Part shown: in pieces, positions 1 through 64,000 of the stretch
Position numbering within the stretch: position 1 is the first letter of the stretch
Layout: each line of letters begins with the position of its first letter
Assembly (NCBI RefSeq): GCF_010500615.1
Contig: NZ_JAAGNX010000002.1
Location: forward strand, 858,990 to 922,989
DNA length: 64,000 nucleotides
Source: Oceanipulchritudo coccoides
Lineage (GTDB): Bacteria; Verrucomicrobiota; Verrucomicrobiia; Opitutales; Oceanipulchritudinaceae
Direction: 5' to 3'
Position numbers and translations under genes: made by a program
Notes under the pieces: model-generated
What the model saw: the letters and a program-made list of their open reading frames with translations, nothing else
Databases searched by the model: none
Told to the model about the DNA's origin: nothing

Positions 1-142
1 CCTCTGTTTTTCCCCTCGGGGAAACCCGGTTTGTCGGGAAAGTGCCAGGAATCCTCCAGGCAACTCCAAACACAAGCCGTAAATCCATTTTATTAACCTC
101 TAATGCAGGGTCTGGGAGTCCTTCCCGTCTGCCGCTTAGATT
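1..142 (+). other. non-coding leader upstream of rplC
   Basis: No gene could be supported here. In particular no S10 (rpsJ) C-terminus is readable in any plus frame, although rpsJ usually lies directly before rplC. A short perfect hairpin (TTTCCCC-TC-GGGGAAA) sits near base 10-25, and could be a leader structure or the end of an upstream terminator. The stretch probably contains the 5' untranslated leader of the ribosomal operon; no convincing -35/-10 pair was found. Confidence 0.4.
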
Positions 143-784
143 ATGAGTACAGCATTAATTGGCAAAAAAGTCGGCATGACCCAAGTCTACATAGAGACTG
201 GGGAGCTTGTGCCTGTAACCGTCATTGAAGCCGGTCCTTGTCCTGTCGTTCAAGTGAAGAATCAGGAGAAGGATGGCTACAGTGCTATTCAAATCGGCTT
301 CGGCTCCAAAAAGGAGAAGAACACAAGCAATGGCGCGAAAGGCCATTTCAAGAAGGCCGGTTCGGATCCCCAGAGGTTTCTGCGGGAGATTCGCCTGACA
401 GAGGATTCCACTGCTGAAGCAGGATCCTCCCTGACTGTGGAGATTTTCCAGGATGACGCCAAAGTCGACGTCATCGGGGAGACCAAGGGTCGTGGTTTTC
501 AGGGGGTCGTTAAACGCTGGAATTTTGCTGGCGGACCTGCTTCCCACGGTTCCATGTTCCATCGTCGCGGTGGATCTTATGGGATGTGCCAGTGGCCAGG
601 CAAGGTCATCAAGGGAAAGAAGATGCCCGGACAGTTCGGGACCCACCGCCGCACCGTGCAAAACCTGAAGATCGTGAAAATCCTGCCTGAGAAGAATCTC
701 ATTCTGGTAAAGGGATCTGTCCCGGGTGCAACAGGGTCGACCGTTCTGGTCCGCAAGGCGATCAAGGCCAAGGCTTCGGCTTAA
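143..784 (+). CDS. rplC: 50S ribosomal protein L3
   Basis: Large-subunit protein that binds 23S rRNA early in assembly and reaches toward the peptidyl transferase centre. The 213-residue product begins MSTALIGKKVGMTQ, the usual bacterial L3 start, and has the KGRGFQG segment at residues 115-121 followed by the Gly/His/Arg-rich loop that enters rRNA. Length is normal. It opens the visible part of the ribosomal supercluster, with rplD 22 bases downstream. There is no clear Shine-Dalgarno sequence before the ATG. Confidence 0.98.
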   Translation: MSTALIGKKVGMTQVYIETGELVPVTVIEAGPCPVVQVKNQEKDGYSAIQIGFGSKKEKNTSNGAKGHFKKAGSDPQRFLREIRLTEDSTAEAGSSLTVEIFQDDAKVDVIGETKGRGFQGVVKRWNFAGGPASHGSMFHRRGGSYGMCQWPGKVIKGKKMPGQFGTHRRTVQNLKIVKILPEKNLILVKGSVPGATGSTVLVRKAIKAKASA

Positions 785-806
785 TTTCCAAGAGGATTTT
801 ATAATC

Positions 807-1436
807 ATGAAACTCAAAGTTTTCAGTTCAGATGGTGGTTCCTCCTCGGAGAAGGAATACGCTATTCCACAATTTGACGGGGAAAAGGGCCTGCAGGCCT
901 TGAAGCAGGTGATTCTGGCCGTAATGGCCAATCGTCGCCAAGGCACTGTTTCCACAAAGACCCGCTCAACGGTTCATGGAACTGGCAAAAAGCCGTTCCG
1001 CCAGAAGGGTTCAGGAACAGCCCGTCAGGGATCCAAGGTTGCTCCCCAGCATTACCATGGTTCTGTTGCACACGGCCCTCAGCCCAGGGACTTCAGCCAG
1101 CGCATCAACAAGAAGATGCGTCATGCAGCCCTTTCCCGCGCTCTTTTCGACCGTGCTGTTGACGGGGAAGTCGTAGTTATTGAAAAATGGGAAGTTGCTG
1201 ACCGGAAGACCCGTCTTTTCAACGAGGTGTTGGAGAAAGTTGCCCCGAAAGGTCGTCTGCTCATTCTTGATGACAGCTGGTCCGATCAAAGCCTCTTGGC
1301 AGCCCGCAACATCAACCGAATAGAGGTCAACGAGGCAAGCGATGTGAATGCATACGACCTCAGCGCCTATGACCAGGTGATTTTCAGTGAAAAGGGTTTG
1401 GAGCGTCTGCTCACCCGTTTGAATGGAGGCAACTAA
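807..1436 (+). CDS. rplD: 50S ribosomal protein L4
   Basis: Large-subunit protein lining the peptide exit tunnel; in enterobacteria it also represses its own operon, which cannot be judged here. The 209-residue product starts MKLKVFSS and carries the GTGKKPFRQKGSGTARQGS-type basic loop that contacts rRNA and the tunnel. An in-frame upstream start at 726 would overlap rplC and adds no conserved sequence, so ATG 807 with AGAGGA just upstream is preferred. The stop lies one base before the rplW ATG. Confidence 0.97.
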   Translation: MKLKVFSSDGGSSSEKEYAIPQFDGEKGLQALKQVILAVMANRRQGTVSTKTRSTVHGTGKKPFRQKGSGTARQGSKVAPQHYHGSVAHGPQPRDFSQRINKKMRHAALSRALFDRAVDGEVVVIEKWEVADRKTRLFNEVLEKVAPKGRLLILDDSWSDQSLLAARNINRIEVNEASDVNAYDLSAYDQVIFSEKGLERLLTRLNGGN

Positions 1437-1437
1437 T

Positions 1438-1728
1438 ATGATTTACCGCGATAGTATTTTACTCGAACACGTTATCACCGAAAAGGCGACGGAAGCGACT
1501 TCCCATGCCAATCAGTACACGTTCAAAGTTGCTGATTCGGCCAATCGGGTCGCCGTCAAGCAGGCCATTGAAGCTCAGTTTGGAGTGGAAGTGTCCGTGG
1601 TCCGGATCGCCAACGTAAAACCCAAATTCAAGCAGGATCGCATGCGACGCGGAAAGGTGCATCGCCGGTCCAGTTACAAGAAAGCCATTGTACGATTGAA
1701 GCAGGGATCAACCATTGAAATGGCCTAA
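1438..1728 (+). CDS. rplW: 50S ribosomal protein L23
   Basis: Exit-tunnel rim protein, the docking site for trigger factor and SRP. The 96-residue product starts MIYRDSILLEHVITEKATE, the usual L23 N-terminus with the TEKAT helix. ATG 1438 is chosen over an in-frame ATG at 1423 because GGAGG at about 1426-1430 sits at ideal spacing for 1438 and the upstream extension would overlap rplD. The C-terminal half has the basic KRR-like segment that binds 23S rRNA. Confidence 0.96.
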   Translation: MIYRDSILLEHVITEKATEATSHANQYTFKVADSANRVAVKQAIEAQFGVEVSVVRIANVKPKFKQDRMRRGKVHRRSSYKKAIVRLKQGSTIEMA

Positions 1729-1748
1729 GGTCATCAGGAGATAAGAAA

Positions 1749-2594
1749 ATGCCTATTATTTCAAAACGACCCATCACGCCGGCACAGCGATTCCATGTTG
1801 GAGTTCGCACCGAAGGTCTCAGCAAGGAACGTCCGGTCAAAAGCCTCACGGAATCCAAAAAGCGCACCGGTGGCCGTAATTTCTACGGACGTATCACCAG
1901 CCGTCGCCGCGGTGGTGGGCATAAGAAGCTGTACCGCCGGATTGATTTCCGTCGCGACAAGATCGATATGCCTGCCGAGGTTATCCGCTTCGAGTATGAT
2001 CCAAATCGCTCCGCGAATATTGCCTTGGTCAAGTATGAGGACGACGAGCTGCGTTACATTCTTGCGCCGAACAAATTAAATGTCGGGGACAAGATCATCA
2101 ACGCCAGCGAGTCGGCAGAATTCAAGCCGGGTAACAGCATGCCGTTAAAAAGCATTCCTGCGGCAATGAAGGTCCACAATATCGAGATCAAGCCGAATAC
2201 CAAAGCTCAAATGGTCCGGACTGCAGGTGTTGCTGCGACACTCGTTTCGATTGAGAAGGGCAACGCGACTCTTCGGATGCCTTCAGGTGAAATTCGTATG
2301 GTCAAGGCCACTTGCCGCGCCACGATTGGAGAGGTCGGGAATTCCGAGCACGCCAACCGTTCCCTCGGCAAGGCTGGACGCTCCCGCTGGAAGGGTCGTC
2401 GCCCCCGTGTGCGTGGTGTTGCCATGAATCCAGTTGACCACCCGATGGGTGGTGGTGAAGGCCGTACTTCAGGCGGTGGCCATCCGGTCAGCCCCTGGGG
2501 CCAGCTTTCAAAAGGCTTCCCAACCCGCAAGAAGAACAAGGCCTCGAACAAGCTCATTCTGGTTCGCCGGAATGGCCGCAAGGTAAAGAATTAA
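1749..2594 (+). CDS. rplB: 50S ribosomal protein L2
   Basis: Core 23S rRNA-binding protein required for subunit association and near the peptidyl transferase centre. At 281 residues it matches the family. The C-terminal conserved block VDHPMGGGEG, with the histidine implicated in activity, is present, and the end is rich in basic residues (RKKNKASNKLILVRR). An AGGAG motif lies close upstream of the ATG. It sits between rplW and rpsS in standard order. Confidence 0.98.
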   Translation: MPIISKRPITPAQRFHVGVRTEGLSKERPVKSLTESKKRTGGRNFYGRITSRRRGGGHKKLYRRIDFRRDKIDMPAEVIRFEYDPNRSANIALVKYEDDELRYILAPNKLNVGDKIINASESAEFKPGNSMPLKSIPAAMKVHNIEIKPNTKAQMVRTAGVAATLVSIEKGNATLRMPSGEIRMVKATCRATIGEVGNSEHANRSLGKAGRSRWKGRRPRVRGVAMNPVDHPMGGGEGRTSGGGHPVSPWGQLSKGFPTRKKNKASNKLILVRRNGRKVKN

Positions 2595-2630
2595 CCCATT
2601 CAATTTTAACGGTCACACACATTTATACAT

Positions 2631-2900
2631 ATGGCTCGTTCACTTAAAAAAGGATTTTTCGTCGACCCCGGTCTCTGGAAGAAGGTTTCCAAGGCGCAGG
2701 CGGCAGACGATCGTCGCCCCATCAAGACTTGGAGTCGGCGCTCACAGATTACCCCGGAATTTGTCGGCTTGAACTTTGAGGTTCATAACGGCAAGGGATT
2801 TGCCCCTGTGCACATCACCGAGAATATGGTGGGTCACCGGATGGGTGAATTTGCCCCGACGCGGACGTTCAAGGGACACCAGCCACATACCAAGAAGTAA
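2631..2900 (+). CDS. rpsS: 30S ribosomal protein S19
   Basis: Small-subunit head protein that forms a complex with S13 and contacts A-site tRNA. The 89-residue product starts [12 protein letters not shown] and has the conserved segment [19 protein letters not shown] and terminal [12 protein letters not shown], diagnostic for S19. Length is typical. It is followed 11 bases later by rplV. Confidence 0.98.
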
Positions 2901-2911
2901 AGAGGTATATC

Positions 2912-3250
2912 ATGGAAGTTATTGCCTACACAAAATACAGCCGGATCTCGCCCAAGAAGGCGCGTGAGGTTGCCAACGAGCTCCGGGGTCGTCCCGCGAA
3001 CGAGGCTTTGGAATTGCTGAAGTTCATCCCTCGCAAGGCTGCCCGGCTCATCCACAAGACACTTCACAGTGCTGTGGCCAATGCGGAGAATAATCACAAC
3101 TTGAATTCAGACGATCTGGTTATCAAGGAAGCGATTGTTGAGGAAGGCCCTGCTTTCCGCCGCTTCAAGCCAGCTGCCCGTGGGTCTGCGAAGCCAATCC
3201 GCAAGCGCACAAGTCACCTTCGAATCGTACTCACCGAATCATCCAACTAA
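2912..3250 (+). CDS. rplV: 50S ribosomal protein L22
   Basis: Tunnel-lining large-subunit protein whose beta hairpin, with L4, forms the constriction where macrolides act. The 112-residue product shows the N-terminal YSRISPKKAREVAN helix, the LHSAVANAENN motif and the basic hairpin RFKPAARGSAKPIRKRTSHL. AGAGGT precedes the ATG. rpsC follows after six bases. Confidence 0.97.
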   Translation: MEVIAYTKYSRISPKKAREVANELRGRPANEALELLKFIPRKAARLIHKTLHSAVANAENNHNLNSDDLVIKEAIVEEGPAFRRFKPAARGSAKPIRKRTSHLRIVLTESSN

Positions 3251-3256
3251 TTTATT

Positions 3257-3895
3257 ATGGGACAGAAAGTTAATCCAATTGGGTTTCGCTTATCCGTGCG
3301 CCGTGACTGGCAGTCACGCTGGTTTTCGAACAAGAAGGAATTTGGTGCGAACCTCAAGGAGGACTATGAGATCCGCTCCTTCCTTGAAGAGAAGTTCCGC
3401 TACGCCGCTGTGCCGCGCATCATGATTGAGCGTGCCGGTAACCGTGTCCGTATCAAGGTCTACACTGCCCGTCCGGGAATCGTCATCGGGCGCAAGGGTG
3501 CCGAGCTTGAAAAAATCAAGGAGTCCCTGGGGAAGCTGATCAAGAAGGACGTGATTCTTGACATCCAGGAAGTGAAGAAGCCTGACATGGTGGCCAAGCT
3601 GGTTGCCGAAAGTGTCGCCCTTCAGTTGGAGCGCCGGATTTCATTCCGCCGGGCCATGAAGAAAGCTGTCCAGAGCACAATGAGTATTGGTGCCAAAGGA
3701 ATTCGTCTCCAGGTTTCCGGTCGTCTCGGTGGAGCCGATATTGCCCGTACTGAGAGTGCCCGTTCCGGTTCGGTGCCACTGCACACCCTTCGTGCCAATA
3801 TTGATTATGGTTTCTCCGAGGCCCGCACGGTCTACGGGAAAATCGGAGTGAAGTGTTGGATTTGCCTCGATGACGAGGAAAAGCTCTTCAACTAG
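3257..3895 (+). CDS. rpsC: 30S ribosomal protein S3
   Basis: Small-subunit head protein at the mRNA entry channel with helicase-related basic residues. The 212-residue product has an N-terminal MGQKVNPIGFRL signature, a KH domain at about residues 40-110 with the GRKGAELEK loop, and the C-terminal domain with the RLGGADIARTE signature. It lacks the long acidic or basic tail seen in some phyla. A weak AT-rich region separates it from rplP. Confidence 0.98.
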   Translation: MGQKVNPIGFRLSVRRDWQSRWFSNKKEFGANLKEDYEIRSFLEEKFRYAAVPRIMIERAGNRVRIKVYTARPGIVIGRKGAELEKIKESLGKLIKKDVILDIQEVKKPDMVAKLVAESVALQLERRISFRRAMKKAVQSTMSIGAKGIRLQVSGRLGGADIARTESARSGSVPLHTLRANIDYGFSEARTVYGKIGVKCWICLDDEEKLFN

Positions 3896-3940
3896 GTTTC
3901 AAGCACTGTATTTGAATTTTAAAGCCAGGAGATATTTACC

Positions 3941-4354
3941 ATGCCGTTAATGCCATCCAGAACCAAGTACCGGAAAAGCCAGCGTCGCCGTAACCGGGGA
4001 AACGCCAAAGGTGGTGACACGCTCGCTTTCGGCGATTTTGGAATCCAAGCCCTTGGCCGTGGTCTTTTGACCGCCAGCCAGATTGAAGCAGCCCGTGTCG
4101 CCATTAATCGCTATCTCAGTCGCCGAGGCAAGGTCTGGATCCGGGTCTTCCCGCACAAGCCGATTACCAAGAAGCCGGCTGAAACACGCCAAGGCAAAGG
4201 AAAGGGTGCAGTGGAATTCTGGGCCGCCAATATCAAGCCGGGAACTGTTTTGTTCGAATTGAGCGGTGTCAGCATCACTGCTGCCCGTGAAGCCATGCGC
4301 CTCGCGGACGGTAAGCTGCCGATCACCTGTCGTTTTATCCATAAGGACCTTTAA
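3941..4354 (+). CDS. rplP: 50S ribosomal protein L16
   Basis: Large-subunit protein that binds near the A-site tRNA elbow and organises 23S rRNA. The 137-residue product starts MPLMPSRTKYRKSQRRRNRG, typical for L16, and has the conserved GKGKGAVEFWAA segment near residue 85 and a terminal AMRLADGKLPI block. CAGGAGAT lies about nine bases upstream. Standard position between rpsC and rpmC. Confidence 0.97.
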   Translation: MPLMPSRTKYRKSQRRRNRGNAKGGDTLAFGDFGIQALGRGLLTASQIEAARVAINRYLSRRGKVWIRVFPHKPITKKPAETRQGKGKGAVEFWAANIKPGTVLFELSGVSITAAREAMRLADGKLPITCRFIHKDL

Positions 4355-4371
4355 ATTAGGAAGCTATCACA

Positions 4372-4584
4372 ATGGCATTGAATGCAAAGGAAGTCGCCGA
4401 GCTGTCACTCGCTGAAATCGAAAAGAAAATCCGGGATACCCGGCATGAGCTTCTCGAACTGCGTCTCCGGAAGAAGACCGGACAGCTGGAAAAATCACAT
4501 TTACTGAAGGAACTCCGCCGCGACGTGGCTCGCTTGGAAACCTTCGCCACCAGCAAGAAAAAAGAAGCTGTTGCATCCGCTTAA
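4372..4584 (+). CDS. rpmC: 50S ribosomal protein L29
   Basis: Small two-helix protein at the exit-tunnel rim next to L23. The 70-residue product starts MALNAKEVAELSLAEIEKK, and has the characteristic LLELRLRKKTGQLE and RRDVARLETF helical segments. AGGAAG precedes the ATG. Its normal place before rpsQ confirms the call. Confidence 0.95.
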   Translation: MALNAKEVAELSLAEIEKKIRDTRHELLELRLRKKTGQLEKSHLLKELRRDVARLETFATSKKKEAVASA

Positions 4585-4618
4585 GGGATGAAACCCATCA
4601 ATTACAGGAATTCTAGCA

Positions 4619-4885
4619 ATGTCAGATCGTAAACAACGAAAAAACATCACAGGTACCGTGACAAGCCGCTCCGGCGACAAGTCGATCAAGGTGACCTACG
4701 ATTACAAGATTCGTCACCCTCTTTATAACAAGGAGATCAAGCAGAAGACGGTTGTGCATGCACACGACGAGCAAAACGAGTGTGCTGTCGGGGACCGGAT
4801 TTCCATCATGGAAACCCGCCCGCTGAGCAAGCTCAAGCGCTTCCGTGTGGTCAAAGTGCTGCACAAGGCACCGGTGATCGATTGA
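4619..4885 (+). CDS. rpsQ: 30S ribosomal protein S17
   Basis: OB-fold protein that binds 16S rRNA early in 30S assembly. The 88-residue product begins MSDRKQRKNITGTVTSR and shows the SDKSIKVTYDYKIRHPLYNK-like core (here with SGDKSIKV) and the C-terminal MRPLSKLKRFRVV-type motif. ACAGGAATT lies just upstream. Confidence 0.96.
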   Translation: MSDRKQRKNITGTVTSRSGDKSIKVTYDYKIRHPLYNKEIKQKTVVHAHDEQNECAVGDRISIMETRPLSKLKRFRVVKVLHKAPVID

Positions 4886-4927
4886 ACGGGTAATACGGGT
4901 TTATTTTAAAGACAGGAGAGAACTCTC

Positions 4928-5293
4928 ATGATACAAATGCTTTCAGCGGTCAAGGTGGCCGACAATACAGGAGCCAAGACAGCGAAAATGATTCGCCGTC
5001 TGGGTCAGCTCAAGAAGACGGCCGGAGTGGGCGACGAGATTGTCGTACACATTCGGGAATCATCACCGGACGCCACGGTCAAGAAGGGAACGGTCTGCAG
5101 GGCGGTCATCGTCAGGACTCGTGCTCCCATCCGTCGCAAGGATGGTAGCTATCTTCGTTTTGACAGTAACGCCGTTGTTTTGATTACCCCGGAAGGGCAA
5201 CCACGCGGCAGTCGCGTCTATGGACCGATTGCCCGCGAGCTACGGCAAAAGAAGTACATGAAGATTATCAGTCTCGCACCAGAGGTTCTATAA
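4928..5293 (+). CDS. rplN: 50S ribosomal protein L14
   Basis: Large-subunit protein at the subunit interface that binds the silencing factor RsfS. The 121-residue product starts MIQMLSAVKVADNTGAKT and has the motif GVGDEIVVHIRESSPD and end block ARELRQKKYMKIISLAPEVL, all diagnostic. Its TAA overlaps the ATG of rplX in a TAATG, so the two are translationally coupled. Confidence 0.98.
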   Translation: MIQMLSAVKVADNTGAKTAKMIRRLGQLKKTAGVGDEIVVHIRESSPDATVKKGTVCRAVIVRTRAPIRRKDGSYLRFDSNAVVLITPEGQPRGSRVYGPIARELRQKKYMKIISLAPEVL

Positions 5294-5550
5294 TGAAGAC
5301 ATTTATCAAAGCAGGAGAAGAAGTTGTTGTCATCGCGGGCAACGGTCGCGGTACGCGCGGGAAGGTGATGCAGGTTTATCCCAAGGCGGGACGTGTCCTC
5401 GTGGAAGGTGTGAACAAGCGCAAGCATCACGAGCGCAAAACCCAGGAAAACCCTGAGGGAGCAATCACAGAGCGGGAAAATCCGATTCACATTTCCAACG
5501 TGATGCCAGCGTCGCGTTATTCAGAAAAAGTCGAGGGCAAGAATAAATAA
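5293..5550 (+). CDS. rplX: 50S ribosomal protein L24
   Basis: Assembly-initiator protein of the large subunit, with a KOW fold. The 85-residue product has the KOW motif as EEVVVIAGNGRGTRGKV and the following GVNKRKHHERKTQENPEG block. It is shorter than the common 100-110 residues and lacks most of the C-terminal zinc-like extension. Start is fixed by the one-base TAATG overlap with rplN. Confidence 0.95.
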   Translation: MKTFIKAGEEVVVIAGNGRGTRGKVMQVYPKAGRVLVEGVNKRKHHERKTQENPEGAITERENPIHISNVMPASRYSEKVEGKNK

Positions 5551-5619
5551 TTTAACAGCCCTGGAGGTCTTTGCACGGCGGATTAGTCCGTAGTGAGGAA
5601 ACCGCAGGGCACACGAAAA

Positions 5620-6186
5620 ATGGAAAAAGCATACTTACAGCAGTATTACACCGATAAGGTGGTACCCGATCTGATGAAGAGTCGGGGATACACGAATGTT
5701 CACCAGGTTCCACAGATCGAGAAGATTGTCATCAATTCAGGTTTCTCCGCGACTGCGGAAAAAGGCCAGATTGAGGAGATCGTTCGGGACATCACTACGA
5801 TCAGTGGGCAAAAAGTTGTCGTTACAAAGGCCAGGAAGAGTGTCAGTAACTTCAAGTTGCGCGAAGGCATGCCTGTTGGCGTGATGGTGACACTCCGTGG
5901 CCGCCAGATGTACGAGTTTCTTTACCGCCTGCTTGCGGTGGCGCTACCGGGTATCCGTGACTTCCGAGGGGTGAGGGATCGCCTGGATGGAAACGGCAAC
6001 TACACCCTTGGTATCACCGACCACTCCATCTTTCCAGAGATCCACGGGGATGGTTCCAAGTACACCATTGGCATGGATATTTGCATCACCACAACCGCTG
6101 GTTCGGATGAAGAGGGTCGTGAGCTGCTCAGCATGCTCGGAATGCCCTTCCGCAAGCGCTCAACCGCCGCCACCGCTAACGCTTAA
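5620..6186 (+). CDS. rplE: 50S ribosomal protein L5
   Basis: Central protuberance protein that binds 5S rRNA and contacts P-site tRNA. The preferred start is ATG 5620 ([18 protein letters not shown], 188 residues), which matches the family; an in-frame GTG at 5593 would add nine unconserved residues. The conserved [19 protein letters not shown] and [11 protein letters not shown] segments are present. Two in-frame options leave the exact start slightly uncertain. Confidence 0.96.
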
Positions 6187-6202
6187 TTTTGAGGATACGA
6201 TA

Positions 6203-6508
6203 ATGGCTAAAAAAGCAATGATTGAACGAAACAAGAAGCGCGAACGCATGGTTGCCCAATACGCTGCCAAGCGCGCTGAGTTGAAGCGGATCCTTTCTGA
6301 TCCGGGTACCTCCGATGATGAATTTTATGTAGCTCAGAGGAAACTAACAAAACTTCCGAAGAACTCCAATCCGATCCGCCTGCGGAACCGCTGCAGCGTA
6401 ACTGGACGCCCCCGCGCGTATTTGAGAAAGTATGGTGTGAGCCGGATTACTTTCCGTGAACTGGCAACCCAAGGAAAGATCCCCGGTGTGACTAAGTCAT
6501 CCTGGTAG
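6203..6508 (+). CDS. rpsN: 30S ribosomal protein S14 (zinc-free form)
   Basis: Small-subunit head protein. The 101-residue product starts [17 protein letters not shown] and ends in the block [19 protein letters not shown]. It is the long form without the CxxC...CxxC zinc knuckle, since only one cysteine remains in the signature. ATG 6203 is preceded by GAGGATACG; the reading frame is open upstream through rplE but that part is not conserved. Confidence 0.97.
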
Positions 6509-6543
6509 ACACGTTCCATCCATATTAGAAAAAGGAGAGTCAA

Positions 6544-6933
6544 ATGTCTGATCCTATTAGTAATTTTTTAACTGTCATCCGTAACGCTTACAGGGCCAAC
6601 AAGGAAACTTGTGATACCCGTTACTCGAAGATCCACCTCAGTATCGCTGAAATCCTCAAGGAAGAGGGTTATCTTCGGAATGTCGAAAAGATCGATGAGG
6701 ACGGAAAGCAGTATATCCGCCTGTCCTTGAAGTACGTCGATGAGACCCCGGCAGTCACGGGCATCAAGCGCGTGAGTACCCCGGGCCGTCGTTTATATTT
6801 CCAGTCACGAGATATTCCGCGGACCTTGGGCGGACTCGGCGTTGGTATCCTGACGACTTCGCGCGGAATCCTAAAGGACCGTGATGCCCGACGCCAGAAC
6901 GTCGGCGGAGAAATGATTTGTGCAATTTGGTAG
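6544..6933 (+). CDS. rpsH: 30S ribosomal protein S8
   Basis: Primary 16S rRNA-binding protein that organises the 30S platform; in E. coli it is the translational repressor of the spc operon. The 129-residue product begins MSDPISNFLTVIRNAY and ends with the conserved ILTTSRGILKDRDAR and GGEMICAIW. AAAGGAGAG lies six bases upstream, a strong Shine-Dalgarno sequence by the standards of this cluster. Confidence 0.98.
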   Translation: MSDPISNFLTVIRNAYRANKETCDTRYSKIHLSIAEILKEEGYLRNVEKIDEDGKQYIRLSLKYVDETPAVTGIKRVSTPGRRLYFQSRDIPRTLGGLGVGILTTSRGILKDRDARRQNVGGEMICAIW

Positions 6934-6948
6934 AAGAAAGAACGAACA

Positions 6949-7491
6949 ATGAGCCGTATAGGAAAATTACCGGTAACGATTCCCGAGAAGGTCGAAGTTA
7001 AGATCGAAAACGGGTCGACCATTCAGGTCAAGGGCCCCAAGGGATCGCTGACCAAGTCTTTCAACCCCAAAGTTATTTCCATCAAGGAAAGCGATGGCTC
7101 CATTGTAGTTGAGCCTGTCAGCAAGTCCCGCGAGGCGCGAGCCATGTATGGGACCGCCCGCAGCTTGATCAACGGAATGGTTGAGGGTGTTACAAAAGGG
7201 TTCGAGAAGAATCTGACGATCAGTGGCGTTGGCTTTAAAGCGAATGTCGAAGGCAACAAGCTCGACTTGGCGCTTGGCTACTCGCACCCGATCAAGCACC
7301 CGATTCCAGAGGGCTTGACGGTGACAGTGCAGGACCAGACCAAGGTCAAGGTTGTTGGCTACGACAAGCAGGTCGTAGGCGAATTTGCCGCACGGGTGAA
7401 AAAATTCTTCCCGGCAGAACCTTACAAGGGCAAAGGTGTTTCTATCGATGGTGAGTATGTTCGCCGCAAGGAAGGCAAGAAGGCGGGCTAA
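6949..7491 (+). CDS. rplF: 50S ribosomal protein L6
   Basis: Two-domain large-subunit protein near the GTPase-associated region and sarcin-ricin loop. The 180-residue product starts MSRIGKLPVTIPEKVEV and ends with the signature PEPYKGKGV-like segment (PAEPYKGKGVSIDGEYVRRK). Both duplicated domains are visible. Only 15 bases separate it from rpsH. Confidence 0.98.
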   Translation: MSRIGKLPVTIPEKVEVKIENGSTIQVKGPKGSLTKSFNPKVISIKESDGSIVVEPVSKSREARAMYGTARSLINGMVEGVTKGFEKNLTISGVGFKANVEGNKLDLALGYSHPIKHPIPEGLTVTVQDQTKVKVVGYDKQVVGEFAARVKKFFPAEPYKGKGVSIDGEYVRRKEGKKAG

Positions 7492-7505
7492 TCCTGATAT
7501 AATGC

Positions 7506-7522
7506 GAGGAAGGGCCTTCCTC
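7506..7522. repeat. inverted repeat between rplF and rplR
   Basis: GAGGAAGG-G-CCTTCCTC is a perfect 8-bp inverted repeat in the 62-base gap between rplF and rplR, the longest gap of the spc portion. It has no T-run, so it is not a factor-independent terminator. It may be an mRNA processing or regulatory hairpin; this is inference. Confidence 0.45.
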
Positions 7523-7553
7523 TTCCGCAAGTATCCAAAAATCAGTACGAAAA

Positions 7554-7919
7554 ATGAAAACAGTGAAACAAAAGATAATGTTGCGTCAGAAGCGAGTCTG
7601 GCGCATCCGAAAAAAGGTTTCCGGAACCGCCGAACGGCCGCGGCTCTGCGTCTCTTTTACCAACAAGCATATCTACGCGCAGGCAATTGATGACGAGGCA
7701 GGCAAGAGCCTTGTCACAATCTCTTCCCTGGGGAAGGACCTGAAAGGCGAGAAACTCAGTGCCAATCGCGAGAGTGCAGTACGAATCGGCAAGGCATTCG
7801 CTGAAAAGGCGAAGGCGGCCGGTGTGAGCCAGGTTGTCTTTGACCGTCATGGCCGTCCGTACCACGGTCGCGTCAAGGAATTTGCGGAAGCCGTGCGCGA
7901 AGGCGGAATTCAATTTTAA
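7554..7919 (+). CDS. rplR: 50S ribosomal protein L18
   Basis: 5S rRNA-binding protein of the central protuberance. The 121-residue product has the basic N-terminus, the block RPRLCVSFTNKHIYAQ and the C-terminal VVFDRHGRPYHGRVKEFAEAVREGG, diagnostic for L18. The ATG lacks a Shine-Dalgarno sequence. An in-frame-looking upstream reading from 7436 belongs to another frame and is not used. Confidence 0.96.
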   Translation: MKTVKQKIMLRQKRVWRIRKKVSGTAERPRLCVSFTNKHIYAQAIDDEAGKSLVTISSLGKDLKGEKLSANRESAVRIGKAFAEKAKAAGVSQVVFDRHGRPYHGRVKEFAEAVREGGIQF

Positions 7920-7934
7920 GGATAGGAATTTTAC

Positions 7935-8630
7935 ATGAGCGAAGAAGAAAACAAAGCTACTCCTGAGCAGGAAGCCCCACAGATTTCGGTTCCTTCAATT
8001 GAAGAGAGCAGTCCCGAGGACATTGTTGCCTCTAAACCCGGATCAAAAGAGCGCCAGAGCGCTGTCATCGGCAAGGTGGATCGTCCAACGCCTCCACCTT
8101 CCAACCGTCGGGGCGGACATCGCCGCGGTGGTAACCGGTCACGGTTTGGTGCACAGAAGCGCGAGGAAGAAGATAGTGGCCTCTTTGAAAAGGTGGTTCA
8201 CATCAACCGTTGTGCAAAGGTTGTCGCTGGCGGACGTCGCTTCAGCTTTTCAGCACTCGTGGTTGTCGGTGACAAGGAAGGCAACGTCGGAGTTGGTTAC
8301 GGCAAGGCGAAGGAAGTGCCTGAATGTATTCGCAAGGGAACAGAACAGGCCAAGAAAAACATGGCTCCTGTTGCCGTGAAGAATAACACAATTCCACACG
8401 AAGTACTCGGAGAGCACGACGGAGGCCGCATCATGTTGCGTCCAGCTGTTCCAGGAACGGGTGTTATCGCCGGTGGTGGTGTGCGGGCAGTCCTTGAGGC
8501 TGCCGGTATCAAGGACGTTCTTAGCAAGAGCCTCCGGTCCAACAATCCCGGGGCAATGGTTTTTGCGACATTGGATGCCTTGAACCAGCTACGTACACGT
8601 GAGATGATCCAAGCCATTCGCAAGGCCTGA
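7935..8630 (+). CDS. rpsE: 30S ribosomal protein S5 with long N-terminal extension
   Basis: Fidelity-related small-subunit protein with a double-stranded-RNA-binding N-terminal fold. The normal S5 core starts near residue 83 ([15 protein letters not shown]) and includes [17 protein letters not shown] and the [15 protein letters not shown] block. The 231-residue product is about 65-70 residues longer than E. coli S5. The extra N-terminus is acidic first (MSEEENK), then Arg/Gly-rich ([14 protein letters not shown]). rpmD, which normally follows, is missing; rplO comes next. Confidence 0.97.
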
Positions 8631-8674
8631 GGATATTAACTTCGAAGACTTCTCAAGCATTAGGAATAAAACCC

Positions 8675-9151
8675 ATGAGATTACATAATTTGATTAAGAG
8701 TGGAGGCCGCAAGGATCGCAAACGCGTTGGGCGCGGTGAAGGATCCGGCCGTGGTAAAACTTCTGGACGGGGTCATAAAGGGCAGCGCTCACGAAGCGGT
8801 TCCAGCCTGCGTCCGGGTTTTGAATCCGGTCACGTGCCTCTTTACCGCAAACTTCCAAAGCGCGGTTTCAGCAATTTCAAGTTCCGCACGGAATATTCGA
8901 TCATCAATGTTGGTGATTTGGATCGTCTGGAAGCTGGAAGTATTGACCGTGATGTTTTGGTCCGCTTTGGGCTTGCACGATCCAGTTCCAAGCTGATCAA
9001 GATCCTCGGCGAAGGCGAAGTGACAAAAGCGTTCACTGTGCAGGCGGATAAATTTTCTGCCAGCGCCAAGGAGAAGATTGAAAAGGCGGGTGGCACTGTT
9101 GTTGTAAATGAACCTGCAGCAGCAGATTCTTCTGAAGCACCTGCTGAATAA
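8675..9151 (+). CDS. rplO: 50S ribosomal protein L15
   Basis: Late-assembly large-subunit protein. The 158-residue product starts [21 protein letters not shown], with the usual Gly/Arg-rich N-terminal arm ([20 protein letters not shown]) and the central [14 protein letters not shown] signature. The last 17 residues form an acidic Ala/Glu tail (ADSSEAPAE) not found in E. coli L15. It is followed by secY. Confidence 0.97.
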
Positions 9152-9211
9152 GGAATTGTAGAGGTCAGCTCTTTCTACATCTCCGAACAATCCCCGGACC
9201 TTTGATCTACC

Positions 9212-10714
9212 ATGATTTCCGCCTTCGTAAATTGCTTTAAGATTCCCGAACTGAGGGACAAGATTTTGTTCACCCTCCTGTTGCTTTTTATTGCACGGGT
9301 GGGCGCCAACATTCCCTTGCCCGGTATTGATCCCACGCCACTACAGGATTTCTTTGAAGCACAGAGTCGTTCCGGAGGTGGGAGCCTGCTGGGACTCTAC
9401 AACATGTTCACAGGTGGAGCGCTTCTTCGTGGGGCAATTTTTGCCTTGGGGATCATGCCGTATATCAGTGCCTCCATCGTATTCCAGTTGCTTACAGCCG
9501 TGATCCCGACCCTGGCGAGACTGCAGCAGGAAGGCGAAGTCGGGCGCCAGAAGATCACCCAGTACACGCGGTACGCCACACTGGTTATTTGTCTTGTCCA
9601 GTCGGTCCTCTTGATTTTGACCCTTCAGAATCCCCAGCGGATTTTCCCTGACTACGATGTCAGCCGATACGGTGAAATCATTCTCCTTGGGCACGGATGG
9701 TTCATGATCACCTCTGTCATTTTCCTGACAAGCGGCACGATGTTGCTGATGTGGATCGGGGAGCAGATCACCAGCCGCGGAATCGGCAATGGTATTTCCA
9801 TCCTGATCACGGTTGGTATCCTCGCTGATATTCCTGCCGCCTTTGCGCTCACTTACCAACTCTTTACCGCCCCTGTCGGTGAGACCGCCCAGCTCGGATT
9901 GGGCGAGGGGATTCTCATGCTGTTGTTCCTCTTCCTGATCATCGCGGGTGTCATCATGGTGACCCAGGCTACCCGGAAGATTCCGGTGCAGTATGCCAAG
10001 CGCGTTGTCGGGCGAAAGGTTTTCGGCGGACAAAGCAGCTATCTTCCGCTCAAGGTGAATTACTCGGGTGTGATGCCGATCATTTTTGCATCCGCGATCA
10101 TGATGTTCTTCACGACGGTCCTTTCCCAGTTGGGTGCCGCACTCGGAGCTAACTGGCTGCGCGATTCCGGATTCTTTTTCCAGCACGGCCAGTTGAGCTA
10201 CTACATCATTTTCGGCATTCTCATCTTCGGGTTCAGTTATTTCTGGGTATCGGTGATGTTCAAGCCCGTTCAGATTGCTGATGATCTCAAGAAGTACGGG
10301 GGCTACGTTCCCGGGGTTCGCCCAGGGGAACCGACCGCTCGCTACCTTGACTTCACAATGACCCGCCTGACCCTCGCCGGGGCCGCTTTCCTGACCCTTA
10401 TTGCGATCATTCCTGATGGAATTCTTTTCACAACGGGTGTTCCCTATCAAGCCGCTCAGTTCTTTGGTGGTACGGGTCTCCTGATTATTGTCGGGGTGTT
10501 GCTTGATTTTCTCCGTCAGATTGAAACCTACCTGCTCCAGCGCCATTATGACGGCTTCTTGAAAAAGGGGCGGATCAAGGGCCGCAGTCAGGGACGGACC
10601 CGTCAACTGGTCGACACCACTGGCCTGCAAGAGGGAAAAACCCTCTGGCGTTGGCTAATTATTCTTTTCGCGGTTGGTCTCATCGCATGGGGCTTAAACC
10701 TTTATTTGTTCTAG
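9212..10714 (+). CDS. secY: preprotein translocase subunit SecY
   Basis: Central channel of the Sec translocon in the inner membrane. The 500-residue product carries about ten hydrophobic segments, with the family signatures GIMPYISASIVFQLL (about residues 90-104) and the cytoplasmic loop with GRTRQLVD near the end. It is roughly 60 residues longer than E. coli SecY, with an enlarged loop after the third segment (around NPQRIFPDYDVSRYGE). Location after rplO is standard. Confidence 0.97.
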   Translation: MISAFVNCFKIPELRDKILFTLLLLFIARVGANIPLPGIDPTPLQDFFEAQSRSGGGSLLGLYNMFTGGALLRGAIFALGIMPYISASIVFQLLTAVIPTLARLQQEGEVGRQKITQYTRYATLVICLVQSVLLILTLQNPQRIFPDYDVSRYGEIILLGHGWFMITSVIFLTSGTMLLMWIGEQITSRGIGNGISILITVGILADIPAAFALTYQLFTAPVGETAQLGLGEGILMLLFLFLIIAGVIMVTQATRKIPVQYAKRVVGRKVFGGQSSYLPLKVNYSGVMPIIFASAIMMFFTTVLSQLGAALGANWLRDSGFFFQHGQLSYYIIFGILIFGFSYFWVSVMFKPVQIADDLKKYGGYVPGVRPGEPTARYLDFTMTRLTLAGAAFLTLIAIIPDGILFTTGVPYQAAQFFGGTGLLIIVGVLLDFLRQIETYLLQRHYDGFLKKGRIKGRSQGRTRQLVDTTGLQEGKTLWRWLIILFAVGLIAWGLNLYLF

Positions 10715-10815
10715 CGGCTGATTAAAATGTCGGTCGATTGTTCTTTCACACAGCTTACATCGCCTCCCGGGGTTTCTCCGGGACTAATCAAGACAGTGGA
10801 GTCTTCGGAAGTCTT

Positions 10816-11589
10816 ATGATTCCGATTAAATCCGAATCCGATATCAGGTCCATGAGGTCCGCCTGCCGCATCGCGGCTACGGTCTTGGACAAGCTTTGTC
10901 GGATTGTTGCTCCTGGCGTCAACACCTATGACTTGGATCAGGAAGGCCGAAAACTGCTGGCTAGCATGAATGCCCGCAGCGCCTGCTTCGGTTACCAAGT
11001 CGGAAATAAGCGATTTCCCGCGCATACCTGCCTTTCCGTGAATGACGAAATTGTCCACGGGATCGGGGACCTGCGGCGCATTCTGCGCGAGGGAGATCTG
11101 ATTTCGGTGGACGTCTGTGTGGAACACGAGGGATTTATCGGCGACAATGCCCGCACCATCGGGGTCGGGGCCATTTCTGATGAAAACAGGGCTCTCCTTG
11201 AGCGCTCTGAAGAGGCCCTCTACAAGGGAATCCATGAAGCTCGTCCGGCCAACCGGGTTGGTGCGATTTCCAATGCCGTCGAACGCTACATTCGGCCTTT
11301 TGGATACGGTATTATCCGGGACTTTGTCGGACATGGTGTCGGCCGGTCCATGCATGAACCTCCGCAGATTCCGAATTTCGGGTCTCGGCATCGAGGTGAG
11401 CGCCTGAAACCCGGTATGACCCTCGCCATCGAGCCCATGATTTCCCTGGGACGCTCCCAGGTCGTTATGGCGGATGACGGGTGGACTGCCCTGACGATCG
11501 ACGGCTCTCCCTCAGCACATTTCGAGCACACTGTTCTCGTGACTGCCGGAGAGCCAGAAATCCTCACTGTTCCTGATCCCCAGCTGTAA
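10816..11589 (+). CDS. map: methionine aminopeptidase, type I
   Basis: Cytosolic metalloenzyme that removes the N-terminal methionine of new proteins. ATG 10816 gives MIPIKSESDIRSMRSACR, the usual type I N-terminus, and 257 residues; the frame is open from 10738 but those residues are not conserved. Metal ligands lie in the segments SVDVCVEHEGFIGDNART, GHGVGRSMHEPP and AIEPM. adk, often found between secY and map, is not here. Confidence 0.95.
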   Translation: MIPIKSESDIRSMRSACRIAATVLDKLCRIVAPGVNTYDLDQEGRKLLASMNARSACFGYQVGNKRFPAHTCLSVNDEIVHGIGDLRRILREGDLISVDVCVEHEGFIGDNARTIGVGAISDENRALLERSEEALYKGIHEARPANRVGAISNAVERYIRPFGYGIIRDFVGHGVGRSMHEPPQIPNFGSRHRGERLKPGMTLAIEPMISLGRSQVVMADDGWTALTIDGSPSAHFEHTVLVTAGEPEILTVPDPQL

Positions 11590-11607
11590 GCTTTTTCTCG
11601 GAAAGTC

Positions 11608-11636
11608 TTGACAAGGCTTTCCCATCTACATTGCGT
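11608..11636 (+). promoter_or_regulatory. possible promoter of the alpha operon (rpsM to rplQ)
   Basis: A perfect -35 hexamer TTGACA is found at 11608-11613 in the 127-base gap between map and rpsM. The -10 is poor: TTGCGT after 17 bases, or TACATT after 13. The gap also takes the place where infA and rpmJ usually lie. A separate promoter for the alpha operon is common in bacteria, but this one is weakly supported. Confidence 0.3.
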
Positions 11637-11716
11637 CAACTCTTTTTCTGCCGTGACGAAACTCCTGTCCGGTTATTTCTTTTCTAACGACTTTAACATC
11701 AACACGATCTGTAATT

Positions 11717-12088
11717 ATGCCACGTTTATTGGGTGTCGACATTCCCGGGAATAAAAAAATCCCATACGCTCTCCGCTACATCTACGGTATCGGGCCAACT
11801 TTGGCCGACCGTCTGGTTAAGGATGCCGGTTTGGATCCGGACGTCCGGGCCCATGAATTGAATGAGGAGCAGCTTAACAAAATCTCTGAAGCAATCGTCA
11901 GTGAAGGCATCCTCGTCGAAGGGGATTTGCGCCGAGAGGTGAGTGCCAATCTGAAGCGCCTCCAGGCCATTCAAAGCTACCGGGGAATCCGCCACCGTCG
12001 TGGTTTACCCGTTCGTGGTCAGCGCACCCAGTGCAATGCCCGGACCCGCAAGGGACGCCGCAAGACAATCAGTCAGGGCAAGAAGTAA
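11717..12088 (+). CDS. rpsM: 30S ribosomal protein S13
   Basis: Small-subunit head protein bridging to the large subunit. The 123-residue product starts MPRLLGVDIPGNKKIPYALRYIYGIG and ends with the block RHRRGLPVRGQRTQCNARTRKG, diagnostic for S13. It starts the alpha operon portion (S13-S11-S4-RpoA-L17). Confidence 0.98.
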   Translation: MPRLLGVDIPGNKKIPYALRYIYGIGPTLADRLVKDAGLDPDVRAHELNEEQLNKISEAIVSEGILVEGDLRREVSANLKRLQAIQSYRGIRHRRGLPVRGQRTQCNARTRKGRRKTISQGKK

Positions 12089-12108
12089 TTTTTTAAAAAC
12101 TGAATAAT

Positions 12109-12663
12109 ATGAGCGAAGAAGAAAAGAAGGAGCAACTCGAAGAAAAGACTCCCGTCGCGGAAACTGAAAAGTCCGGCACCGCGACCGCCCCCGAGGCAGA
12201 AGCCGCGGAAGGTGCTGAAACAGCCGAAGAGGAAAAGAAGTCAGGCCAGCCAACCGCTGCTGATCTCTTAAAGAGTGAAGTGGACCTCACGGTTCGCAAA
12301 GCCAAGGGAAGTAAGAATGTCACAAGCGGCATTGTTACCATTCTGGCCACTTTTAATAACACGAAGGTCACTTTTTCCGACATGAAGGGAAATGTAATTT
12401 CCTGGTCCAGTGCCGGTAAGATGAATTTCCGCGGTTCGAGGAAGAGTACAGCATATGCCGCTCAGGTGGTGACGCAGGATGCCGGGAAGGTTGCCCTTTC
12501 CCATGGTATGAAGGAAGTCGAAATCCGGGTCAAGGGCCCTGGTATGGGACGTGATTCAGCCATCCGGGCAGTACAATCCCTCGGAATGACGGTGAGTGCC
12601 ATTATCGATGTCACTCCTGTACCGCACAATGGCTGCCGCCCCAAGAAGCGCCGCCGCGTCTAA
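12109..12663 (+). CDS. rpsK: 30S ribosomal protein S11 with acidic N-terminal extension
   Basis: Platform protein near the Shine-Dalgarno helix. The S11 core begins around residue 68 ([21 protein letters not shown]), and ends [12 protein letters not shown] with the usual Asn-Gly site that can become isoaspartate. The 184-residue product is about 55 residues longer than normal; the extra N-terminus starts MSEEEKKEQ and consists mainly of Glu, Ala, Lys and Thr. The same MSEEE start opens the S5 extension. No later start with a better ribosome-binding site was seen. Confidence 0.96.
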
Positions 12664-12702
12664 TCAGAACTTTCCTCTTTAACCTAGAAATTATTTAAAG
12701 CT

Positions 12703-13311
12703 ATGGCCCGTTACACTGGACCCACGACCCGTATCAATCGCCGCTTTGGCATGTCTATCTTCCCGCCGAACAAGGCGCAAGACCGCAAGCCGCACCCTCC
12801 CGGTCAGCATGGCCCGCGACTCCGCCGGAAACTTTCTGATTACTCGATCGGCTTGAACGAGAAGCAGAAGCTTCGGTATCTTTACGGCCTGACTGAGAAG
12901 CAGTTCCGTAGCACTTTTGAAAAAGCCAAGAGCAAGCGTGGCGTTACCGGTGAAGTTTTTGTGCAAATGCTCGAAAAGCGGCTTGATGCGGTTATTTACA
13001 GCATCGGGTTTGCCAAGACTCGGCGCCAGGCACGGCAGTTTGTGACTCACGGCCACGTGAAGGTCAACGGTCACAAGGTGGATATTCCTAGTTTCTCGGT
13101 ATCCTCAGGTGACGTCGTTGAAGTCAAGGAAGCTACTTCCAGTCGTCAATTGGCCACCCGCGCCCTTGAGGACACCCGCATTCGCACCGTGCCACTGTGG
13201 CTCACGCGCAATGAAGACGCCCTGACCGCCAGCGTCAGTCGCGAACCAACCGCCGATGATATTGAAACCGGAATTAATGTTCAGCTGATTGTTGAATTCT
13301 ATTCCCGTTAA
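12703..13311 (+). CDS. rpsD: 30S ribosomal protein S4 (zinc-free form)
   Basis: 16S rRNA assembly initiator. The 202-residue product starts MARYTGPTTRINRRFGM, has the PPGQHGPRLRRKLSDYS segment, and an S4 domain with RLDAVIYSIGFAKTRRQARQ. It has no cysteines, so it is the zinc-free version. Standard place before rpoA. Confidence 0.98.
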   Translation: MARYTGPTTRINRRFGMSIFPPNKAQDRKPHPPGQHGPRLRRKLSDYSIGLNEKQKLRYLYGLTEKQFRSTFEKAKSKRGVTGEVFVQMLEKRLDAVIYSIGFAKTRRQARQFVTHGHVKVNGHKVDIPSFSVSSGDVVEVKEATSSRQLATRALEDTRIRTVPLWLTRNEDALTASVSREPTADDIETGINVQLIVEFYSR

Positions 13312-13387
13312 TTTTGTCCGGCAACCTGGTTCAGCAAATCCGCATACACATCACCATCACGTATCCAACCATTACTTAGAGCAGATC

Positions 13388-14389
13388 ATGGCTACACGTT
13401 TGAGCAAATTTCATATACCAAACCGTCTCATCAAGGATGAGGAGGTCTCCAATGATTCGTACGGCAAGTATGTTGCCGAGCCTTTCGAAAGCGGCTATGG
13501 CCACACGATTGGTAACAGCTTTCGCCGGGTTCTATTGAGCTCCATCGAAGGAGCGGCCATTTCCTCCATCAAGATTGAGGGAGTGCAGCATGAATTCCAG
13601 AGCATTGATGGGGTTGTCGAGGATGTGACGGACATTATCCTGAACCTGAAGAAGATCCTCGTCGTCTCGGAGAAAAGCGAACCTGTTCACTTGATGATCG
13701 ATGTAACTCGCAAAGGCGAGGTGACAGCCGGTGACATTCAGGCAGATTCCAACATCAAGGTTATCAATCCGGAACAGATCATTTGCACACTCGACAACGA
13801 GCAGCGCTTCCAGGCCGAGTTGGAAATCAAGGTGGGGCGTGGTTATGTTTCAGGCGAGGATAACAAGGAACTGGAGCAGTCGATAGGCGTTATTGCAATC
13901 GACTCTCTCTACAGTCCAGTAAAGCTCGTTAAATACTCAGTCGAGAACACCCGTGTCGGCCAGATGACGGATTTCGACAAACTCATTCTCGAAATCTGGA
14001 CAGATGGGCGGATCACTCCTGATGACTGTCTGAAACATGCAGCTGCAATTTTGAAGCATCATCTTGATGTCTTCGACAATGTTTCGGATGACTCGATTGA
14101 GTTTGAAAGCGAGCAAGTTGAAGTGAGTGAAGAGCAGAACAAGCTCCGTAAGCTCTTGAACATGTCCGTTAATGAAATTGAGCTATCGGTCCGTGCAGCA
14201 AACTGCCTCAACAACGCGAACATCACTACTGTGGGTGAGCTTGCGATGAAGAGTGAACAGGAAATGCTCAAATACCGGAATTTTGGTAAGAAGTCGCTCA
14301 ATGAAATCAAGGCCAAGCTTGAGCAGTTGGGTCTCAGCCTCGGCATGAAGATTGATGAGCGGTTACTGGAAGCCCGCAGTGATTTTTAA
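13388..14389 (+). CDS. rpoA: DNA-directed RNA polymerase subunit alpha
   Basis: Scaffold subunit for RNA polymerase assembly, whose C-terminal domain contacts promoters and activators. The 333-residue product from ATG 13388 has the N-terminal block GYGHTIGNSFRRVLLSS and, at about residues 255-333, a C-terminal domain with LSVRAANCLNNANI and KYRNFGKKSLNEIK. The frame is open upstream to 13289, inside rpsD, and that stretch is not conserved. Confidence 0.98.
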   Translation: MATRLSKFHIPNRLIKDEEVSNDSYGKYVAEPFESGYGHTIGNSFRRVLLSSIEGAAISSIKIEGVQHEFQSIDGVVEDVTDIILNLKKILVVSEKSEPVHLMIDVTRKGEVTAGDIQADSNIKVINPEQIICTLDNEQRFQAELEIKVGRGYVSGEDNKELEQSIGVIAIDSLYSPVKLVKYSVENTRVGQMTDFDKLILEIWTDGRITPDDCLKHAAAILKHHLDVFDNVSDDSIEFESEQVEVSEEQNKLRKLLNMSVNEIELSVRAANCLNNANITTVGELAMKSEQEMLKYRNFGKKSLNEIKAKLEQLGLSLGMKIDERLLEARSDF

Positions 14390-14427
14390 AGTATTTAATT
14401 AACAGGATATCAATTTAGGAAAGAACC

Positions 14428-14991
14428 ATGCGTCACCTTAAACATCGTTTTCAATTAGGCCGGAAAAAGGAGCACCGTATTGCCACTATGAGCAACCTTG
14501 GGGCAGCCCTCCTGCGCCATGGAAGAATTCAGACAACGCTTCCAAAGGCCAAGGCTCTCCGTCCTTTCATCGAGAAGATCATCACCCTTGCCAAGAAGGC
14601 AGATGGAGCATCTCCGGAGAAGGCTCTTCATTATCGCCGTCTGGCGGCATCCCGGGTTCGTGACAAGGAGGCCGTGGGCATCCTGTTCAACGAGAAGGCC
14701 AGCTTTTTCAGTAATCGTCCCGGTGGTTACACCCGTATTTATAAACTTGGGAACCGGATCGGTGATGCCGCAGAAATGGCGGTCATTCAGCTGATCCCTG
14801 CCGAGGATGAAGGATACGCCAAGAAGCCCCGCAAGGCCCGCCCGTCAAAGGCAGAGAAGCCTGCAGCGGCAAAGGAGGAAACTCCCGTCGAAGAGCCGGT
14901 CGCCGAAGAAGCCAGTGATTCGGAAGCAGAGACCAGCGAGACCGCTGAGCCTGTAGCTGAGGCAGCGGACGAAGGCGAAAAGAAGGAGTAA
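14428..14991 (+). CDS. rplQ: 50S ribosomal protein L17 with acidic C-terminal tail
   Basis: Large-subunit protein at the exit side. The L17 core covers residues 1 to about 127 (start MRHLKHRFQLGRKKEHR; block TTLPKAKALRPFIEKIIT). A tail of about 60 residues follows, first basic (KKPRKARPSKAEK), then strongly acidic (EEPVAEEASDSEAE). L17 is normally about 120-130 residues. It is the last gene of the supercluster, followed by the terminator at 15017. Confidence 0.97.
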   Translation: MRHLKHRFQLGRKKEHRIATMSNLGAALLRHGRIQTTLPKAKALRPFIEKIITLAKKADGASPEKALHYRRLAASRVRDKEAVGILFNEKASFFSNRPGGYTRIYKLGNRIGDAAEMAVIQLIPAEDEGYAKKPRKARPSKAEKPAAAKEETPVEEPVAEEASDSEAETSETAEPVAEAADEGEKKE

Positions 14992-15016
14992 ATGCTTTCG
15001 CAACCTTTTACCAGTG

Positions 15017-15055
15017 GGGACGCTACACCAATCGGTGAGCGTCCCTGCTTGTTTT
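15017..15055 (+). terminator. terminator of the ribosomal protein supercluster
   Basis: A long stem begins GGGACGCT (15017-15024) and closes AGCGTCCC (15038-15045), with an inner CACC/GGTG helix, AATC loop and one bulged A, then TGCTTGTTTT. This is a classic factor-independent terminator 25 bases after rplQ. Confidence 0.8.
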
Positions 15056-15061
15056 CGAAGG

Positions 15062-15295
15062 ATGATTTCGGTTGGAATTGACAGTTTTGTCTCGGTATTC
15101 CTGGTAACCGGATTGATTTTTTTCACGGTTATCTGGCTTTACTATGATCGCCGTGATCGCCAGTACTACGACCGTCAGCGCTTACGTAATGTTCATCACT
15201 GCGTAAAGTGCGGGAAGCTTTATACATCGACAGCGGGTGACCAAGTGGCGGATTGTCCCGCCTGCGGCTTTAAAAACTCTTCCCTGCGATTCTAA
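15062..15295 (+). CDS. small membrane protein with C-terminal zinc ribbon
   Basis: Not assigned to a named family. The 77-residue product from ATG 15062 has one N-terminal membrane segment (about residues 7-25), a basic Tyr/Arg/Asp stretch (YYDRRDRQYYDRQRL) and a C-terminal zinc ribbon with CVKCGK and CPACGF. It probably sits in the inner membrane with the ribbon in the cytoplasm. A GTG start at 15014 is possible but would begin inside the terminator hairpin. No function can be given. Confidence 0.65.
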   Translation: MISVGIDSFVSVFLVTGLIFFTVIWLYYDRRDRQYYDRQRLRNVHHCVKCGKLYTSTAGDQVADCPACGFKNSSLRF

Positions 15296-15343
15296 CTTGC
15301 CAATCCATTGGCCAAATTTCTCACTACACATTTACTGAATACG

Positions 15344-16882
15344 ATGCCTGAAACAATAGCAGTTCTCGACTTTGGAAGCCAATATACGCAAGTGATTGCG
15401 CGAAGGCTTCGCGAATTTCATGTCTATTCCAAGGTGTATCGGTTTGATACTCCGGCCAGTGAGCTGAAGGCGGATGGGGTAAACGGCATCATTCTGTCCG
15501 GTGGTCCGAGCAGCGTTTTTTCGGAGTCAGCCCCGATGCCGGATCCTGACTTGTTCTCTCTCGAAGTGCCTGTGCTGGGAATCTGCTATGGTCTGCAGTT
15601 GCTGGGACGTATCCTTGGCGGGAAAGTCGAGAAGAGCACGGAGCGTGAATACGGCCGCGGAACCCTGAATATCCTCAACAAGAGTGCACTCTTCAAGGAT
15701 CTTCCCGATGAGATCCAGGTCTGGAATTCCCATGGTGACCGCTTAATCGAGCTGCCCGCTGGATTCATGACAATTGGCAAGACCGAGAATTCGGATTTTG
15801 CCGCGATCGAAAACCGTGATCGGCGGATTTTCGGCCTGCAGTTCCATCCGGAGGTTTTTCATACAGAGCGGGGCACCGATATTATCCGGAATTTCCTCAT
15901 CGATATTTGCCAGTGCAAAGGTGACTGGACGATGGCCGGCTATATTGAGATGTCCGTCGAAAAAATCCGCAAGACGGTGGGTGACCGGCATGTTATTCTC
16001 GGGCTCAGTGGTGGAGTGGACAGCTCGGTCGCAGCAGCACTCATCCATCGGGCAATCGGAGAGCAATTGACCTGTGTTTTCGTCGATAATGGTCTCTTGC
16101 GCAAGGATGAGGTGCAGGCTGTGGAGAAACTGTTCGGGGACAATTTCCACATGAATCTGGTGGTTTCCAGAACCGCTGACCTGTTCCTTGATAAATTGGT
16201 TGGCGTCACTGATCCGGAAAGGAAGCGCAAAATAATCGGAAACACCTTTGTCGAAGTCTTTGAACAGGAGGTGGAGAAAATTGGTGAAGTGGATTTCCTT
16301 GCTCAAGGGACAATTTATCCGGATGTCATCGAATCGGTTCCCATCGGAGGAAATCCTGCCGCACTGATCAAGAGTCATCATAATGTGGGAGGGTTGCCCG
16401 AAAGGATGAAGCTGAAGATTCTCGAGCCGCTAAACCAGCTGTTCAAGGATGAGGTCCGCCGACTCGGTGAGGAACTCGGCCTGCCCAAGAGCGTTGTCTG
16501 GCGTCAACCGTTTCCTGGACCCGGACTGGCTGTGAGGATCATTGGCGACATTACTCCAGAGCGGCTCAGAATTGTCCGTGAGGCGGATGCCATCCTTATG
16601 GAAGAGATGAAGGCGGAGGATTACTACTACAAGGTTTGGCAGAGTTTTGCCGTCTTTCTTCCCGTTCAATCAGTCGGAGTGATGGGCGATGAACGGACTT
16701 ATGACTTCGTCATTGCGTTGCGGATCGTGGAAAGCATTGATGCCATGACCGCTGACTGGGCTCGCCTGCCTCACGAGTTCCTGCAGAAAGTCTCCAACCG
16801 GATTATCAATGAAGTCCAAGGTGTGAACCGGGTTGTCCTCGACATTTCCTCCAAACCGCCCAGCACAATCGAGTGGGAGTAA
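15344..16882 (+). CDS. guaA: GMP synthase (glutamine-hydrolysing)
   Basis: Converts XMP, glutamine and ATP into GMP in purine synthesis. The 512-residue product from ATG 15344 has a class I glutaminase domain with Cys81 in GICYGLQ and the histidine in LQFHPEV, then an ATP-pyrophosphatase domain with [13 protein letters not shown] and the C-terminal dimerisation domain. An in-frame ATG-less extension to 15308 is not conserved. The 48-base gap upstream is too short for a purine riboswitch. Confidence 0.98.
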
Positions 16883-16886
16883 TCCC

Positions 16887-16920
16887 GGAGGAGGACTTGT
16901 GACTTCCTCCCTTTCGTTTA
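16887..16920 (+). terminator. possible terminator after guaA
   Basis: GGAGGA (16887-16892) and TCCTCC (16905-16910) form a six-base stem with a 12-base loop, followed by CTTTCGTTTATTTTATT. The stem is short, but the T-rich tail and position between guaA and hisD fit a weak terminator. Confidence 0.4.
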
Positions 16921-16930
16921 TTTTATTGTC

Positions 16931-18235
16931 ATGAAAAAGTTGATTGCCAGCGATCCCGCCTTCTACAGGAAACTTGGTCAATTCGCGGCAGATGAGAAGC
17001 AGCGGGGCGAGCTAGAGGCAACGGTCAAGGAAGTCCTCGAACAGGTGCGCCAACGCGGGGATTCCGCAGTCCTTGAATATACCAGGAAGTTTGACGGTTT
17101 CCGGAGTACTGCCCAGGGCCTTAAAGTCGATCCTAGTTCCTTGAAGGCTGCTGAATCAGCCCTATCGCCAGCACAACGCAAGGAAATCCGGTCGGCTATC
17201 CGATGTGTCCGGGATTTCCACAAGAAGGGGCTTCCAAGCAACTGGATGGCGAAGAATCCTCACGGTGCAAGGGTGGGTGAACGCTGGTATCCGATCAGCC
17301 GGGTGGGCATTTATATCCCGGCAGGAAATGTTCCATTGGTATCCACGGCAGTCATGACAACAACGCTTGCCCGTTTGGCCGGTGTGAAGTCGATAGCGGT
17401 CTCCACCCCGGCCAATCGCGAAGGTAAGATCAGCCAGCAAATGCTGGCTGGCTTGTCTCTATGCGGGGTGAGCGAAGTCTATCGCATTGGAGGGGCCCAG
17501 GCAATTGCCGCAATGGCCTTTGGAACAAAGACCATCGAACCGGTGCTCAAGATCATGGGTCCGGGCAACGCCTATGTTGCGGAAGCGCAGCGTCAGGTTT
17601 TTGGTCAAGTGGGAATTGATTTGCTTCCGGGGCCAAGTGAGGCACTTGCCATCGCTGACGGAACGGCCAAGCCACATTATCTCGCTGCGGATCTACTTGC
17701 CCAGGCTGAGCATGGCAGTGGCCGGGAGCGGGTCTATTTTGTCTACACGAATGAGGCGCAGGCCCGGAAAGTGGAAGCAGAGGCGGAGCGCATGATTCCG
17801 ACCCTTGGCCACGCTGAGGCTGTCCGGAAGATATGGAAGACGCGCACGTGCTTCATAAAGGTCTCAAATATTTCACAGGCGATTGAGGTAGCGAATTTCA
17901 TTGCCCCGGAGCACCTTGAGCTTCACGTGGATAAAGTCCTTCTGCCCCGATTGTTGCAGGATATTCAAACAGCAGGGGCAATTCTTTGTGGTCATGACAC
18001 ACCGACCGTTATCGGGGATTTCACCGCCGGGCCAAGCCATACCTTGCCCACTTCACGAACGGGCCGCTTTTTCAGTGGGCTTAAGATAACGGACTTCATG
18101 CGGCGGAGCAGTATTGTACAGTATGATCAGGATTCCTTGAAGAAAGCCCGCAATGGCGTGCGCGTTTTTTCAGAACTGGAGGCCCTTGATGCTCATGGCC
18201 AATCCATGGAAATCCGCTTTCCTGAGAGCTCCTAG
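16931..18235 (+). CDS. hisD: histidinol dehydrogenase
   Basis: Zinc-dependent, NAD-linked enzyme that oxidises L-histidinol to histidine in two steps. The 434-residue product shows the core segments IGGAQAIAAMAFGT and GPGNAYVAEAQRQVFG, the block LPGPSEALAIADGTA and the late histidine-containing segment FIAPEHLEL, matching the family. It starts the cluster hisD-hisC-hisB-X-hisH; hisC begins two bases after its stop. Confidence 0.97.
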   Translation: MKKLIASDPAFYRKLGQFAADEKQRGELEATVKEVLEQVRQRGDSAVLEYTRKFDGFRSTAQGLKVDPSSLKAAESALSPAQRKEIRSAIRCVRDFHKKGLPSNWMAKNPHGARVGERWYPISRVGIYIPAGNVPLVSTAVMTTTLARLAGVKSIAVSTPANREGKISQQMLAGLSLCGVSEVYRIGGAQAIAAMAFGTKTIEPVLKIMGPGNAYVAEAQRQVFGQVGIDLLPGPSEALAIADGTAKPHYLAADLLAQAEHGSGRERVYFVYTNEAQARKVEAEAERMIPTLGHAEAVRKIWKTRTCFIKVSNISQAIEVANFIAPEHLELHVDKVLLPRLLQDIQTAGAILCGHDTPTVIGDFTAGPSHTLPTSRTGRFFSGLKITDFMRRSSIVQYDQDSLKKARNGVRVFSELEALDAHGQSMEIRFPESS

Positions 18236-18236
18236 A

Positions 18237-19322
18237 ATGAAGTCCATCGAAGAGCTGATCCAGGGCCATCTCCGTACGCTGGAAGCCTATACACCGGGAG
18301 TCCAACCAACAGGTAAAGGATGGATCAAGTTGAATACCAACGAGTTGCCTTTTTCTCCCCCGGATTCAGTCCAGCAGGCGATTCAAGAGGAGTTGGGCCT
18401 TCTGGCCCGATATCCGAATCCGCGGAGCGAGCAACTGCGTGAGGTCCTGGCCGATTTTCATGGATTTAAGCTAAACCAGGTTATCGTCGGGAATGGGTCC
18501 GATGACTTGTTGAATTTACTCGCCCGTTCCTTTGGCGGGGCTGGTCGCAAGACGCTTGAGACTTTCCCCAGCTACTCGCTCTACCCGGTCATCACGGCCA
18601 TTGCCGGCGGTACGATCCATTCGATCGAATTCAACGAAAACTTTGAATTACCGATTGAGGCACTTCTTTCAGCAGGTGCTGACTTATTGTTTTTAACTTG
18701 CCCGAACGCCCCGACGGGAATCCGGTTTCCTCAGTCCGACCTTAACAGGCTCGCCTCGGAGCATGAGGGAATCCTTGTGATTGATGAGGCTTATGCGGAG
18801 TTTTCCGGTGAATCGGCAATGAAGCTCGTTCATCAGCATGAAAATGTCGTCATCACGCGGACCTTCTCCAAGGCCTACGGATTGGCCGGATTACGGGTTG
18901 GTTATGCCATCGCTTCAGCGGCCGTTATTTCGGTCCTCGATCGCGTGCGAGACAGTTACAATGTGAATCGTCTCAGTCAGGCGGGAGCCGTTGCGGCCGT
19001 AAAATCCCGTGGGTTCTACGATGCCTGCATTCTTGAGATTTGTGAAACCCGTGAACGGGTACGTGAAACTTTGGCGGAATTGGGTTGGAAGATTTACCCG
19101 TCCAAGGCAAATTTCCTTTTTGGGGCACCGGTCAACTCTTCTGGCGCAGGTGGTCCGGAGATTGCCAGCTCTCTCTTCAAGCACCTTGAAGATCATCGGA
19201 TCCTTGTTCGTTACTTCCCCAAGCATCCATTGACAGCCTCATATTTACGCATCAGCATCGGCTCAAATTCTGAAATGGATCAATTTCTTGAAGAGGTCAG
19301 GACATGGACAAGAAGCGCATAG
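18237..19322 (+). CDS. hisC: histidinol-phosphate aminotransferase
   Basis: PLP enzyme that makes histidinol phosphate from imidazole acetol phosphate. The 361-residue product has the class I/II aminotransferase fold; the PLP lysine is Lys212 in [15 protein letters not shown], with CPNAPTG and DEAYAEF upstream. ATG 18237 ([12 protein letters not shown]) follows the hisD stop directly; an earlier frame-open ATG at 18153 would overlap hisD by 83 bases. It overlaps hisB by 19 bases. Confidence 0.95.
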
Positions 19323-19903
19323 CAAAACTAACCCGCGAAACCAAAGAGACAGCAATCAGCCTCAAGCTGAACCTTGATGGGTCTGGCAAAACGAAGATCA
19401 GCACGGGAATTCCCTTTTTCGACCACATGTTGGAATTGTTCGCCCACCATGGATTATTCGATCTTGAGTTGAGTGCCAAGGGCGACCTCAGCGTGGACTA
19501 CCACCATACTGTCGAAGATGTCGGTATCGTATTGGGTGAAGCTGTCCGCAAGGCCTCCGGGGACAAGAGCGGCATCCGTCGTTATGGGTTTTTCCTTCTT
19601 CCGATGGACGAGTGCCTGTGCCGCTTTGTGATGGATTTGGGCGGACGGGCCCATCTGGCATACAAGGTAAGTTCTGAACAAAGCTTTGTTCGGGATTTCA
19701 ATATCGTGCTGGTGCGGGAGTTTTTCCAGGCCTATGCCAATAGCGCTGCGGCCAATGTGCACATCGAGTTGCTCTACGGTGATGAACCGCACCATATTGC
19801 TGAGTCGATTTTCAAGGGCTTCGGCCGGACGCTTGCTGTTTGCGTTGAGCGGGATCCCAGGAGAGAAGGAATGGTTCCTTCGACCAAGGGCATGCTCGAA
19901 TAA
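19304..19903 (+). CDS. hisB: imidazoleglycerol-phosphate dehydratase
   Basis: Manganese enzyme of histidine synthesis, here monofunctional with no phosphatase domain. The 199-residue product has the characteristic histidine motifs [23 protein letters not shown] and [10 protein letters not shown] plus the DLGGRAHL segment. It overlaps the end of hisC by 19 bases, so expression is coupled. The stop lies inside an inverted repeat. Confidence 0.98.
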
Positions 19904-19924
19904 GGCAAACGGCATCATGCCTTA
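19901..19924. repeat. inverted repeat at the hisB stop
   Basis: TAAGGCA (19901-19907) and TGCCTTA (19918-19924) form a perfect seven-base inverted repeat with a ten-base loop starting at the hisB stop codon. No T-run follows, so it is not a typical terminator. It may protect or process the his mRNA. Confidence 0.35.
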
Positions 19925-19962
19925 AGGCTTGCCCGCCGCTTCTCAATCCGCAAAGCTAAGGC

Positions 19963-20193
19963 ATGTTGCGCGGATTCGTCTATTCCCTTTGTGCTGTTTG
20001 TCTTTTCATGCTCGCGAGTATCGTCTGGATGACCATGCAAGCTCCCAGTGAGGATACGCTGTTCCTGATGAGTGGCTGGTTGCTCCTGATTTGTTTTTTT
20101 GCCGTCGGGCCCGTTTTCTTTGCCTTGGGTTATTGGCACAGCCTGCGCCTTCATCCGAAGGAGCCTCATTGGGATCCGGAAATCGGTGAATAA
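19963..20193 (+). CDS. small membrane protein between hisB and hisH
   Basis: Not recognised. The 76-residue product has two hydrophobic segments (about residues 5-25 and 35-57) and a polar C-terminus (HPKEPHWDPEIGE). It lies between hisB and hisH in the same direction with gaps of 59 and 48 bases, so it is probably cotranscribed, but nothing links it chemically to histidine synthesis. Confidence 0.55.
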   Translation: MLRGFVYSLCAVCLFMLASIVWMTMQAPSEDTLFLMSGWLLLICFFAVGPVFFALGYWHSLRLHPKEPHWDPEIGE

Positions 20194-20241
20194 CCAAGAA
20201 GGCTTGCCCTTCAATATGCCCCGATCACAGTATGCTGCAAT

Positions 20242-20910
20242 ATGATGATGGATGCCGGAGAGGGCCCAGTTGTGGCTATTTTGGATTATGGAATGGGCAA
20301 TTTGCGCAGTGTGCACCGGGCATTTCTGGCCGTGGGTGCGAAAGCCCGAATTGTTGAGCAGCCCTCCGAAGCAGAGAGGGCCGATGCCCTGGTTTTTCCG
20401 GGACAAGGTGCGATCGTCGATACAATGCGTCTTCTCAAGGAAAGGGGATGGGATCGCTTCATTTGCGACTGGATCCGGCAGGATCGTCCTTTTTTCGGGA
20501 TTTGTCTGGGTCTTCAGGCGCTTTTTGACTTCTCGGAGGAGGGAAACACCAAAGGACTGGGCGTTTTCCCCGGTGTAGTAAAGCGGTTCTCCTTTCCCCT
20601 TGAGTCTGGTCTCAAAATTCCCCACATGGGCTGGAATTCGGTCCGATTCAGAAGTTTGGAAGGGACTCTCCAGAAAGGGCTCTCATTGGATACGGACCAG
20701 TATTATTTTGTTCACAGCTACTATGTGGTCCCGGAATCCAAGGAATTAATCTGGTCCACAACTGACTACGGGGACTTGTCCTTCTGCAGTGCAATCCGGC
20801 GTGGTAATCTCATCGCCACCCAGTTTCATCCGGAGAAATCGCAGTCAAGGGGCCTTCAGCTCTACCGGAACTTCGTAAATTCAGTCTCTGAACCGGATTC
20901 TCCGCTCTAA
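20242..20910 (+). CDS. hisH: imidazole glycerol phosphate synthase, glutamine amidotransferase subunit
   Basis: Supplies ammonia to HisF for ring closure in histidine synthesis. The 222-residue product is a class I glutamine amidotransferase with the nucleophile Cys88 in FFGICLGLQ and the His/Glu pair in TQFHPEKS. The oxyanion strand reads PGQGA where most HisH proteins have PGVGAF. Three ATG codons run in tandem at the start. hisF and hisA are not in the window. Confidence 0.96.
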
Positions 20911-20914
20911 ACGG

Positions 20915-20934
20915 TTTTTGGCTGTTGCCAAAAA
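20915..20934. repeat. perfect inverted repeat between hisH and gltA
   Basis: TTTTTGGC and GCCAAAAA form an eight-base perfect stem with a TGTT loop, four bases after the hisH stop. The T-run is on the 5' side, so it does not look like a plus-strand terminator. It lies about 20 bases upstream of the gltA start and could be a protein-binding site. Confidence 0.4.
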
Positions 20935-20955
20935 GTCGAAAACTCATCACCAATA

Positions 20956-22257
20956 TTGGATATGAGTAACGAACCAGTGGCAAAAGTCATCATTGATGGA
21001 AAAGAGCATCCGTACCCTGTCATGGTAGGGACTGAGGATGAAAAGGCGATAGATCTCAGGAAGCTTCGGAAAGAGACAGGCTACATCACATTTGATGAGG
21101 GGTACGGGAATACAGGCTCCTGCAAAAGTAATATTACCTTCATCGACGGAGAAAAAGGGATTCTTCGCTACCGGGGAATTCCCATTGAGCAGCTTGCTGA
21201 GCAGTCCACCTTCCTCTGCAGTGCCTATCTGATCATTTACGGCGAATTGCCGACAGAGACTCAGCTAAACGCCTTTCGCAGCAAGGTGGCTGGAGCAGCC
21301 CGGCTTCACGAGAATTTCCGTCACCACTTTGAGGGCTTCCCGTCCAAGGCCCATCCCATGGCTGTGCTGAGCTCGATGTTGAATTCGCTCGGATGCTACT
21401 ATCCGGAAATGTCCAGTAACAACCGGGAACAGGATCTGGAGCTCTTTGACGACGCGGCTGCTCTTCTGATTTCGAAGGTCCGGACGATTGCCGCCATGAC
21501 CTACCGGATGTCTCTCGGGCTTCCCTTTAATTTCCCGCGCAAGGATATGCGTTATGTGGAGAATTTCCTGCACATGATGTTCACTGAGCCTTATGATGAG
21601 TACGAGGTCTCACAGGAAGTGGCAGATGCCCTTGACCTTTTCCTGCTTCTTCACGCGGACCATGAGCAGAATTGCTCCACCTCGACCGTTCGGATGGTCG
21701 CCAGTGGTGGCGCTAACTTGTTCGCCTCGGTCTCGGCCGGCGTAGGTGCACTTTGGGGGCCGTTGCATGGCGGAGCCAACTCGGCTGTAGTTCGCATGCT
21801 CGAGGAAATCCATGCCAGTGGCGACGACGGGAGCCGGTTTATCATGGCCGCCAAGAATGGGAAAGCGCGGCTGATGGGGTTTGGTCACCGCGTCTACAAG
21901 AACTACGACCCGCGAGCCAAGATTTTCGGGGAGGCGGCTGAACGTGTCCTCAAGGCCCTTGGGCGGGAAGATCCATTACTCGACATTGCTCACCATCTCG
22001 AGCAGGCCGCTCTCAAGGACGATTATTTCATTGAGCGTAAACTCTATCCCAATGTGGATTTCTACAGTGGCATCGTCCTCAAGGCGATTGGTATCCCGGT
22101 GGAAATGTTCACCGTCATGTTTGCCATTGGGCGCATGCCGGGATGGATCGCCAACTGGAAGGAAATTGCGGAAACTTCAAACAAGATTCATCGTCCCCGC
22201 CAGATTTATACCGGCTACACAAAGCGCGATTACGTTCCAATGGCCGATCGCGGTTAG
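20956..22257 (+). CDS. gltA: citrate synthase
   Basis: Condenses oxaloacetate and acetyl-CoA into citrate at the entry of the TCA cycle. The 433-residue product is a type II (Gram-negative hexameric type) enzyme, with the N-terminal beta region ([19 protein letters not shown]), the histidine motif [15 protein letters not shown] and the catalytic aspartate in [12 protein letters not shown] 20962 is an alternative start. Convergent with the next gene. Confidence 0.97.
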
Positions 22258-22266
22258 CCTGCTGAT

Positions 22267-23004
22267 TCAATCCTCGTTTTTTTTCTCTTCTTCACGCAAG
22301 TGCGGGGAGAGAGCTTCCTCGAAGCCCAAGCCGGCGTGTTTCTTGATGCCGTGGGCCACCATGTACAGGATGCCGAATAAAAACAATGTACTGGGAAGCG
22401 CAATGACGACAAATGACCATCCGGTCATGGCGCCCACTTCCGCATTAAACTGAGCCGCATCGATTGTGGGTTCGGTCTGGATGAAGTGGCTTGCGAGAAA
22501 AAAATTCAGGATCGCACTGATAAAAAAGGAAATGGAGAGGAGCAGGGTTGCACGGGAAAGTAGCTTTTCCATCGCTTCTTCACGGCCTCTTTCCTTGAGC
22601 GCTGTTTGGATGTGATCCACATCAAAGAGCTCCTTTGAAAAGACGAGAAGCCGGATCAACGGGTAGCGGGTGAAGAGCGAGCCAATGACGGCAAGTCCGA
22701 TTATGGCGGGGATTGCGGTTTCCTTTATGATGAACCAGAATCTGGGAAGCTGCATCAGCCCGACGCCTCCGGTCAGGAGAATACTGACAAATCCAAGGAT
22801 GGAGATGAAGTTTGGCCGTTTTCTCCTCTGGAAATCCCAGAGGAAGTAGCTCACTGGAAAGGCGAGCGCAAGAACCAGGACGGAGGCCGGGCTCGATATG
22901 AGCCGATCCCCCTGCGTTAGTAGAATAACGGGGATCAGAATGTTGAAGAGCAAGCTGTGAAAGCTGTTCTCACGTTTCTTAATTTCAGGCTTTTCGCTTC
23001 CCAT
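22267..23004 (-). CDS. VC0807-like integral membrane protein
   Basis: Resembles the VC0807 family of uncharacterised membrane proteins. The 245-residue product from the ATG at 23004 has about six hydrophobic segments, with the recognisable stretch FISILGFVSILLTGGVGLM and the polar loop IKETAIPAIIGLAVIGSLFT. An open upstream frame to 23088 would overlap the divergent coaB gene. Function unknown; the family assignment is from memory of conserved segments. Confidence 0.65.
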   Translation of the reverse strand: MGSEKPEIKKRENSFHSLLFNILIPVILLTQGDRLISSPASVLVLALAFPVSYFLWDFQRRKRPNFISILGFVSILLTGGVGLMQLPRFWFIIKETAIPAIIGLAVIGSLFTRYPLIRLLVFSKELFDVDHIQTALKERGREEAMEKLLSRATLLLSISFFISAILNFFLASHFIQTEPTIDAAQFNAEVGAMTGWSFVVIALPSTLFLFGILYMVAHGIKKHAGLGFEEALSPHLREEEKKNED

Positions 23005-23034
23005 AGGCGGATTCGGATGGTTTAAGATTTGATC

Positions 23035-23736
23035 ATGAACGCAAGCCCCATCCGCTGTCTCGTTTCGGCCGGACCGACCCGGGAGCATTTTGATCCTGTG
23101 AGGTTCCTCAGCAATCCCTCCAGCGGCAAAATGGGGTACGCCCTTGCAAGTGCTGCTTCAAAGCGTGGCTGGCATGTGGATCTGGTCAGTGGCCCAGTCA
23201 GTCTTCCTGTTCCTGAGGGAGTCGAACTGACACGGGTGGTCACTGGTCAGGAAATGTACAATGCTGTCAGTGAGCGTTTTGATGCATGTGATATCCTCAT
23301 CATGACGGCCGCCATTATGGACTACCGCCCCAAGTCCATCGCTGATCACAAGATCAAGAAATTCGAGCTGGAAATGCTCATAGAAATGGAACCGGTCATT
23401 GATGTTCTGGCGACTGTTGCGAGGCGGAAGATAAATCAGTTGATAGTTGGGTTTGCTGCTGAAACAGATCATCTTGAGGAATATGCCACCAAGAAACTTG
23501 AGAACAAAAAGGCTGATTTTGTCGTGGCGAATCTGATTGGAGGGCCGGCCGGCGCATTTGAAAAGGATTCGAACAAGGTTCTTGTCCTACGAAAAAACGG
23601 ACAGACCATCGCTCTCGGCCCGTTAACCAAAGTGGCTCTTGCCGGAGAACTTTTGGATTTGTTTGAGCCGGAGCTGATACGAAAGGTGGCGTCTAAATCT
23701 GCTGATCCAGGGGGAACAAATGCAGAAGCGTCATGA
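23035..23736 (+). CDS. coaB: stand-alone phosphopantothenate-cysteine ligase domain (CoaB)
   Basis: Condenses 4'-phosphopantothenate with cysteine using a nucleotide triphosphate, in CoA synthesis. The 233-residue product matches only the C-terminal half of the usual CoaBC fusion. It has the nucleotide-binding segment [13 protein letters not shown], the block [12 protein letters not shown], where the catalytic Asn of AAVADYRP-type motifs is replaced by Met-Asp context, and [11 protein letters not shown]. coaC must be elsewhere. It overlaps the next gene by 17 bases. Confidence 0.88.
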
Positions 23737-24898
23737 TCCATTGGACAGTCTTGTCGAGCGGGTGGATGAATTGGATGCCGCCAGTCGGGTCAATTTGATT
23801 TCGCGTCTTGCCCGTGAACGGCAGCTCATGAACACGGTTATTTCCACGCTGCGGGAGGGGGTTATCGTTCTCGAGCCCTCTGGGAAAATAGAATATGCCA
23901 ACCCCTCTGCATGTGACATGCTGGGATTAAACGATCGCGACTTGAGCGAGATCACCCTGTGGCGCGCAGTCCCGGACCTGGCCCGGACCCTGAATCTCTC
24001 CCGCAAAGGCTTTCTCAAGGAAGATGCAAGCGTTTCCCGGGAACTGGAGTTGAGCTATCCCGAGAGGCGTATCGTGAGGCTTTACCTGGTTCCAATTGAG
24101 GAAACGGTTCAAGATGTGCAGATTGCCCGTTATGCCGTCATCCTTTCAGATATCACGAAGGAACACGTAAAAACCCGGCAGGAAATTGAAAATGAACGGG
24201 TTAAATCCATTCTGGAGTTATCGGCAGGGGTGGCTCACGAATTGGGAAATCCCTTGAATTCCCTCAATATCCATCTCCAGGTTATGCAGCGGAAATTAGA
24301 CCGGATGAAGGGTTCCCATGATGTTGAGAAGCTGGAGAAATCACTGGCTATTTGCAGCGGTGAAGTGGAGCGGCTGGACAGCATCATCACTCACTTTCTT
24401 GAGGCGGTCCGGCCGCGTGAACCCCAGTTGCATGATCTCGATTTGATTTCCCCCCTTGAGGAATCAATTGAATTTCTGGGACCGGAACTGGAGGGAGCCG
24501 GCATTCGTGTTGATATCGAATTGGCGAGCAGTCTGCCGGTTGTTCAGGGAGACAGGGACCAGATCAAACAAGTGTTTTTCAATCTGATCAAGAATGCCCG
24601 GCAGGCCATGCAGGAAGGCGGAATTATCAGGATCCGGGCATCCAGTGATGATGAGTTTGTCTATGTCCAGATTGGCGATACGGGAGAGGGTATCTCCCAG
24701 GAGAATCTTTCAAAAGTCTTCCAGCCCTACTACACGACAAAGAAAGAAGGGCACGGCTTGGGCATGATGATTGTCGAGCGGATCATGCGCGACCATGGCG
24801 GGCAGATCGGGCTGGACAGCCGCGCATCCGTGGGAACCCTGGTGACACTTCAATTTCCGCAAAAGCACCGCAGAATCCGGTTGCTCAAGGACAGCTAG
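23720..24898 (+). CDS. PAS domain sensor histidine kinase, orphan
   Basis: Cytoplasmic two-component kinase resembling NtrB. The 392-residue product has no membrane segment. Order: N-terminal coiled region (1-40), PAS domain (about 40-150), dimerisation domain with the phospho-accepting His173 in [13 protein letters not shown], and a HATPase domain with N box [20 protein letters not shown] and GHGLGMMIV. No response regulator lies next to it. It overlaps coaB, so the two are cotranscribed. Confidence 0.93.
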
Positions 24899-24900
24899 CA

Positions 24901-24927
24901 GGCTCCGCAAATGGAGTCCTTTCTTTC
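24901..24927 (+). terminator. possible terminator after the histidine kinase
   Basis: GGCTCC, loop GCAAAT, then GGAG-T-CC makes a six-pair stem with one bulge, followed by TTTCTTTCCC. It lies three bases after the kinase stop and before a convergent gene. Confidence 0.4.
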
Positions 24928-24947
24928 CCAAGGCTTCCAGAGGGACC

Positions 24948-26426
24948 TCAACCCTGCATGGACCCGGTTTCGAGGAATCGCTGGTGCATGTTGAAGGCCC
25001 GGTTCAGCGACTGTGGCGTATGGCCACCGATCACGTCCTTCAAATGTAGATTGAGTTCCTCGCGATAATCCGGATGGGAACAATTCCCGACAATTTCCCG
25101 GGCGCGTTCAAGTGGATCCTTGCCCCGGAGATCAGCGATGCCTTGCTCGGTCACAACGACCTGGACTGAGTGTTCACTGTGGTCAAGGTGGCTGCAGAGA
25201 GGAACGATCGGGCTGATCTTGCCTCCCTTGGCAACACTGGGACACGTGAAGATTGAGATGTAGGCATTGCGGGTGAAGTCGCCACTACCGCCAATACCGT
25301 TCATCATGTTGCTCCCCATGATGTGTGTGGAATTCACATTGCCAAAGATGTCGACCTCGATGGCTGTATTGATGGAAACAATCCCCAATCGCCGGACCAC
25401 TTCAGGATTATTGGTGATTTCCTGCGGACGGAGGACCATTCGCCGGCGGAAGAAGTCGAGATTGGAATAAATCTTGTCCAGAATGGCCGGATTCACAGTC
25501 AATGAAGTGCCACTGGCAAACTGCAGTCGTTCATTCTCCATGAGGGAAATGACACTGTCCTGAATCACTTCCGAATACATTTCAAAGGCTGGAATCTCAG
25601 GGTGCACTCCCATTGCTCCAAGGACCGCGTTGGCGATGTTTCCAACACCACTCTGGATGGGTAGAAAGGATTTGGGAATGCGACCGCTTCGGATTTCCGC
25701 GGCAAGGAAATCCGCCACGTTCTCACCAATTTTGTTGGTCACCGCATCAGGATCCTTGAAAGTGCCCACTTCGTCCTCCTCATCGGAAAAGACAATTCCT
25801 GCTATGCGTGAGGGGTCGACACGTACCACGGCCTCACCGCACCTCTGGTGAGTGGAGTAGATTGGAATTTCACGGCGGTGGGGCGGATCCTCCGGTTCAT
25901 AGATGTCATGGAACCCGTAAAGCTCAGTCGGGTGGTGGCTGTTGATCTCAAGAATGATCTTGTCCGCCTGATGAAGGAACGTATTGGCGGCGCCAACGCT
26001 CGTTGTCAGGGTAATTTGCCCATCGGGAGTCACCTCCGCCGCCTCGACGACCGCGGCGTGGATCTTGCCCAGAAAACCGTATCTCACCCACTGTTGCAGG
26101 AGAGACAAGTGCATGTCGAAAAAATGGGTCTTTCCAGAGTTGATGGCTTTCCGCATCGAGACATTGGACTGGTAGGGGGTGCGCCAGGCCACGGCCTCCG
26201 CATCTGCCAAAGAACCGTCGAGGGAATCTCCAGTCGAAGCCCCAGTGACAACACCAATCCGGAATGGGCGGCCTGCGGCATGCTCTTCCTTGGCCCGCTC
26301 CGCCAATGCACGGGGGATGACTTTAGCGGCCCCAGCTGGAGTAAATCCGCTGAATCCAATTGTTTGTCCGTCTTTAATGAGGGATGCTGCTTCTTGGGCA
26401 GTCAGTTCCGGGAATGGCAATGACAT
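24948..26426 (-). CDS. acetyl-CoA hydrolase/transferase (succinyl-CoA:acetate CoA-transferase type)
   Basis: Moves CoA between succinyl-CoA and acetate or hydrolyses acetyl-CoA. The 492-residue product is of the Cat1/AarC/ACH1 class. The CoA-accepting glutamate is Glu286 in EMYSEVIQDS, with the oxyanion segment SGVGNIANAV and the late block GIGGSGDFTRNAY. It could bypass succinyl-CoA synthetase as AarC does in Acetobacter, using the nearby citrate synthase product; that link is inference. CDS start is fixed by ATG at 26424-26426. Confidence 0.9.
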   Translation of the reverse strand: MSLPFPELTAQEAASLIKDGQTIGFSGFTPAGAAKVIPRALAERAKEEHAAGRPFRIGVVTGASTGDSLDGSLADAEAVAWRTPYQSNVSMRKAINSGKTHFFDMHLSLLQQWVRYGFLGKIHAAVVEAAEVTPDGQITLTTSVGAANTFLHQADKIILEINSHHPTELYGFHDIYEPEDPPHRREIPIYSTHQRCGEAVVRVDPSRIAGIVFSDEEDEVGTFKDPDAVTNKIGENVADFLAAEIRSGRIPKSFLPIQSGVGNIANAVLGAMGVHPEIPAFEMYSEVIQDSVISLMENERLQFASGTSLTVNPAILDKIYSNLDFFRRRMVLRPQEITNNPEVVRRLGIVSINTAIEVDIFGNVNSTHIMGSNMMNGIGGSGDFTRNAYISIFTCPSVAKGGKISPIVPLCSHLDHSEHSVQVVVTEQGIADLRGKDPLERAREIVGNCSHPDYREELNLHLKDVIGGHTPQSLNRAFNMHQRFLETGSMQG

Positions 26427-26500
26427 TTCTATTAGATATGCTTAATGGTTAGGATACTGCTATTAGGGAAATTTAAATTAATGTGGCAAGCCCTTCTGGA

Positions 26501-26535
26501 GAAAAAGAAGCGACACCTGATTTCTCAAGTGTCGC
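26501..26535 (-). terminator. terminator of the FKBP gene
   Basis: Read on the minus strand, GCGACACTTGA and TCAGGTGTCGC pair with one mismatch around a four-base loop, followed by TTCTTTTTCTCC. It lies 32 bases past the FKBP stop. Confidence 0.8.
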
Positions 26536-26566
26536 TGATGTTAAATTAGTCTGCCCTGTGAGGGGA

Positions 26567-27472
26567 TTAGTCCTTCGTTGGAATTTCCTTTGGGGGACTC
26601 GTCGGAGGAACATTGCTTGGCGGTGGGCCTGGCGGAGGTCCCGGCGGAGGGCCTGGAGGAGGTCCGCTCGGCGGTTTCATATTGGGGGGAAGCGGGGGAG
26701 GGGACCCGAGGCCTTTCGGCGGAGTCGGGGCTTCCATGATCTCAAGCAGCTCCACGTCAAAAATGAGGGCATCACCAGGCTCGATAAGACGGCCAGGCTG
26801 TGACGGGCGATCGCCATAACCAAGCTCGGAAGGAATATAGAGCTTAATCTTTCCACCCTTCTTGAGGAGTTGGAGACCTTCCGAGAAACCAGGAACGACA
26901 CGATTCACCATGAATTCCGCATTTTCATTTGCATCAAATTCACGACCATCGATGAGGACACCGCGGTAGTTGACTTTGACGCGATCGGTTTCCTTCGGGG
27001 CTTCACCTTCACCTGCCTCAATCAGCTCATAATACAAGCCGCTTTCGGTCTTCAGTATGCCTTCCTTTTCATCCAGGGAAGCAAAAAAGGCAGCTGCCTC
27101 AGCTTTGTTTTCCTCAGCAACCAACTTGGCGCGCTCTTGTTCCGCTTGCTGGAACTCCTGCATTTTGGCCATGTAGATTTGCTGGGCTTGGGCAATCGCT
27201 TCCTTAAAGCCTTCCGGTTCAGTCTCTCCATTGGCGGCGAGGCGCATCCCATCGAAGATCTGTTCCATTTCTTCGTCCGAGAACCCGATGTTCAGTCGGA
27301 GTTGGGAGGCCATTGCGTATCCCATGGACTTGAATGCTGCAGAGGTGTCAACAGGTGCCGGTGCCGGAGCTGGGGCAACTGCTTCCTCAGCAGAAACAGG
27401 AGTCCATGCGACTAGGGAGACTACCGAAATCGCCAGGAGCGAAGTGGGTCGCATATACGATTTTTTCATCAT
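26567..27472 (-). CDS. secreted FKBP-type peptidyl-prolyl isomerase with Gly-Pro tail
   Basis: Periplasmic proline isomerase or chaperone. From the tandem ATGs at 27467-27472 the product of about 300 residues has a signal peptide (MKKSYMRPTSLLAISVVSLV, cleavage near VSA-EE), an N-terminal FkpA/Mip-like dimerisation helix region, a FKBP domain (LKTESGLYYELI to FDVELLEIM) and a C-terminal tail of four GPPP repeats. FKBP active-site segments such as VPGFSEGLQLLKKGGKI and PSELGYGDR are intact. An open frame upstream to 27556 runs through a terminator and is rejected. Confidence 0.9.
   Translation of the reverse strand: MMKKSYMRPTSLLAISVVSLVAWTPVSAEEAVAPAPAPAPVDTSAAFKSMGYAMASQLRLNIGFSDEEMEQIFDGMRLAANGETEPEGFKEAIAQAQQIYMAKMQEFQQAEQERAKLVAEENKAEAAAFFASLDEKEGILKTESGLYYELIEAGEGEAPKETDRVKVNYRGVLIDGREFDANENAEFMVNRVVPGFSEGLQLLKKGGKIKLYIPSELGYGDRPSQPGRLIEPGDALIFDVELLEIMEAPTPPKGLGSPPPLPPNMKPPSGPPPGPPPGPPPGPPPSNVPPTSPPKEIPTKD
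26618..26665 (-). repeat. four 12-bp tandem repeats coding GPPP
   Basis: Four adjacent 12-base units, each coding Gly-Pro-Pro-Pro, make up the end of the FKBP gene. The units differ at third codon positions, so the repeat is old rather than a recent slippage. The polyproline tail should be extended and could bind an SH3-like or envelope partner. Confidence 0.8.
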
Positions 27473-27540
27473 AGAAGAAAAAGAGATATCGCTCCTTTTC
27501 GCGGGGTCAATTCCTGATTCAAAATCGATGCAGATTAAAG

Positions 27541-27571
27541 AAAAGCCACCCCCCAATGGGAGGTGGCTTTT
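27541..27571 (-). terminator. strong hairpin between the FKBP gene and the sigma operon
   Basis: AAAAGCCACC pairs with GGTGGCTTTT, with an inner CCC/GGG helix and AAT loop. On the minus strand the tail reads TTTTCTTTAATC, so it would end transcripts coming from the sigma factor operon about 200 bases upstream. The plus-strand tail has only four T, so bidirectional action is weaker. Confidence 0.65.
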
Positions 27572-27773
27572 GGGCGTGATGCTGTTAAATCATGCCCTAT
27601 CTCTGTCGCTGTCTTAACTCAGGATCCTTTCGGACCCATTGGCCTATCGCTTGCCAAAATTTCTGTGCATAGAATGCCCAAAATTTAGCATTTCGAGCAA
27701 GGGGAAAGCACTTGTTTTTAATACTTTTTTTACAAGATCACAAGATTTGTAAAAAAACTTAACCCATTGTAAT
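27572..27773. other. non-coding gap with clustered repeats
   Basis: The gap of about 300 bases between the FKBP start and the 203-residue gene holds no credible gene. It contains the terminator hairpin, a second hairpin (GGGCGTGAT with ATCATGCCC, 27573-27597), two copies of CCAAAATTT 24 bases apart (27654 and 27678), and an A/T inverted repeat at 27725. A small RNA or a long 3' untranslated region of the sigma operon is possible. Confidence 0.5.
27725..27757. repeat. A/T inverted repeat after the 203-residue gene
   Basis: TTTTTTTACAA and TTGTAAAAAAA form a perfect 11-base inverted repeat around an 11-base centre. The centre contains part of a direct repeat ACAAGAT-C-ACAAGAT. It starts 17 bases past the minus-strand stop at 27774. 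The T-run is on the wrong side for a minus-strand terminator. Confidence 0.55.
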
Positions 27774-28385
27774 TCAGGGAGTCGCGGGTTGGCCCGAACG
27801 CTTACCGAGCCCAGCCTTTTTCGCCTCCAGAGCCTCTTTCATCTCCTTGAAGACTTCTTCGCGTTTCTCGACAAAATCGGTGATCCATTCTCTAAGGAGC
27901 TTGGATTGATCAGGGGCGGACAAATCAGCCAAGGCGCTTCGTTTCCGGTCTCGATCCACTTTCCTTTCGGCGAGCCAGAACTGGGAAACATCCGGTTTGT
28001 GGATCCCGGGAACGAGTCGGCACAAAGTCTCAATTTCCTGACGCAGCTCATCCGTCATTTGCGTCACCTGTGAAATTCTGATTCGCATGGCTTCCCGCTC
28101 CGCTTCAGACATTTTCTCGATAAATTCGACGGTCTGCCGGAGCTTCTGCAACTTCTCCGGGCTGAGGGACAGCAGTTCCTCCAGCTGTTTGAGCTGTGCG
28201 ATCAACTCAGACGGATCCGGCAGGTTGGGTGGGGGCTGCGGGGGCGGATTGTTGAGTATTTCCGGTGGAAGGGGTGGTGGAGCTTGCAGGGGGGCGGGTT
28301 TCTCTTGAGCGATCGAGGCGAGGCCCGATCCCAAGAGGGCAGCAGAGAGAATCAAGGAAGGAATTTTAAGGAAAGGGCACCCCAT
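27774..28385 (-). CDS. secreted helical protein of the first ECF sigma operon
   Basis: Not recognised by name. The 203-residue product has a signal peptide (about 1-26, cleavage near SIA-QEK), a proline-rich linker (APPPLPPEILNNPPPQPPP) and a long helical charged part (residues 58-195). That architecture recalls the periplasmic metal or misfolding sensors of the CnrX/Spy kind. It follows the anti-sigma gene by five bases and is probably its periplasmic partner; this is inference from order and shape. Confidence 0.75.
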   Translation of the reverse strand: MGCPFLKIPSLILSAALLGSGLASIAQEKPAPLQAPPPLPPEILNNPPPQPPPNLPDPSELIAQLKQLEELLSLSPEKLQKLRQTVEFIEKMSEAEREAMRIRISQVTQMTDELRQEIETLCRLVPGIHKPDVSQFWLAERKVDRDRKRSALADLSAPDQSKLLREWITDFVEKREEVFKEMKEALEAKKAGLGKRSGQPATP

Positions 28386-28390
28386 GAGTA

Positions 28391-28879
28391 TTACTCAAAA
28401 AGGAAAGCCAGATCATCGACCGACTGCAAGCGAGACATGTCCGAGGCGCCTTGCAAATTGGCCGCCAAGGCGAAGATCCGGGTAATTTCCGGGTCGTCGG
28501 AAAGCGCTGCAGGGCTCGAAATGACGACTTGTGCCTCTTGAGGCATTGGCGCTTGCGGGGCCTTGTTCTGAAAGCTGAAGAAGGCGATCCCGAGGACTAA
28601 TGCCGCAGCCACAGGGGTGAGCCACTGGAACCAGATGATCTTTTCCTGATCCTGCTTTGGTTCGATTCGTGCCCGGACCTTTGCCACCATCTGTGGATCC
28701 CCGAGTGTTGGATCCTGGGCAAACAATGAGTCGATCCTTTGCTCAAACTCCGTATCCTGCGCCGCAATTCTGTTACGGATACGGCTCAGCATGCCGGGCC
28801 TGGCTTGGATTCGGCTTTCCGAGAGCCACTGCTCAAAGGCCTGCAAATGCTGTGAATGATCTTCGGGTGCTTGTTTCAT
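28391..28879 (-). CDS. putative membrane anti-sigma factor
   Basis: The 162-residue product has a cytoplasmic helical N-terminus (1-80), one membrane segment at about residues 84-104 (FQWLTPVAAALVLGIAFFSF) and a short periplasmic domain. No zinc-binding HxxxCxxC motif is present. Its position 13 bases after an ECF sigma gene on the same strand argues for an anti-sigma factor, but the N-terminus does not clearly match a named anti-sigma domain. Confidence 0.7.
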   Translation of the reverse strand: MKQAPEDHSQHLQAFEQWLSESRIQARPGMLSRIRNRIAAQDTEFEQRIDSLFAQDPTLGDPQMVAKVRARIEPKQDQEKIIWFQWLTPVAAALVLGIAFFSFQNKAPQAPMPQEAQVVISSPAALSDDPEITRIFALAANLQGASDMSRLQSVDDLAFLFE

Positions 28880-28892
28880 TGAATCTACTTGG

Positions 28893-29447
28893 TTAAACCA
28901 GATCTTTAAGCTCTTGTTTCAAAAATTGTCGTGCCCTGAAAATCCAGGTCTTCACGGCGCTCTCATTGGCTTCCATGACATTGGCAATTTCCTGATAGCT
29001 GAGCTCCTGTTGCTTCAGAAGGAGAATCGCCGTCCGCTGCTTTTCCGGAAGCTTGTGCAGGACCTGCTCAAAGGCTTCCTCGAGCTCGGAATAGCGCCGA
29101 TCCTCCCTGTCGCTGGAGATTGCGTGCAGGTCTGCGGGATCCCATGATTCAAGGGGCTTGGCCTGGCTTCGACGGTATTCGTTGATGAGGAGCCGCCTCG
29201 CAATTTGGAAAAGGTAGGTACTGAATTTGGCCCGCGGTTCATATTTCGGGGCAGCCCGGTAGACGCGGACAAAGACCATCTGGGTCAGGTCTTCCGATTG
29301 CTCGTAGGATTTGAGCGAGCGGTAGAAGAAGTTGATCAACGAGGATTGCCAGCGTTCGACAATCTGATCGAAAGCTGCCTCGTTCCCATCCCGGAGTCTT
29401 AGCATCAACTCCACGCTCGGGTCGTCCTTTGGAGGATTAGCCGCCAT
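28893..29447 (-). CDS. RNA polymerase ECF sigma factor (first module)
   Basis: Alternative sigma factor. The 184-residue product has sigma region 2 (about residues 25-95, with DLTQMVFVRVYRAAPKYEP and FSTYLFQIARRLLINEYRR) and region 4 (about 120-180, LPEKQRTAILLLKQQELSYQ then EIANVMEANESAVKT). No region 3. It heads a three-gene operon with the anti-sigma and secreted protein, and is divergent from the second module. Confidence 0.93.
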   Translation of the reverse strand: MAANPPKDDPSVELMLRLRDGNEAAFDQIVERWQSSLINFFYRSLKSYEQSEDLTQMVFVRVYRAAPKYEPRAKFSTYLFQIARRLLINEYRRSQAKPLESWDPADLHAISSDREDRRYSELEEAFEQVLHKLPEKQRTAILLLKQQELSYQEIANVMEANESAVKTWIFRARQFLKQELKDLV

Positions 29448-29525
29448 TAAGGGTATCGGGGAAGGTCATACCCAATAAGAACGCTATCGATCAGTGAATG
29501 TTTCAAGGGAAAAGGTAATGTCGGG

Positions 29526-29569
29526 CAAATCCCTTGTTCGGATTTGCGATAAGTCTCCCTCGGGATTTG
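29526..29569. promoter_or_regulatory. repeated GGATTTG motifs in the divergent sigma promoter region
   Basis: The 151-base gap between the two divergent operons holds CAAATCC (29526-29532), GGATTTG (29540-29546) and GGATTTG (29563-29569). The first two form an 8-base perfect inverted repeat (GCAAATCC, 7-base spacer, GGATTTGC); the last two repeat directly 23 bases apart. A wider pair, TCGGGC/GCCCGA (29521 and 29572), encloses them. This layout fits an operator or sigma recognition site. Confidence 0.5.
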
Positions 29570-29598
29570 ACGCCCGATTGTCGGATGCCTAACTTGCG

Positions 29599-30048
29599 AT
29601 GGTTAATTATTCCTACTCTTGTCCAGTGAAGTTTGTTATTCAAGTCAGTCTATTGCTTCTGGGCGCTGGCCTGCTAGCTGGTGTGCATGGGTTGATTGTG
29701 GGGAGCAGCGGGTCTTCCCATGCCCTGGCAAAGCACGGACTGGAAGTTGATGAAGCGATTGGGTTGGGGTCTGCCTTATGGGTCGACGCCCGCTCGCCTG
29801 AGGCATTTGCAATTGGGCATTATCCGGGGGCCTACAATATCAACATGGATAACTGGATGGAGGGGGTAGGCCTTCTGCTGGAAGCCTGGGATCCCGGGGA
29901 GAGCATTATTGTTTATTGTGATGGCAGCAGCTGCTCTGCCAGCCGGGAGCTGGCTTACCGGATACGTTCCGAGCTGGGTCTGGAGCCCGCCTATTGGCTA
30001 AGAGGCGGGTGGGAAGCGCTTGAAAGCGAGAAAGGCGTGCTGGAATGA
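29599..30048 (+). CDS. membrane-anchored rhodanese-domain protein
   Basis: Single rhodanese fold (residues about 50-145) after an N-terminal membrane segment (about 12-33), so the domain probably faces the periplasm. The active loop CDGSSCSAS has Cys107 in the nucleophile position and a second Cys112 in the same loop. Substrate is unknown: sulfur carrier, redox relay or disulfide work are all possible. ATGA overlap with the next gene shows coupling. Confidence 0.85.
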   Translation: MVNYSYSCPVKFVIQVSLLLLGAGLLAGVHGLIVGSSGSSHALAKHGLEVDEAIGLGSALWVDARSPEAFAIGHYPGAYNINMDNWMEGVGLLLEAWDPGESIIVYCDGSSCSASRELAYRIRSELGLEPAYWLRGGWEALESEKGVLE

Positions 30049-30452
30049 GCCGCTTGATCTGGGTGGTGCAGGGCTTCATCAGCCTGTTTTTCTTCTTTTC
30101 GGGCATCTCGAAGCTGCTTGATCCGGCGGCCTTTTCAATGGCCATCGAGCGGTACCAACTCGTCGGTGGAACGCTGTCCTGGGCGATAGCCCTTTGGCTT
30201 CCCTGGTTGGAATGCATGTTGGCTGCCACCCTCTGGAGCAGGAATTGGCGACTCCCTTCCCTTGCCCTCCTGATTGGCATGATGGGGGTTTTTCAAATTG
30301 CCCTGCTAAGTGCCTTGCTTCGCGGGCTGGATATCTCGTGTGGCTGCTTTGGCACGGAGGTCGAGTCCGGGGTGTTGTTTTCGTTCATTCGTAATTTTTT
30401 CCTTCTTGGGGCAATATTACTGGTCATGCTGAGAAGGCCTTCGACAACATGA
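30045..30452 (+). CDS. MauE/DoxX-like membrane protein
   Basis: The 135-residue product has four membrane segments and the MauE-family motif CGCFG (Cys99 and Cys101 in DISCGCFGTEVE). MauE-like proteins support disulfide or cofactor formation in the envelope, so with the upstream rhodanese a thiol-redox role is likely. Both ends overlap neighbours by four bases (ATGA), linking it to the rhodanese and to the following sigma factor gene. Confidence 0.85.
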   Translation: MSRLIWVVQGFISLFFFFSGISKLLDPAAFSMAIERYQLVGGTLSWAIALWLPWLECMLAATLWSRNWRLPSLALLIGMMGVFQIALLSALLRGLDISCGCFGTEVESGVLFSFIRNFFLLGAILLVMLRRPSTT

Positions 30453-31036
30453 AAACCCCGGGTGGTTTCAGTCCTGAAGATGAGGCAGCTTCCGACTATC
30501 TGGGAGGAATGGCTAATCGTGATGTGGAATGTTTGAAGGCCCTTTATACGCTGTATCATCGACCTTTACTGTCTTTGATCCATTCGGTCATGGGCGACTC
30601 GGGTGGAGCTGAGGAAATCCTTCAGGATGTGTTTGTCCGGGCTTACCGGGATGCGGGACGTTATGACTCAGATCTGGGAGCGCCCTTTCCGTGGTTGGCG
30701 ACAATTGCCAGGCGCATGGCAATCGACTGGCTTCGCAAAAAACAGAGACGTCCGGGAATTGTCGATCTTGAGAGGGAACAACCCGAGCGGGATGCTGACA
30801 AAATCTTTGCAGCGAATGAAAACCATCCACATCAGCAAATGGAGCTTCGCCTCATTGCGGAGCATCTTGAGAGGTTACCCGAGGGCCAGGGACAGGTTCT
30901 CCGGATGGCTTTCCTGCAGGGGCATACACATAGTGAAATTGCCCAAATTCTGGGCAAACCATTGGGAACGGTTAAATCCGATTTGCGTCGGGGCCTTTTG
31001 CAGCTGAGAAAAGACTACTTGGGAGAGAATGATTAA
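30449..31036 (+). CDS. RNA polymerase ECF sigma factor (second module)
   Basis: Alternative sigma factor. The 195-residue product has region 2 (about residues 30-105, with AEEILQDVFVRAYRDAGRY and WLATIARRMAIDWLRKKQR) and region 4 (about 135-190, RLPEGQGQVLRMAFLQGHTH and IGTVKSDLRRGLLQLR-like end). It overlaps mauE upstream and the anti-sigma gene downstream by eight bases. Fused into one operon with thiol-redox genes. Confidence 0.93.
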   Translation: MKTPGGFSPEDEAASDYLGGMANRDVECLKALYTLYHRPLLSLIHSVMGDSGGAEEILQDVFVRAYRDAGRYDSDLGAPFPWLATIARRMAIDWLRKKQRRPGIVDLEREQPERDADKIFAANENHPHQQMELRLIAEHLERLPEGQGQVLRMAFLQGHTHSEIAQILGKPLGTVKSDLRRGLLQLRKDYLGEND

Positions 31037-32267
31037 CCAGCAAACAGAGGAAAGGGCTTCACTCTACGTGCTCGACCTGCTTGAGGGAGAGGACCGGGTC
31101 CTGTTTGAAAAGGAGCTTAAGGAATCCGCTGAGCTCCAGCAGTTGGTGAATGAATTGTCCGCAGCACTTTATGACCCTTTAATGAAAGTCAGGACACCTG
31201 TCCGGCCTGATCTCCTCGAAAAGGTTGTCCGCAAGATTTCCGTGAAGGACGACACCGTTGTATCTTCCACCAAAAGCGACCCCGCTCCAGTTCCCTGGAC
31301 CTATATCTGGGCCGTGGCCGCGTTGATTCTCCTTGGAATGAATTTGCTTCTTTTGTTCCTTGTCAGGGATCAGGCCGCGATTCGTCCTGATGATCTTGTC
31401 GCTGGCGGTGAGCGTGACTACACGGATCCAGCAGGCGAGATCTCCGGTGAGTTGGGATTATCAGAAGAGGAGCGCACGATTCTTGAAGCACGGATTGCCC
31501 GGCTTGAACAGGATCTGGCCTCCAGCGAGGAGAACGCCGACTTGTACCTGAGTGAACTGGAGAAAGCGGGAGAGAGGGAGTCTGAGGTCAGTCGCTACAA
31601 TGCGGAATGGCAGCAGGAATACGCCCGTCTGGCAGCGCGAATTCTGCCATTTTTTGAGCCAAATGACGGGCTTGGGCGGTTCACGGTGATTGAAATGGTG
31701 GATAGTGAAGCCTTTGCAAATGATCTTCCAAGGCGTGGGTTTGCTGATCTGGCGGGCCGTTTCCTGACAGGGGAAGGTAACATTGCCGGTGTCGGGACCG
31801 AGGAATTTGTGGGGCCAGTCGTCGAAGGGGCAGGTATCCTCTCCGCCACCGCGGATCCCACTCAACCCGGGCTAACCCCGATTGCCAGGGGGACCCCCAC
31901 AGTAATGGCGGACAGTCCGGCGCTTCCCGACACTGCGATGGGTCCTGAAGCACCCCAGGCTGCTGTGCTGAACGAGGAACCCACAGGATTTACCGTTTGG
32001 AGAGATGACGAGCAGAAAGGCTTCCTCGATTTATACAACTTACCCGAATTGGATGAAGGACAAGAGGCTTACTTGTGGGTGCGTTCGAGTGAACTGGATC
32101 CCTATGTCCCGGTTGGTGTGGTTCCACAGCTGGATAACGGAACAGGCTCCATCTTCTATTCAGTTGACGAGCCGAATTTTACCCCGACGGAAATCCTCAT
32201 TACTTCTGAGGAAGCAGGGGCGGCCGGATCAGAGCCTGGGAATACGGTTATCTTGCGGGGTCCCTGA
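31029..32267 (+). CDS. RskA-like membrane anti-sigma factor
   Basis: The 412-residue product has a cytoplasmic N-terminal helical domain (1-85) with no zinc motif, one membrane segment (about 92-112), a coiled coil (about 150-205) and a C-terminal anti-sigma-K type periplasmic domain (about 330-412, with FTVWRDDEQKGFLDLYNLPE and AYLWVR). A Pro/Thr-rich linker precedes that domain. It overlaps the sigma gene, so it most likely holds that sigma factor inactive; the signal may be read by the periplasmic part. Confidence 0.85.
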   Translation: MINQQTEERASLYVLDLLEGEDRVLFEKELKESAELQQLVNELSAALYDPLMKVRTPVRPDLLEKVVRKISVKDDTVVSSTKSDPAPVPWTYIWAVAALILLGMNLLLLFLVRDQAAIRPDDLVAGGERDYTDPAGEISGELGLSEEERTILEARIARLEQDLASSEENADLYLSELEKAGERESEVSRYNAEWQQEYARLAARILPFFEPNDGLGRFTVIEMVDSEAFANDLPRRGFADLAGRFLTGEGNIAGVGTEEFVGPVVEGAGILSATADPTQPGLTPIARGTPTVMADSPALPDTAMGPEAPQAAVLNEEPTGFTVWRDDEQKGFLDLYNLPELDEGQEAYLWVRSSELDPYVPVGVVPQLDNGTGSIFYSVDEPNFTPTEILITSEEAGAAGSEPGNTVILRGP

Positions 32268-32273
32268 GGGGGC

Positions 32274-33557
32274 CTAGAACAGCCCGATTGAGGCCAAGCC
32301 GATCAGTCCGGCAAGGATCATCGGGATCATGCCGGTCAGTAGCGGTTTTCGAAGCTTTTTATCGCCCAGCCAAAGGGCAAAGCCCGTTTTGAAAATGGTA
32401 TTGGCGATCGCCCCGATAAGAATACCCTTCGCCGCACGCACCAGCGTCAGTGCGCCCTCCGATTGCTCATTGGTCAAAGTCAGGGCAATGGCATCCATGT
32501 CCGTCAGACCGGAAATGAAAGCCACAGGGTAAAAACCGGAACCTTCACCCCAGCCGCTGACGGCTTTGATGAGGAATACAATGAGACCGTACAATAACGC
32601 GAACTTGATTGCGAGCTTCATGGAAAGCGGATTGCTCAATTCAGGCAAATCCACTTCCTCCTGCCGCTTCCTCGAGGGAAGGGTCCGCCAGAGAAGCAAA
32701 GCCGTGGTTGGCAATGCCATGATGGTCATCGGCGTCAAAATTTCCCAGAAAAGCTGCTGGTTCAGGGCAAGGATAATCAGGGCGACGCGCCCGATCATGA
32801 CGGTGTTGGCAATGATGATACCGAAGGCGAGGGTGTGCGCAATTTCCGGGGTGTCGCGGCTGTTCCGGGTCAGCGCAAGGGTGGTGGCGGTTGACGAGGC
32901 CAGCCCTCCGGCAAGTCCGGTTACTGTAATACCTGCCCGGGTGCCCAGCAGGCGGACGGCAACATACCCGACAAAGCCAAGCCCGCTGATCAAGACCACC
33001 ATGAGCCAGATTTTATATGGATTAAAGGCGTCCAGCGGGCCAAAGCCCTGATTGGGAACAAGTGGCAGGATCAGCCCAGTGACGGCAAGGAATTGGAGGA
33101 GGCTGAGGATATCTTCATTGGTGAGGTTGCTCGTCCACCGATGAACAAAGGGTTTTGACGCGAGAAGAATGCCAATAGTCACAGCAATCGCCATGGCAGC
33201 CTGCAATTGCTGCCAGAAAATAAGGGCCCCGACGAGGAAAGTGAGGATTGCCGCGCTGTAACTGGTCAGTCCAAGCCCGCGATGAGAGCCCTTGTCCAGG
33301 GTGTTTGCAGCGATGAGGAATATCCCGAAAGTGGCGAAGGAAACCGGAAAGAAAAATGGGGCGTGCACATCATGTACGTAGGCGGAAAGAAATCCGACTA
33401 GTGACCACAGGGAAAAAGTCCGAAGGCCCGCACTTGATTCAACGGGTTCCTCAATGTGCGTATCTGACCATTGCCTGATCAGGCCGATTAATGCGCCAAC
33501 GCTCACCCCGACAACAAGCGAGTGCAGAAAAGTCAGACTAAATTGCTCAACTTCCAT
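32274..33557 (-). CDS. MgtC/SapB N-terminal plus DUF4010 membrane protein
   Basis: Large integral membrane protein of 427 residues with about 12 hydrophobic segments. The first third resembles the MgtC/SapB domain (VGVSVGALIGLIRQW and SSAGLRTFSLWSLVGFLSA), and the rest the DUF4010 domain (VTGLAGGLASSTATTLALTR). Transported substrate is unknown. It ends six bases from a convergent gene. Confidence 0.85.
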   Translation of the reverse strand: MEVEQFSLTFLHSLVVGVSVGALIGLIRQWSDTHIEEPVESSAGLRTFSLWSLVGFLSAYVHDVHAPFFFPVSFATFGIFLIAANTLDKGSHRGLGLTSYSAAILTFLVGALIFWQQLQAAMAIAVTIGILLASKPFVHRWTSNLTNEDILSLLQFLAVTGLILPLVPNQGFGPLDAFNPYKIWLMVVLISGLGFVGYVAVRLLGTRAGITVTGLAGGLASSTATTLALTRNSRDTPEIAHTLAFGIIIANTVMIGRVALIILALNQQLFWEILTPMTIMALPTTALLLWRTLPSRKRQEEVDLPELSNPLSMKLAIKFALLYGLIVFLIKAVSGWGEGSGFYPVAFISGLTDMDAIALTLTNEQSEGALTLVRAAKGILIGAIANTIFKTGFALWLGDKKLRKPLLTGMIPMILAGLIGLASIGLF

Positions 33558-33584
33558 AGACTGTAATCCGCCAAGGGATTAATC

Positions 33585-34376
33585 TTATCTTGAATTGATC
33601 GCAGCTGGCAAGGTCAGCTTCGTCCCGTCAGGGGAGGTTATGACCACCAAGGCTTTGCCGTCTTCTATCAACAAATCGGAGAAGAGCACGCCGATCTGTT
33701 TATTCAGGGCGGATCCCTCGGGAATGAAGACGGAATCAATAAAAACTCCCCTTGGGTTTGTTGAAGCGGTAAGGGGTTGTTCCTGAAGGGCGCTCAGGAA
33801 TTGCTGCAGGCTTGTTCGGGATGCTTCGAGGCTTGTCCCTTCAAGGCTGGTTTCGGTTTTAGCAGCTTCGGTATCCGTTCCTGCACCCTTTGCCAGAAGG
33901 TTCACAGGAATATCTCGTGGGGCAATACGATTCAGGTCATCACCAAAGGGATCGTAGGTCCTCAACAGGAAGATCATGGCGGCACAGATAATTGCAGCGG
34001 GGACGATGATAATAGCTAAGCGGGCAGCTGGTGAAAGGCGGCGTTTTTCCTCCTCATCTTCCTCATCCTCCTCCTCCTCGTCATCAAAGTCGTCCGACTC
34101 ATCGCCGAAATCTTCAGGGGGCATTTCCCCGATTTGCTCGGGAGTCAGTGGAATGGGCTCAACTGGCACGGGCTCTTCTTCCGGCTCCTGATACGGTTGT
34201 GCTTCCGGTGCCGGTGCCCAATCTTTGTCCTCACTGGGCTTAATCTCGGTATCCTCAATGACAACCCGCTTCAGTTTAAGCTTCCTCGCTTGGCTCTCAT
34301 CAATGGGAGTGCCTTTGGAAGAGTCAGAATCGGAATTTTCGTGGTCAGAAGGACTTGGTATGGATTTGTCCGGCAT
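33585..34376 (-). CDS. acidic single-pass membrane protein of the ExeA/GspB-like operon
   Basis: Not recognised. The 263-residue product has a charged, Pro/Glu-rich cytoplasmic part with a run of acidic residues (about 86-110), one membrane segment (about 118-139) and a periplasmic domain ending with the beta-rich segment LLIEDGKALVVITSPDGTKL. It overlaps the preceding gene by 32 bases, so it belongs to the ExeA-like operon. Confidence 0.7.
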   Translation of the reverse strand: MPDKSIPSPSDHENSDSDSSKGTPIDESQARKLKLKRVVIEDTEIKPSEDKDWAPAPEAQPYQEPEEEPVPVEPIPLTPEQIGEMPPEDFGDESDDFDDEEEEDEEDEEEKRRLSPAARLAIIIVPAAIICAAMIFLLRTYDPFGDDLNRIAPRDIPVNLLAKGAGTDTEAAKTETSLEGTSLEASRTSLQQFLSALQEQPLTASTNPRGVFIDSVFIPEGSALNKQIGVLFSDLLIEDGKALVVITSPDGTKLTLPAAINSR

Positions 34377-35013
34377 AATCTTTAAATTTTATGGAGGAAT
34401 TTGAGATATTTTCAACCACAAGTCCCATCGGCCCCTCAAGGGAATCCCCGGCACGGTAGGTTTTGTTCCGCTGCGCTGATTGGTCGTAAATGAGGACACG
34501 TGTCCCTCCGGACATGATTCCCCTGATTTCGAGTTCCATCAGGCGTGCAATGACCGCCGGGTCGGGTGGTCTTGGCGGCTGCTGGGGCTCGGGTTCTTCA
34601 ATTGGCTCTGGTTCCGTTTGGGCCACTTTGGCAGGCGCAATTGCCTCGGCGGGTGCTATTGCTTCAGCGGGCGTAGCCTCTTCTGATGGGGATCCTGCTT
34701 GGGCCAGTTCCTTTGGGTCGGGCAGTGCTGCCTCGGGTTCTGCAGATTCTGCCACCTGCGGAGTGACATTTTCGGGCTTCTCTTCTGTCGGGCCCAGGAT
34801 TTGCCAGACAAAATAGGTGCTCAGAAGGATGGTGAACGTGCCAACCACGAAAACGGCTAGGATGAAGCCCCAGATAAAGCTCTTTCGGTCCTTCTGCGGC
34901 GGAGGAACATAATGCCCCGGATTCTCGGAGGGAGTTGTCCCTGGGGGATTTGACGCTCCTTCCGTGGGGCGCTCACCCTGTGCCTTTTTCAATGCTTCAT
35001 TAATCAGACTCAT
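34345..35013 (-). CDS. GspB/PilP-like inner membrane protein
   Basis: The 222-residue product starts MSLINEALKKAQGERP, has one membrane segment (about residues 46-70), a Pro/Glu/Ala-rich linker (75-150) and a C-terminal domain (ELEIRGIMSGGTRVLIYD to the end) like that of GspB, GspC or PilP, which link secretin to the inner membrane. It overlaps the ExeA-like gene by four bases. Start with the ATG at 35011-35013. Confidence 0.75.
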   Translation of the reverse strand: MSLINEALKKAQGERPTEGASNPPGTTPSENPGHYVPPPQKDRKSFIWGFILAVFVVGTFTILLSTYFVWQILGPTEEKPENVTPQVAESAEPEAALPDPKELAQAGSPSEEATPAEAIAPAEAIAPAKVAQTEPEPIEEPEPQQPPRPPDPAVIARLMELEIRGIMSGGTRVLIYDQSAQRNKTYRAGDSLEGPMGLVVENISNSSIKFKDYAGQIHTKSF

Positions 35014-35819
35014 AGCTTTTTAATATCTTTGACCGCGCGACGCACATCCCACCAAGTCACCATGTCCTTGGACCTGACAAAGGCAGAAAGAAGGGATTTA
35101 TCGCAGAGATTGTTGATTATTCTGGGGATGCCCTTCGAGTGTTTGAAAAGTTTTCCCATCGCCGCCTTGGTAAATTCAGGTCGTCCATTTGCGCCGGCAA
35201 TAATGAGCCTGTAGCGGATATATTGTTCCATCTCATCCCGCGCAAGGGGCTGCAGGTCGTAGTGGACGAGGATGCGCTGGCGAAGTTGGCGCAGGCTCTT
35301 GTGCTGAAGTTTTTCCTTTAGCTCGGGTTGCCCGATGAGGATGATTTGCAGCAGTTTCTGGGTATTTGTCTCAAGATTGGAAAGGAGCCGGATGTGCTCC
35401 AGGGCCTGAAAGGTCATGTTCTGGGACTCATCAATTATAACGACGATGTCCTTGCCTTGATCAATCAACTTGAGAAGGAGTGCATTGAGCTGCTCGAGGC
35501 ATTCCTGCCGGGATTGCTTCACTTTTTCCACTCCCAATTCCCTCAGGATCGCCTGCAAAAGCTGCGTTTCCGAGACACGTGGATTCAGGATCAATGCCGT
35601 TTCAATGGGCCGGTTTTCAATCTCATTGAGCAGGTAGCGGCACAGTGTCGTCTTTCCACATCCTACCTCGCCGGTCAGGACGATAAATCCCTTCTTTTCG
35701 TTGATCCCGTATCGGAGATGCTGGATGGCCTCCTGATGTCTTGGCGAAAAGAACAGGAAATGGGGATCGGGCGTAATATTGAAGGGCATTTCCTTCAGGC
35801 CGTAGAACTCCTTATACAT
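35010..35819 (-). CDS. ExeA-like AAA ATPase
   Basis: ATPase of the GspA/ExeA kind that, with GspB, helps place the secretin through peptidoglycan. The 269-residue product has the MYKEFYGLKEMPFNITPDP start usual in the family, Walker A GEVGCGKTT (about 50-58), Walker B VVIIDESQNM (about 126-135) and a C-terminal AAA lid. The peptidoglycan-binding domain found in Aeromonas ExeA is absent. Downstream gene encodes the GspB-like partner. Confidence 0.85.
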   Translation of the reverse strand: MYKEFYGLKEMPFNITPDPHFLFFSPRHQEAIQHLRYGINEKKGFIVLTGEVGCGKTTLCRYLLNEIENRPIETALILNPRVSETQLLQAILRELGVEKVKQSRQECLEQLNALLLKLIDQGKDIVVIIDESQNMTFQALEHIRLLSNLETNTQKLLQIILIGQPELKEKLQHKSLRQLRQRILVHYDLQPLARDEMEQYIRYRLIIAGANGRPEFTKAAMGKLFKHSKGIPRIINNLCDKSLLSAFVRSKDMVTWWDVRRAVKDIKKL

Positions 35820-35912
35820 GATCCTTTACAGATTTGCTTTGAGACATCACAGTTATGCTTACGTTTTCATTGGACGCTAATTTAAGCGATACTTTAATTG
35901 TCATTCTGCAGT

Positions 35913-36203
35913 ATGCTACGCTGGGCCTCAAGAATTCTTCTTATACTTTTGATTGTTATTTTGTCTGGAGTGACGACCGCCCTTTTTCTCGTCTGGTCCC
36001 AGACCCGGCGAGAGTATGCAAATTTCGAACAGCGGCGTGCTGAGGCGGAATTGCGCCTGACAGCCCTGCGTGAGGAGCGAGAAGCCAAGGAGGCTTACCT
36101 ACGGGCATTCCTCAGCGAGCCTGACTTTGTCGAGCGCGTCATCCGTGAGCGCATGGGGTACATCGCCCCCGGGGAAATTGTCTTTCGATTCGAAAATCCC
36201 TGA
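35913..36203 (+). CDS. FtsB/DivIC-like septum protein
   Basis: Short divisome protein. The 96-residue product from ATG 35913 has one N-terminal membrane segment (about 5-25), a coiled coil (30-65) and a C-terminal ERVIRERMGYIAPGEIVF block that is typical of the FtsB/DivIC septum initiator family. A TTG at 35898 is possible but less likely. The next gene starts 53 bases later and is unrelated in function. Confidence 0.85.
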   Translation: MLRWASRILLILLIVILSGVTTALFLVWSQTRREYANFEQRRAEAELRLTALREEREAKEAYLRAFLSEPDFVERVIRERMGYIAPGEIVFRFENP

Positions 36204-36256
36204 TTGGTTGGGAAATTTCTTTTCATCGTCGAAGCTCTTCGCAAGATGTCCGGCTT

Positions 36257-37687
36257 ATGACGCAATTGTACCAATCAGAGAGGAAGCGATTCGAGGAGCG
36301 TGGACAGGGCCAGGTCTTTGCCCATGCGGCATCATTGGATTCAGTCGGGCAGGAAAAGCTCTGCGCGGATACGCAATTGATCGATCTGGATGAGATTGAG
36401 TCTTTGGTGGATACTCTGGTCCGCAACCATGGCACCGAGGCCATTTCCTTCGAAGGGCTGGAGCCGGCACCGTATATTTCGCATCCTGTGCACGGTGGGG
36501 ACAAGGCTGAATGGGACAGGGCAAGAGCCAGCGGTGAAGCGGCCTTGCGAGCTGGAAAGGTAGCGGCTTTCACTGTCGCGGGAGGGCAGGGAACCCGTCT
36601 GGGATACGATGGGCCCAAAGGAACCTTCCCCGTGACACCAATCCGAAAGAGGCCGCTTTTCCAGGTGTTCGCTGAGAAGCTTCTCGCGGCTGGTAACCGT
36701 TATGGAGTCGCTATTCCATGGTACATCATGACGAGCTCAATTAACCATGAAGCGACCGTGCAGGCATTTGAGGAGGCCGGCTTTTTTGGTCTTGAGCGTG
36801 ACCAAGTCAAATTTTTCTCCCAGGGCCGGATGCCAGCAGTCGATTTTGAAGGCAAGATCCTCCTGTCCGGGAAGGATACCGTCGCCATGAGCCCTGACGG
36901 GCACGGCGGGTCGCTGCGGGCTTTGGTCCGGAGTGGGGCCATTGCGGACATGAAGGAGCGAGGGATTGAGGCCATCAGTTACTTTCAGGTGGACAATCCG
37001 CTTGTGCAGGTCATCGATCCGGCCTTTATCGGGTTTCACATGGATCATGGCTCTGAGATGTCGAGCAAGATGATTCCAAAGGCATATCCCGGGGAAAAAG
37101 TGGGCCACTTCTGTGTCCAGAACGGTAGGACCCTGGTCGTCGAATATTCAGACATGCCTGAGGCAATGCAGGAAGAGCGGGACAGTTCCGGTCAGCTGCG
37201 CTTTCTGTCGGGAAGTATTGCAATTCATATCTTGGATGTGGGGTTTGTCGAAAGAATCGGTGGAGGAAAAGCCGGGGTAGGGCTTCCCTTTCATCGTGCG
37301 GACAAGAAAATCCAGACGGTTGATGCCGATGGAAATGTCATTGCTCCGGACAAGCCGAACGGGGTGAAGTTTGAAATGTTTGTCTTTGATGCTTTGCCGT
37401 TCGCCAGTAATCCGGTGATTATTGAAACGCTTCGTGAGGATGATTTCAGTCCAGTGAAGAATGCCAGTGGGATTGATTCCGCGGAGTCTTGCCGGGATGA
37501 CCAACTGCGCCAATGGACGCGCTGGCTCAAGGCCGCAGGCATCGTTTTGCCGGCAGACTCAAGCGGACTGCCGGAAATTGTCTTTGAAATCAGTCCACTC
37601 TTTGCTGATTCGGAACAAGCATTTTTGGAAAAGTGGTCCGCTATCGCGGATAAACCTGAAATTGTCGCCGGTACCGTGCTGGCTTAA
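36257..37687 (+). CDS. UDP-sugar pyrophosphorylase, eukaryote-like (UDPGP family)
   Basis: Makes a UDP-sugar from UTP and a sugar 1-phosphate. The 476-residue product belongs to the UDPGP/UAP1 class: uridine-binding loop AGGQGTRLGYDGPKG (about residues 108-122) and later segments FQVDNPLV and KPNGVKFEMFVFD. UAP1-like enzymes are mostly eukaryotic; most bacteria use the unrelated GlmU for UDP-GlcNAc. Substrate (GlcNAc, GalNAc or Glc 1-phosphate) cannot be told from sequence. Confidence 0.85.
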   Translation: MTQLYQSERKRFEERGQGQVFAHAASLDSVGQEKLCADTQLIDLDEIESLVDTLVRNHGTEAISFEGLEPAPYISHPVHGGDKAEWDRARASGEAALRAGKVAAFTVAGGQGTRLGYDGPKGTFPVTPIRKRPLFQVFAEKLLAAGNRYGVAIPWYIMTSSINHEATVQAFEEAGFFGLERDQVKFFSQGRMPAVDFEGKILLSGKDTVAMSPDGHGGSLRALVRSGAIADMKERGIEAISYFQVDNPLVQVIDPAFIGFHMDHGSEMSSKMIPKAYPGEKVGHFCVQNGRTLVVEYSDMPEAMQEERDSSGQLRFLSGSIAIHILDVGFVERIGGGKAGVGLPFHRADKKIQTVDADGNVIAPDKPNGVKFEMFVFDALPFASNPVIIETLREDDFSPVKNASGIDSAESCRDDQLRQWTRWLKAAGIVLPADSSGLPEIVFEISPLFADSEQAFLEKWSAIADKPEIVAGTVLA

Positions 37688-37709
37688 TCCAACTCGAAAG
37701 AACCGAACT

Positions 37710-39674
37710 ATGAATACCGTGGAAATGATCAAAGCGGCTGGCGCCGAAGGCAAGTTGCTCGAGACAAGCGTTAAGAACCTTCTTGATTGGACGACCGGCG
37801 ACTTTCTTCCGGATTGGGCCCTCGATAGTATTGAGGAACTGGTAAAGGAAGAGCAATGGGACGAATTGAACGACCGGTTTTACCAATTCCTCGCCTTCGG
37901 GACAGGAGGGATGCGCAACCGTACGATCGGCAATTACGTGACTGGGAGCGAGCGTGGCACGCCAAATGAAATGGGCACTCCCAGCCATCCTGCTGTCGGG
38001 ACCGCCGTGTTGAATGACTTTAATATCATCCGGGCAACAGTCGGTTTATACCGTTATTGTGATCGGGTCCTGAAGGAGAGAAACGAGGCAGCACCGCCAC
38101 GCTTGGTCATCGCCCACGATGTACGCCACTTTTCCCGTTATTTCTGCGAGTTGACTGCCTCCACATGGACGCGCCTAGGCGGTGAGGCATTGATCTTTGA
38201 CGGCCCGCGATCGACGCCACAGCTCAGCTTCACGGTCCGTAACAAAAAAGCCACTGCCGGGATTGTCATTACGGCGAGTCACAATCCATCACATGATAAT
38301 GGATACAAGGTCTATTTTGAGGACGGGGCACAAGTCGTCTTCCCGCATGCGGAAGGAATTATCAACGAGGTTTATCAGGTCAAGATGGACGAGACTCCGG
38401 CATTCCTTGAAGTGGACATCTCTACCGTTGAGGTGATGGGTGAGGTTGAGGACGCCGCCTATATGAAGGTTCTGAAGGAGAGTCTGCTCGACCCGACTGT
38501 TTTCAAGCAGGCCTCGCCGAAAATTGTCTTCAGTCCGATTCACGGGACGGGCGGTATTTCCGCACCGGTCGCACTCGAATCAGTCGGCCTGAAGGTGGAT
38601 ACGGTGGCTGAGCAAATGGTGCAGGACGGGCGATTCCCTACGGTCAAATCCCCCAATCCGGAAAACGCTGAGGCCCTTAACATGGCTATTGAGCAGGCAA
38701 GGGAAACTGGAGCCGATATCGTTATGGCTACGGATCCGGATGCTGATCGCATGGGCGTCGCGGTGCGAAACGCTGATGGGGAACTGGAACTCTTGAGCGG
38801 AAATATGATCGGGTCGCTCATGGCAGCCTTCCGGATTGAGAAGATGAAGGCCATGGGAATAATTCCAGAGGCTGGCACGCAACGCGCTGCCCTGATCAAG
38901 ACTTTTGTCACCACGCCGTTACAGTCTGCTATTGCTGCCAAAAACGGGCTCAAGGTAATCGACACGCTTACTGGTTTCAAATGGATCGGGGAGAAGCTCC
39001 TGCATTACGAGGAAGCCTTGAAGGAGAAAGTTCTGGCCGCCGAGGGAAGGGTCTTTGACTACGACAATGCACCGCTTGAGGAGCGCCGCAGGCTGCTGCT
39101 GGAGCATAGCACATTCTACGTGTTCGGTGGCGAGGAAAGCTATGGGTACATGGCCTCCGACCTTGTACGCGACAAGGATGCCAACGCCGCGGTGCTGATG
39201 TTCGCGGAGATGGCAGCCACCCTGCAGGCGGAGGGGAAGACCATCCTTGATTATCTTGATGAGGTGTATTTGAGATATGGATACTATCTTGAAGATGTAA
39301 TTAACATTTACTACGAGGGAGCCAGCGGTGCTTCCCGCATCTCGAATATCCTGAAGTCATACCGGAGCAATCCGCCCTCGGAGATTGCCGGCTTTCGCGT
39401 GACTGGATGGAAGGATTTCGGGACACAGACCTTGCACGACGCTGACGGAAAAGAAATTCCCAAGCAGGACTTCTACTTTATCGAACTGGACAACGGCTAC
39501 AGTTTTGCGGGTCGCGGAAGCGGAACGGAACCCAAGATCAAGTTCTACATCTTCGCACACGAGGAAGTCACCCAGCCCGGTGACCTCGCCCCTGCCAAGG
39601 CGGCGGCAGCCCGGACAATTGAAAAGATCAAGCAGGCGATTGAAGCGGACGCGCGCGGCAGGGCAGGCGAATGA
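37710..39674 (+). CDS. phosphoglucomutase/phosphomannomutase
   Basis: Interconverts hexose 1- and 6-phosphates through a phosphoserine. The 654-residue product from ATG 37710 has the AFGTGGMRN motif, Ser190 in TASHNPSHDNGYKVY, the metal loop DPDADRMG (about 327) and the sugar-binding segment GGEESYGYM. It is longer than the usual 570-600 residues of PgcA-like enzymes. It lies 22 bases after the UDPGP gene, so the pair would feed sugar 1-phosphate straight into UDP-sugar. Confidence 0.92.
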   Translation: MNTVEMIKAAGAEGKLLETSVKNLLDWTTGDFLPDWALDSIEELVKEEQWDELNDRFYQFLAFGTGGMRNRTIGNYVTGSERGTPNEMGTPSHPAVGTAVLNDFNIIRATVGLYRYCDRVLKERNEAAPPRLVIAHDVRHFSRYFCELTASTWTRLGGEALIFDGPRSTPQLSFTVRNKKATAGIVITASHNPSHDNGYKVYFEDGAQVVFPHAEGIINEVYQVKMDETPAFLEVDISTVEVMGEVEDAAYMKVLKESLLDPTVFKQASPKIVFSPIHGTGGISAPVALESVGLKVDTVAEQMVQDGRFPTVKSPNPENAEALNMAIEQARETGADIVMATDPDADRMGVAVRNADGELELLSGNMIGSLMAAFRIEKMKAMGIIPEAGTQRAALIKTFVTTPLQSAIAAKNGLKVIDTLTGFKWIGEKLLHYEEALKEKVLAAEGRVFDYDNAPLEERRRLLLEHSTFYVFGGEESYGYMASDLVRDKDANAAVLMFAEMAATLQAEGKTILDYLDEVYLRYGYYLEDVINIYYEGASGASRISNILKSYRSNPPSEIAGFRVTGWKDFGTQTLHDADGKEIPKQDFYFIELDNGYSFAGRGSGTEPKIKFYIFAHEEVTQPGDLAPAKAAAARTIEKIKQAIEADARGRAGE

Positions 39675-39988
39675 GCAAAACAGATCAATTCGCAATTCCC
39701 TTGTTCGCCCTGGTCGACAAATCAAAAGTGGATCTCAGTCAGCCGTTGCCGGAATCTCTCGGAGAGCAGCTTGCCCTGTATCTGGAAGGGCAGTTCGGAA
39801 TCAAGTCCCTGTCTTCCCGCCTGCTTCTCTTCAAGGAGGACCCTTTTCTCGTCCTGCATGATGTTTCGAGCGAATGTCTGCCGCAATTGTGCTCACTCGT
39901 CGATGTGCAGCGGACTCAGCTATTTCGCTATGAGCGGACCGATGAAAGCACCGTGACCCTGGTTCCCTTAAACGTGAAAATCGACTAG
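39671..39988 (+). CDS. hypothetical protein coupled to the phosphohexomutase
   Basis: Not recognised. The 105-residue product has no membrane segment or signal and consists of mixed charged sequence (start MSKTDQFAIPLFALVDKSKV). Its ATG overlaps the mutase stop (ATGA), so it is translated with it. A small regulatory or stabilising partner is possible, but nothing in the sequence tells its role. Confidence 0.6.
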   Translation: MSKTDQFAIPLFALVDKSKVDLSQPLPESLGEQLALYLEGQFGIKSLSSRLLLFKEDPFLVLHDVSSECLPQLCSLVDVQRTQLFRYERTDESTVTLVPLNVKID

Positions 39989-39996
39989 TCCAGCGT

Positions 39997-41553
39997 TCAA
40001 GCCAGCTTGATCAGGTCGCGGGTTGCCGGGATGTCACGGATAATCTGGTCTGGATCCGGACCAACACCGAGATAGCGGAGGTTTGGAAGGTCCGCCTGGG
40101 TTTTCTCGAGATCACCAATGGCAACTTCCAAAGTCGCTTTCACCATTGCGGCGACGTATCTTTTGGCGTTCAAGGGCAGGTTGTCGAAGGTTCGTACCTT
40201 TGATATGTCCTCTTCCCAACCGGGGACCTGTATGTAAACAGGTTTCAGGGAGCGATGCGTTTCCATGTCCCGTGGGACATGCTTGATAACGCTGCCGTCC
40301 GGTTTGCGATAACCCGTACAGATGAGGAGTTCCCCGCCGGGCAACCAGTCGCCTTCGTAGGAGAGAGCGTCGATCTTATTGATGTTAATATCCGTACATC
40401 CGCCATACCGGATGGCATCTCCTTTTTCAACCGCGTCATACCAACCGACCATGCGCTGGCGGCCGGTGGTTGTTCCATACTCAAGCTTGGAAAGTTTTTT
40501 TCCGAGTGGATGATCTTCCGGGAACTGGCATAGAAAGATATGCGTTCCTACCTTTGTGTCATAAGCCTTGCACACACCCAGTGTGTGCGCCGGCTGGAGC
40601 GGCATGCCCGAACTCAGAAAGAATTCCGCGGGAAGCGTGTGGGAGGCTGTCACGTTCGGCGGAAACCCGAATCGTTTGTCCAGCCAGAAGGCCTGTCCAA
40701 ATTCACCAATGATGTATTTGCCAGCGGCAAGTGTCTCATGCAGCTTCTCGCGGACGTCTCCAATCTGTTCGCGAAGGGTCTGCCCTGCGCTCCAGTAGGC
40801 CTCGACCAGTTCTTCCATGTCCACGGAGTAGGGTGTTTCGCCACGGAAGCGGCTGAAATCAAAGTCTGATTCCTTGAAAAGGCCTGCATCGATGAGCCCG
40901 CGGTTGGCCCGAGTCTCAGCCGCAGTCAGTGTATCGAAAAATAATGACAATTCTTCCTCGGGTACCCGGCAGACATGTTGGAGTGTGCGAAGGGCACGGT
41001 CCATCCGGGCGCGTATGCGGGCGGAAAATGTTTCCCGGTCCAGAAGGAACTCGTAGTAGTAAACCGGAAAGTGGGCTGTCTCGTCGGAATATGAGGGAGA
41101 AATGCCCCGGCCGGTGGAGCCGCGCTTTTCCTGCCCCAGGACATTGACCCTGTACCATTCCCATCCGAGGTCCAGGAGCCGGTGTGAAAGGTCGCTCACC
41201 ATGGTGCGTTGATCTATCAACAGGCGGCTGCGGACATCATAGCCATTATGTTCAATATAGGCGCTTTCCCAGATAAACTTGTGAGGATCAGCGACCACGC
41301 CGCTTCCCACTGCAAGGCAGCCGACGCTGCGTTCAACAACTCCGGCAGGGAAAAGGTTCAGTTTAAGCCCGCCGCTGGTGTGGCCGGCGTTGGCCCCTCC
41401 ATTGACCTTCACAACGACCCCAACCGGATCAGGTGTTCGTGTCTGCGTGACCAGTTCCCGGATCAGCTCCGGAATGAGGCGGCCTTTGCCTTCATCCCCC
41501 ATGCTGATGCCCGTGTCCAATAGAATGCGACTCTCAAAAGGTGTCAGTGCCAT
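39997..41553 (-). CDS. purA: divergent adenylosuccinate synthetase
   Basis: Expected to make adenylosuccinate from IMP, aspartate and GTP. The product is 518 residues from ATG 41553 (532 from 41595), against about 430 normally. The loop GDEGKG (catalytic Asp20) and AGHT (His58) are kept, as are GSTGRGISPSY, TTTGRQR and NKIDAL. Unusual: the GGHNAGHT histidine is Ala (GGANAGHT), and the arginine that reaches into the partner subunit to bind IMP phosphate lies in a rewritten segment (ETAHFPVYYYEF). It may be an altered-function paralogue. Confidence 0.75.
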   Translation of the reverse strand: MALTPFESRILLDTGISMGDEGKGRLIPELIRELVTQTRTPDPVGVVVKVNGGANAGHTSGGLKLNLFPAGVVERSVGCLAVGSGVVADPHKFIWESAYIEHNGYDVRSRLLIDQRTMVSDLSHRLLDLGWEWYRVNVLGQEKRGSTGRGISPSYSDETAHFPVYYYEFLLDRETFSARIRARMDRALRTLQHVCRVPEEELSLFFDTLTAAETRANRGLIDAGLFKESDFDFSRFRGETPYSVDMEELVEAYWSAGQTLREQIGDVREKLHETLAAGKYIIGEFGQAFWLDKRFGFPPNVTASHTLPAEFFLSSGMPLQPAHTLGVCKAYDTKVGTHIFLCQFPEDHPLGKKLSKLEYGTTTGRQRMVGWYDAVEKGDAIRYGGCTDININKIDALSYEGDWLPGGELLICTGYRKPDGSVIKHVPRDMETHRSLKPVYIQVPGWEEDISKVRTFDNLPLNAKRYVAAMVKATLEVAIGDLEKTQADLPNLRYLGVGPDPDQIIRDIPATRDLIKLA

Positions 41554-41610
41554 GTCTAAAAAGGCTGAGGGAATCAGCCCCGCTGATGGAGGCAAGGATA
41601 TCTTTGGTAA

Positions 41611-41695
41611 TGGTGCTCAGGATGGGACTTGAACCCATACACCTTTCGGCACACGCCCCTCAAGCGTGCGTGTCTACCAATTCCACCACCTGAGC
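41611..41695 (-). tRNA. tRNA-Leu (GAG)
   Basis: Read on the minus strand, the 85-base sequence begins GCTCAGG and ends CCTGAGC-A-CCA with CCA encoded. The anticodon arm CACGC-TTGAGGG-GCGTG gives anticodon GAG. A variable arm of class II size and the T arm ATGGG-TTCAAGT-CCCAT are visible. It would read CUC and CUU. It lies 58 bases upstream of the PurA-like gene, in the same direction. Confidence 0.95.
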
Positions 41696-41719
41696 ATTTA
41701 TTTCCTTGGAAGAGACAGC

Positions 41720-41747
41720 AATTTGGAACCCTTCTCCCGGAGTGCAA
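41720..41747 (-). promoter_or_regulatory. possible promoter of tRNA-Leu
   Basis: Minus strand TTGCAC (41742-41747) and CAAATT (41720-41725) with 16-base spacing lie about 25 bases upstream of the tRNA 5' end. The -10 box is poor. Weakly supported. Confidence 0.3.
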
Positions 41748-41851
41748 GATTTTTTTGGGATTTTCCTGAGGAGGATTCCGCAGACCTGTTTGAAGTGTGC
41801 TTGACCTGATTACCTATTTTTTCGTGAATACGCCTTCTCTCGCGCATAATT

Positions 41852-43591
41852 ATGGCCGAATCAAGTGACCAAAATAAAAAAACTGAGGAATCAAGTCTCG
41901 ATCTGAGCGGGCTTTCCTCAATCTCCCTCGGCCCTGATTGGGTCAGTGGGAAAAAACGTAGTACCGCATTACCACGTGAAAACAGGGATCAGGGCCGTTC
42001 GCGGCCACAGCGTGGTCCCTCCCGCGAACCTCGGAAGGATCGCCGGGGAGCCGCTTTCCGACGGCCCGATCGTCAGGAGTCCGGCGGGCGCTATGAACGG
42101 CCTGAACGAGCTCAACCATTTGAGCCGGTCATTGCCGCGGACTTTTATCCTGAGGAGGAACCGTTTAAAGTATTAGGGCAGGCAATCCGTAATTCATACC
42201 GGACCTTTGAACTGTTTGAGATTGCCCGGCTGATTCTTGAAAAACCGGACCGCTTTGTTTGCGTGGTGCGGGATCCTGCCCAAAAGGAAGGCGAGACGGC
42301 TCTCCTTCATGCGTCGGTTCCCGATGGCCTGCCTTTCAAGTCCGAGGAGGAGGCCCTTAGCCATGCTGTTCGCCATTACATGGGCGAATTTTTCAATCTG
42401 GAAGAAGTGGAGGGGGAAGCCCCTTCGGGTGCTTTTCAGGTTGTGCACAAATGCGGCATGACTGGTGAGTTGCTCGCACCACCGAATTATCACCGGTACC
42501 AGGCGATCTGCCGTGAGCACCATGCTTCCAAACTGGCCCATGTCTCCTACTCGAAATTTGAGCAGTCCATCGAAAGCTCCAGGGAAGAGGAAGACATTCA
42601 GAAATGGCTCGAGCAGATGAAAACGCAGACGCGCTTCACCTGGAAGGAAAACTCTGAAATCGTTTTCAATAATCGTGAGGATGCCCGTCTTTATCTGGTC
42701 ACTGAGGCCAGGGATAAACTGGTCCGGCCGGCTTATTCAGCTCGATTTTCGGGCAAGGCGCTGGCCTTGTTGAACCCGCAGGATCCCATTCGCCGCTCGG
42801 TTGAGTATCTTGCGGAGGGCCAGAGGAGATTTCCTCTCGATACGGCGAACCACCTGAGGGGTCGCCTTCGTCGCATGCATTTTGCCGTCTACAAGCGCGG
42901 GTCAAAGGGCATTTCATATGTTTGCGCCGTCAAACGCCGGTTCAGGAAACCCGACGAGGTCCTGGCTGACAATCTACAAGAGCTGATCGATTTTCTTGAA
43001 GCCCATCCGAATTTTCCGCTCAAGGATTTGCCCAAGGCTTTCCTCGGCATTGATCCGGCTCATAAGCCTGATTCTTCAGCCGCGGAGGCGGCCAAGGATG
43101 TAGCGGAAGAGGTGGCAAAGGAAATCGGGGAACCGGAAGTCCCGGTACCAGCCCCTGTGGCGAAAAAAGAGGTGTCCGAGGCAGAACAATCCGCCCTGAA
43201 GCAACTGAAAATTGATCTGCATTACCTTGTCTCTGAAGGCTATGTGACTGAATTCAGCGATGGCCGTCTGTTCGTTCCGCCCATCCGGGAAGATGAGATC
43301 CGGCATTCCGAGAAGGAAAAGCAGGAAAAACTTCAACCGACTGAGGAACCACCAAAGCCGGAGGAAAAGGCGGAAGCGCCCGAGAAGGCTGCAGAACCCG
43401 AAAAGGCGGAAGAACCCGAAAAGGTAGCAGAACCCGAGAAAGTAGAAGCGGTCGAGGAAGTGGAACCGGAGCCAAGCGCTGAAAAGGTTGAAGCGCCCGC
43501 AAAACCCGAGCCACCTGAAATACCTGAATCCCCAGACGCTCCTGCAAGCCCTGACGAGGCCACTCCACCCAAGCCAGAAAAGACCGAGTAA
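41852..43591 (+). CDS. large unrecognised protein with basic N-terminus and acidic repeat tail
   Basis: No family recognised. The 579-residue product starts with a short motif (SLDLSGLSSISLGPDW), then an Arg/Gly-rich disordered part (about 33-88) of the kind that binds RNA, a folded region (about 90-400) with HKCGMTGELLAPPNYHRYQ, and a Glu/Pro/Ala tail (about 480-579) that contains EPEK hexapeptide repeats. No membrane or signal segment. I infer a cytoplasmic nucleic-acid-binding protein. It ends in TAATG coupling to the next gene. Confidence 0.7.
   Translation: MAESSDQNKKTEESSLDLSGLSSISLGPDWVSGKKRSTALPRENRDQGRSRPQRGPSREPRKDRRGAAFRRPDRQESGGRYERPERAQPFEPVIAADFYPEEEPFKVLGQAIRNSYRTFELFEIARLILEKPDRFVCVVRDPAQKEGETALLHASVPDGLPFKSEEEALSHAVRHYMGEFFNLEEVEGEAPSGAFQVVHKCGMTGELLAPPNYHRYQAICREHHASKLAHVSYSKFEQSIESSREEEDIQKWLEQMKTQTRFTWKENSEIVFNNREDARLYLVTEARDKLVRPAYSARFSGKALALLNPQDPIRRSVEYLAEGQRRFPLDTANHLRGRLRRMHFAVYKRGSKGISYVCAVKRRFRKPDEVLADNLQELIDFLEAHPNFPLKDLPKAFLGIDPAHKPDSSAAEAAKDVAEEVAKEIGEPEVPVPAPVAKKEVSEAEQSALKQLKIDLHYLVSEGYVTEFSDGRLFVPPIREDEIRHSEKEKQEKLQPTEEPPKPEEKAEAPEKAAEPEKAEEPEKVAEPEKVEAVEEVEPEPSAEKVEAPAKPEPPEIPESPDAPASPDEATPPKPEKTE
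43373..43444 (+). repeat. four 18-bp tandem repeats coding a PEK hexapeptide
   Basis: Four 18-base units (start 43373, 43391, 43409 and 43427) encode the hexapeptide [EA][EA]PEK[AV]. They differ at few positions, such as GCAGAACCCGAAAAGG versus GAAGAACCCGAAAAGG. They lie in the acidic tail of the 579-residue protein and could change in number between strains. Confidence 0.8.
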
Positions 43592-43608
43592 TGAAATCCG
43601 AAGGGACC

Positions 43609-43962
43609 ATGAGCGATCGGGAGACGACGCTGCTTGAGATTAAATCAAGGGTCCTGGAATTTGTCCGGGTGCGTGATTGGGAGCGGTTTCACAGTCCGAA
43701 AAACCTATCCATGGCACTTGCTGCGGAGGCAGCTGAACTGATGGAGCATTTTCTCTGGGACACGCCAGAGGCCAGTATTGAACGGGCGGAGAATGAGGCT
43801 GTTGCGGACGAGCTCGCGGATATTGTCATTTATGCAATTGAGTTTGCCAACATAACCGGAATCGACTTGTCCAAAGCCATTGAGAACAAGATGGCCAAGA
43901 ATGCTGAGAAGTATCCCGTGGAGAAAGCCCGGGGTAATGCATTGAAGTATACTGACTTGTGA
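43609..43962 (+). CDS. MazG-like nucleotide pyrophosphohydrolase
   Basis: All-alpha NTP pyrophosphatase that may sanitise the nucleotide pool. The 117-residue product from ATG 43609 has the four-helix motif SMALAAEAAELMEHFLW and the metal-binding DELADIVIYAIEFANI. An ATG at 43591 that overlaps the previous stop codon would add six residues; the RBS-like GAAGGG favours 43609. Neighbour of the 579-residue gene by coupling. Confidence 0.85.
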   Translation: MSDRETTLLEIKSRVLEFVRVRDWERFHSPKNLSMALAAEAAELMEHFLWDTPEASIERAENEAVADELADIVIYAIEFANITGIDLSKAIENKMAKNAEKYPVEKARGNALKYTDL

Positions 43963-43975
43963 TTTAGCACGCGTA

Positions 43976-44161
43976 ATGAACCACTCCCGCAACACACTTC
44001 TGATTCTTCTTGTTTGCTCGGTCATGTCCTTGCTTCTTGGACCGGTGGTGATCCTTATGGGGGCTTTGTCGGTCAATTCGGCCTTTATTGGAGGGGCCCT
44101 ATTAATCATTGGAGCCCTTGGACTTTATGCGGGAATGAAAGCCCTCGATCCCGGTGAATGA
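43976..44161 (+). CDS. small two-segment membrane protein
   Basis: Not recognised. The 61-residue product consists almost wholly of two hydrophobic segments (about 8-30 and 35-55) and ends in ALDPGE. It overlaps the GTG alternative start of the next gene by a few bases and lies in the same direction. Role unknown. Confidence 0.5.
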   Translation: MNHSRNTLLILLVCSVMSLLLGPVVILMGALSVNSAFIGGALLIIGALGLYAGMKALDPGE

Positions 44162-44189
44162 GCAACTGGTATTTCCTGAAATTCTGGAC

Positions 44190-45182
44190 ATGGCTAAATC
44201 GACAAAGTCAAGCAAAGGCCAGGCCCCCCGGCCCGAGATTTCTGTCATCACCCCTTTTTATAATGAGGCATCGGGGGTTGAGCGTTTTATGGCGGAGCTG
44301 ACAGAGGTGCTTATTGGTGAAGGCCTTGATTATGAAATTATTTGTGTCGACGACGGCAGCTCTGACTTGACCCTGCCTGCGCTCTTGAAAGCCCGCGAAT
44401 CAAACCGACGCGTCCGGATTATCCAGTTGAGCCGTAATTTCGGCAAGGAGGTAGCTTTGACCGCTGGACTTGACCATGCCCGCGGGCAGGCCGTGATTCC
44501 CATGGACGCGGACTTGCAGGATCCACCTCGATTGATTCCCCATCTGGTCTCGCGCTGGCGTGATGGCTATCAGGTTGTCAATGCGCACCGGGCTGAGCGG
44601 ATCAGTGACTCCTGGATGAAACGGAACACAGCCAAGCTGTTCTACAAGGTTTTCAATGCGATCAGTGAGACACCAATTCCAGAAAACACGGGGGACTTCA
44701 GGTTGATGGACCGTGAAGTGGTTGAGGCCTTGCGCTGCATGCCGGAAAGGGATCGATTCATGAAAGGGCTTTTTGCGTGGGTTGGTTACCGGACCACGGA
44801 AATCACCTATGAACGCCCGGCCCGGGCAACAGGTGAAAGCAAATGGAATTACTGGAAGCTCTTTAATTTTGCGGTTGGCGGAGTCACTGCCTTCAGCACA
44901 TTTCCTCTACGGCTTTTCAATTATATTGGCCTCGCCGTCGCCTCGCTGAGTTTTCTGTATGCCTCCCTTCTTGTCATCCGGACACTGTTCCTCGGTCGGG
45001 ATGTTCCCGGGTATGCCTCCATCATGGTTGTGATTCTCTTTCTAGGTGGTATCCAGTTGATCGGCATTGGCGTTGTCGGCGAATATATCGGTCGTGTCTT
45101 TATCGAGGTCAAGGAGCGTCCACTCTATCTTGTTCACAAGGTACATGGATTCGACGAGGATCTGCGGGGCAATGGAAGCTGA
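44190..45182 (+). CDS. family 2 glycosyltransferase, undecaprenyl-phosphate type
   Basis: Resembles GtrB/ArnC/dolichol-phosphate mannosyltransferases that load a sugar onto a polyprenyl phosphate carrier. From ATG 44190 the 330-residue product has a GT-A domain with SVITPFYNEAS, VDDGSSD and PMDADLQDPP (the catalytic DAD), and two C-terminal membrane segments (about 225-250 and 270-295). A GTG at 44154 is an alternative start. It overlaps the methyltransferase gene by 11 bases. Confidence 0.9.
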   Translation: MAKSTKSSKGQAPRPEISVITPFYNEASGVERFMAELTEVLIGEGLDYEIICVDDGSSDLTLPALLKARESNRRVRIIQLSRNFGKEVALTAGLDHARGQAVIPMDADLQDPPRLIPHLVSRWRDGYQVVNAHRAERISDSWMKRNTAKLFYKVFNAISETPIPENTGDFRLMDREVVEALRCMPERDRFMKGLFAWVGYRTTEITYERPARATGESKWNYWKLFNFAVGGVTAFSTFPLRLFNYIGLAVASLSFLYASLLVIRTLFLGRDVPGYASIMVVILFLGGIQLIGIGVVGEYIGRVFIEVKERPLYLVHKVHGFDEDLRGNGS

Positions 45183-45912
45183 AGTATTCCAGCGAATGGC
45201 GGAGCAGGAGAACCGGCATTGGTGGTTTCGTGCCCGGCGGCGAATCCTGCAATCCCTGATCGAGAAATATGCCGATCCTTCCCGCTTCGGTAAGTTGAAG
45301 ATTCTTGAGGCTGGATCGGGTACGGGGGGTAATTTGGAAATGCTCAGCCGTTTTGGCCAGGTTTCCGCATTCGAGTTGGACAAGACTGCTTGTCAAATAA
45401 CGCGCTCCCGCGGGTTTGAGGTCCGGGAAGGCCGCCTTCCATCAGACCATCCGTTCGTTGACGATCGTTTTGACTTGATCGTTCTCTTTGACGTTCTTGA
45501 GCATGTCGAGGCTGACCAGGAGTCGCTGTCATCGCTTGCTGCCCTGCTTGAACCGGGCGGAATCCTTGTTCTCACAGTTCCAGCGTTTCCTTTCTTGTGG
45601 AGCGGGCATGATGAGAAACACCATCATTTCCGCCGGTATCGCAGGCCCGGTTTGCGCGGGCAGCTGCAGCAGGCCGGCCTGCAGATAAAGCGAATTACCT
45701 ATTTTAATTCCTTCCTTTTTCCCGTTGTGGCGATGGTTCGTTGTATCAAGAAATTGGTACATTCCAAACACAGTGATGAGGAGGGTCTTCCTGCACCCTG
45801 GCTCAACCTTATACTCGAGAAAGTATTCTCCAGTGAGCGTTTTTTACTTTCAATGTTGAGTTTTCCTTTTGGGGTTTCCCTCCTTTCGATTTGCCAGCGT
45901 CCCAAACGCTGA
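45172..45912 (+). CDS. class I SAM-dependent methyltransferase
   Basis: The 246-residue product from ATG 45172 has the SAM-binding motif LEAGSGTGGNLEML (about residues 44-57), acidic ribose ligand AFELD and the FDVLEHVEAD post-I motif, and a C-terminal hydrophobic stretch. UbiG/Methyltransf_11-like. In a sugar locus, a lipid or sugar O- or N-methylation is likely but substrate unknown. It overlaps the glycosyltransferase gene. Confidence 0.85.
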   Translation: MEAEVFQRMAEQENRHWWFRARRRILQSLIEKYADPSRFGKLKILEAGSGTGGNLEMLSRFGQVSAFELDKTACQITRSRGFEVREGRLPSDHPFVDDRFDLIVLFDVLEHVEADQESLSSLAALLEPGGILVLTVPAFPFLWSGHDEKHHHFRRYRRPGLRGQLQQAGLQIKRITYFNSFLFPVVAMVRCIKKLVHSKHSDEEGLPAPWLNLILEKVFSSERFLLSMLSFPFGVSLLSICQRPKR

Positions 45913-45970
45913 ATGGGAAATTCTGGCGTTGCCAGATTGGTCGGTATCGCTATCGCTGTAATAGGTATTC

Positions 45971-48178
45971 ATGACAAGTCTGCCACAACGCGACGTTCTA
46001 AGGCGCTTTCTACTCGCTTACGGTATTTTTGCGTCTTTGCTTTACGTTTTCCTCATGCTGGTGGCATTCCCTTGGTGGCAGGCTTCCAATCATCCGGTCC
46101 TCCTTACTGTCGGGGCAAATAAAAATACGGAAATCCGGCTTGGGTTTTCCGCCCATGATGAGGAGCTTTTGTTTATTCCGGCGGGGAAGGTAACCTCTTT
46201 CCACTGGAATTGGGCGACTGAATTGCCTCCCAAGAAGCAGTATGACCTTCGACTTGAATTTCCGAAAGGGACAAATGGTGAGGTGATCCTCAAGGAAGTT
46301 ACCGTTCTGAATCTCCATCCCAATGAGGGGGATGTCTCCCTGGACCTGAGTGAATTGGTGGATACGCCAAAGGATAATGTCCGGATCCGCAAACTCGGGG
46401 ACGGTTGGGGCGTTCTAGCTCGTCCGGGCGGGAGTTTTGAACTTCCGCAGGGATCCCTGGAACAGCCTTCTTTGGCATGGTTCAAGGATTGGGTAGCCGC
46501 TACTTGGGGCTACCTTTTATTCAGTGGAATGGGGCTTCTGTTATTTGTGACTGCACTCAGGTTCCCAAATGCAATCGAGCCTCGAAAACGTCTTGTTCCG
46601 GTCTATGAAACAGCTGCCTTGATAATCGGGGTTGTTGCCGGCACGGCCATTCATCTTCATTTGCTCAAACATGCTGTACCCGGGTATATTTCCGGAGATG
46701 CCACAGCCTATCTGATGGCAGCGCTGGTGGGGTCACCCGTTTCCTCCCAAGCCCCGGAAGCCCTGTCGTATTTTGCCAGTCCCTTGCCATTGTATCCACT
46801 CTTGTTGCGCTTTGGACTGCAGCTTCTGAACGGGGACATCAATGCCTTCATCCTGGTTCAGGGAATCGTGTACAGTGTATCAATTCTTCTGCTTGCCCTC
46901 AGTTTAAGGCGGCTTGTCCACGGGTATCTGATTGGACTTGTCGCGTTCTTGATTCTTGTTTCTCCATTTGGTGTATGGGCCAGTCGCCACATTGAGCCTA
47001 CTTCTTTCTCCGCAAGTTTTTGGGTCCTTGCGATTGCGGCATTCATTTTTCTTTGGCAACGGTCCGGATTACTTCGTTTGACCGGTTGGATCCTTTTCAG
47101 CTTGGCGGCGACTGGCGCAGCCTGTACGCAATCGTCCGGCTTCATCCTGCTGGCTCTTCCGACCTTTCTATTTATCGGTGCGCTCTGGTGGAGTTATTCC
47201 AATCGCGGCAGGAATTTTTGGAAAATCCCGGTTTTCTGGTCAACGGTTGGGCAAGTGGCCATTCCTTTCGCGATTGTGTTGATGACCTATTTCTCAATCA
47301 ACACGGTCAAGTCCCTTGACGGGACATATTCCGGCATGAACGGACTGACGGACATCCATCAGGCCAGTGCACCCTTCAGTTCAGGCTTTCTGGATGTCAG
47401 GGCAATTGGAGACGATGATGAGTATGCCAGTTTTATAAAGGCCCGGAATGATGCAGGGTACGCCTTCGGTGGATGGTCCCTTCGCCAACACCTGCTGGCC
47501 CGATTGGAAAGCCCTGACGGGATGAGCCTGGCTCAACGGGTCGAAGCCCTGCAGATGCGAACTTCGGAATTTGTTGAATCCAATGAAGGCAGGATTTCCT
47601 TTCCAGCCAAGCTTGCTGTCATCGGGCGAATTGGGGGATGGGCCTTTGCCGCCCCGCAGAAGACTGCCTTCTCGTTGGAACCGATTACGCCGTCATACGA
47701 AGTGCCTCATGCCTTTGCGGACATGGAGATTGCTGAAGCAATACAAGGTGAGCTATCGCTTGTCGCTTCCGGAACAGACCTTCCAATCCGCCTGATCAAG
47801 GCCAACTCGGATCCTTGGGTTTACCTCTACAACCACTCAATTGTCCTCGTTTATCCGTGGCTTTACCGTGTCTTGCTGATTATTTCATTGGTTGGTTGGA
47901 CGCTGGCTGTTTCCGAGCGGAAGTATCTCGCAACAGCCTTTATCTCACCGTTCTTCCTGCTCATTGTTTACCACATGTCGCAGATGCATATTCTCGGGGC
48001 TGAGCTGCAGACCCTCGACGCGGTTATCTGGGTGTCTGCCCTTGGAGGGATTACAAGTGTATTGAAAAATACGCTACAAAAGGAAACGGCTGAAGATGAC
48101 CGACGCTGTTTGCCCCCGGTCAAGCCGAAAAGGCTCCTGACCCGCCACACGCGCAGGCCGGACGATTTCATTCTTTAA
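45971..48178 (+). CDS. large GT-C-like membrane protein
   Basis: The 735-residue product has about 12 membrane segments, with a periplasmic domain after the first (about 40-175) and a second soluble loop between the late segments (about 440-620). It has the organisation of ArnT/PMT-type GT-C glycosyltransferases that use polyprenyl-linked sugars, but no family signature is certain. With the preceding carrier glycosyltransferase it would complete a sugar-transfer pathway to an envelope target; this is inference. Confidence 0.65.
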   Translation: MTSLPQRDVLRRFLLAYGIFASLLYVFLMLVAFPWWQASNHPVLLTVGANKNTEIRLGFSAHDEELLFIPAGKVTSFHWNWATELPPKKQYDLRLEFPKGTNGEVILKEVTVLNLHPNEGDVSLDLSELVDTPKDNVRIRKLGDGWGVLARPGGSFELPQGSLEQPSLAWFKDWVAATWGYLLFSGMGLLLFVTALRFPNAIEPRKRLVPVYETAALIIGVVAGTAIHLHLLKHAVPGYISGDATAYLMAALVGSPVSSQAPEALSYFASPLPLYPLLLRFGLQLLNGDINAFILVQGIVYSVSILLLALSLRRLVHGYLIGLVAFLILVSPFGVWASRHIEPTSFSASFWVLAIAAFIFLWQRSGLLRLTGWILFSLAATGAACTQSSGFILLALPTFLFIGALWWSYSNRGRNFWKIPVFWSTVGQVAIPFAIVLMTYFSINTVKSLDGTYSGMNGLTDIHQASAPFSSGFLDVRAIGDDDEYASFIKARNDAGYAFGGWSLRQHLLARLESPDGMSLAQRVEALQMRTSEFVESNEGRISFPAKLAVIGRIGGWAFAAPQKTAFSLEPITPSYEVPHAFADMEIAEAIQGELSLVASGTDLPIRLIKANSDPWVYLYNHSIVLVYPWLYRVLLIISLVGWTLAVSERKYLATAFISPFFLLIVYHMSQMHILGAELQTLDAVIWVSALGGITSVLKNTLQKETAEDDRRCLPPVKPKRLLTRHTRRPDDFIL

Positions 48179-48180
48179 TT

Positions 48181-50748
48181 TCACTCCTTGCGGAGGACAG
48201 CCAAGGGAGCTTGTGTGGCAATTCCCCGCGATGTGAGCCATCCCGTCACCCAGGTCAGGAATATGACCGCTACGAGAACTGTCCCTGTTTGAAATGGATG
48301 AATTGAAAAAGGAATCGAGAAAACAAAGCGCAAGAGAGCCCAGGAGGCTGCTACAGACAAGGCCAGTCCGGCCAGCCCTGAGATAAGCCCAAGGAGTAGA
48401 AACTCCAAAGTGAGAACAGTCCGGATAAAGCGGGTTGAGGCGCCCAAGGTGCGGAAAAGAACGCTTTCCCTGATTCTCTGGTAGCGGCTGCTGATAACTG
48501 CTCCGGCAAGGACAAGAAGGCCCGTCGCGATGGTGAACCCTGCCATGAACTTGATAACAAACGTCGCCTTGTTGAGGATCTCCTCAAGCGACTTGAAAAC
48601 AAGAGACAGGTCGATCAGGCTGACATTGGGAAATTGCTTTGTGAGTGACTGTTGGAGGTTGGCAGTCTCCAACCTGCTGGGCGACTTCACACTGATTGCG
48701 TAGACGGTCGGGGCCGCCTCAATCGTGTCCAGGGGAAAGACAATATTGAAGTTCTGCCGGCCTGCCTGCCACCGGACCCGCCGTATGCTGCTGACAACCG
48801 TTTCCACCTCGACCCCCTGCACGTTCCAAGTGATTTGGTCGCCAATATCCACGCCAAAGTCTTCTATGACATTTTCGGAGAGGGAAACCGGGTAGGGCTC
48901 CCCTCCGTCGTATCGTGGAACAAAACTACCCGCTATCACTTCAGCATTATCGAGCACATGGTCCCTGTAGGTATTGCGGAATTCCCAGGTGTAGACCCAA
49001 TCCGAGACTGGCGAATCCGGTGTGGTCTTCCATTCCCGCATCGGCTTTCCCTTGATCCTATCAACCCGCATCGTGATTACGGGAAGAATATCCCGGGCTG
49101 GGAGTCCCGTATCGGAGAGGAGGCCGATGACTTCATCCCGCTGGTTGGACTGGACATCGAGCAGGATGACGTTGGCGGCATCATCGGATGACTCAATATT
49201 CACTTGTCCCAGCAAACCGTCGCGCACAAGTAGCAAGGTGTTGATCAGGAGCACACCCATTCCCAGGGTAACGACCATGAGGAGCGTGCGGTTGTTGGGC
49301 CGGTACAGGTTGCCAAGCGCGGTCCGGTAGGCATACGGCATGGAGGCCATCCGCAAACGGCGCAGGGCAGCCCGCAAGGACCACGCAAGAGCGGACAGCA
49401 ACCCGAGTGAAACGAGCAGTCCGCCAAAAAAGTATAATCCGGTGATGGGCTGTCGGGATTGCTGAAGGGTAAACGCCAGCAGGCTGGATAGGAGGATGCC
49501 CGCGGCGAGCCAGGCAAGCGGATCCCTGAAGCTGCTCCCGGAGGATTCGACACTGGACCGAATGGCGCTCAGGGGACTGATTTTCCTGATCCCGAGAAGG
49601 GGTATAAGCGCTGAGAAAAAGACGATTAGCCAGCCAAACAAGAGACCCGTGAGGATGGCGGGATAGCTCAAGCGCATTTCAATGGGGAAGGGGAGGAAAG
49701 ACTGAAGTAGCGATGGAATGATAAACTGAGCCCCAATCCCGAGGACCGTACCCATACTCGCACCGATCAGCCCGAATGTCATCATCTGCCCCAGATAGAT
49801 GGAGAATGCGGACTTGGAACTGGAGCCAAGGCAGCGAAGGATAGCAATGGTTTCGCGTTTGCCCTGAAGATAGACATTCACAGCTCCGACAATTCCCACT
49901 CCGCCAAGCAGGAGGGCGACGAAGCCGATCAAGTTGAGGAAGTCGAGGAGGTTGTTCAGGACCGACTCAATGCCTTGGCGCCGATCCTCGACCGTTTCGA
50001 CCCGCACGGATTCATCCACGAAAAAAGTATTCTTCTCGGCCTCTATCCGACTTAGCAATCGAGGCAGCTCCTCCGAGTCGATACCGATCGCGGTGCGGTA
50101 GCGGACGATGGATCCTTCCTGGATCAATCCGGTTTCCTCGATTCCCTCGAGCGGGATATAGATGCGCGGGGCGAAGAATCCAGTCAGTTCAGATTCCCCT
50201 GCCATCCGCAGGAGGGCTGCCTCAATCGTATACTCTTTGGAGCCAAGGACAACGGTGTCACCGGGCAGAAGACCCATTTGAAGGGATAGGCTTTCCTCGA
50301 TAATGGCGTGCCCGGGCTTTGGAGCCCGTTGCGATTGAACACCTTCAGGGATCGTTTCCATTTCCCCATAGAAGGGAAGGGCCCCATCCACGGCGCGCAC
50401 TTGGACAAAGCGGGACTCCCCGGCAGTTGGAAAGAACGCCATCGACCTGAACCGGCGCTCATTGACTTTTTCACCGGGTAAGGAAGCGATGAAGCGGGTC
50501 AGTTCACTTGATGGCATCTGGCGCGTTTGCAGGACAATGTCCGACCCGAGAAGGGATCGTGCCTGTTCGTCCACGATACGCTTCAAATTTTCGCGTAGTG
50601 AATGGATTGCTACAATAGCTCCGATCCCGAAGACCACACTGGAGGTAAAGAGCAAAAGGAGGAGACGCTTACCCCGGCTGTCGCGCCAGGCCATCCGGGC
50701 AATCCATCCAGCCCGCGCCTTGCCTGATAGTTTAATTTTTTGGCTCAT
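48181..50748 (-). CDS. FtsX/LolE-like ABC transporter permease
   Basis: Inner-membrane permease of the MacB/LolCE class. From ATG 50748 the 855-residue product has an N-terminal membrane segment (about 28-50), a periplasmic domain, then two copies of the FtsX domain (four-segment sets, about 260-400 and 740-855). That large double form is found in the LolE-like and YbbP-like families. Its start lies one base after the stop of the ATPase gene, so the pair is one operon. Confidence 0.85.
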   Translation of the reverse strand: MSQKIKLSGKARAGWIARMAWRDSRGKRLLLLLFTSSVVFGIGAIVAIHSLRENLKRIVDEQARSLLGSDIVLQTRQMPSSELTRFIASLPGEKVNERRFRSMAFFPTAGESRFVQVRAVDGALPFYGEMETIPEGVQSQRAPKPGHAIIEESLSLQMGLLPGDTVVLGSKEYTIEAALLRMAGESELTGFFAPRIYIPLEGIEETGLIQEGSIVRYRTAIGIDSEELPRLLSRIEAEKNTFFVDESVRVETVEDRRQGIESVLNNLLDFLNLIGFVALLLGGVGIVGAVNVYLQGKRETIAILRCLGSSSKSAFSIYLGQMMTFGLIGASMGTVLGIGAQFIIPSLLQSFLPFPIEMRLSYPAILTGLLFGWLIVFFSALIPLLGIRKISPLSAIRSSVESSGSSFRDPLAWLAAGILLSSLLAFTLQQSRQPITGLYFFGGLLVSLGLLSALAWSLRAALRRLRMASMPYAYRTALGNLYRPNNRTLLMVVTLGMGVLLINTLLLVRDGLLGQVNIESSDDAANVILLDVQSNQRDEVIGLLSDTGLPARDILPVITMRVDRIKGKPMREWKTTPDSPVSDWVYTWEFRNTYRDHVLDNAEVIAGSFVPRYDGGEPYPVSLSENVIEDFGVDIGDQITWNVQGVEVETVVSSIRRVRWQAGRQNFNIVFPLDTIEAAPTVYAISVKSPSRLETANLQQSLTKQFPNVSLIDLSLVFKSLEEILNKATFVIKFMAGFTIATGLLVLAGAVISSRYQRIRESVLFRTLGASTRFIRTVLTLEFLLLGLISGLAGLALSVAASWALLRFVFSIPFSIHPFQTGTVLVAVIFLTWVTGWLTSRGIATQAPLAVLRKE

Positions 50749-50749
50749 G

Positions 50750-51418
50750 CTATGCCTGAGCCATTTCAACCATACCATTGCGCAGGCGCAGGACGCGGTC
50801 CATGTGGGCAGCAAGTTCCGTGTCGTGTGTGACCAGGATGAGGGTGTTTCCCGTTTCCCGGTGCGTTGAGAACAGCAGCTCTTCGATTTGTCCACTTGTC
50901 TCTTCATCGAGGTTGCCGGTTGGCTCATCGGCGAAGAGGACGGCCGGTTCTGAAACACTGGCCCTGGCAATCGCCACCCGTTGCTGTTCTCCACCCGACA
51001 ACTGGACGGGGTAGTGGTCGCTTCGCTGGGCGAGGCCGACTCTTTCCAGCCAGGACATGGCCTTTTTGTGGACATTCCGCTGGCCTTTCAATTCAAGCGG
51101 GATGCACACGTTTTCGAGGGCGGTCAAGGTCGGGATCAACTGAAAATTTTGAAAAACAAACCCCACATGCTGATTTCGGATTCTGGCCCGGTGATCCTCA
51201 CTGAGTTCGGACAGCGGTTCTTCCATCAGATGAACAGAGCCGCTACTCGGGGTATCCAGTCCGGCACAGATTCCAAGCAGGGTTGTCTTGCCGCTACCCG
51301 ATGGACCGACAATGGCGAGCGATTCGCCAGCCTCGACAGAGGTACTGATACCTCCAAGCACCTCAAGCGGGTGCCCCCCGCTGAGGTAAGATTTGTGAAT
51401 GTCCTTGAGTTTTAACAT
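50750..51418 (-). CDS. ABC transporter ATPase, LolD/MacB type
   Basis: Couples ATP hydrolysis to the adjacent permease. The 222-residue product from ATG 51418 has Walker A GPSGSGKTT, the signature LSGGEQQR, Walker B VLFADEPTGNLDEET and the H loop VTHD. An open upstream frame to 51445 would add unconserved residues. Family role in lipoprotein release, or peptide or drug export; here the pair with a YbbP-like permease is more like YbbA-YbbP. Confidence 0.93.
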   Translation of the reverse strand: MLKLKDIHKSYLSGGHPLEVLGGISTSVEAGESLAIVGPSGSGKTTLLGICAGLDTPSSGSVHLMEEPLSELSEDHRARIRNQHVGFVFQNFQLIPTLTALENVCIPLELKGQRNVHKKAMSWLERVGLAQRSDHYPVQLSGGEQQRVAIARASVSEPAVLFADEPTGNLDEETSGQIEELLFSTHRETGNTLILVTHDTELAAHMDRVLRLRNGMVEMAQA

Positions 51419-51526
51419 AAATGGATGTGTGTGGATGTTGAACAACGTCGCCGGCAGTTTGACCTGACACCAGATTCGGGTAGATATTATTGGCTCATGT
51501 CGGTTTCAGCCTTCCAGCTTAACAGT

Positions 51527-52132
51527 ATGCTCATTCGGGCTTTAATTTCCATTCTGTGCCTGCTTTTTCTTCCGGCATCACTGGTCGGGGAGCGGATTGT
51601 CTTCCTCGGTGACAGCCTTACGGCAGGATATGGACTGGATCCTGAAAATGCCTATCCCAAGTTGGTTGAAACGGCATTGCAGGCTGATGATCCGGAAGTG
51701 ACTGTGATCAATGCCGGATTAAGCGGGGACACCACAGCAGGCGGATTGCAGCGAGTGGATTGGATTCTTCGCCAGCCAATTGATGTGTTTGTCGTCGCCC
51801 TCGGGGCAAATGATGCCTTGCGCGGGCTTCCCGTTGAATCGGCCAAAAAAAACCTGCAGGGGATCATACGCAAAGTTCGCGACAAGCATCCGAAGGCCCG
51901 GATCATCCTAGCCGGTATGCTGGCGCCGCCAAACATGGGCAAACCATACCAGAGGGCTTTCAATCGGATCTACCCCGCTTTGGCAAAGTCCGAGTCCGTG
52001 GAACTGCTTCCATTTCTTCTTGAAGGCGTAGCGGGTGAACCGTCACTCAATCTTGCAGACGGTGTCCATCCGAACATCGAGGGACACCGCCGGATCGCCC
52101 GGGCCGTCCTCAAGTTTTTGAAGAAGCGGTAG
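51527..52132 (+). CDS. TesA-like SGNH esterase
   Basis: Lysophospholipase/thioesterase/arylesterase of the SGNH class, probably periplasmic. From ATG 51527 the 201-residue product has a signal peptide (about 1-20), catalytic Ser30 in FLGDSLTAGYG, the oxyanion GAND motif and the Asp-His pair DGVHPN. ATG 51497 is an alternative start. In E. coli, tesA and the ybbA-ybbP ABC pair are also adjacent and divergent, which supports the calls on both sides. Confidence 0.88.
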   Translation: MLIRALISILCLLFLPASLVGERIVFLGDSLTAGYGLDPENAYPKLVETALQADDPEVTVINAGLSGDTTAGGLQRVDWILRQPIDVFVVALGANDALRGLPVESAKKNLQGIIRKVRDKHPKARIILAGMLAPPNMGKPYQRAFNRIYPALAKSESVELLPFLLEGVAGEPSLNLADGVHPNIEGHRRIARAVLKFLKKR

Positions 52133-52137
52133 AAGGA

Positions 52138-53364
52138 TTATTTCCCGAAGTGTTCCTTGATCAAGGTCATCGCCTTCTCGACATTTTCGCGCGTGTTGAA
52201 CGCGCTCAGGCGAAAGTGCCCCTCTCCACACGTGCCAAATCCAGCACCTGGGGTGCAGACGATTCCAGTCTTGTGTAGAAGCTCGTCGAAAAAGTCCCAT
52301 GAGGATCCATCAATCTTGATCCAGACGTAGGGAGCGTTTGTTCCACCCACGCAGGAAAACCCGAGCTCGGTCATGGTCTTGTGGATGATAGCCGCATTTT
52401 CCATGTAGAAATCGGTGAGGGTTTTGACTTCCTTCTTGCCCTCTGGTGAGTAGATTGCGGCGGCCCCACGCTGAACCGGATAGGAAACTCCATTGAACTT
52501 TGTCGTGTGGCGACGGTTCCAGAGCTTGTTGATGCTCACCTTTTCGCCGGCGCTGTCGTAGGCGAAGAGTTCTTCGGGGACCACGGTGAAAGCGCATCGG
52601 GTTCCTGTGAAGCCGGCGTTTTTTGAGAAAGAGCGGAACTCGATGGCGCACTCGCGGGCGCCGCCAATTTCATAAATCGAGTGCGGGACTTCAGGATCAC
52701 GGATAAACGCCACATAGGCAGCATCGTACAGGATGATCGCCTTGTTCCGGCGCGCGTAATCAACCCACTCCTGGAGCTGTTCGCGCGTCGCGCAGGCGCC
52801 TGTCGGGTTATTGGGAAAGCACAGGTAAATCAGGTCAACCGCTTCCTCCGGTGGAGATGGCACATAACCATTATCGGGGGTTGATTCGAGGTAGACGAGC
52901 CCCTCATAGCGCCCGTTGACGTTCTGGCCGGTCCGTCCGCCCATGACGTTGGTATCCACATAGACGGGATAGACCGGATCTGGAATGGCGACTTTCGCGG
53001 ATTCGGAGAAAATTTCCTGAATGTTTCCGCTGTCACACTTCGATCCGTCCGAGACAAAGATCTCCGAAGGCTTGATTTCGCATCCGCGCGGGGAGTAGTC
53101 ATTTTCAGCAATGGCTTCCCTGAGAAAAGCATAACCCTGCTCGGGACCATAGCCATGGAATCCAGTGCGTGTCCCCATTTCATCCACGGCATCATGAATG
53201 GCCTTGCGGCAGACTTCCGGGAGGGGTTCGGTGACATCTCCAATCCCCATCTTGATGATCGGTTGGTCCGGGTTTTCCTCGGCAAAGCGGTTCACGCGTT
53301 TGGCGATATCGCTGAAAAGATAGGATGCCTGAAGCTTGGAATAGTTTTCGTTAATCTGTGCCAT
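52138..53364 (-). CDS. dapL: LL-diaminopimelate aminotransferase
   Basis: PLP enzyme that makes LL-diaminopimelate directly from tetrahydrodipicolinate, skipping the acylated route of lysine and peptidoglycan synthesis. The 408-residue product starts [20 protein letters not shown] and has the PLP lysine Lys249 in [13 protein letters not shown] with FPNNPTG and YDAAY. Chlamydiae, Verrucomicrobia, plants and cyanobacteria use it, which supports the organism inference. Confidence 0.97.
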
Positions 53365-53495
53365 ATGAAGCTACAGGAATAAGGATTGCGCACTGAGACA
53401 AGCGACAAAATCCATTTGCCACCTTAAAATGTATGAAATGCCTTGAGGGATCAGCTATTCGGGGCAATTGTATAAGGTAAGGTGGAGCGATTGAT

Positions 53496-54341
53496 ATGCA
53501 GATTATAGAAGACCTCAACAAGATGCAGGAAACCGCCATCGGATTGCGGTCCAGCGGCAAGCTGATTGCCCTTGTCTCGACCAGTGGCGCCTTGCACGCC
53601 GGCCATGCCGCCTTGATCCGGCGGGCCAGGGAAGAGGCCGATGTCGTGATTGTCTCGACAATTGTCAATCCGCTCGAATTCGGACCCAATGAGGATTACC
53701 AACGTTATCCAAGGAATAGTTCGGGAGACGCTGAGTTTTGCGAAAAGGAGGGCGTGGACATCATTTTCCGTCCTTCCGTGAAGGAGCTTTTCCCGGAGAG
53801 TTTTTCCTTAAACGTGTCCGAAACATGTATCAGCGGAACGCTGTGCGGCGTCTCCCGTCCGAATTACTTCAGTGGCGTTTGCACCCTGCATGCGATGCTC
53901 TTTAATCTGGTCCGCCCGGACCATGTTGTCCTTGGGATGCGTGATCCGCAGAAGGTCAGCGTCATCCGAAAACTGGTCGACGAGCTGCATTTTCCAATAA
54001 CCATCTTTGTTGAAGAGATTGTCCGGGACACCGACGGGCTCCCCTTCAATTCGAGAAACGCCTACCTCAATGATTTTCAGCGCCGTGATGCGGCCACCCT
54101 GCACAAGGCCCTCTGCGAAGGCAAAAAACTTGTCGATCAGGGCATCAGCAACGTGGACCGAGTCCTTGCCGAAGTCACACACCACATCTCCCAGGTGCGC
54201 CGCTTGCGGGTGATTTATGTGGCTGCGGTTTCCCCCGTTACGATGGAACCGGTGCGGAGTGAGATTGTTCCCGGCAAGACTCTTGTCTTGACCGCGGTCT
54301 GGTGCGACGAGGTCCGCCTGATAGACAATATCGTGCTTTGA
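53496..54341 (+). CDS. panC: PanC-like pantoate-beta-alanine ligase with altered active site
   Basis: Belongs to the PanC family that joins pantoate and beta-alanine with ATP. The 281-residue product keeps the HxGH motif (His34, His37 in GALHAGH) and the SRN end of the second motif (NSRN at 185-188). Substitutions at otherwise strict positions: PTMGAL is STSGAL (Met to Ser), FGEKDYQQ is LGMRDPQK (Lys to Arg and Gln to Lys), SSRN is NSRN. It may be a diverged true PanC or act on another carboxylate. A GGTGGAG lies about nine bases before the ATG. Confidence 0.75.
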   Translation: MQIIEDLNKMQETAIGLRSSGKLIALVSTSGALHAGHAALIRRAREEADVVIVSTIVNPLEFGPNEDYQRYPRNSSGDAEFCEKEGVDIIFRPSVKELFPESFSLNVSETCISGTLCGVSRPNYFSGVCTLHAMLFNLVRPDHVVLGMRDPQKVSVIRKLVDELHFPITIFVEEIVRDTDGLPFNSRNAYLNDFQRRDAATLHKALCEGKKLVDQGISNVDRVLAEVTHHISQVRRLRVIYVAAVSPVTMEPVRSEIVPGKTLVLTAVWCDEVRLIDNIVL

Positions 54342-54356
54342 CGGGTGGGCCCGGTC

Positions 54357-55667
<1,311 letters not shown>

Positions 55668-55701
55668 GGGATCGATTGGTTAAGGTGAAAACAGGAATTT
55701 G

Positions 55702-56691
55702 TTAAGCTTTGATTTGAAACATGTGCCGGACTTCGCGAACAACGACATCGGCACTCGGGACTTGGATTTTTTCCACCGGCGGGCTGTAGAAGGCCGGTGC
55801 ATCAACGGCACTGATCCGGTGGACAGGCGAGTCGAGGTAATCGAATGCCTCACGCTGGATCAAGTGGGAGATCTGGGCACCAACGCCACAGAAGGGTTTA
55901 TTCTCCTCAACAAGCAGGACTTTATTGGTCTTCTTGACTGATTTGAGGATGGTTTCCTTGTCGAGCGGACGGATACTGCGCAGGTCGACCACTTCCGCGT
56001 CGATATTCTGCTCCTTCTTGAGAATCTTGGCCGCCTTGAGTGCTTCAAGGACCATGGCGCCATGGGCGACCAGGGTGATGTCACTGCCTTCAAGTTTCAC
56101 TTCGGCCTTGCCGAGTGGAATGGTGAAATCCGGATCATCGGGAACCTCCCCCTCGTTGCCGTAGAGAAGGGTGCTTTCCATGAAGAAAACCGGATCGTTG
56201 TCGCGGATCGAACTCTTGAGCAGGCCCTTGGCGTCCGCCGGGGTTGCCGGGACGACGACCTTCAGACCGGGAAAGTTGGCCGCCAGATTCTCCGGGGTGT
56301 GCGAGTGGGTTGCGCCCACATTTGTACCGGCGTTTGCGGGGCCGCGGATGACAATTGGACAATTGATCTTGCCGCCTGACATGTAACGGAGGCTGGAGGC
56401 ATTGTTGACCGCCTGGTCCCATGCCACGTAGACGAATGAGAAAAACATCATCTCAATCACCGGTCGCAAACCCAGGAAGGAGGCACCGATTCCCAAGCCG
56501 ATGAAGCCGGCTTCAGAGATCGGGGCGTCAACCAGCCGCTTGTCCCCAAAGCGTTTCCAGAGACCCTCGGTGACCTTGTAGGCGCCGTTGTATTGGGCGA
56601 CTTCTTCGCCCATGATGAAGACGTTCTCGTCCCGTTCGATTTCTTCGGCGAGCGCGTCCTTCAATGCCTGTCTGTAAGTAATTACTGCCAT
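55702..56691 (-). CDS. pdhB: pyruvate dehydrogenase E1 beta subunit
   Basis: Pairs with the alpha subunit to form the thiamine diphosphate site of E1. The 329-residue product starts MAVITYRQALKDALAEEIER with the EEVAQYNGAYKVTEGL block and the C-terminal GVGAQISHLIQREAFDYLDSP. Length and order fit the alpha2-beta2 type E1. It follows pdhA after 43 bases. Confidence 0.96.
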   Translation of the reverse strand: MAVITYRQALKDALAEEIERDENVFIMGEEVAQYNGAYKVTEGLWKRFGDKRLVDAPISEAGFIGLGIGASFLGLRPVIEMMFFSFVYVAWDQAVNNASSLRYMSGGKINCPIVIRGPANAGTNVGATHSHTPENLAANFPGLKVVVPATPADAKGLLKSSIRDNDPVFFMESTLLYGNEGEVPDDPDFTIPLGKAEVKLEGSDITLVAHGAMVLEALKAAKILKKEQNIDAEVVDLRSIRPLDKETILKSVKKTNKVLLVEENKPFCGVGAQISHLIQREAFDYLDSPVHRISAVDAPAFYSPPVEKIQVPSADVVVREVRHMFQIKA

Positions 56692-56734
56692 TTTTCTTTC
56701 CTGATCCTAATTTCCAAGACCGTACACCTTGTCC

Positions 56735-57874
56735 CTAAAACGGGAGCCGGTCATTAAAGAAGATTTCCCCTTCGTTGTTGTGGGTTCCGGGGTTGTCCAC
56801 CGAATGGTAGACGTCCGAGAGGATTTCCTGCGGGGGCGGGAATGGAGATTCCTCGGCAAAGCGAACGGACTCCTTGGCCTCCTCTTTGGCGGCCTTGTCG
56901 ATTTCCTTGACCTGTTCGACGGAGATCACCTTTTCCTCAAGTAGGATCTGCTCCCACACATTGAGGGGATCTTTCTTTTCCTGATAGTGACGAATCTCCT
57001 CCTTGGTCCGGTAGCGCTGGTGATTTGCATCGGCGATGGAGTGACCGTAGTATCGGTAAGTAAAGACTTCCATCACAGTCGGGCGGCTTTTTTCGTGAGC
57101 ACGCTCAATCGCGGCATGCGTCTTTGCCCGCACCTCGTAAAGGTTTTCCCCGTGGACGGTGTCCCAATCAATCTTGTAGGCTTCCGCGCGGGAGGCGAGA
57201 CCGGCGTCCGGGAAGACACTTGAGCGTACCTGGCTGGTGCCCATCGAGTAGCCGTTGTTCTCAATGATGTAGACAATCGGCACATCCCAGAGGCTGGCGA
57301 TGTTGAGGGATTCGTGAAAGACCCCCTGATTGACCGCGCCGTCACCGAGATAACAAATGGCGCATCCTTTGATCCCTTTGTACTTGAGCGCGTAAGCCAG
57401 TCCGAGTCCCAAAGGGGTCTGGCCGGCGACAATCCCGTGGCCTCCCCAGAAGTTCTTGTCCGGCGCGAAAAAGTGCATTGAGCCGCCTTTGCCCTTCGAA
57501 CAGCCGGTGAACTTGCCGTACATTTCCGCCATGCATTCATTCATGCCCATCCCAACCGCGAGGGCATGCCCGTGGTCACGGTAGGCCGTGATGATGTGGT
57601 CGTTCTCGTTCATGACCGAAACCGTTCCCACCGCAGTCGCTTCCTGACCGATGTAAAGGTGGAGGAATCCCCCCATTTTCCCCTTCTGGTAGGCCTGCAG
57701 GGCAGCCTGCTCGAATTTGCGTATGCGGACCATGTCAGTGAAGCATTTGATCTTTGCCTCACTGGTCATCGCCTTGTTGATCGGTTCATCAGCGAAGGCA
57801 AAGAGGTCATCCTTGCTCAGTTCGCGGGATTTACCCTTGTTAAAATCGTGTGTTTCCGGTGCTTCAGTGCTCAC
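56735..57874 (-). CDS. pdhA: pyruvate dehydrogenase E1 alpha subunit
   Basis: Decarboxylates pyruvate on thiamine diphosphate. The product of 379 residues starts from GTG 57874, with AAGGAG at 57880-57885 five bases upstream; a TTG at 57931 lacks a ribosome-binding site. It has the TPP motif GDGAVNQGVFHESLNIA and, near residue 330-340, the phosphorylation-loop equivalent YRYYGHSIADAN. Heads the pdhABC operon. Confidence 0.95.
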   Translation of the reverse strand: MSTEAPETHDFNKGKSRELSKDDLFAFADEPINKAMTSEAKIKCFTDMVRIRKFEQAALQAYQKGKMGGFLHLYIGQEATAVGTVSVMNENDHIITAYRDHGHALAVGMGMNECMAEMYGKFTGCSKGKGGSMHFFAPDKNFWGGHGIVAGQTPLGLGLAYALKYKGIKGCAICYLGDGAVNQGVFHESLNIASLWDVPIVYIIENNGYSMGTSQVRSSVFPDAGLASRAEAYKIDWDTVHGENLYEVRAKTHAAIERAHEKSRPTVMEVFTYRYYGHSIADANHQRYRTKEEIRHYQEKKDPLNVWEQILLEEKVISVEQVKEIDKAAKEEAKESVRFAEESPFPPPQEILSDVYHSVDNPGTHNNEGEIFFNDRLPF

Positions 57875-57879
57875 AAGCT

Positions 57880-57885
57880 CTCCTT
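57880..57885 (-). promoter_or_regulatory. ribosome-binding site that decides the pdhA start
   Basis: AAGGAG on the minus strand, five bases before the GTG at 57872-57874, supports the GTG as the true pdhA start rather than the TTG at 57929-57931. Confidence 0.75.
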
Positions 57886-58005
57886 GATTAAATTGCCCAA
57901 TGCAGTCAATTATCCCCGGTAATCCAAGCAAAAAGTATGGATCACCGAATTGTGGGGAAATATAGGGTAATTCCCGTGATTGTAAACCGCCGCCTGCGCT
58001 TCTTC

Positions 58006-58509
58006 TCAGCCCAGCCGCATTATTTCATCAGTTTCGACAATCATTGGCCGGTCGCTCCGGCAATCCGCCCGCAGGGCAACAAAGTCCTTGTGCGACTTGA
58101 AGTAGATTTTCCAGAGTGACTGGCGATCCGTCTCCGGGAGGTCCAACCCGTCGATATCGGATTCCTTGAAGAAGGCAAAGTTGCCCTCGGAAATGGGCGG
58201 AGGAAGGGCTTCCAAAGGTTTGTGGCAGTCGAAGAGAAACATCAGCCAATGGCATCGGTCCTCGTAGTTTTTCTCGGCGATCATCGCAAACAAGTGCAAA
58301 TCTGCAGGCGTGATCGTGAGTCCGGCCTCTTCGCCGACTTCCCGCACCGCCGCCTCATGTGGAGATTCACCTGTCCCCATTTCCAGCTTCCCACCGATCG
58401 GGCTCCAGAGTCCCTTGTTCGGGGATTTATTTCTTTTCATGAGAAGAAGGTCCCCTTCGGGATTTCTCAAATAGATCAGTGAACTGATTTTATACGGCAG
58501 CGAATCCAT
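58006..58509 (-). CDS. Nudix hydrolase
   Basis: Hydrolyses a nucleoside diphosphate linked to another moiety. The 167-residue product from ATG 58509 has the Nudix box with metal ligands in REVGEEAGL and an upstream GESPHEAAV, but with a two-residue insertion (GT) before the first Glu compared with the usual GGxxExGE. Substrate unknown. It lies upstream of pdhA in the same direction, but the 131-base gap suggests a separate unit. Confidence 0.85.
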   Translation of the reverse strand: MDSLPYKISSLIYLRNPEGDLLLMKRNKSPNKGLWSPIGGKLEMGTGESPHEAAVREVGEEAGLTITPADLHLFAMIAEKNYEDRCHWLMFLFDCHKPLEALPPPISEGNFAFFKESDIDGLDLPETDRQSLWKIYFKSHKDFVALRADCRSDRPMIVETDEIMRLG

Positions 58510-58611
58510 TTGAGGAGATCCTGTCCGAAACATCTGATTGTGCAAGACTGCTCCACTTGCCTGAATTTAGGTATGGAAATCCCGACGGACTAACGGTATA
58601 ATCATTAGCCA

Positions 58612-59904
58612 ATGAAGCGCATGAAGCATTGGCGGGGAAGGAAGCCTTCGGGTGAAATCACGATTTGCTGGGCGGACAATGGAGTCTCGTTCGTTCAGTG
58701 GGCGCAACGGCCGGGTGGGATCCGCGAGTACCGGAAGGGCCACTTTATGGAGGCGGTGTCGATATCGGCACGAACTTACCAGGAGAACCTCCATGAGTTT
58801 TTGGAAAGCGCCAGCGGATCCAAGGCCAAAGTGCACTGGGTCATCCTCTCGGAGAGCTTTCCGCATGAGGGATCCGAAATGGATTGCCAGCCGGTAATCC
58901 CCGGATGGATAGCACGTTGCTGGGAGGGCCTTGAATTGAGTGAGATTCCAAGGGTAATTCTTATGGGGAGACAGTCCCTGGAATGCGCTTTGAATGAGTG
59001 GCCGGAATTCCAGTCCTCGGGAACTGGCCTTTGCCTGCGGATCGCGCAAAGAATTTTATTTCTCGGGCAGGGGAATGGGAGGCGGTATTATCGCCTATCC
59101 CGAAAGGGTTTGGCCGGCCCTGCCGACGAAAATTATGTCAGCCGCGAGTGGCTGTTGCAGACCCGTCTCCTCTTCAGGAACCGGACCGGCACGGCTTTGC
59201 GCAAGGTCTACATTCCCCAGGGAAGGGAGTGCCATTTTTCATGGGAAAATGAGAAGTCCCTTGAGATAATTCCAAGTCTCAAGCCACCCGCATGGGCTTC
59301 ATTGTGCGATGAGGCGCTCGATGACGGGCTCCGATTTCTGCACTTGAGCGCCTTTAACGGAGCGCGTGAGCCAGCGTGCCGGATTCACCTGCCCATCTTG
59401 GAGAAGCGTCGTCACACCCAGACATGGGACCGCCGTCTCAAAATTGGGTCCTGCCTCCTGCTTGGCGGGTGGAGCTTTCTGCTGCTGGGGGCGTGTCGGC
59501 ATTCTGTAGCCGCTTCTCCATCAGCGATGGGAGAGGATAGACTGGCAGCCTTCCAAACTGAGGTTGAGGGCTATGAGAAACGCTGGCAGAAGATCAAGAA
59601 CTACGAAACCGGGAGAAGGCTTCCCTACCGCCTGGTGGGAATAATTGCTCGATCCAAACCGGAAGCAGTTGAATTGGAGAGAATCCAGCTCGCGAGGGCC
59701 GCTGGAAAAGTTCCCGGAACGTTCACGGTGACTGTCAAGGGAGCCTTGGAAGCCAAGGAGCCAACCGCCGGATTCCGAGGCTGGGTTGATGGCCTACGCG
59801 ATGCAATTGATCTTGATAGGATTGAGAATCTCCGGTTCGAGCGCAGTGAAAAACGTATCCATTTTCTATTACAGGGATCAACCGGGTTGAAAGGGAGGCA
59901 ATGA
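58612..59904 (+). CDS. PilN/GspL-like inner membrane protein of the secretin operon
   Basis: The 430-residue product has a cytoplasmic N-terminal domain (about 1-275), one membrane segment (about 284-302), and a C-terminal periplasmic part with a coiled coil (about 320-350) and a ferredoxin-like domain of the PilN type (about 355-425). No strong signature links it to PilM or GspL; the call rests on order and topology. Its stop overlaps the start of the next gene by four bases. Confidence 0.6.
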   Translation: MKRMKHWRGRKPSGEITICWADNGVSFVQWAQRPGGIREYRKGHFMEAVSISARTYQENLHEFLESASGSKAKVHWVILSESFPHEGSEMDCQPVIPGWIARCWEGLELSEIPRVILMGRQSLECALNEWPEFQSSGTGLCLRIAQRILFLGQGNGRRYYRLSRKGLAGPADENYVSREWLLQTRLLFRNRTGTALRKVYIPQGRECHFSWENEKSLEIIPSLKPPAWASLCDEALDDGLRFLHLSAFNGAREPACRIHLPILEKRRHTQTWDRRLKIGSCLLLGGWSFLLLGACRHSVAASPSAMGEDRLAAFQTEVEGYEKRWQKIKNYETGRRLPYRLVGIIARSKPEAVELERIQLARAAGKVPGTFTVTVKGALEAKEPTAGFRGWVDGLRDAIDLDRIENLRFERSEKRIHFLLQGSTGLKGRQ

Positions 59905-60554
59905 TGCGTATTTTCTGGATTCTTCTTTTAGTGCTGCTCCTTCTGGGACAGTTAATCACATTTGTAAGCAGTAAAACCCCCGTACCGGTTATCCAACCTC
60001 TAGCAGTTGAAGCATCCGAAGGGCTCTACGAGTTGGTTTCCGAGACGCGTGAGGTTTGGAAGGACGCCGTTTATTATACGCTAAACCCGGTTGAAATTTC
60101 CACCGGCAAACCCGAGAGCCTTCTTGACCGTGAGCAGTTTATGCTGGAGTTACGGGATCTGGAACAAACATTGGGCAATTCAGGCGGTGAATACCTCATT
60201 ACCAAGGAGCTTTCCCGGTGGTTCAATGCCTCGTCCGGTCAAGGTGCTTCAAAAGGGAATCACTCCGGCATCTCGAGCTACCTGGCCGGTCTGAAGGGCT
60301 GGATGGAGACTTGCTCCTCATCTGCCCCGCACATCTCCCTTGAACGCAGTTTTCTAAATCCTGAAATATCCTCCGACTATCCATGCCTTTCCTTTGAGAT
60401 GAGTGGATCCGCCTTTGATCTGGGCTCCTTTCTAATCGACTATGAGGATCGCTTTCCGGAATGGCAATTAAAGGAGCTCGATTTGATGAAATCGGCGGAG
60501 GATGATTCCTGGTGGTTGCGGGGGAGTTTTGTTTTCGAGGGAGAACAATTGTGA
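59901..60554 (+). CDS. PilO/GspM-like membrane protein
   Basis: The 217-residue product has one N-terminal membrane segment (about 4-23), a helical charged stretch and a small C-terminal domain (about 140-217, HISLERSFLNPEISSDYPCL and FEMSGSAFDLGSFL), as in PilO/GspM proteins. No family signature is certain. Overlaps both neighbours (GTGA at 60551), so it belongs to the secretin operon. Confidence 0.6.
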   Translation: MMRIFWILLLVLLLLGQLITFVSSKTPVPVIQPLAVEASEGLYELVSETREVWKDAVYYTLNPVEISTGKPESLLDREQFMLELRDLEQTLGNSGGEYLITKELSRWFNASSGQGASKGNHSGISSYLAGLKGWMETCSSSAPHISLERSFLNPEISSDYPCLSFEMSGSAFDLGSFLIDYEDRFPEWQLKELDLMKSAEDDSWWLRGSFVFEGEQL

Positions 60555-61069
60555 TTGTTCCGACCGGCTTTGTAAGAACCTTTTCCCTCTTCTGCTTCTG
60601 GGTCCTGCCTCTGGTTGTCCCGGCGGCATTTGTCATTCGCCATCTGATGGACACGCCCGCTGTAGATTCACCGGTTGGTTGGGCCTGCCTGGCTCTTCCC
60701 GCGACGATGGTCTCCGTCGAAAGGCCTTTACGCGGATGGGAAAGTCTTCAGCCAAGAGTGATTTCAGCGAGTCCGGTCCACCCGGTGGCAACACTACCGG
60801 ATCCTGACCCCATATTGCATGTGGATACTGCCATCCCGATAGAATTGCACGGGCATGTCGGACATGGAGAGTCAGTTGTGTACTTTTTTCTGGATACAGA
60901 GAACAACAAGTGGTTCCGCTTGTCGCCAGGTGAGGTGGATCCCGACCGAAAGCTGGCTCTCCAGTCTGGAGACGGTGAAGCCCTTCGTATGGTGAATCTT
61001 TCTACTGGCTCCCAATACATGATTTCCCCGGGGCAGAGAAGCCCTGTGCTGGTCACCGAAGAACGTTAA
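60551..61069 (+). CDS. hypothetical membrane-anchored protein of the secretin operon
   Basis: Not recognised. From GTG 60551, inside the GTGA overlap, the 172-residue product has one membrane segment (about 9-30) and a periplasmic part of about 130 residues with a beta-rich end. An open frame upstream to 60512 would overlap the previous gene more. Position between PilO-like and secretin genes suggests a PilP- or GspC-like linker. Confidence 0.6.
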   Translation: MIVPTGFVRTFSLFCFWVLPLVVPAAFVIRHLMDTPAVDSPVGWACLALPATMVSVERPLRGWESLQPRVISASPVHPVATLPDPDPILHVDTAIPIELHGHVGHGESVVYFFLDTENNKWFRLSPGEVDPDRKLALQSGDGEALRMVNLSTGSQYMISPGQRSPVLVTEER

Positions 61070-61080
61070 CCTTGGCCTTT

Positions 61081-63015
61081 ATGAAACCCTCCTTCTGCCT
61101 CTTCTTGTCCTTCTTGTTCCTCGATGCCCTTGGTGGGGTAACTCCGGCAAATCTTGAGGCGGAGAGCTTATGGCTTCGGGAAAACGGCGGAGTGGAAGGA
61201 GTCTACGGTCCTGTCGAATCTCCCGGTCCTGAGGCAGGGTCTTTGACGAAAGATATTGAAACTACTTCTCCGGAGGAATCGCTGGGATTGAGTATTCGCG
61301 AGGAGACTCGCACGCGTCTTCTGGATGAAGTAGATCATGTCTGGGCCCGTCCGGAAGTCTCCGGCCGTGGCGTTGATCCTGGCAAGGTTGTCGACCAGGA
61401 GCTCATCCGTCACCGGCTGGAAGAAATATTCATTCCAAAGGTCGAGTTTCGGCAGGTGCCCCTGAGTGAAGTTGTCGAGACACTTTCGGAATTGCTGGTC
61501 AGGGATTCGCCACAGCAGGGCAGCCTCAATATCGTCTTGATTGATCCTGAAGGTCGCGATCCATTTGTATCGATTATTCTGCGACGACTCAGCCTGAAGC
61601 GGGTCCTCGACTTTGTGGTCGAGTCCGTGGCCTATGAATACGATCTCCAGAATGATGCGGTGGTGATCCGCCCCGGACAGGGGCCCGGCTTTGGCCTTGA
61701 GACAGCGTTCTATCCCGTCAGCAGATCAACATTGATTCGCTTGACCGGAATTCATGAAGTGGAGGAATTGGTCATCTCAAATGTCATGCAGGATCCCTTT
61801 GCGGAAGCACCGGGCGATTCTGTCGATCGGCGAGCGGACGCGGAAGGAGCCTTGAAGGGATTTCTTGAACGGGCGGGAATTCCGTTTGACGCAGTAACAG
61901 GGGCAAATCTGGCTCTGGCGGACGGCCAGCTCATCGTCACGCAGACTGCGCGTAATCACGAGAAGCTTCGAAGCCTCCTGCAACGTTACCGGGAAATCAA
62001 GCAGGTGGAAATCGAGGCGCGCTTCCTCGAGGTTCAGGAACGAAACCTTGAGGAGCTTGGATTCGAATGGACTCTCCTCGGGAATGGACAGGATCGGGTG
62101 ACCACTGCTCCTGCGCGGAATCTGGCCAACGCCTTCACGGTCGGAGGGGATGAGAGTCGCATTGTCATCGACCGGTCCGGTGTGGACTTGCCAGCCATCG
62201 CCCAAGGCGCTCCGGTTCTTCCCATATCCGTTGACTTGGCTGAGGATGCGGGAAATTTGGCACACTATGCCACAGCGCTTGGAGGCGGGGTTGATCTTGA
62301 TCTGGTCATCCGGGCGCTTGAGCGCCAGTCCGGTAACGATCTTCTCAGCGCACCCAAAATAACCGTCCTGAGCGGCAAGACAGCCGAGATTGTCGTCGCC
62401 GAGGAATTCCGGTATCCGGAAATGTATGGCGATACCAATGCGGAAGTGGGCAAGGGCGACAGTAGCAGCGGCTCGGCTGGAGTGGCGATTACTGCTGGTA
62501 CGCCGCGCTCATTCACAACCCGCAATGTGGGGGTGGAGATGGAAGTCACCCCCACCGTCGAGGAAGATAATTCGATCAGTCTGTTGTTGAAGCCAAAGGT
62601 GACCGAGTTTGAAGGCTTCGTTGAATACGGCGGCACGTCGGTGGCTATTGCCTCCGATACCACCGTCACCGTACCGAGCGGATTTTACCAGCCGGTCTTC
62701 AGTATCCGCAAGATCCAGACGGAGGTCACTATCTGGGACGGGGCAACCGTTGTGATGGGCGGCTTAACGCGCGAGCAGTCCGTTCGCATCAATGACCGCG
62801 TCCCCATCCTCGGCGACATTCCCCTCATCGGCCGGCTGTTCCGATCGGAGGGCGAGAGCACCCAGAAACGCAACCTGCTCATCTTTGTCACCGCCAACCT
62901 GGTCAGCCCCGGCGGCTCCCCGTCATTCCAGCGCCTCCCCGGGGTTGAGCCAAATTCCTTGTTTCAGGTCCCCCGCATCAGTACCCCCGGTGGCCTCAGT
63001 CAGCGAGATGAGTAG
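61081..63015 (+). CDS. secretin (PilQ/GspD family)
   Basis: Outer-membrane channel of a type II secretion or type IV pilus machine. From ATG 61081 the 644-residue product has a signal peptide (about 1-22), an N0-like domain (about 115-205, VEFRQVPLSEVVETLSELLV), another N domain and the secretin domain (about 395-630) with VEMEVTPTVEEDNSISLLLK and the signature RVPILGDIPLIGRLFR. A TTG at 61072 is an alternative start. GspE, F and G genes are not in the window. Confidence 0.88.
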   Translation: MKPSFCLFLSFLFLDALGGVTPANLEAESLWLRENGGVEGVYGPVESPGPEAGSLTKDIETTSPEESLGLSIREETRTRLLDEVDHVWARPEVSGRGVDPGKVVDQELIRHRLEEIFIPKVEFRQVPLSEVVETLSELLVRDSPQQGSLNIVLIDPEGRDPFVSIILRRLSLKRVLDFVVESVAYEYDLQNDAVVIRPGQGPGFGLETAFYPVSRSTLIRLTGIHEVEELVISNVMQDPFAEAPGDSVDRRADAEGALKGFLERAGIPFDAVTGANLALADGQLIVTQTARNHEKLRSLLQRYREIKQVEIEARFLEVQERNLEELGFEWTLLGNGQDRVTTAPARNLANAFTVGGDESRIVIDRSGVDLPAIAQGAPVLPISVDLAEDAGNLAHYATALGGGVDLDLVIRALERQSGNDLLSAPKITVLSGKTAEIVVAEEFRYPEMYGDTNAEVGKGDSSSGSAGVAITAGTPRSFTTRNVGVEMEVTPTVEEDNSISLLLKPKVTEFEGFVEYGGTSVAIASDTTVTVPSGFYQPVFSIRKIQTEVTIWDGATVVMGGLTREQSVRINDRVPILGDIPLIGRLFRSEGESTQKRNLLIFVTANLVSPGGSPSFQRLPGVEPNSLFQVPRISTPGGLSQRDE

Positions 63016-63056
63016 GGTTTTGAATTAAACCCTTGTCTTTTCAAAATCCTTTCTCG

Positions 63057-63335
63057 ATGCTTTCATCCCGGTTTGAGTATGATCCCTCGAAATCCAGATC
63101 CAATCTTGAGAAGCACGGGATCGACTTCAATCAGGCACAGTTAATATGGCAGGATCCGAGACGATTGCGATTCAAGGGTAATTCTTTCAAGGAACAAAGA
63201 TTTGCACTAGTAGGATCAGCATTGGGAAAGATCTGGTATGCCGTTTACACTGTCCGGAGGTATAAGATTCGTTTAATCAGTGTAAGACGGGCGCGAAGTA
63301 GCGAGGTAATGGCATATGAAAAAGAAGTTGAGTAG
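63057..63335 (+). CDS. BrnT-like ribonuclease toxin
   Basis: The 92-residue product from ATG 63057 matches the BrnT toxin fold, with FEYDPSKSRSNLEKHGIDF at the start, a middle QRFALVGSALGKIWYAVYTV and the RLISVRRARSSEVMAYEK end. BrnT cleaves RNA in partner modules; the catalytic residues (Arg, Glu) appear present in the end. It overlaps the next gene by 20 bases, as BrnT-BrnA pairs do. Confidence 0.8.
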   Translation: MLSSRFEYDPSKSRSNLEKHGIDFNQAQLIWQDPRRLRFKGNSFKEQRFALVGSALGKIWYAVYTVRRYKIRLISVRRARSSEVMAYEKEVE

Positions 63336-63612
63336 CAGGGGCGGTGTTTGGAGTTTGGATGGGAAGCGGTTTATATCCTTGGAGGAATTCGACCGCATAG
63401 CCGATTCGGGTTCGGATGAAATCGACCAGTTCATAGATTTGACAAAGGGACAGCGTGGCGGTGCGCGGCCCGGCGCCGGCCGCAAGCGCAAGGAGGCCGT
63501 TCGGCTCGAAGTTCGGATACGGCCTGATCTGCGGGAAAAGCTTCGCCGCAAGGCAAAACAGACCGGTCGCACCCAAGTGGAGTTAGTGGAGGCCGCCCTC
63601 GAACAGTTGTGA
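63316..63612 (+). CDS. BrnA-like antitoxin
   Basis: The 98-residue product has a ribbon-helix-helix end (about 60-98, VRLEVRIRPDLREKLRRKAK) and the Gly-Ala-Gly-Arg linker RGGARPGAGRKR found in BrnA-type antitoxins. It would bind and silence the upstream toxin and their promoter. Overlap with the toxin gene supports a toxin-antitoxin pair. Confidence 0.75.
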   Translation: MKKKLSSRGGVWSLDGKRFISLEEFDRIADSGSDEIDQFIDLTKGQRGGARPGAGRKRKEAVRLEVRIRPDLREKLRRKAKQTGRTQVELVEAALEQL

Positions 63613-63654
63613 GGGAATTGGCAAGGGGATAAGGAGTGAGAACCTCTTCTCCAA

Positions 63655-64000
63655 TTATTCCACCCGCCGGATGGTCCCCGAGACTCCACCGGGGATGGCG
63701 AAAGGCTGGCCGGCGCGTTTTCTGAGCAGGGCCGCTCCGAGCGGAGATTCGGGCGTGACGACGGTGATTTCGGCGCCATCAAGGGTGAGGTCGACGCCAC
63801 CGCAGCAGGGCAGGAGAAAGACATGTGATGTTTCGCCCGAAAAGTCGCATTCAACGAGGGCGCCGACCGCAATGGGCTGGTCAATATAGGAGACCAACTC
63901 GAGGCTTTGAAGGGATTTGGCCTGAGTGGACAAGAGGGCAAACTGCTGGGCGTAGCCGCGTGCCAGATAGGAGCTCTCGAGCCCTTGAGTATCCCACTTG
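63655..64000 (-). CDS. Gre-factor-like protein, partial (5' end outside the window)
   Basis: The minus-strand frame stays open to the window edge, so only the C-terminal part is seen (about 115 residues). It matches the GreA/GreB C-terminal domain: VGALVECDFSGETSHVFLLP, VDLTLDGAEITVVTPESPLG and the end PGGVSGTIRRVE. A coiled-coil N-terminus should lie beyond 64000; without it I cannot say if it is GreA or a Gre-domain relative. TTG at 63933 is not the true start. Confidence 0.7.
   Translation of the reverse strand, partial: KWDTQGLESSYLARGYAQQFALLSTQAKSLQSLELVSYIDQPIAVGALVECDFSGETSHVFLLPCCGGVDLTLDGAEITVVTPESPLGAALLRKRAGQPFAIPGGVSGTIRRVE

Follow-up and report, generated by a model that had tools for sequence, protein, structure and literature searches.

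A rhodanese-MauE pair ahead of an ECF sigma/anti-sigma switch in Oceanipulchritudo coccoides and its genus: a possible thiol-redox output of an envelope response

A stretch of 64,000 nucleotides from Oceanipulchritudo coccoides (contig NZ_JAAGNX010000002.1; hereafter the window, whose positions are used throughout) contains two ECF sigma modules that lie back-to-back and are transcribed away from each other. The right operon, on the + strand, encodes a membrane-anchored rhodanese (29599..30048, called from Pfam and from its position among the open reading frames), the DoxX-like four-helix membrane protein MauE (PF07291; 30045..30452, Pfam), an ECF sigma factor with regions 2 and 4, here SigR (30449..31036, Pfam and NCBIfam), and an RskA-like anti-sigma factor, AntiR (31029..32267, called from a Pfam match below cut-off, a structural model, and hydropathy). 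Every open reading frame of this four-gene chain was found at the place given in a preliminary description of the locus, with the overlaps claimed there, namely 4 bases (ATGA) between rhodanese and MauE, 4 bases (ATGA) between MauE and SigR, and 8 bases between SigR and AntiR. Two further species of the genus show near-identical overlaps, so these are not a matter of chance. Comparison with relatives points to an alternative start for the rhodanese, the GTG at 29626 instead of the ATG at 29599, which may be the true one.

The left module, on the - strand, encodes the ECF sigma factor SigL (28893..29447, Pfam), a putative anti-sigma factor with one transmembrane (TM) segment, AntiL (28391..28879), and a periplasmic helical protein (27774..28385) with a weak DUF3106 match just under the cut-off. 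AntiL has no good family match, its best anti-sigma match being at E 0.023. The module is present and divergent as had been described, but most of it lies beyond the interval 28893-32267 covered by that description, and it extends to a gene for an exported FKBP-type peptidyl-prolyl isomerase (26567..27472, Pfam), which is conserved at its end.

The divergent intergenic region (29448..29598) carries on the - strand, before sigL, the box CCTTGAAAC-N-CGTTCT, which is kept as CCTTGMAA-N-CGTTYT in most of the genus (four genomes compared: the window genome, G000, and G175, G139, and G177). This box is a candidate ECF promoter, which would autoregulate the left module only. Comparison of the intergenic regions within the genus identified no promoter upstream of the rhodanese gene. 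CTTGCCA, which is located 36-38 bases before the first gene in G175, G139, and G177, was considered as the promoter of the right operon and was too weak to call; the window has CTTGCGA instead at that spacing, and only with the GTG start. An inverted repeat (GCAAATCC/GGATTTGC) at 29510-29570 in the same region is absent from the relatives.

Between the genes for the helical protein and the FKBP, an element at 27538..27655 (- strand) includes the invariant sequence GTTAAGACAGCGACAGAGA, shows compensatory changes in its base pairs, and ends in a terminator hairpin (MFE z -4.3). Within the window's family, 12 genomes carry it in a single copy, which in 8 of the 12 adjoins the helical-protein and FKBP genes. 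Only five weak matches were obtained outside the family, and Rfam gave no match. Judging from conservation and structure, this element is a candidate for a new, structured non-coding small RNA. Control of the candidate by SigL was unsupported, the upstream boxes being too mixed among the relatives.

The rhodanese (PF00581, 52.5 bits) has a single TM segment (about 16-34) and an active loop of the CX4C type, C107-D-G-S-S-C112; C107 is present in 57 of the 58 relatives in the alignment, and so is C112 (57 of 58). MauE matches PF07291 with 92.8 bits against a curated cut-off of 27, and its C99-G-C101 motif, invariant in the alignment, is located between long predicted helices 3 and 4. Judging from hydropathy and charges, both the CGC loop of MauE and the rhodanese domain are predicted to lie outside the cytoplasm, in the periplasm. 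The link to the thiol or sulfur state of the envelope suggested in the preliminary description stands insofar as both added proteins carry near-invariant, predicted periplasmic cysteine pairs; that the sigma factor answers through them was not supported.

The AlphaFold model of MauE (pLDDT 91.6) finds its best solved match in NACHO/TMEM35A (Z 13.9, 2.2 A over 116 residues), a DoxX-like protein, and its likeness to VKOR (Z 6.6) and gamma-carboxylase was set aside as a common four-helix arrangement. The neighbors of MauE in the window are the rhodanese and sigma genes, and no mau gene (e.g., mauD) adjoins it, so it was not classed as the MauE of methylamine dehydrogenase maturation. The spacing UxxxxU is given for TsoB, a rhodanese/DsbD fusion-like selenoprotein, and DUF1573 has a selenoprotein form with UGC (PMC13188914), which supports redox roles of the CX4C and CGC motifs.

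SigR (195 aa) and SigL (184 aa) both match Sigma70_r2 and r4 above cut-off and are thus ECF (group IV) sigma factors. The NCBIfam model nearest to SigR is SigK, at 111.1 bits against a cut-off of 226, which leaves SigR outside the SigK family. According to PMC7509140, 94% of ECF18 members and 56% of those in ECF19 retain the cysteine pair responsible for the redox sensitivity of SigK-RskA. This pair is absent from SigR, ruling out a SigK-type redox switch; its sole cysteine, C28, is located before region 2 and is not shared with G175, G139, and G177. AntiR matches RskA_C with 20.1 bits, below the curated cut-off of 29.4. Its model (mean pLDDT 66.9) shows four cytoplasmic helices, a TM segment at 91-117, a long periplasmic helix at 146-209 (coiled coil), and a C-terminal beta domain at 319-411, and its layout of helices, one TM segment, and an outer RskA_C-like domain is taken from this model and hydropathy, with the RskA_C match below cut-off. 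The N-terminal part resembles the anti-sigma factor RslA (3hug) with a Foldseek probability of 0.97 but a poor E of 0.3. AntiR and AntiL contain no cysteine at all, and the HxxxCxxC motif of zinc-binding anti-sigma factors (ZAS) is accordingly absent from both; direct thiol sensing by AntiR is ruled out by this absence of cysteines.

A cross-genome search found the order in more than one strain. In three of the four genus genomes (G000, G175, and G139), rhodanese-MauE-SigR-AntiR lies back-to-back with SigL-AntiL-helical protein-FKBP; rhodanese and MauE overlap by 4 bases, MauE and SigR by 4, 8, and 4 bases, and SigR and AntiR by 8 bases. Identity to the AntiR of the window is 39% and 33% in the other two pair-bearing species and reaches 50% in G177. 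Because this tight order coexists with an AntiR identity of 33-39%, the arrangement is old in the genus. In G177, SigL-AntiL-helical protein-FKBP and SigR-AntiR are in place, and a beta-barrel open reading frame fills the slot between SigR and SigL. This beta-barrel-like outer-membrane gene (L102 10740-11654, - strand), located before SigR, was called by eye from its sequence. The slot itself is sequenced, and the replacement of rhodanese-MauE by another gene is thus read directly. No homologous rhodanese was found in the G177 genome, and MauE gave two weak matches, which are unlinked and without a neighboring rhodanese; because the assembly is 90% complete with 6% contamination, absence of the rhodanese from the rest of this genome is likely, not certain. 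In G084, which belongs to another genus of the same family, SigR-AntiR and SigL-AntiL-helical protein-FKBP lie back-to-back with nothing in between, and the rhodanese-MauE pair is on a separate contig from the sigma modules. The SigR-AntiR relatives in G147, G130, and G021 are also without rhodanese or MauE. The suggestion that the left module is a partner of the right one received no support as to function; the left module is a separate ECF module, which adjoins the right one also where rhodanese-MauE is absent.

MauE matches were found in 69 of the 177 genomes of the order, and the MauE scan of genome contigs gave only two distant relatives. Of approximately 60 loci examined in the order, nearly all have a rhodanese gene immediately upstream of MauE, as do 38 of 60 loci from elsewhere in the phylum. 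No ECF sigma gene was found beside these 60 MauE loci outside the order, and among the relatives rhodanese-MauE is almost always without a sigma factor. A DUF1573 gene, upstream or downstream, is usually the third member of the group. DUF1573, CX4C rhodanese, and MauE form a widespread conserved triad in the phylum (L037, L061, L229, and L232 among many), whose three cysteine motifs (CGC, CX4C, and CGC) are predicted to be periplasmic, and our literature search did not find a paper naming it. The only DUF1573 gene of the window genome (G000:C2:468329) is located away from the operon; it was considered as a co-transferred partner and dropped, as it has no clear nearest donor.

In a tree of concatenated rhodanese-MauE sequences (56 loci, 302 columns), the pair of the genus groups with family f21 (support 100/99), apart from the other seven members of its own family, and the constraint to a one-family clade was rejected (AU p 0.0014). 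Because of this grouping and this rejection, the pair was probably acquired horizontally by the genus. In the f21 loci of that clade, the gene next after MauE is DUF1573, in the position occupied by SigR in the window. The tree together with the f21 gene order would fit insertion of a transferred pair between the two sigma modules, the tree alone giving no direction of transfer.

A second attachment of this kind was found in family f8, in five genomes of which DUF1573-rhodanese-MauE is followed by a different ECF sigma factor and a different anti-sigma factor (clusters L061, L063, L075, L079, and L082; a remnant is found in L053). Beyond its membrane segment, the f8 anti-sigma factor carries an invariant cysteine pair, C175 and C189 (CX13C), and the f8 clusters may be better candidates for redox sensing than the module of the window. 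The f8-type anti-sigma factor also occurs in 62 of 156 genomes of the order at other places, away from rhodanese-MauE. G048, an f8 genome, keeps DUF1573-rhodanese-MauE, beside which no sigma gene was found, and its anti-sigma gene is a remnant with an internal stop. From about 13 ECF genes, roughly 3000 genes (an approximate figure), and 15-40 lineages, about 0.05-0.13 ECF attachments are expected by chance, with a probability of two or more of about 0.001-0.008, in an estimate that is rough and after-the-fact; on this rough estimate, two separate ECF attachments downstream of rhodanese-MauE exceed chance.

The nearest known parallels are doxX operons under ECF control in Neisseria and Haemophilus, together with the DoxX-SseA-SodA complex. 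RpoE2 of H. influenzae drives the doxX operon after hypochlorite, and the same doxX cluster belongs to the Neisseria SigE regulon, so that, as in the window, an envelope-stress-type ECF sigma factor is linked to a DoxX-like membrane protein (PMC7907618). However, the doxX cluster of these bacteria is sigma-controlled but located outside the sigma operon and without rhodanese, whereas the window pair is inside the operon; the Haemophilus anti-sigma factor is a small cytoplasmic protein, whereas AntiR is membrane-bound; and msrAB is a target there, with none adjacent in the window (PMC7907618). DoxX of M. tuberculosis acts together with the sulfurtransferase SseA in a DoxX-SseA-SodA membrane oxidoreductase complex (Nambi et al., 2015, as cited in PMC7907618). 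The complex resembles the window in pairing a DoxX-like membrane protein with a sulfurtransferase. SseA is cytosolic; in contrast, the window rhodanese is membrane-anchored and predicted to be periplasmic, its gene overlaps that of MauE, and no SodA gene is found among the genes adjacent to the operon. SigK-RskA of M. tuberculosis provides the closest named sigma model and a similar anti-sigma layout, but SigR falls under the SigK cut-off (111 vs 226 bits), the RskA_C match is also sub-cut-off, and the SigK redox cysteine pair is absent. TsoB (NF045694) shares a redox pair of the same spacing (UxxxxU, CX4C here) and a membrane thiol protein, while here the genes are separate, with cysteines only and MauE in place of DsbD, and the match is weak (E 0.0025). 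Our literature search found no paper naming a rhodanese-MauE-ECF sigma-anti-sigma module, and none with rhodanese, MauE, and a sigma factor; MauE with rhodanese gave one irrelevant paper. The earlier claim that the module is unnamed is thus fair but narrow, applying to a genus-level operon and a second case in another family.

We propose, at about an even chance of being right, that an older, self-contained envelope ECF switch, SigR-AntiR, has received a periplasmic thiol-redox pair as an output, not as a sensor. A CX4C rhodanese and a CGC MauE, which may act as a thiol-redox or sulfur-transfer pair, would have been inserted before SigR-AntiR in one genus, probably after horizontal transfer of the pair. 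SigR would be held at the membrane by AntiR until an envelope signal frees it, a signal that would not act via AntiR cysteines because AntiR has none; release would most likely occur by proteolysis, by analogy with other one-TM anti-sigma factors. Freed SigR would transcribe its own operon, so that rhodanese-MauE rises with the switch and, as its output, would repair or re-set the thiol/persulfide state of envelope proteins; the direction in which electrons or sulfur would flow is likewise something that we infer. Because no promoter was shown before the rhodanese gene, autoregulation by SigR and its control of rhodanese-MauE are presumptive. The two-way separability of sigma module and pair, the pair's foreign affinity, and the cysteine-free AntiR favor reading the pair as an output, and the doxX parallels (RpoE2, the SigE regulon, and DoxX-SseA) point in that direction too (PMC7907618). 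Against this reading, the long persistence of the tight order across three diverged species would be just as compatible with modulation of the switch by the pair, and the rhodanese could be missing merely from the G177 assembly, though the slot was sequenced.

Plain co-transcription, in which a housekeeping promoter would serve all four genes and the pair was inserted at a convenient promoter with no functional link, is possible, though on the unlikely side. It agrees with the slot before SigR, which varies by species (rhodanese-MauE, a beta-barrel gene, or nothing), and with the large number of ECF genes (14 sigma-70 region 2 matches in the window genome), but it accounts poorly for near-identical overlaps despite large divergence and for two separate ECF attachments, given the rough, after-the-fact probability above.

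We consider it doubtful that rhodanese-MauE is instead a sensor arm, which would pass the periplasmic thiol/persulfide state to AntiR and make SigR a sulfur- or redox-responsive sigma factor, as the preliminary description had it. The tight translational coupling kept in three species, the near-invariant CX4C and CGC pairs, and the separate f8 attachment, whose anti-sigma factor has the invariant CX13C, would suit a sensor. This redox-sensing interpretation is nevertheless weakened: SigR-AntiR persists without the pair beside it in G177 and G084, the pair occurs without a sigma factor in nearly all relatives, AntiR has no cysteine, and SigR has no SigK-type redox pair. Moreover, the f8-type anti-sigma factor is common in the order at places without rhodanese-MauE beside it, and G048 retains DUF1573-rhodanese-MauE with its anti-sigma remnant and no sigma gene found. 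Quite improbable, in our judgment, is the stronger proposal that a periplasmic rhodanese-MauE relay, as a redox or persulfide sensor, gates the cysteine-free anti-sigma factor and that redox-gated ECF switches of this kind arose in the order two or more times, by joining of the pair to different sigma/anti-sigma pairs. An assembly or gene-calling artefact has a negligible chance, since three separate genomes share the order and the proteins are conserved; nothing was found in its favor.

If the pair were a sensor after all, it would constitute a new route feeding sulfur redox state into transcription. The genus provides a natural comparison, with the pair in three species and without it in one, for asking whether partners of this kind are sensors for an ECF sigma factor or serve it. 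The locus shows how a widespread uncharacterised periplasmic thiol module, DUF1573, CX4C rhodanese, and MauE, may come under envelope-stress control.
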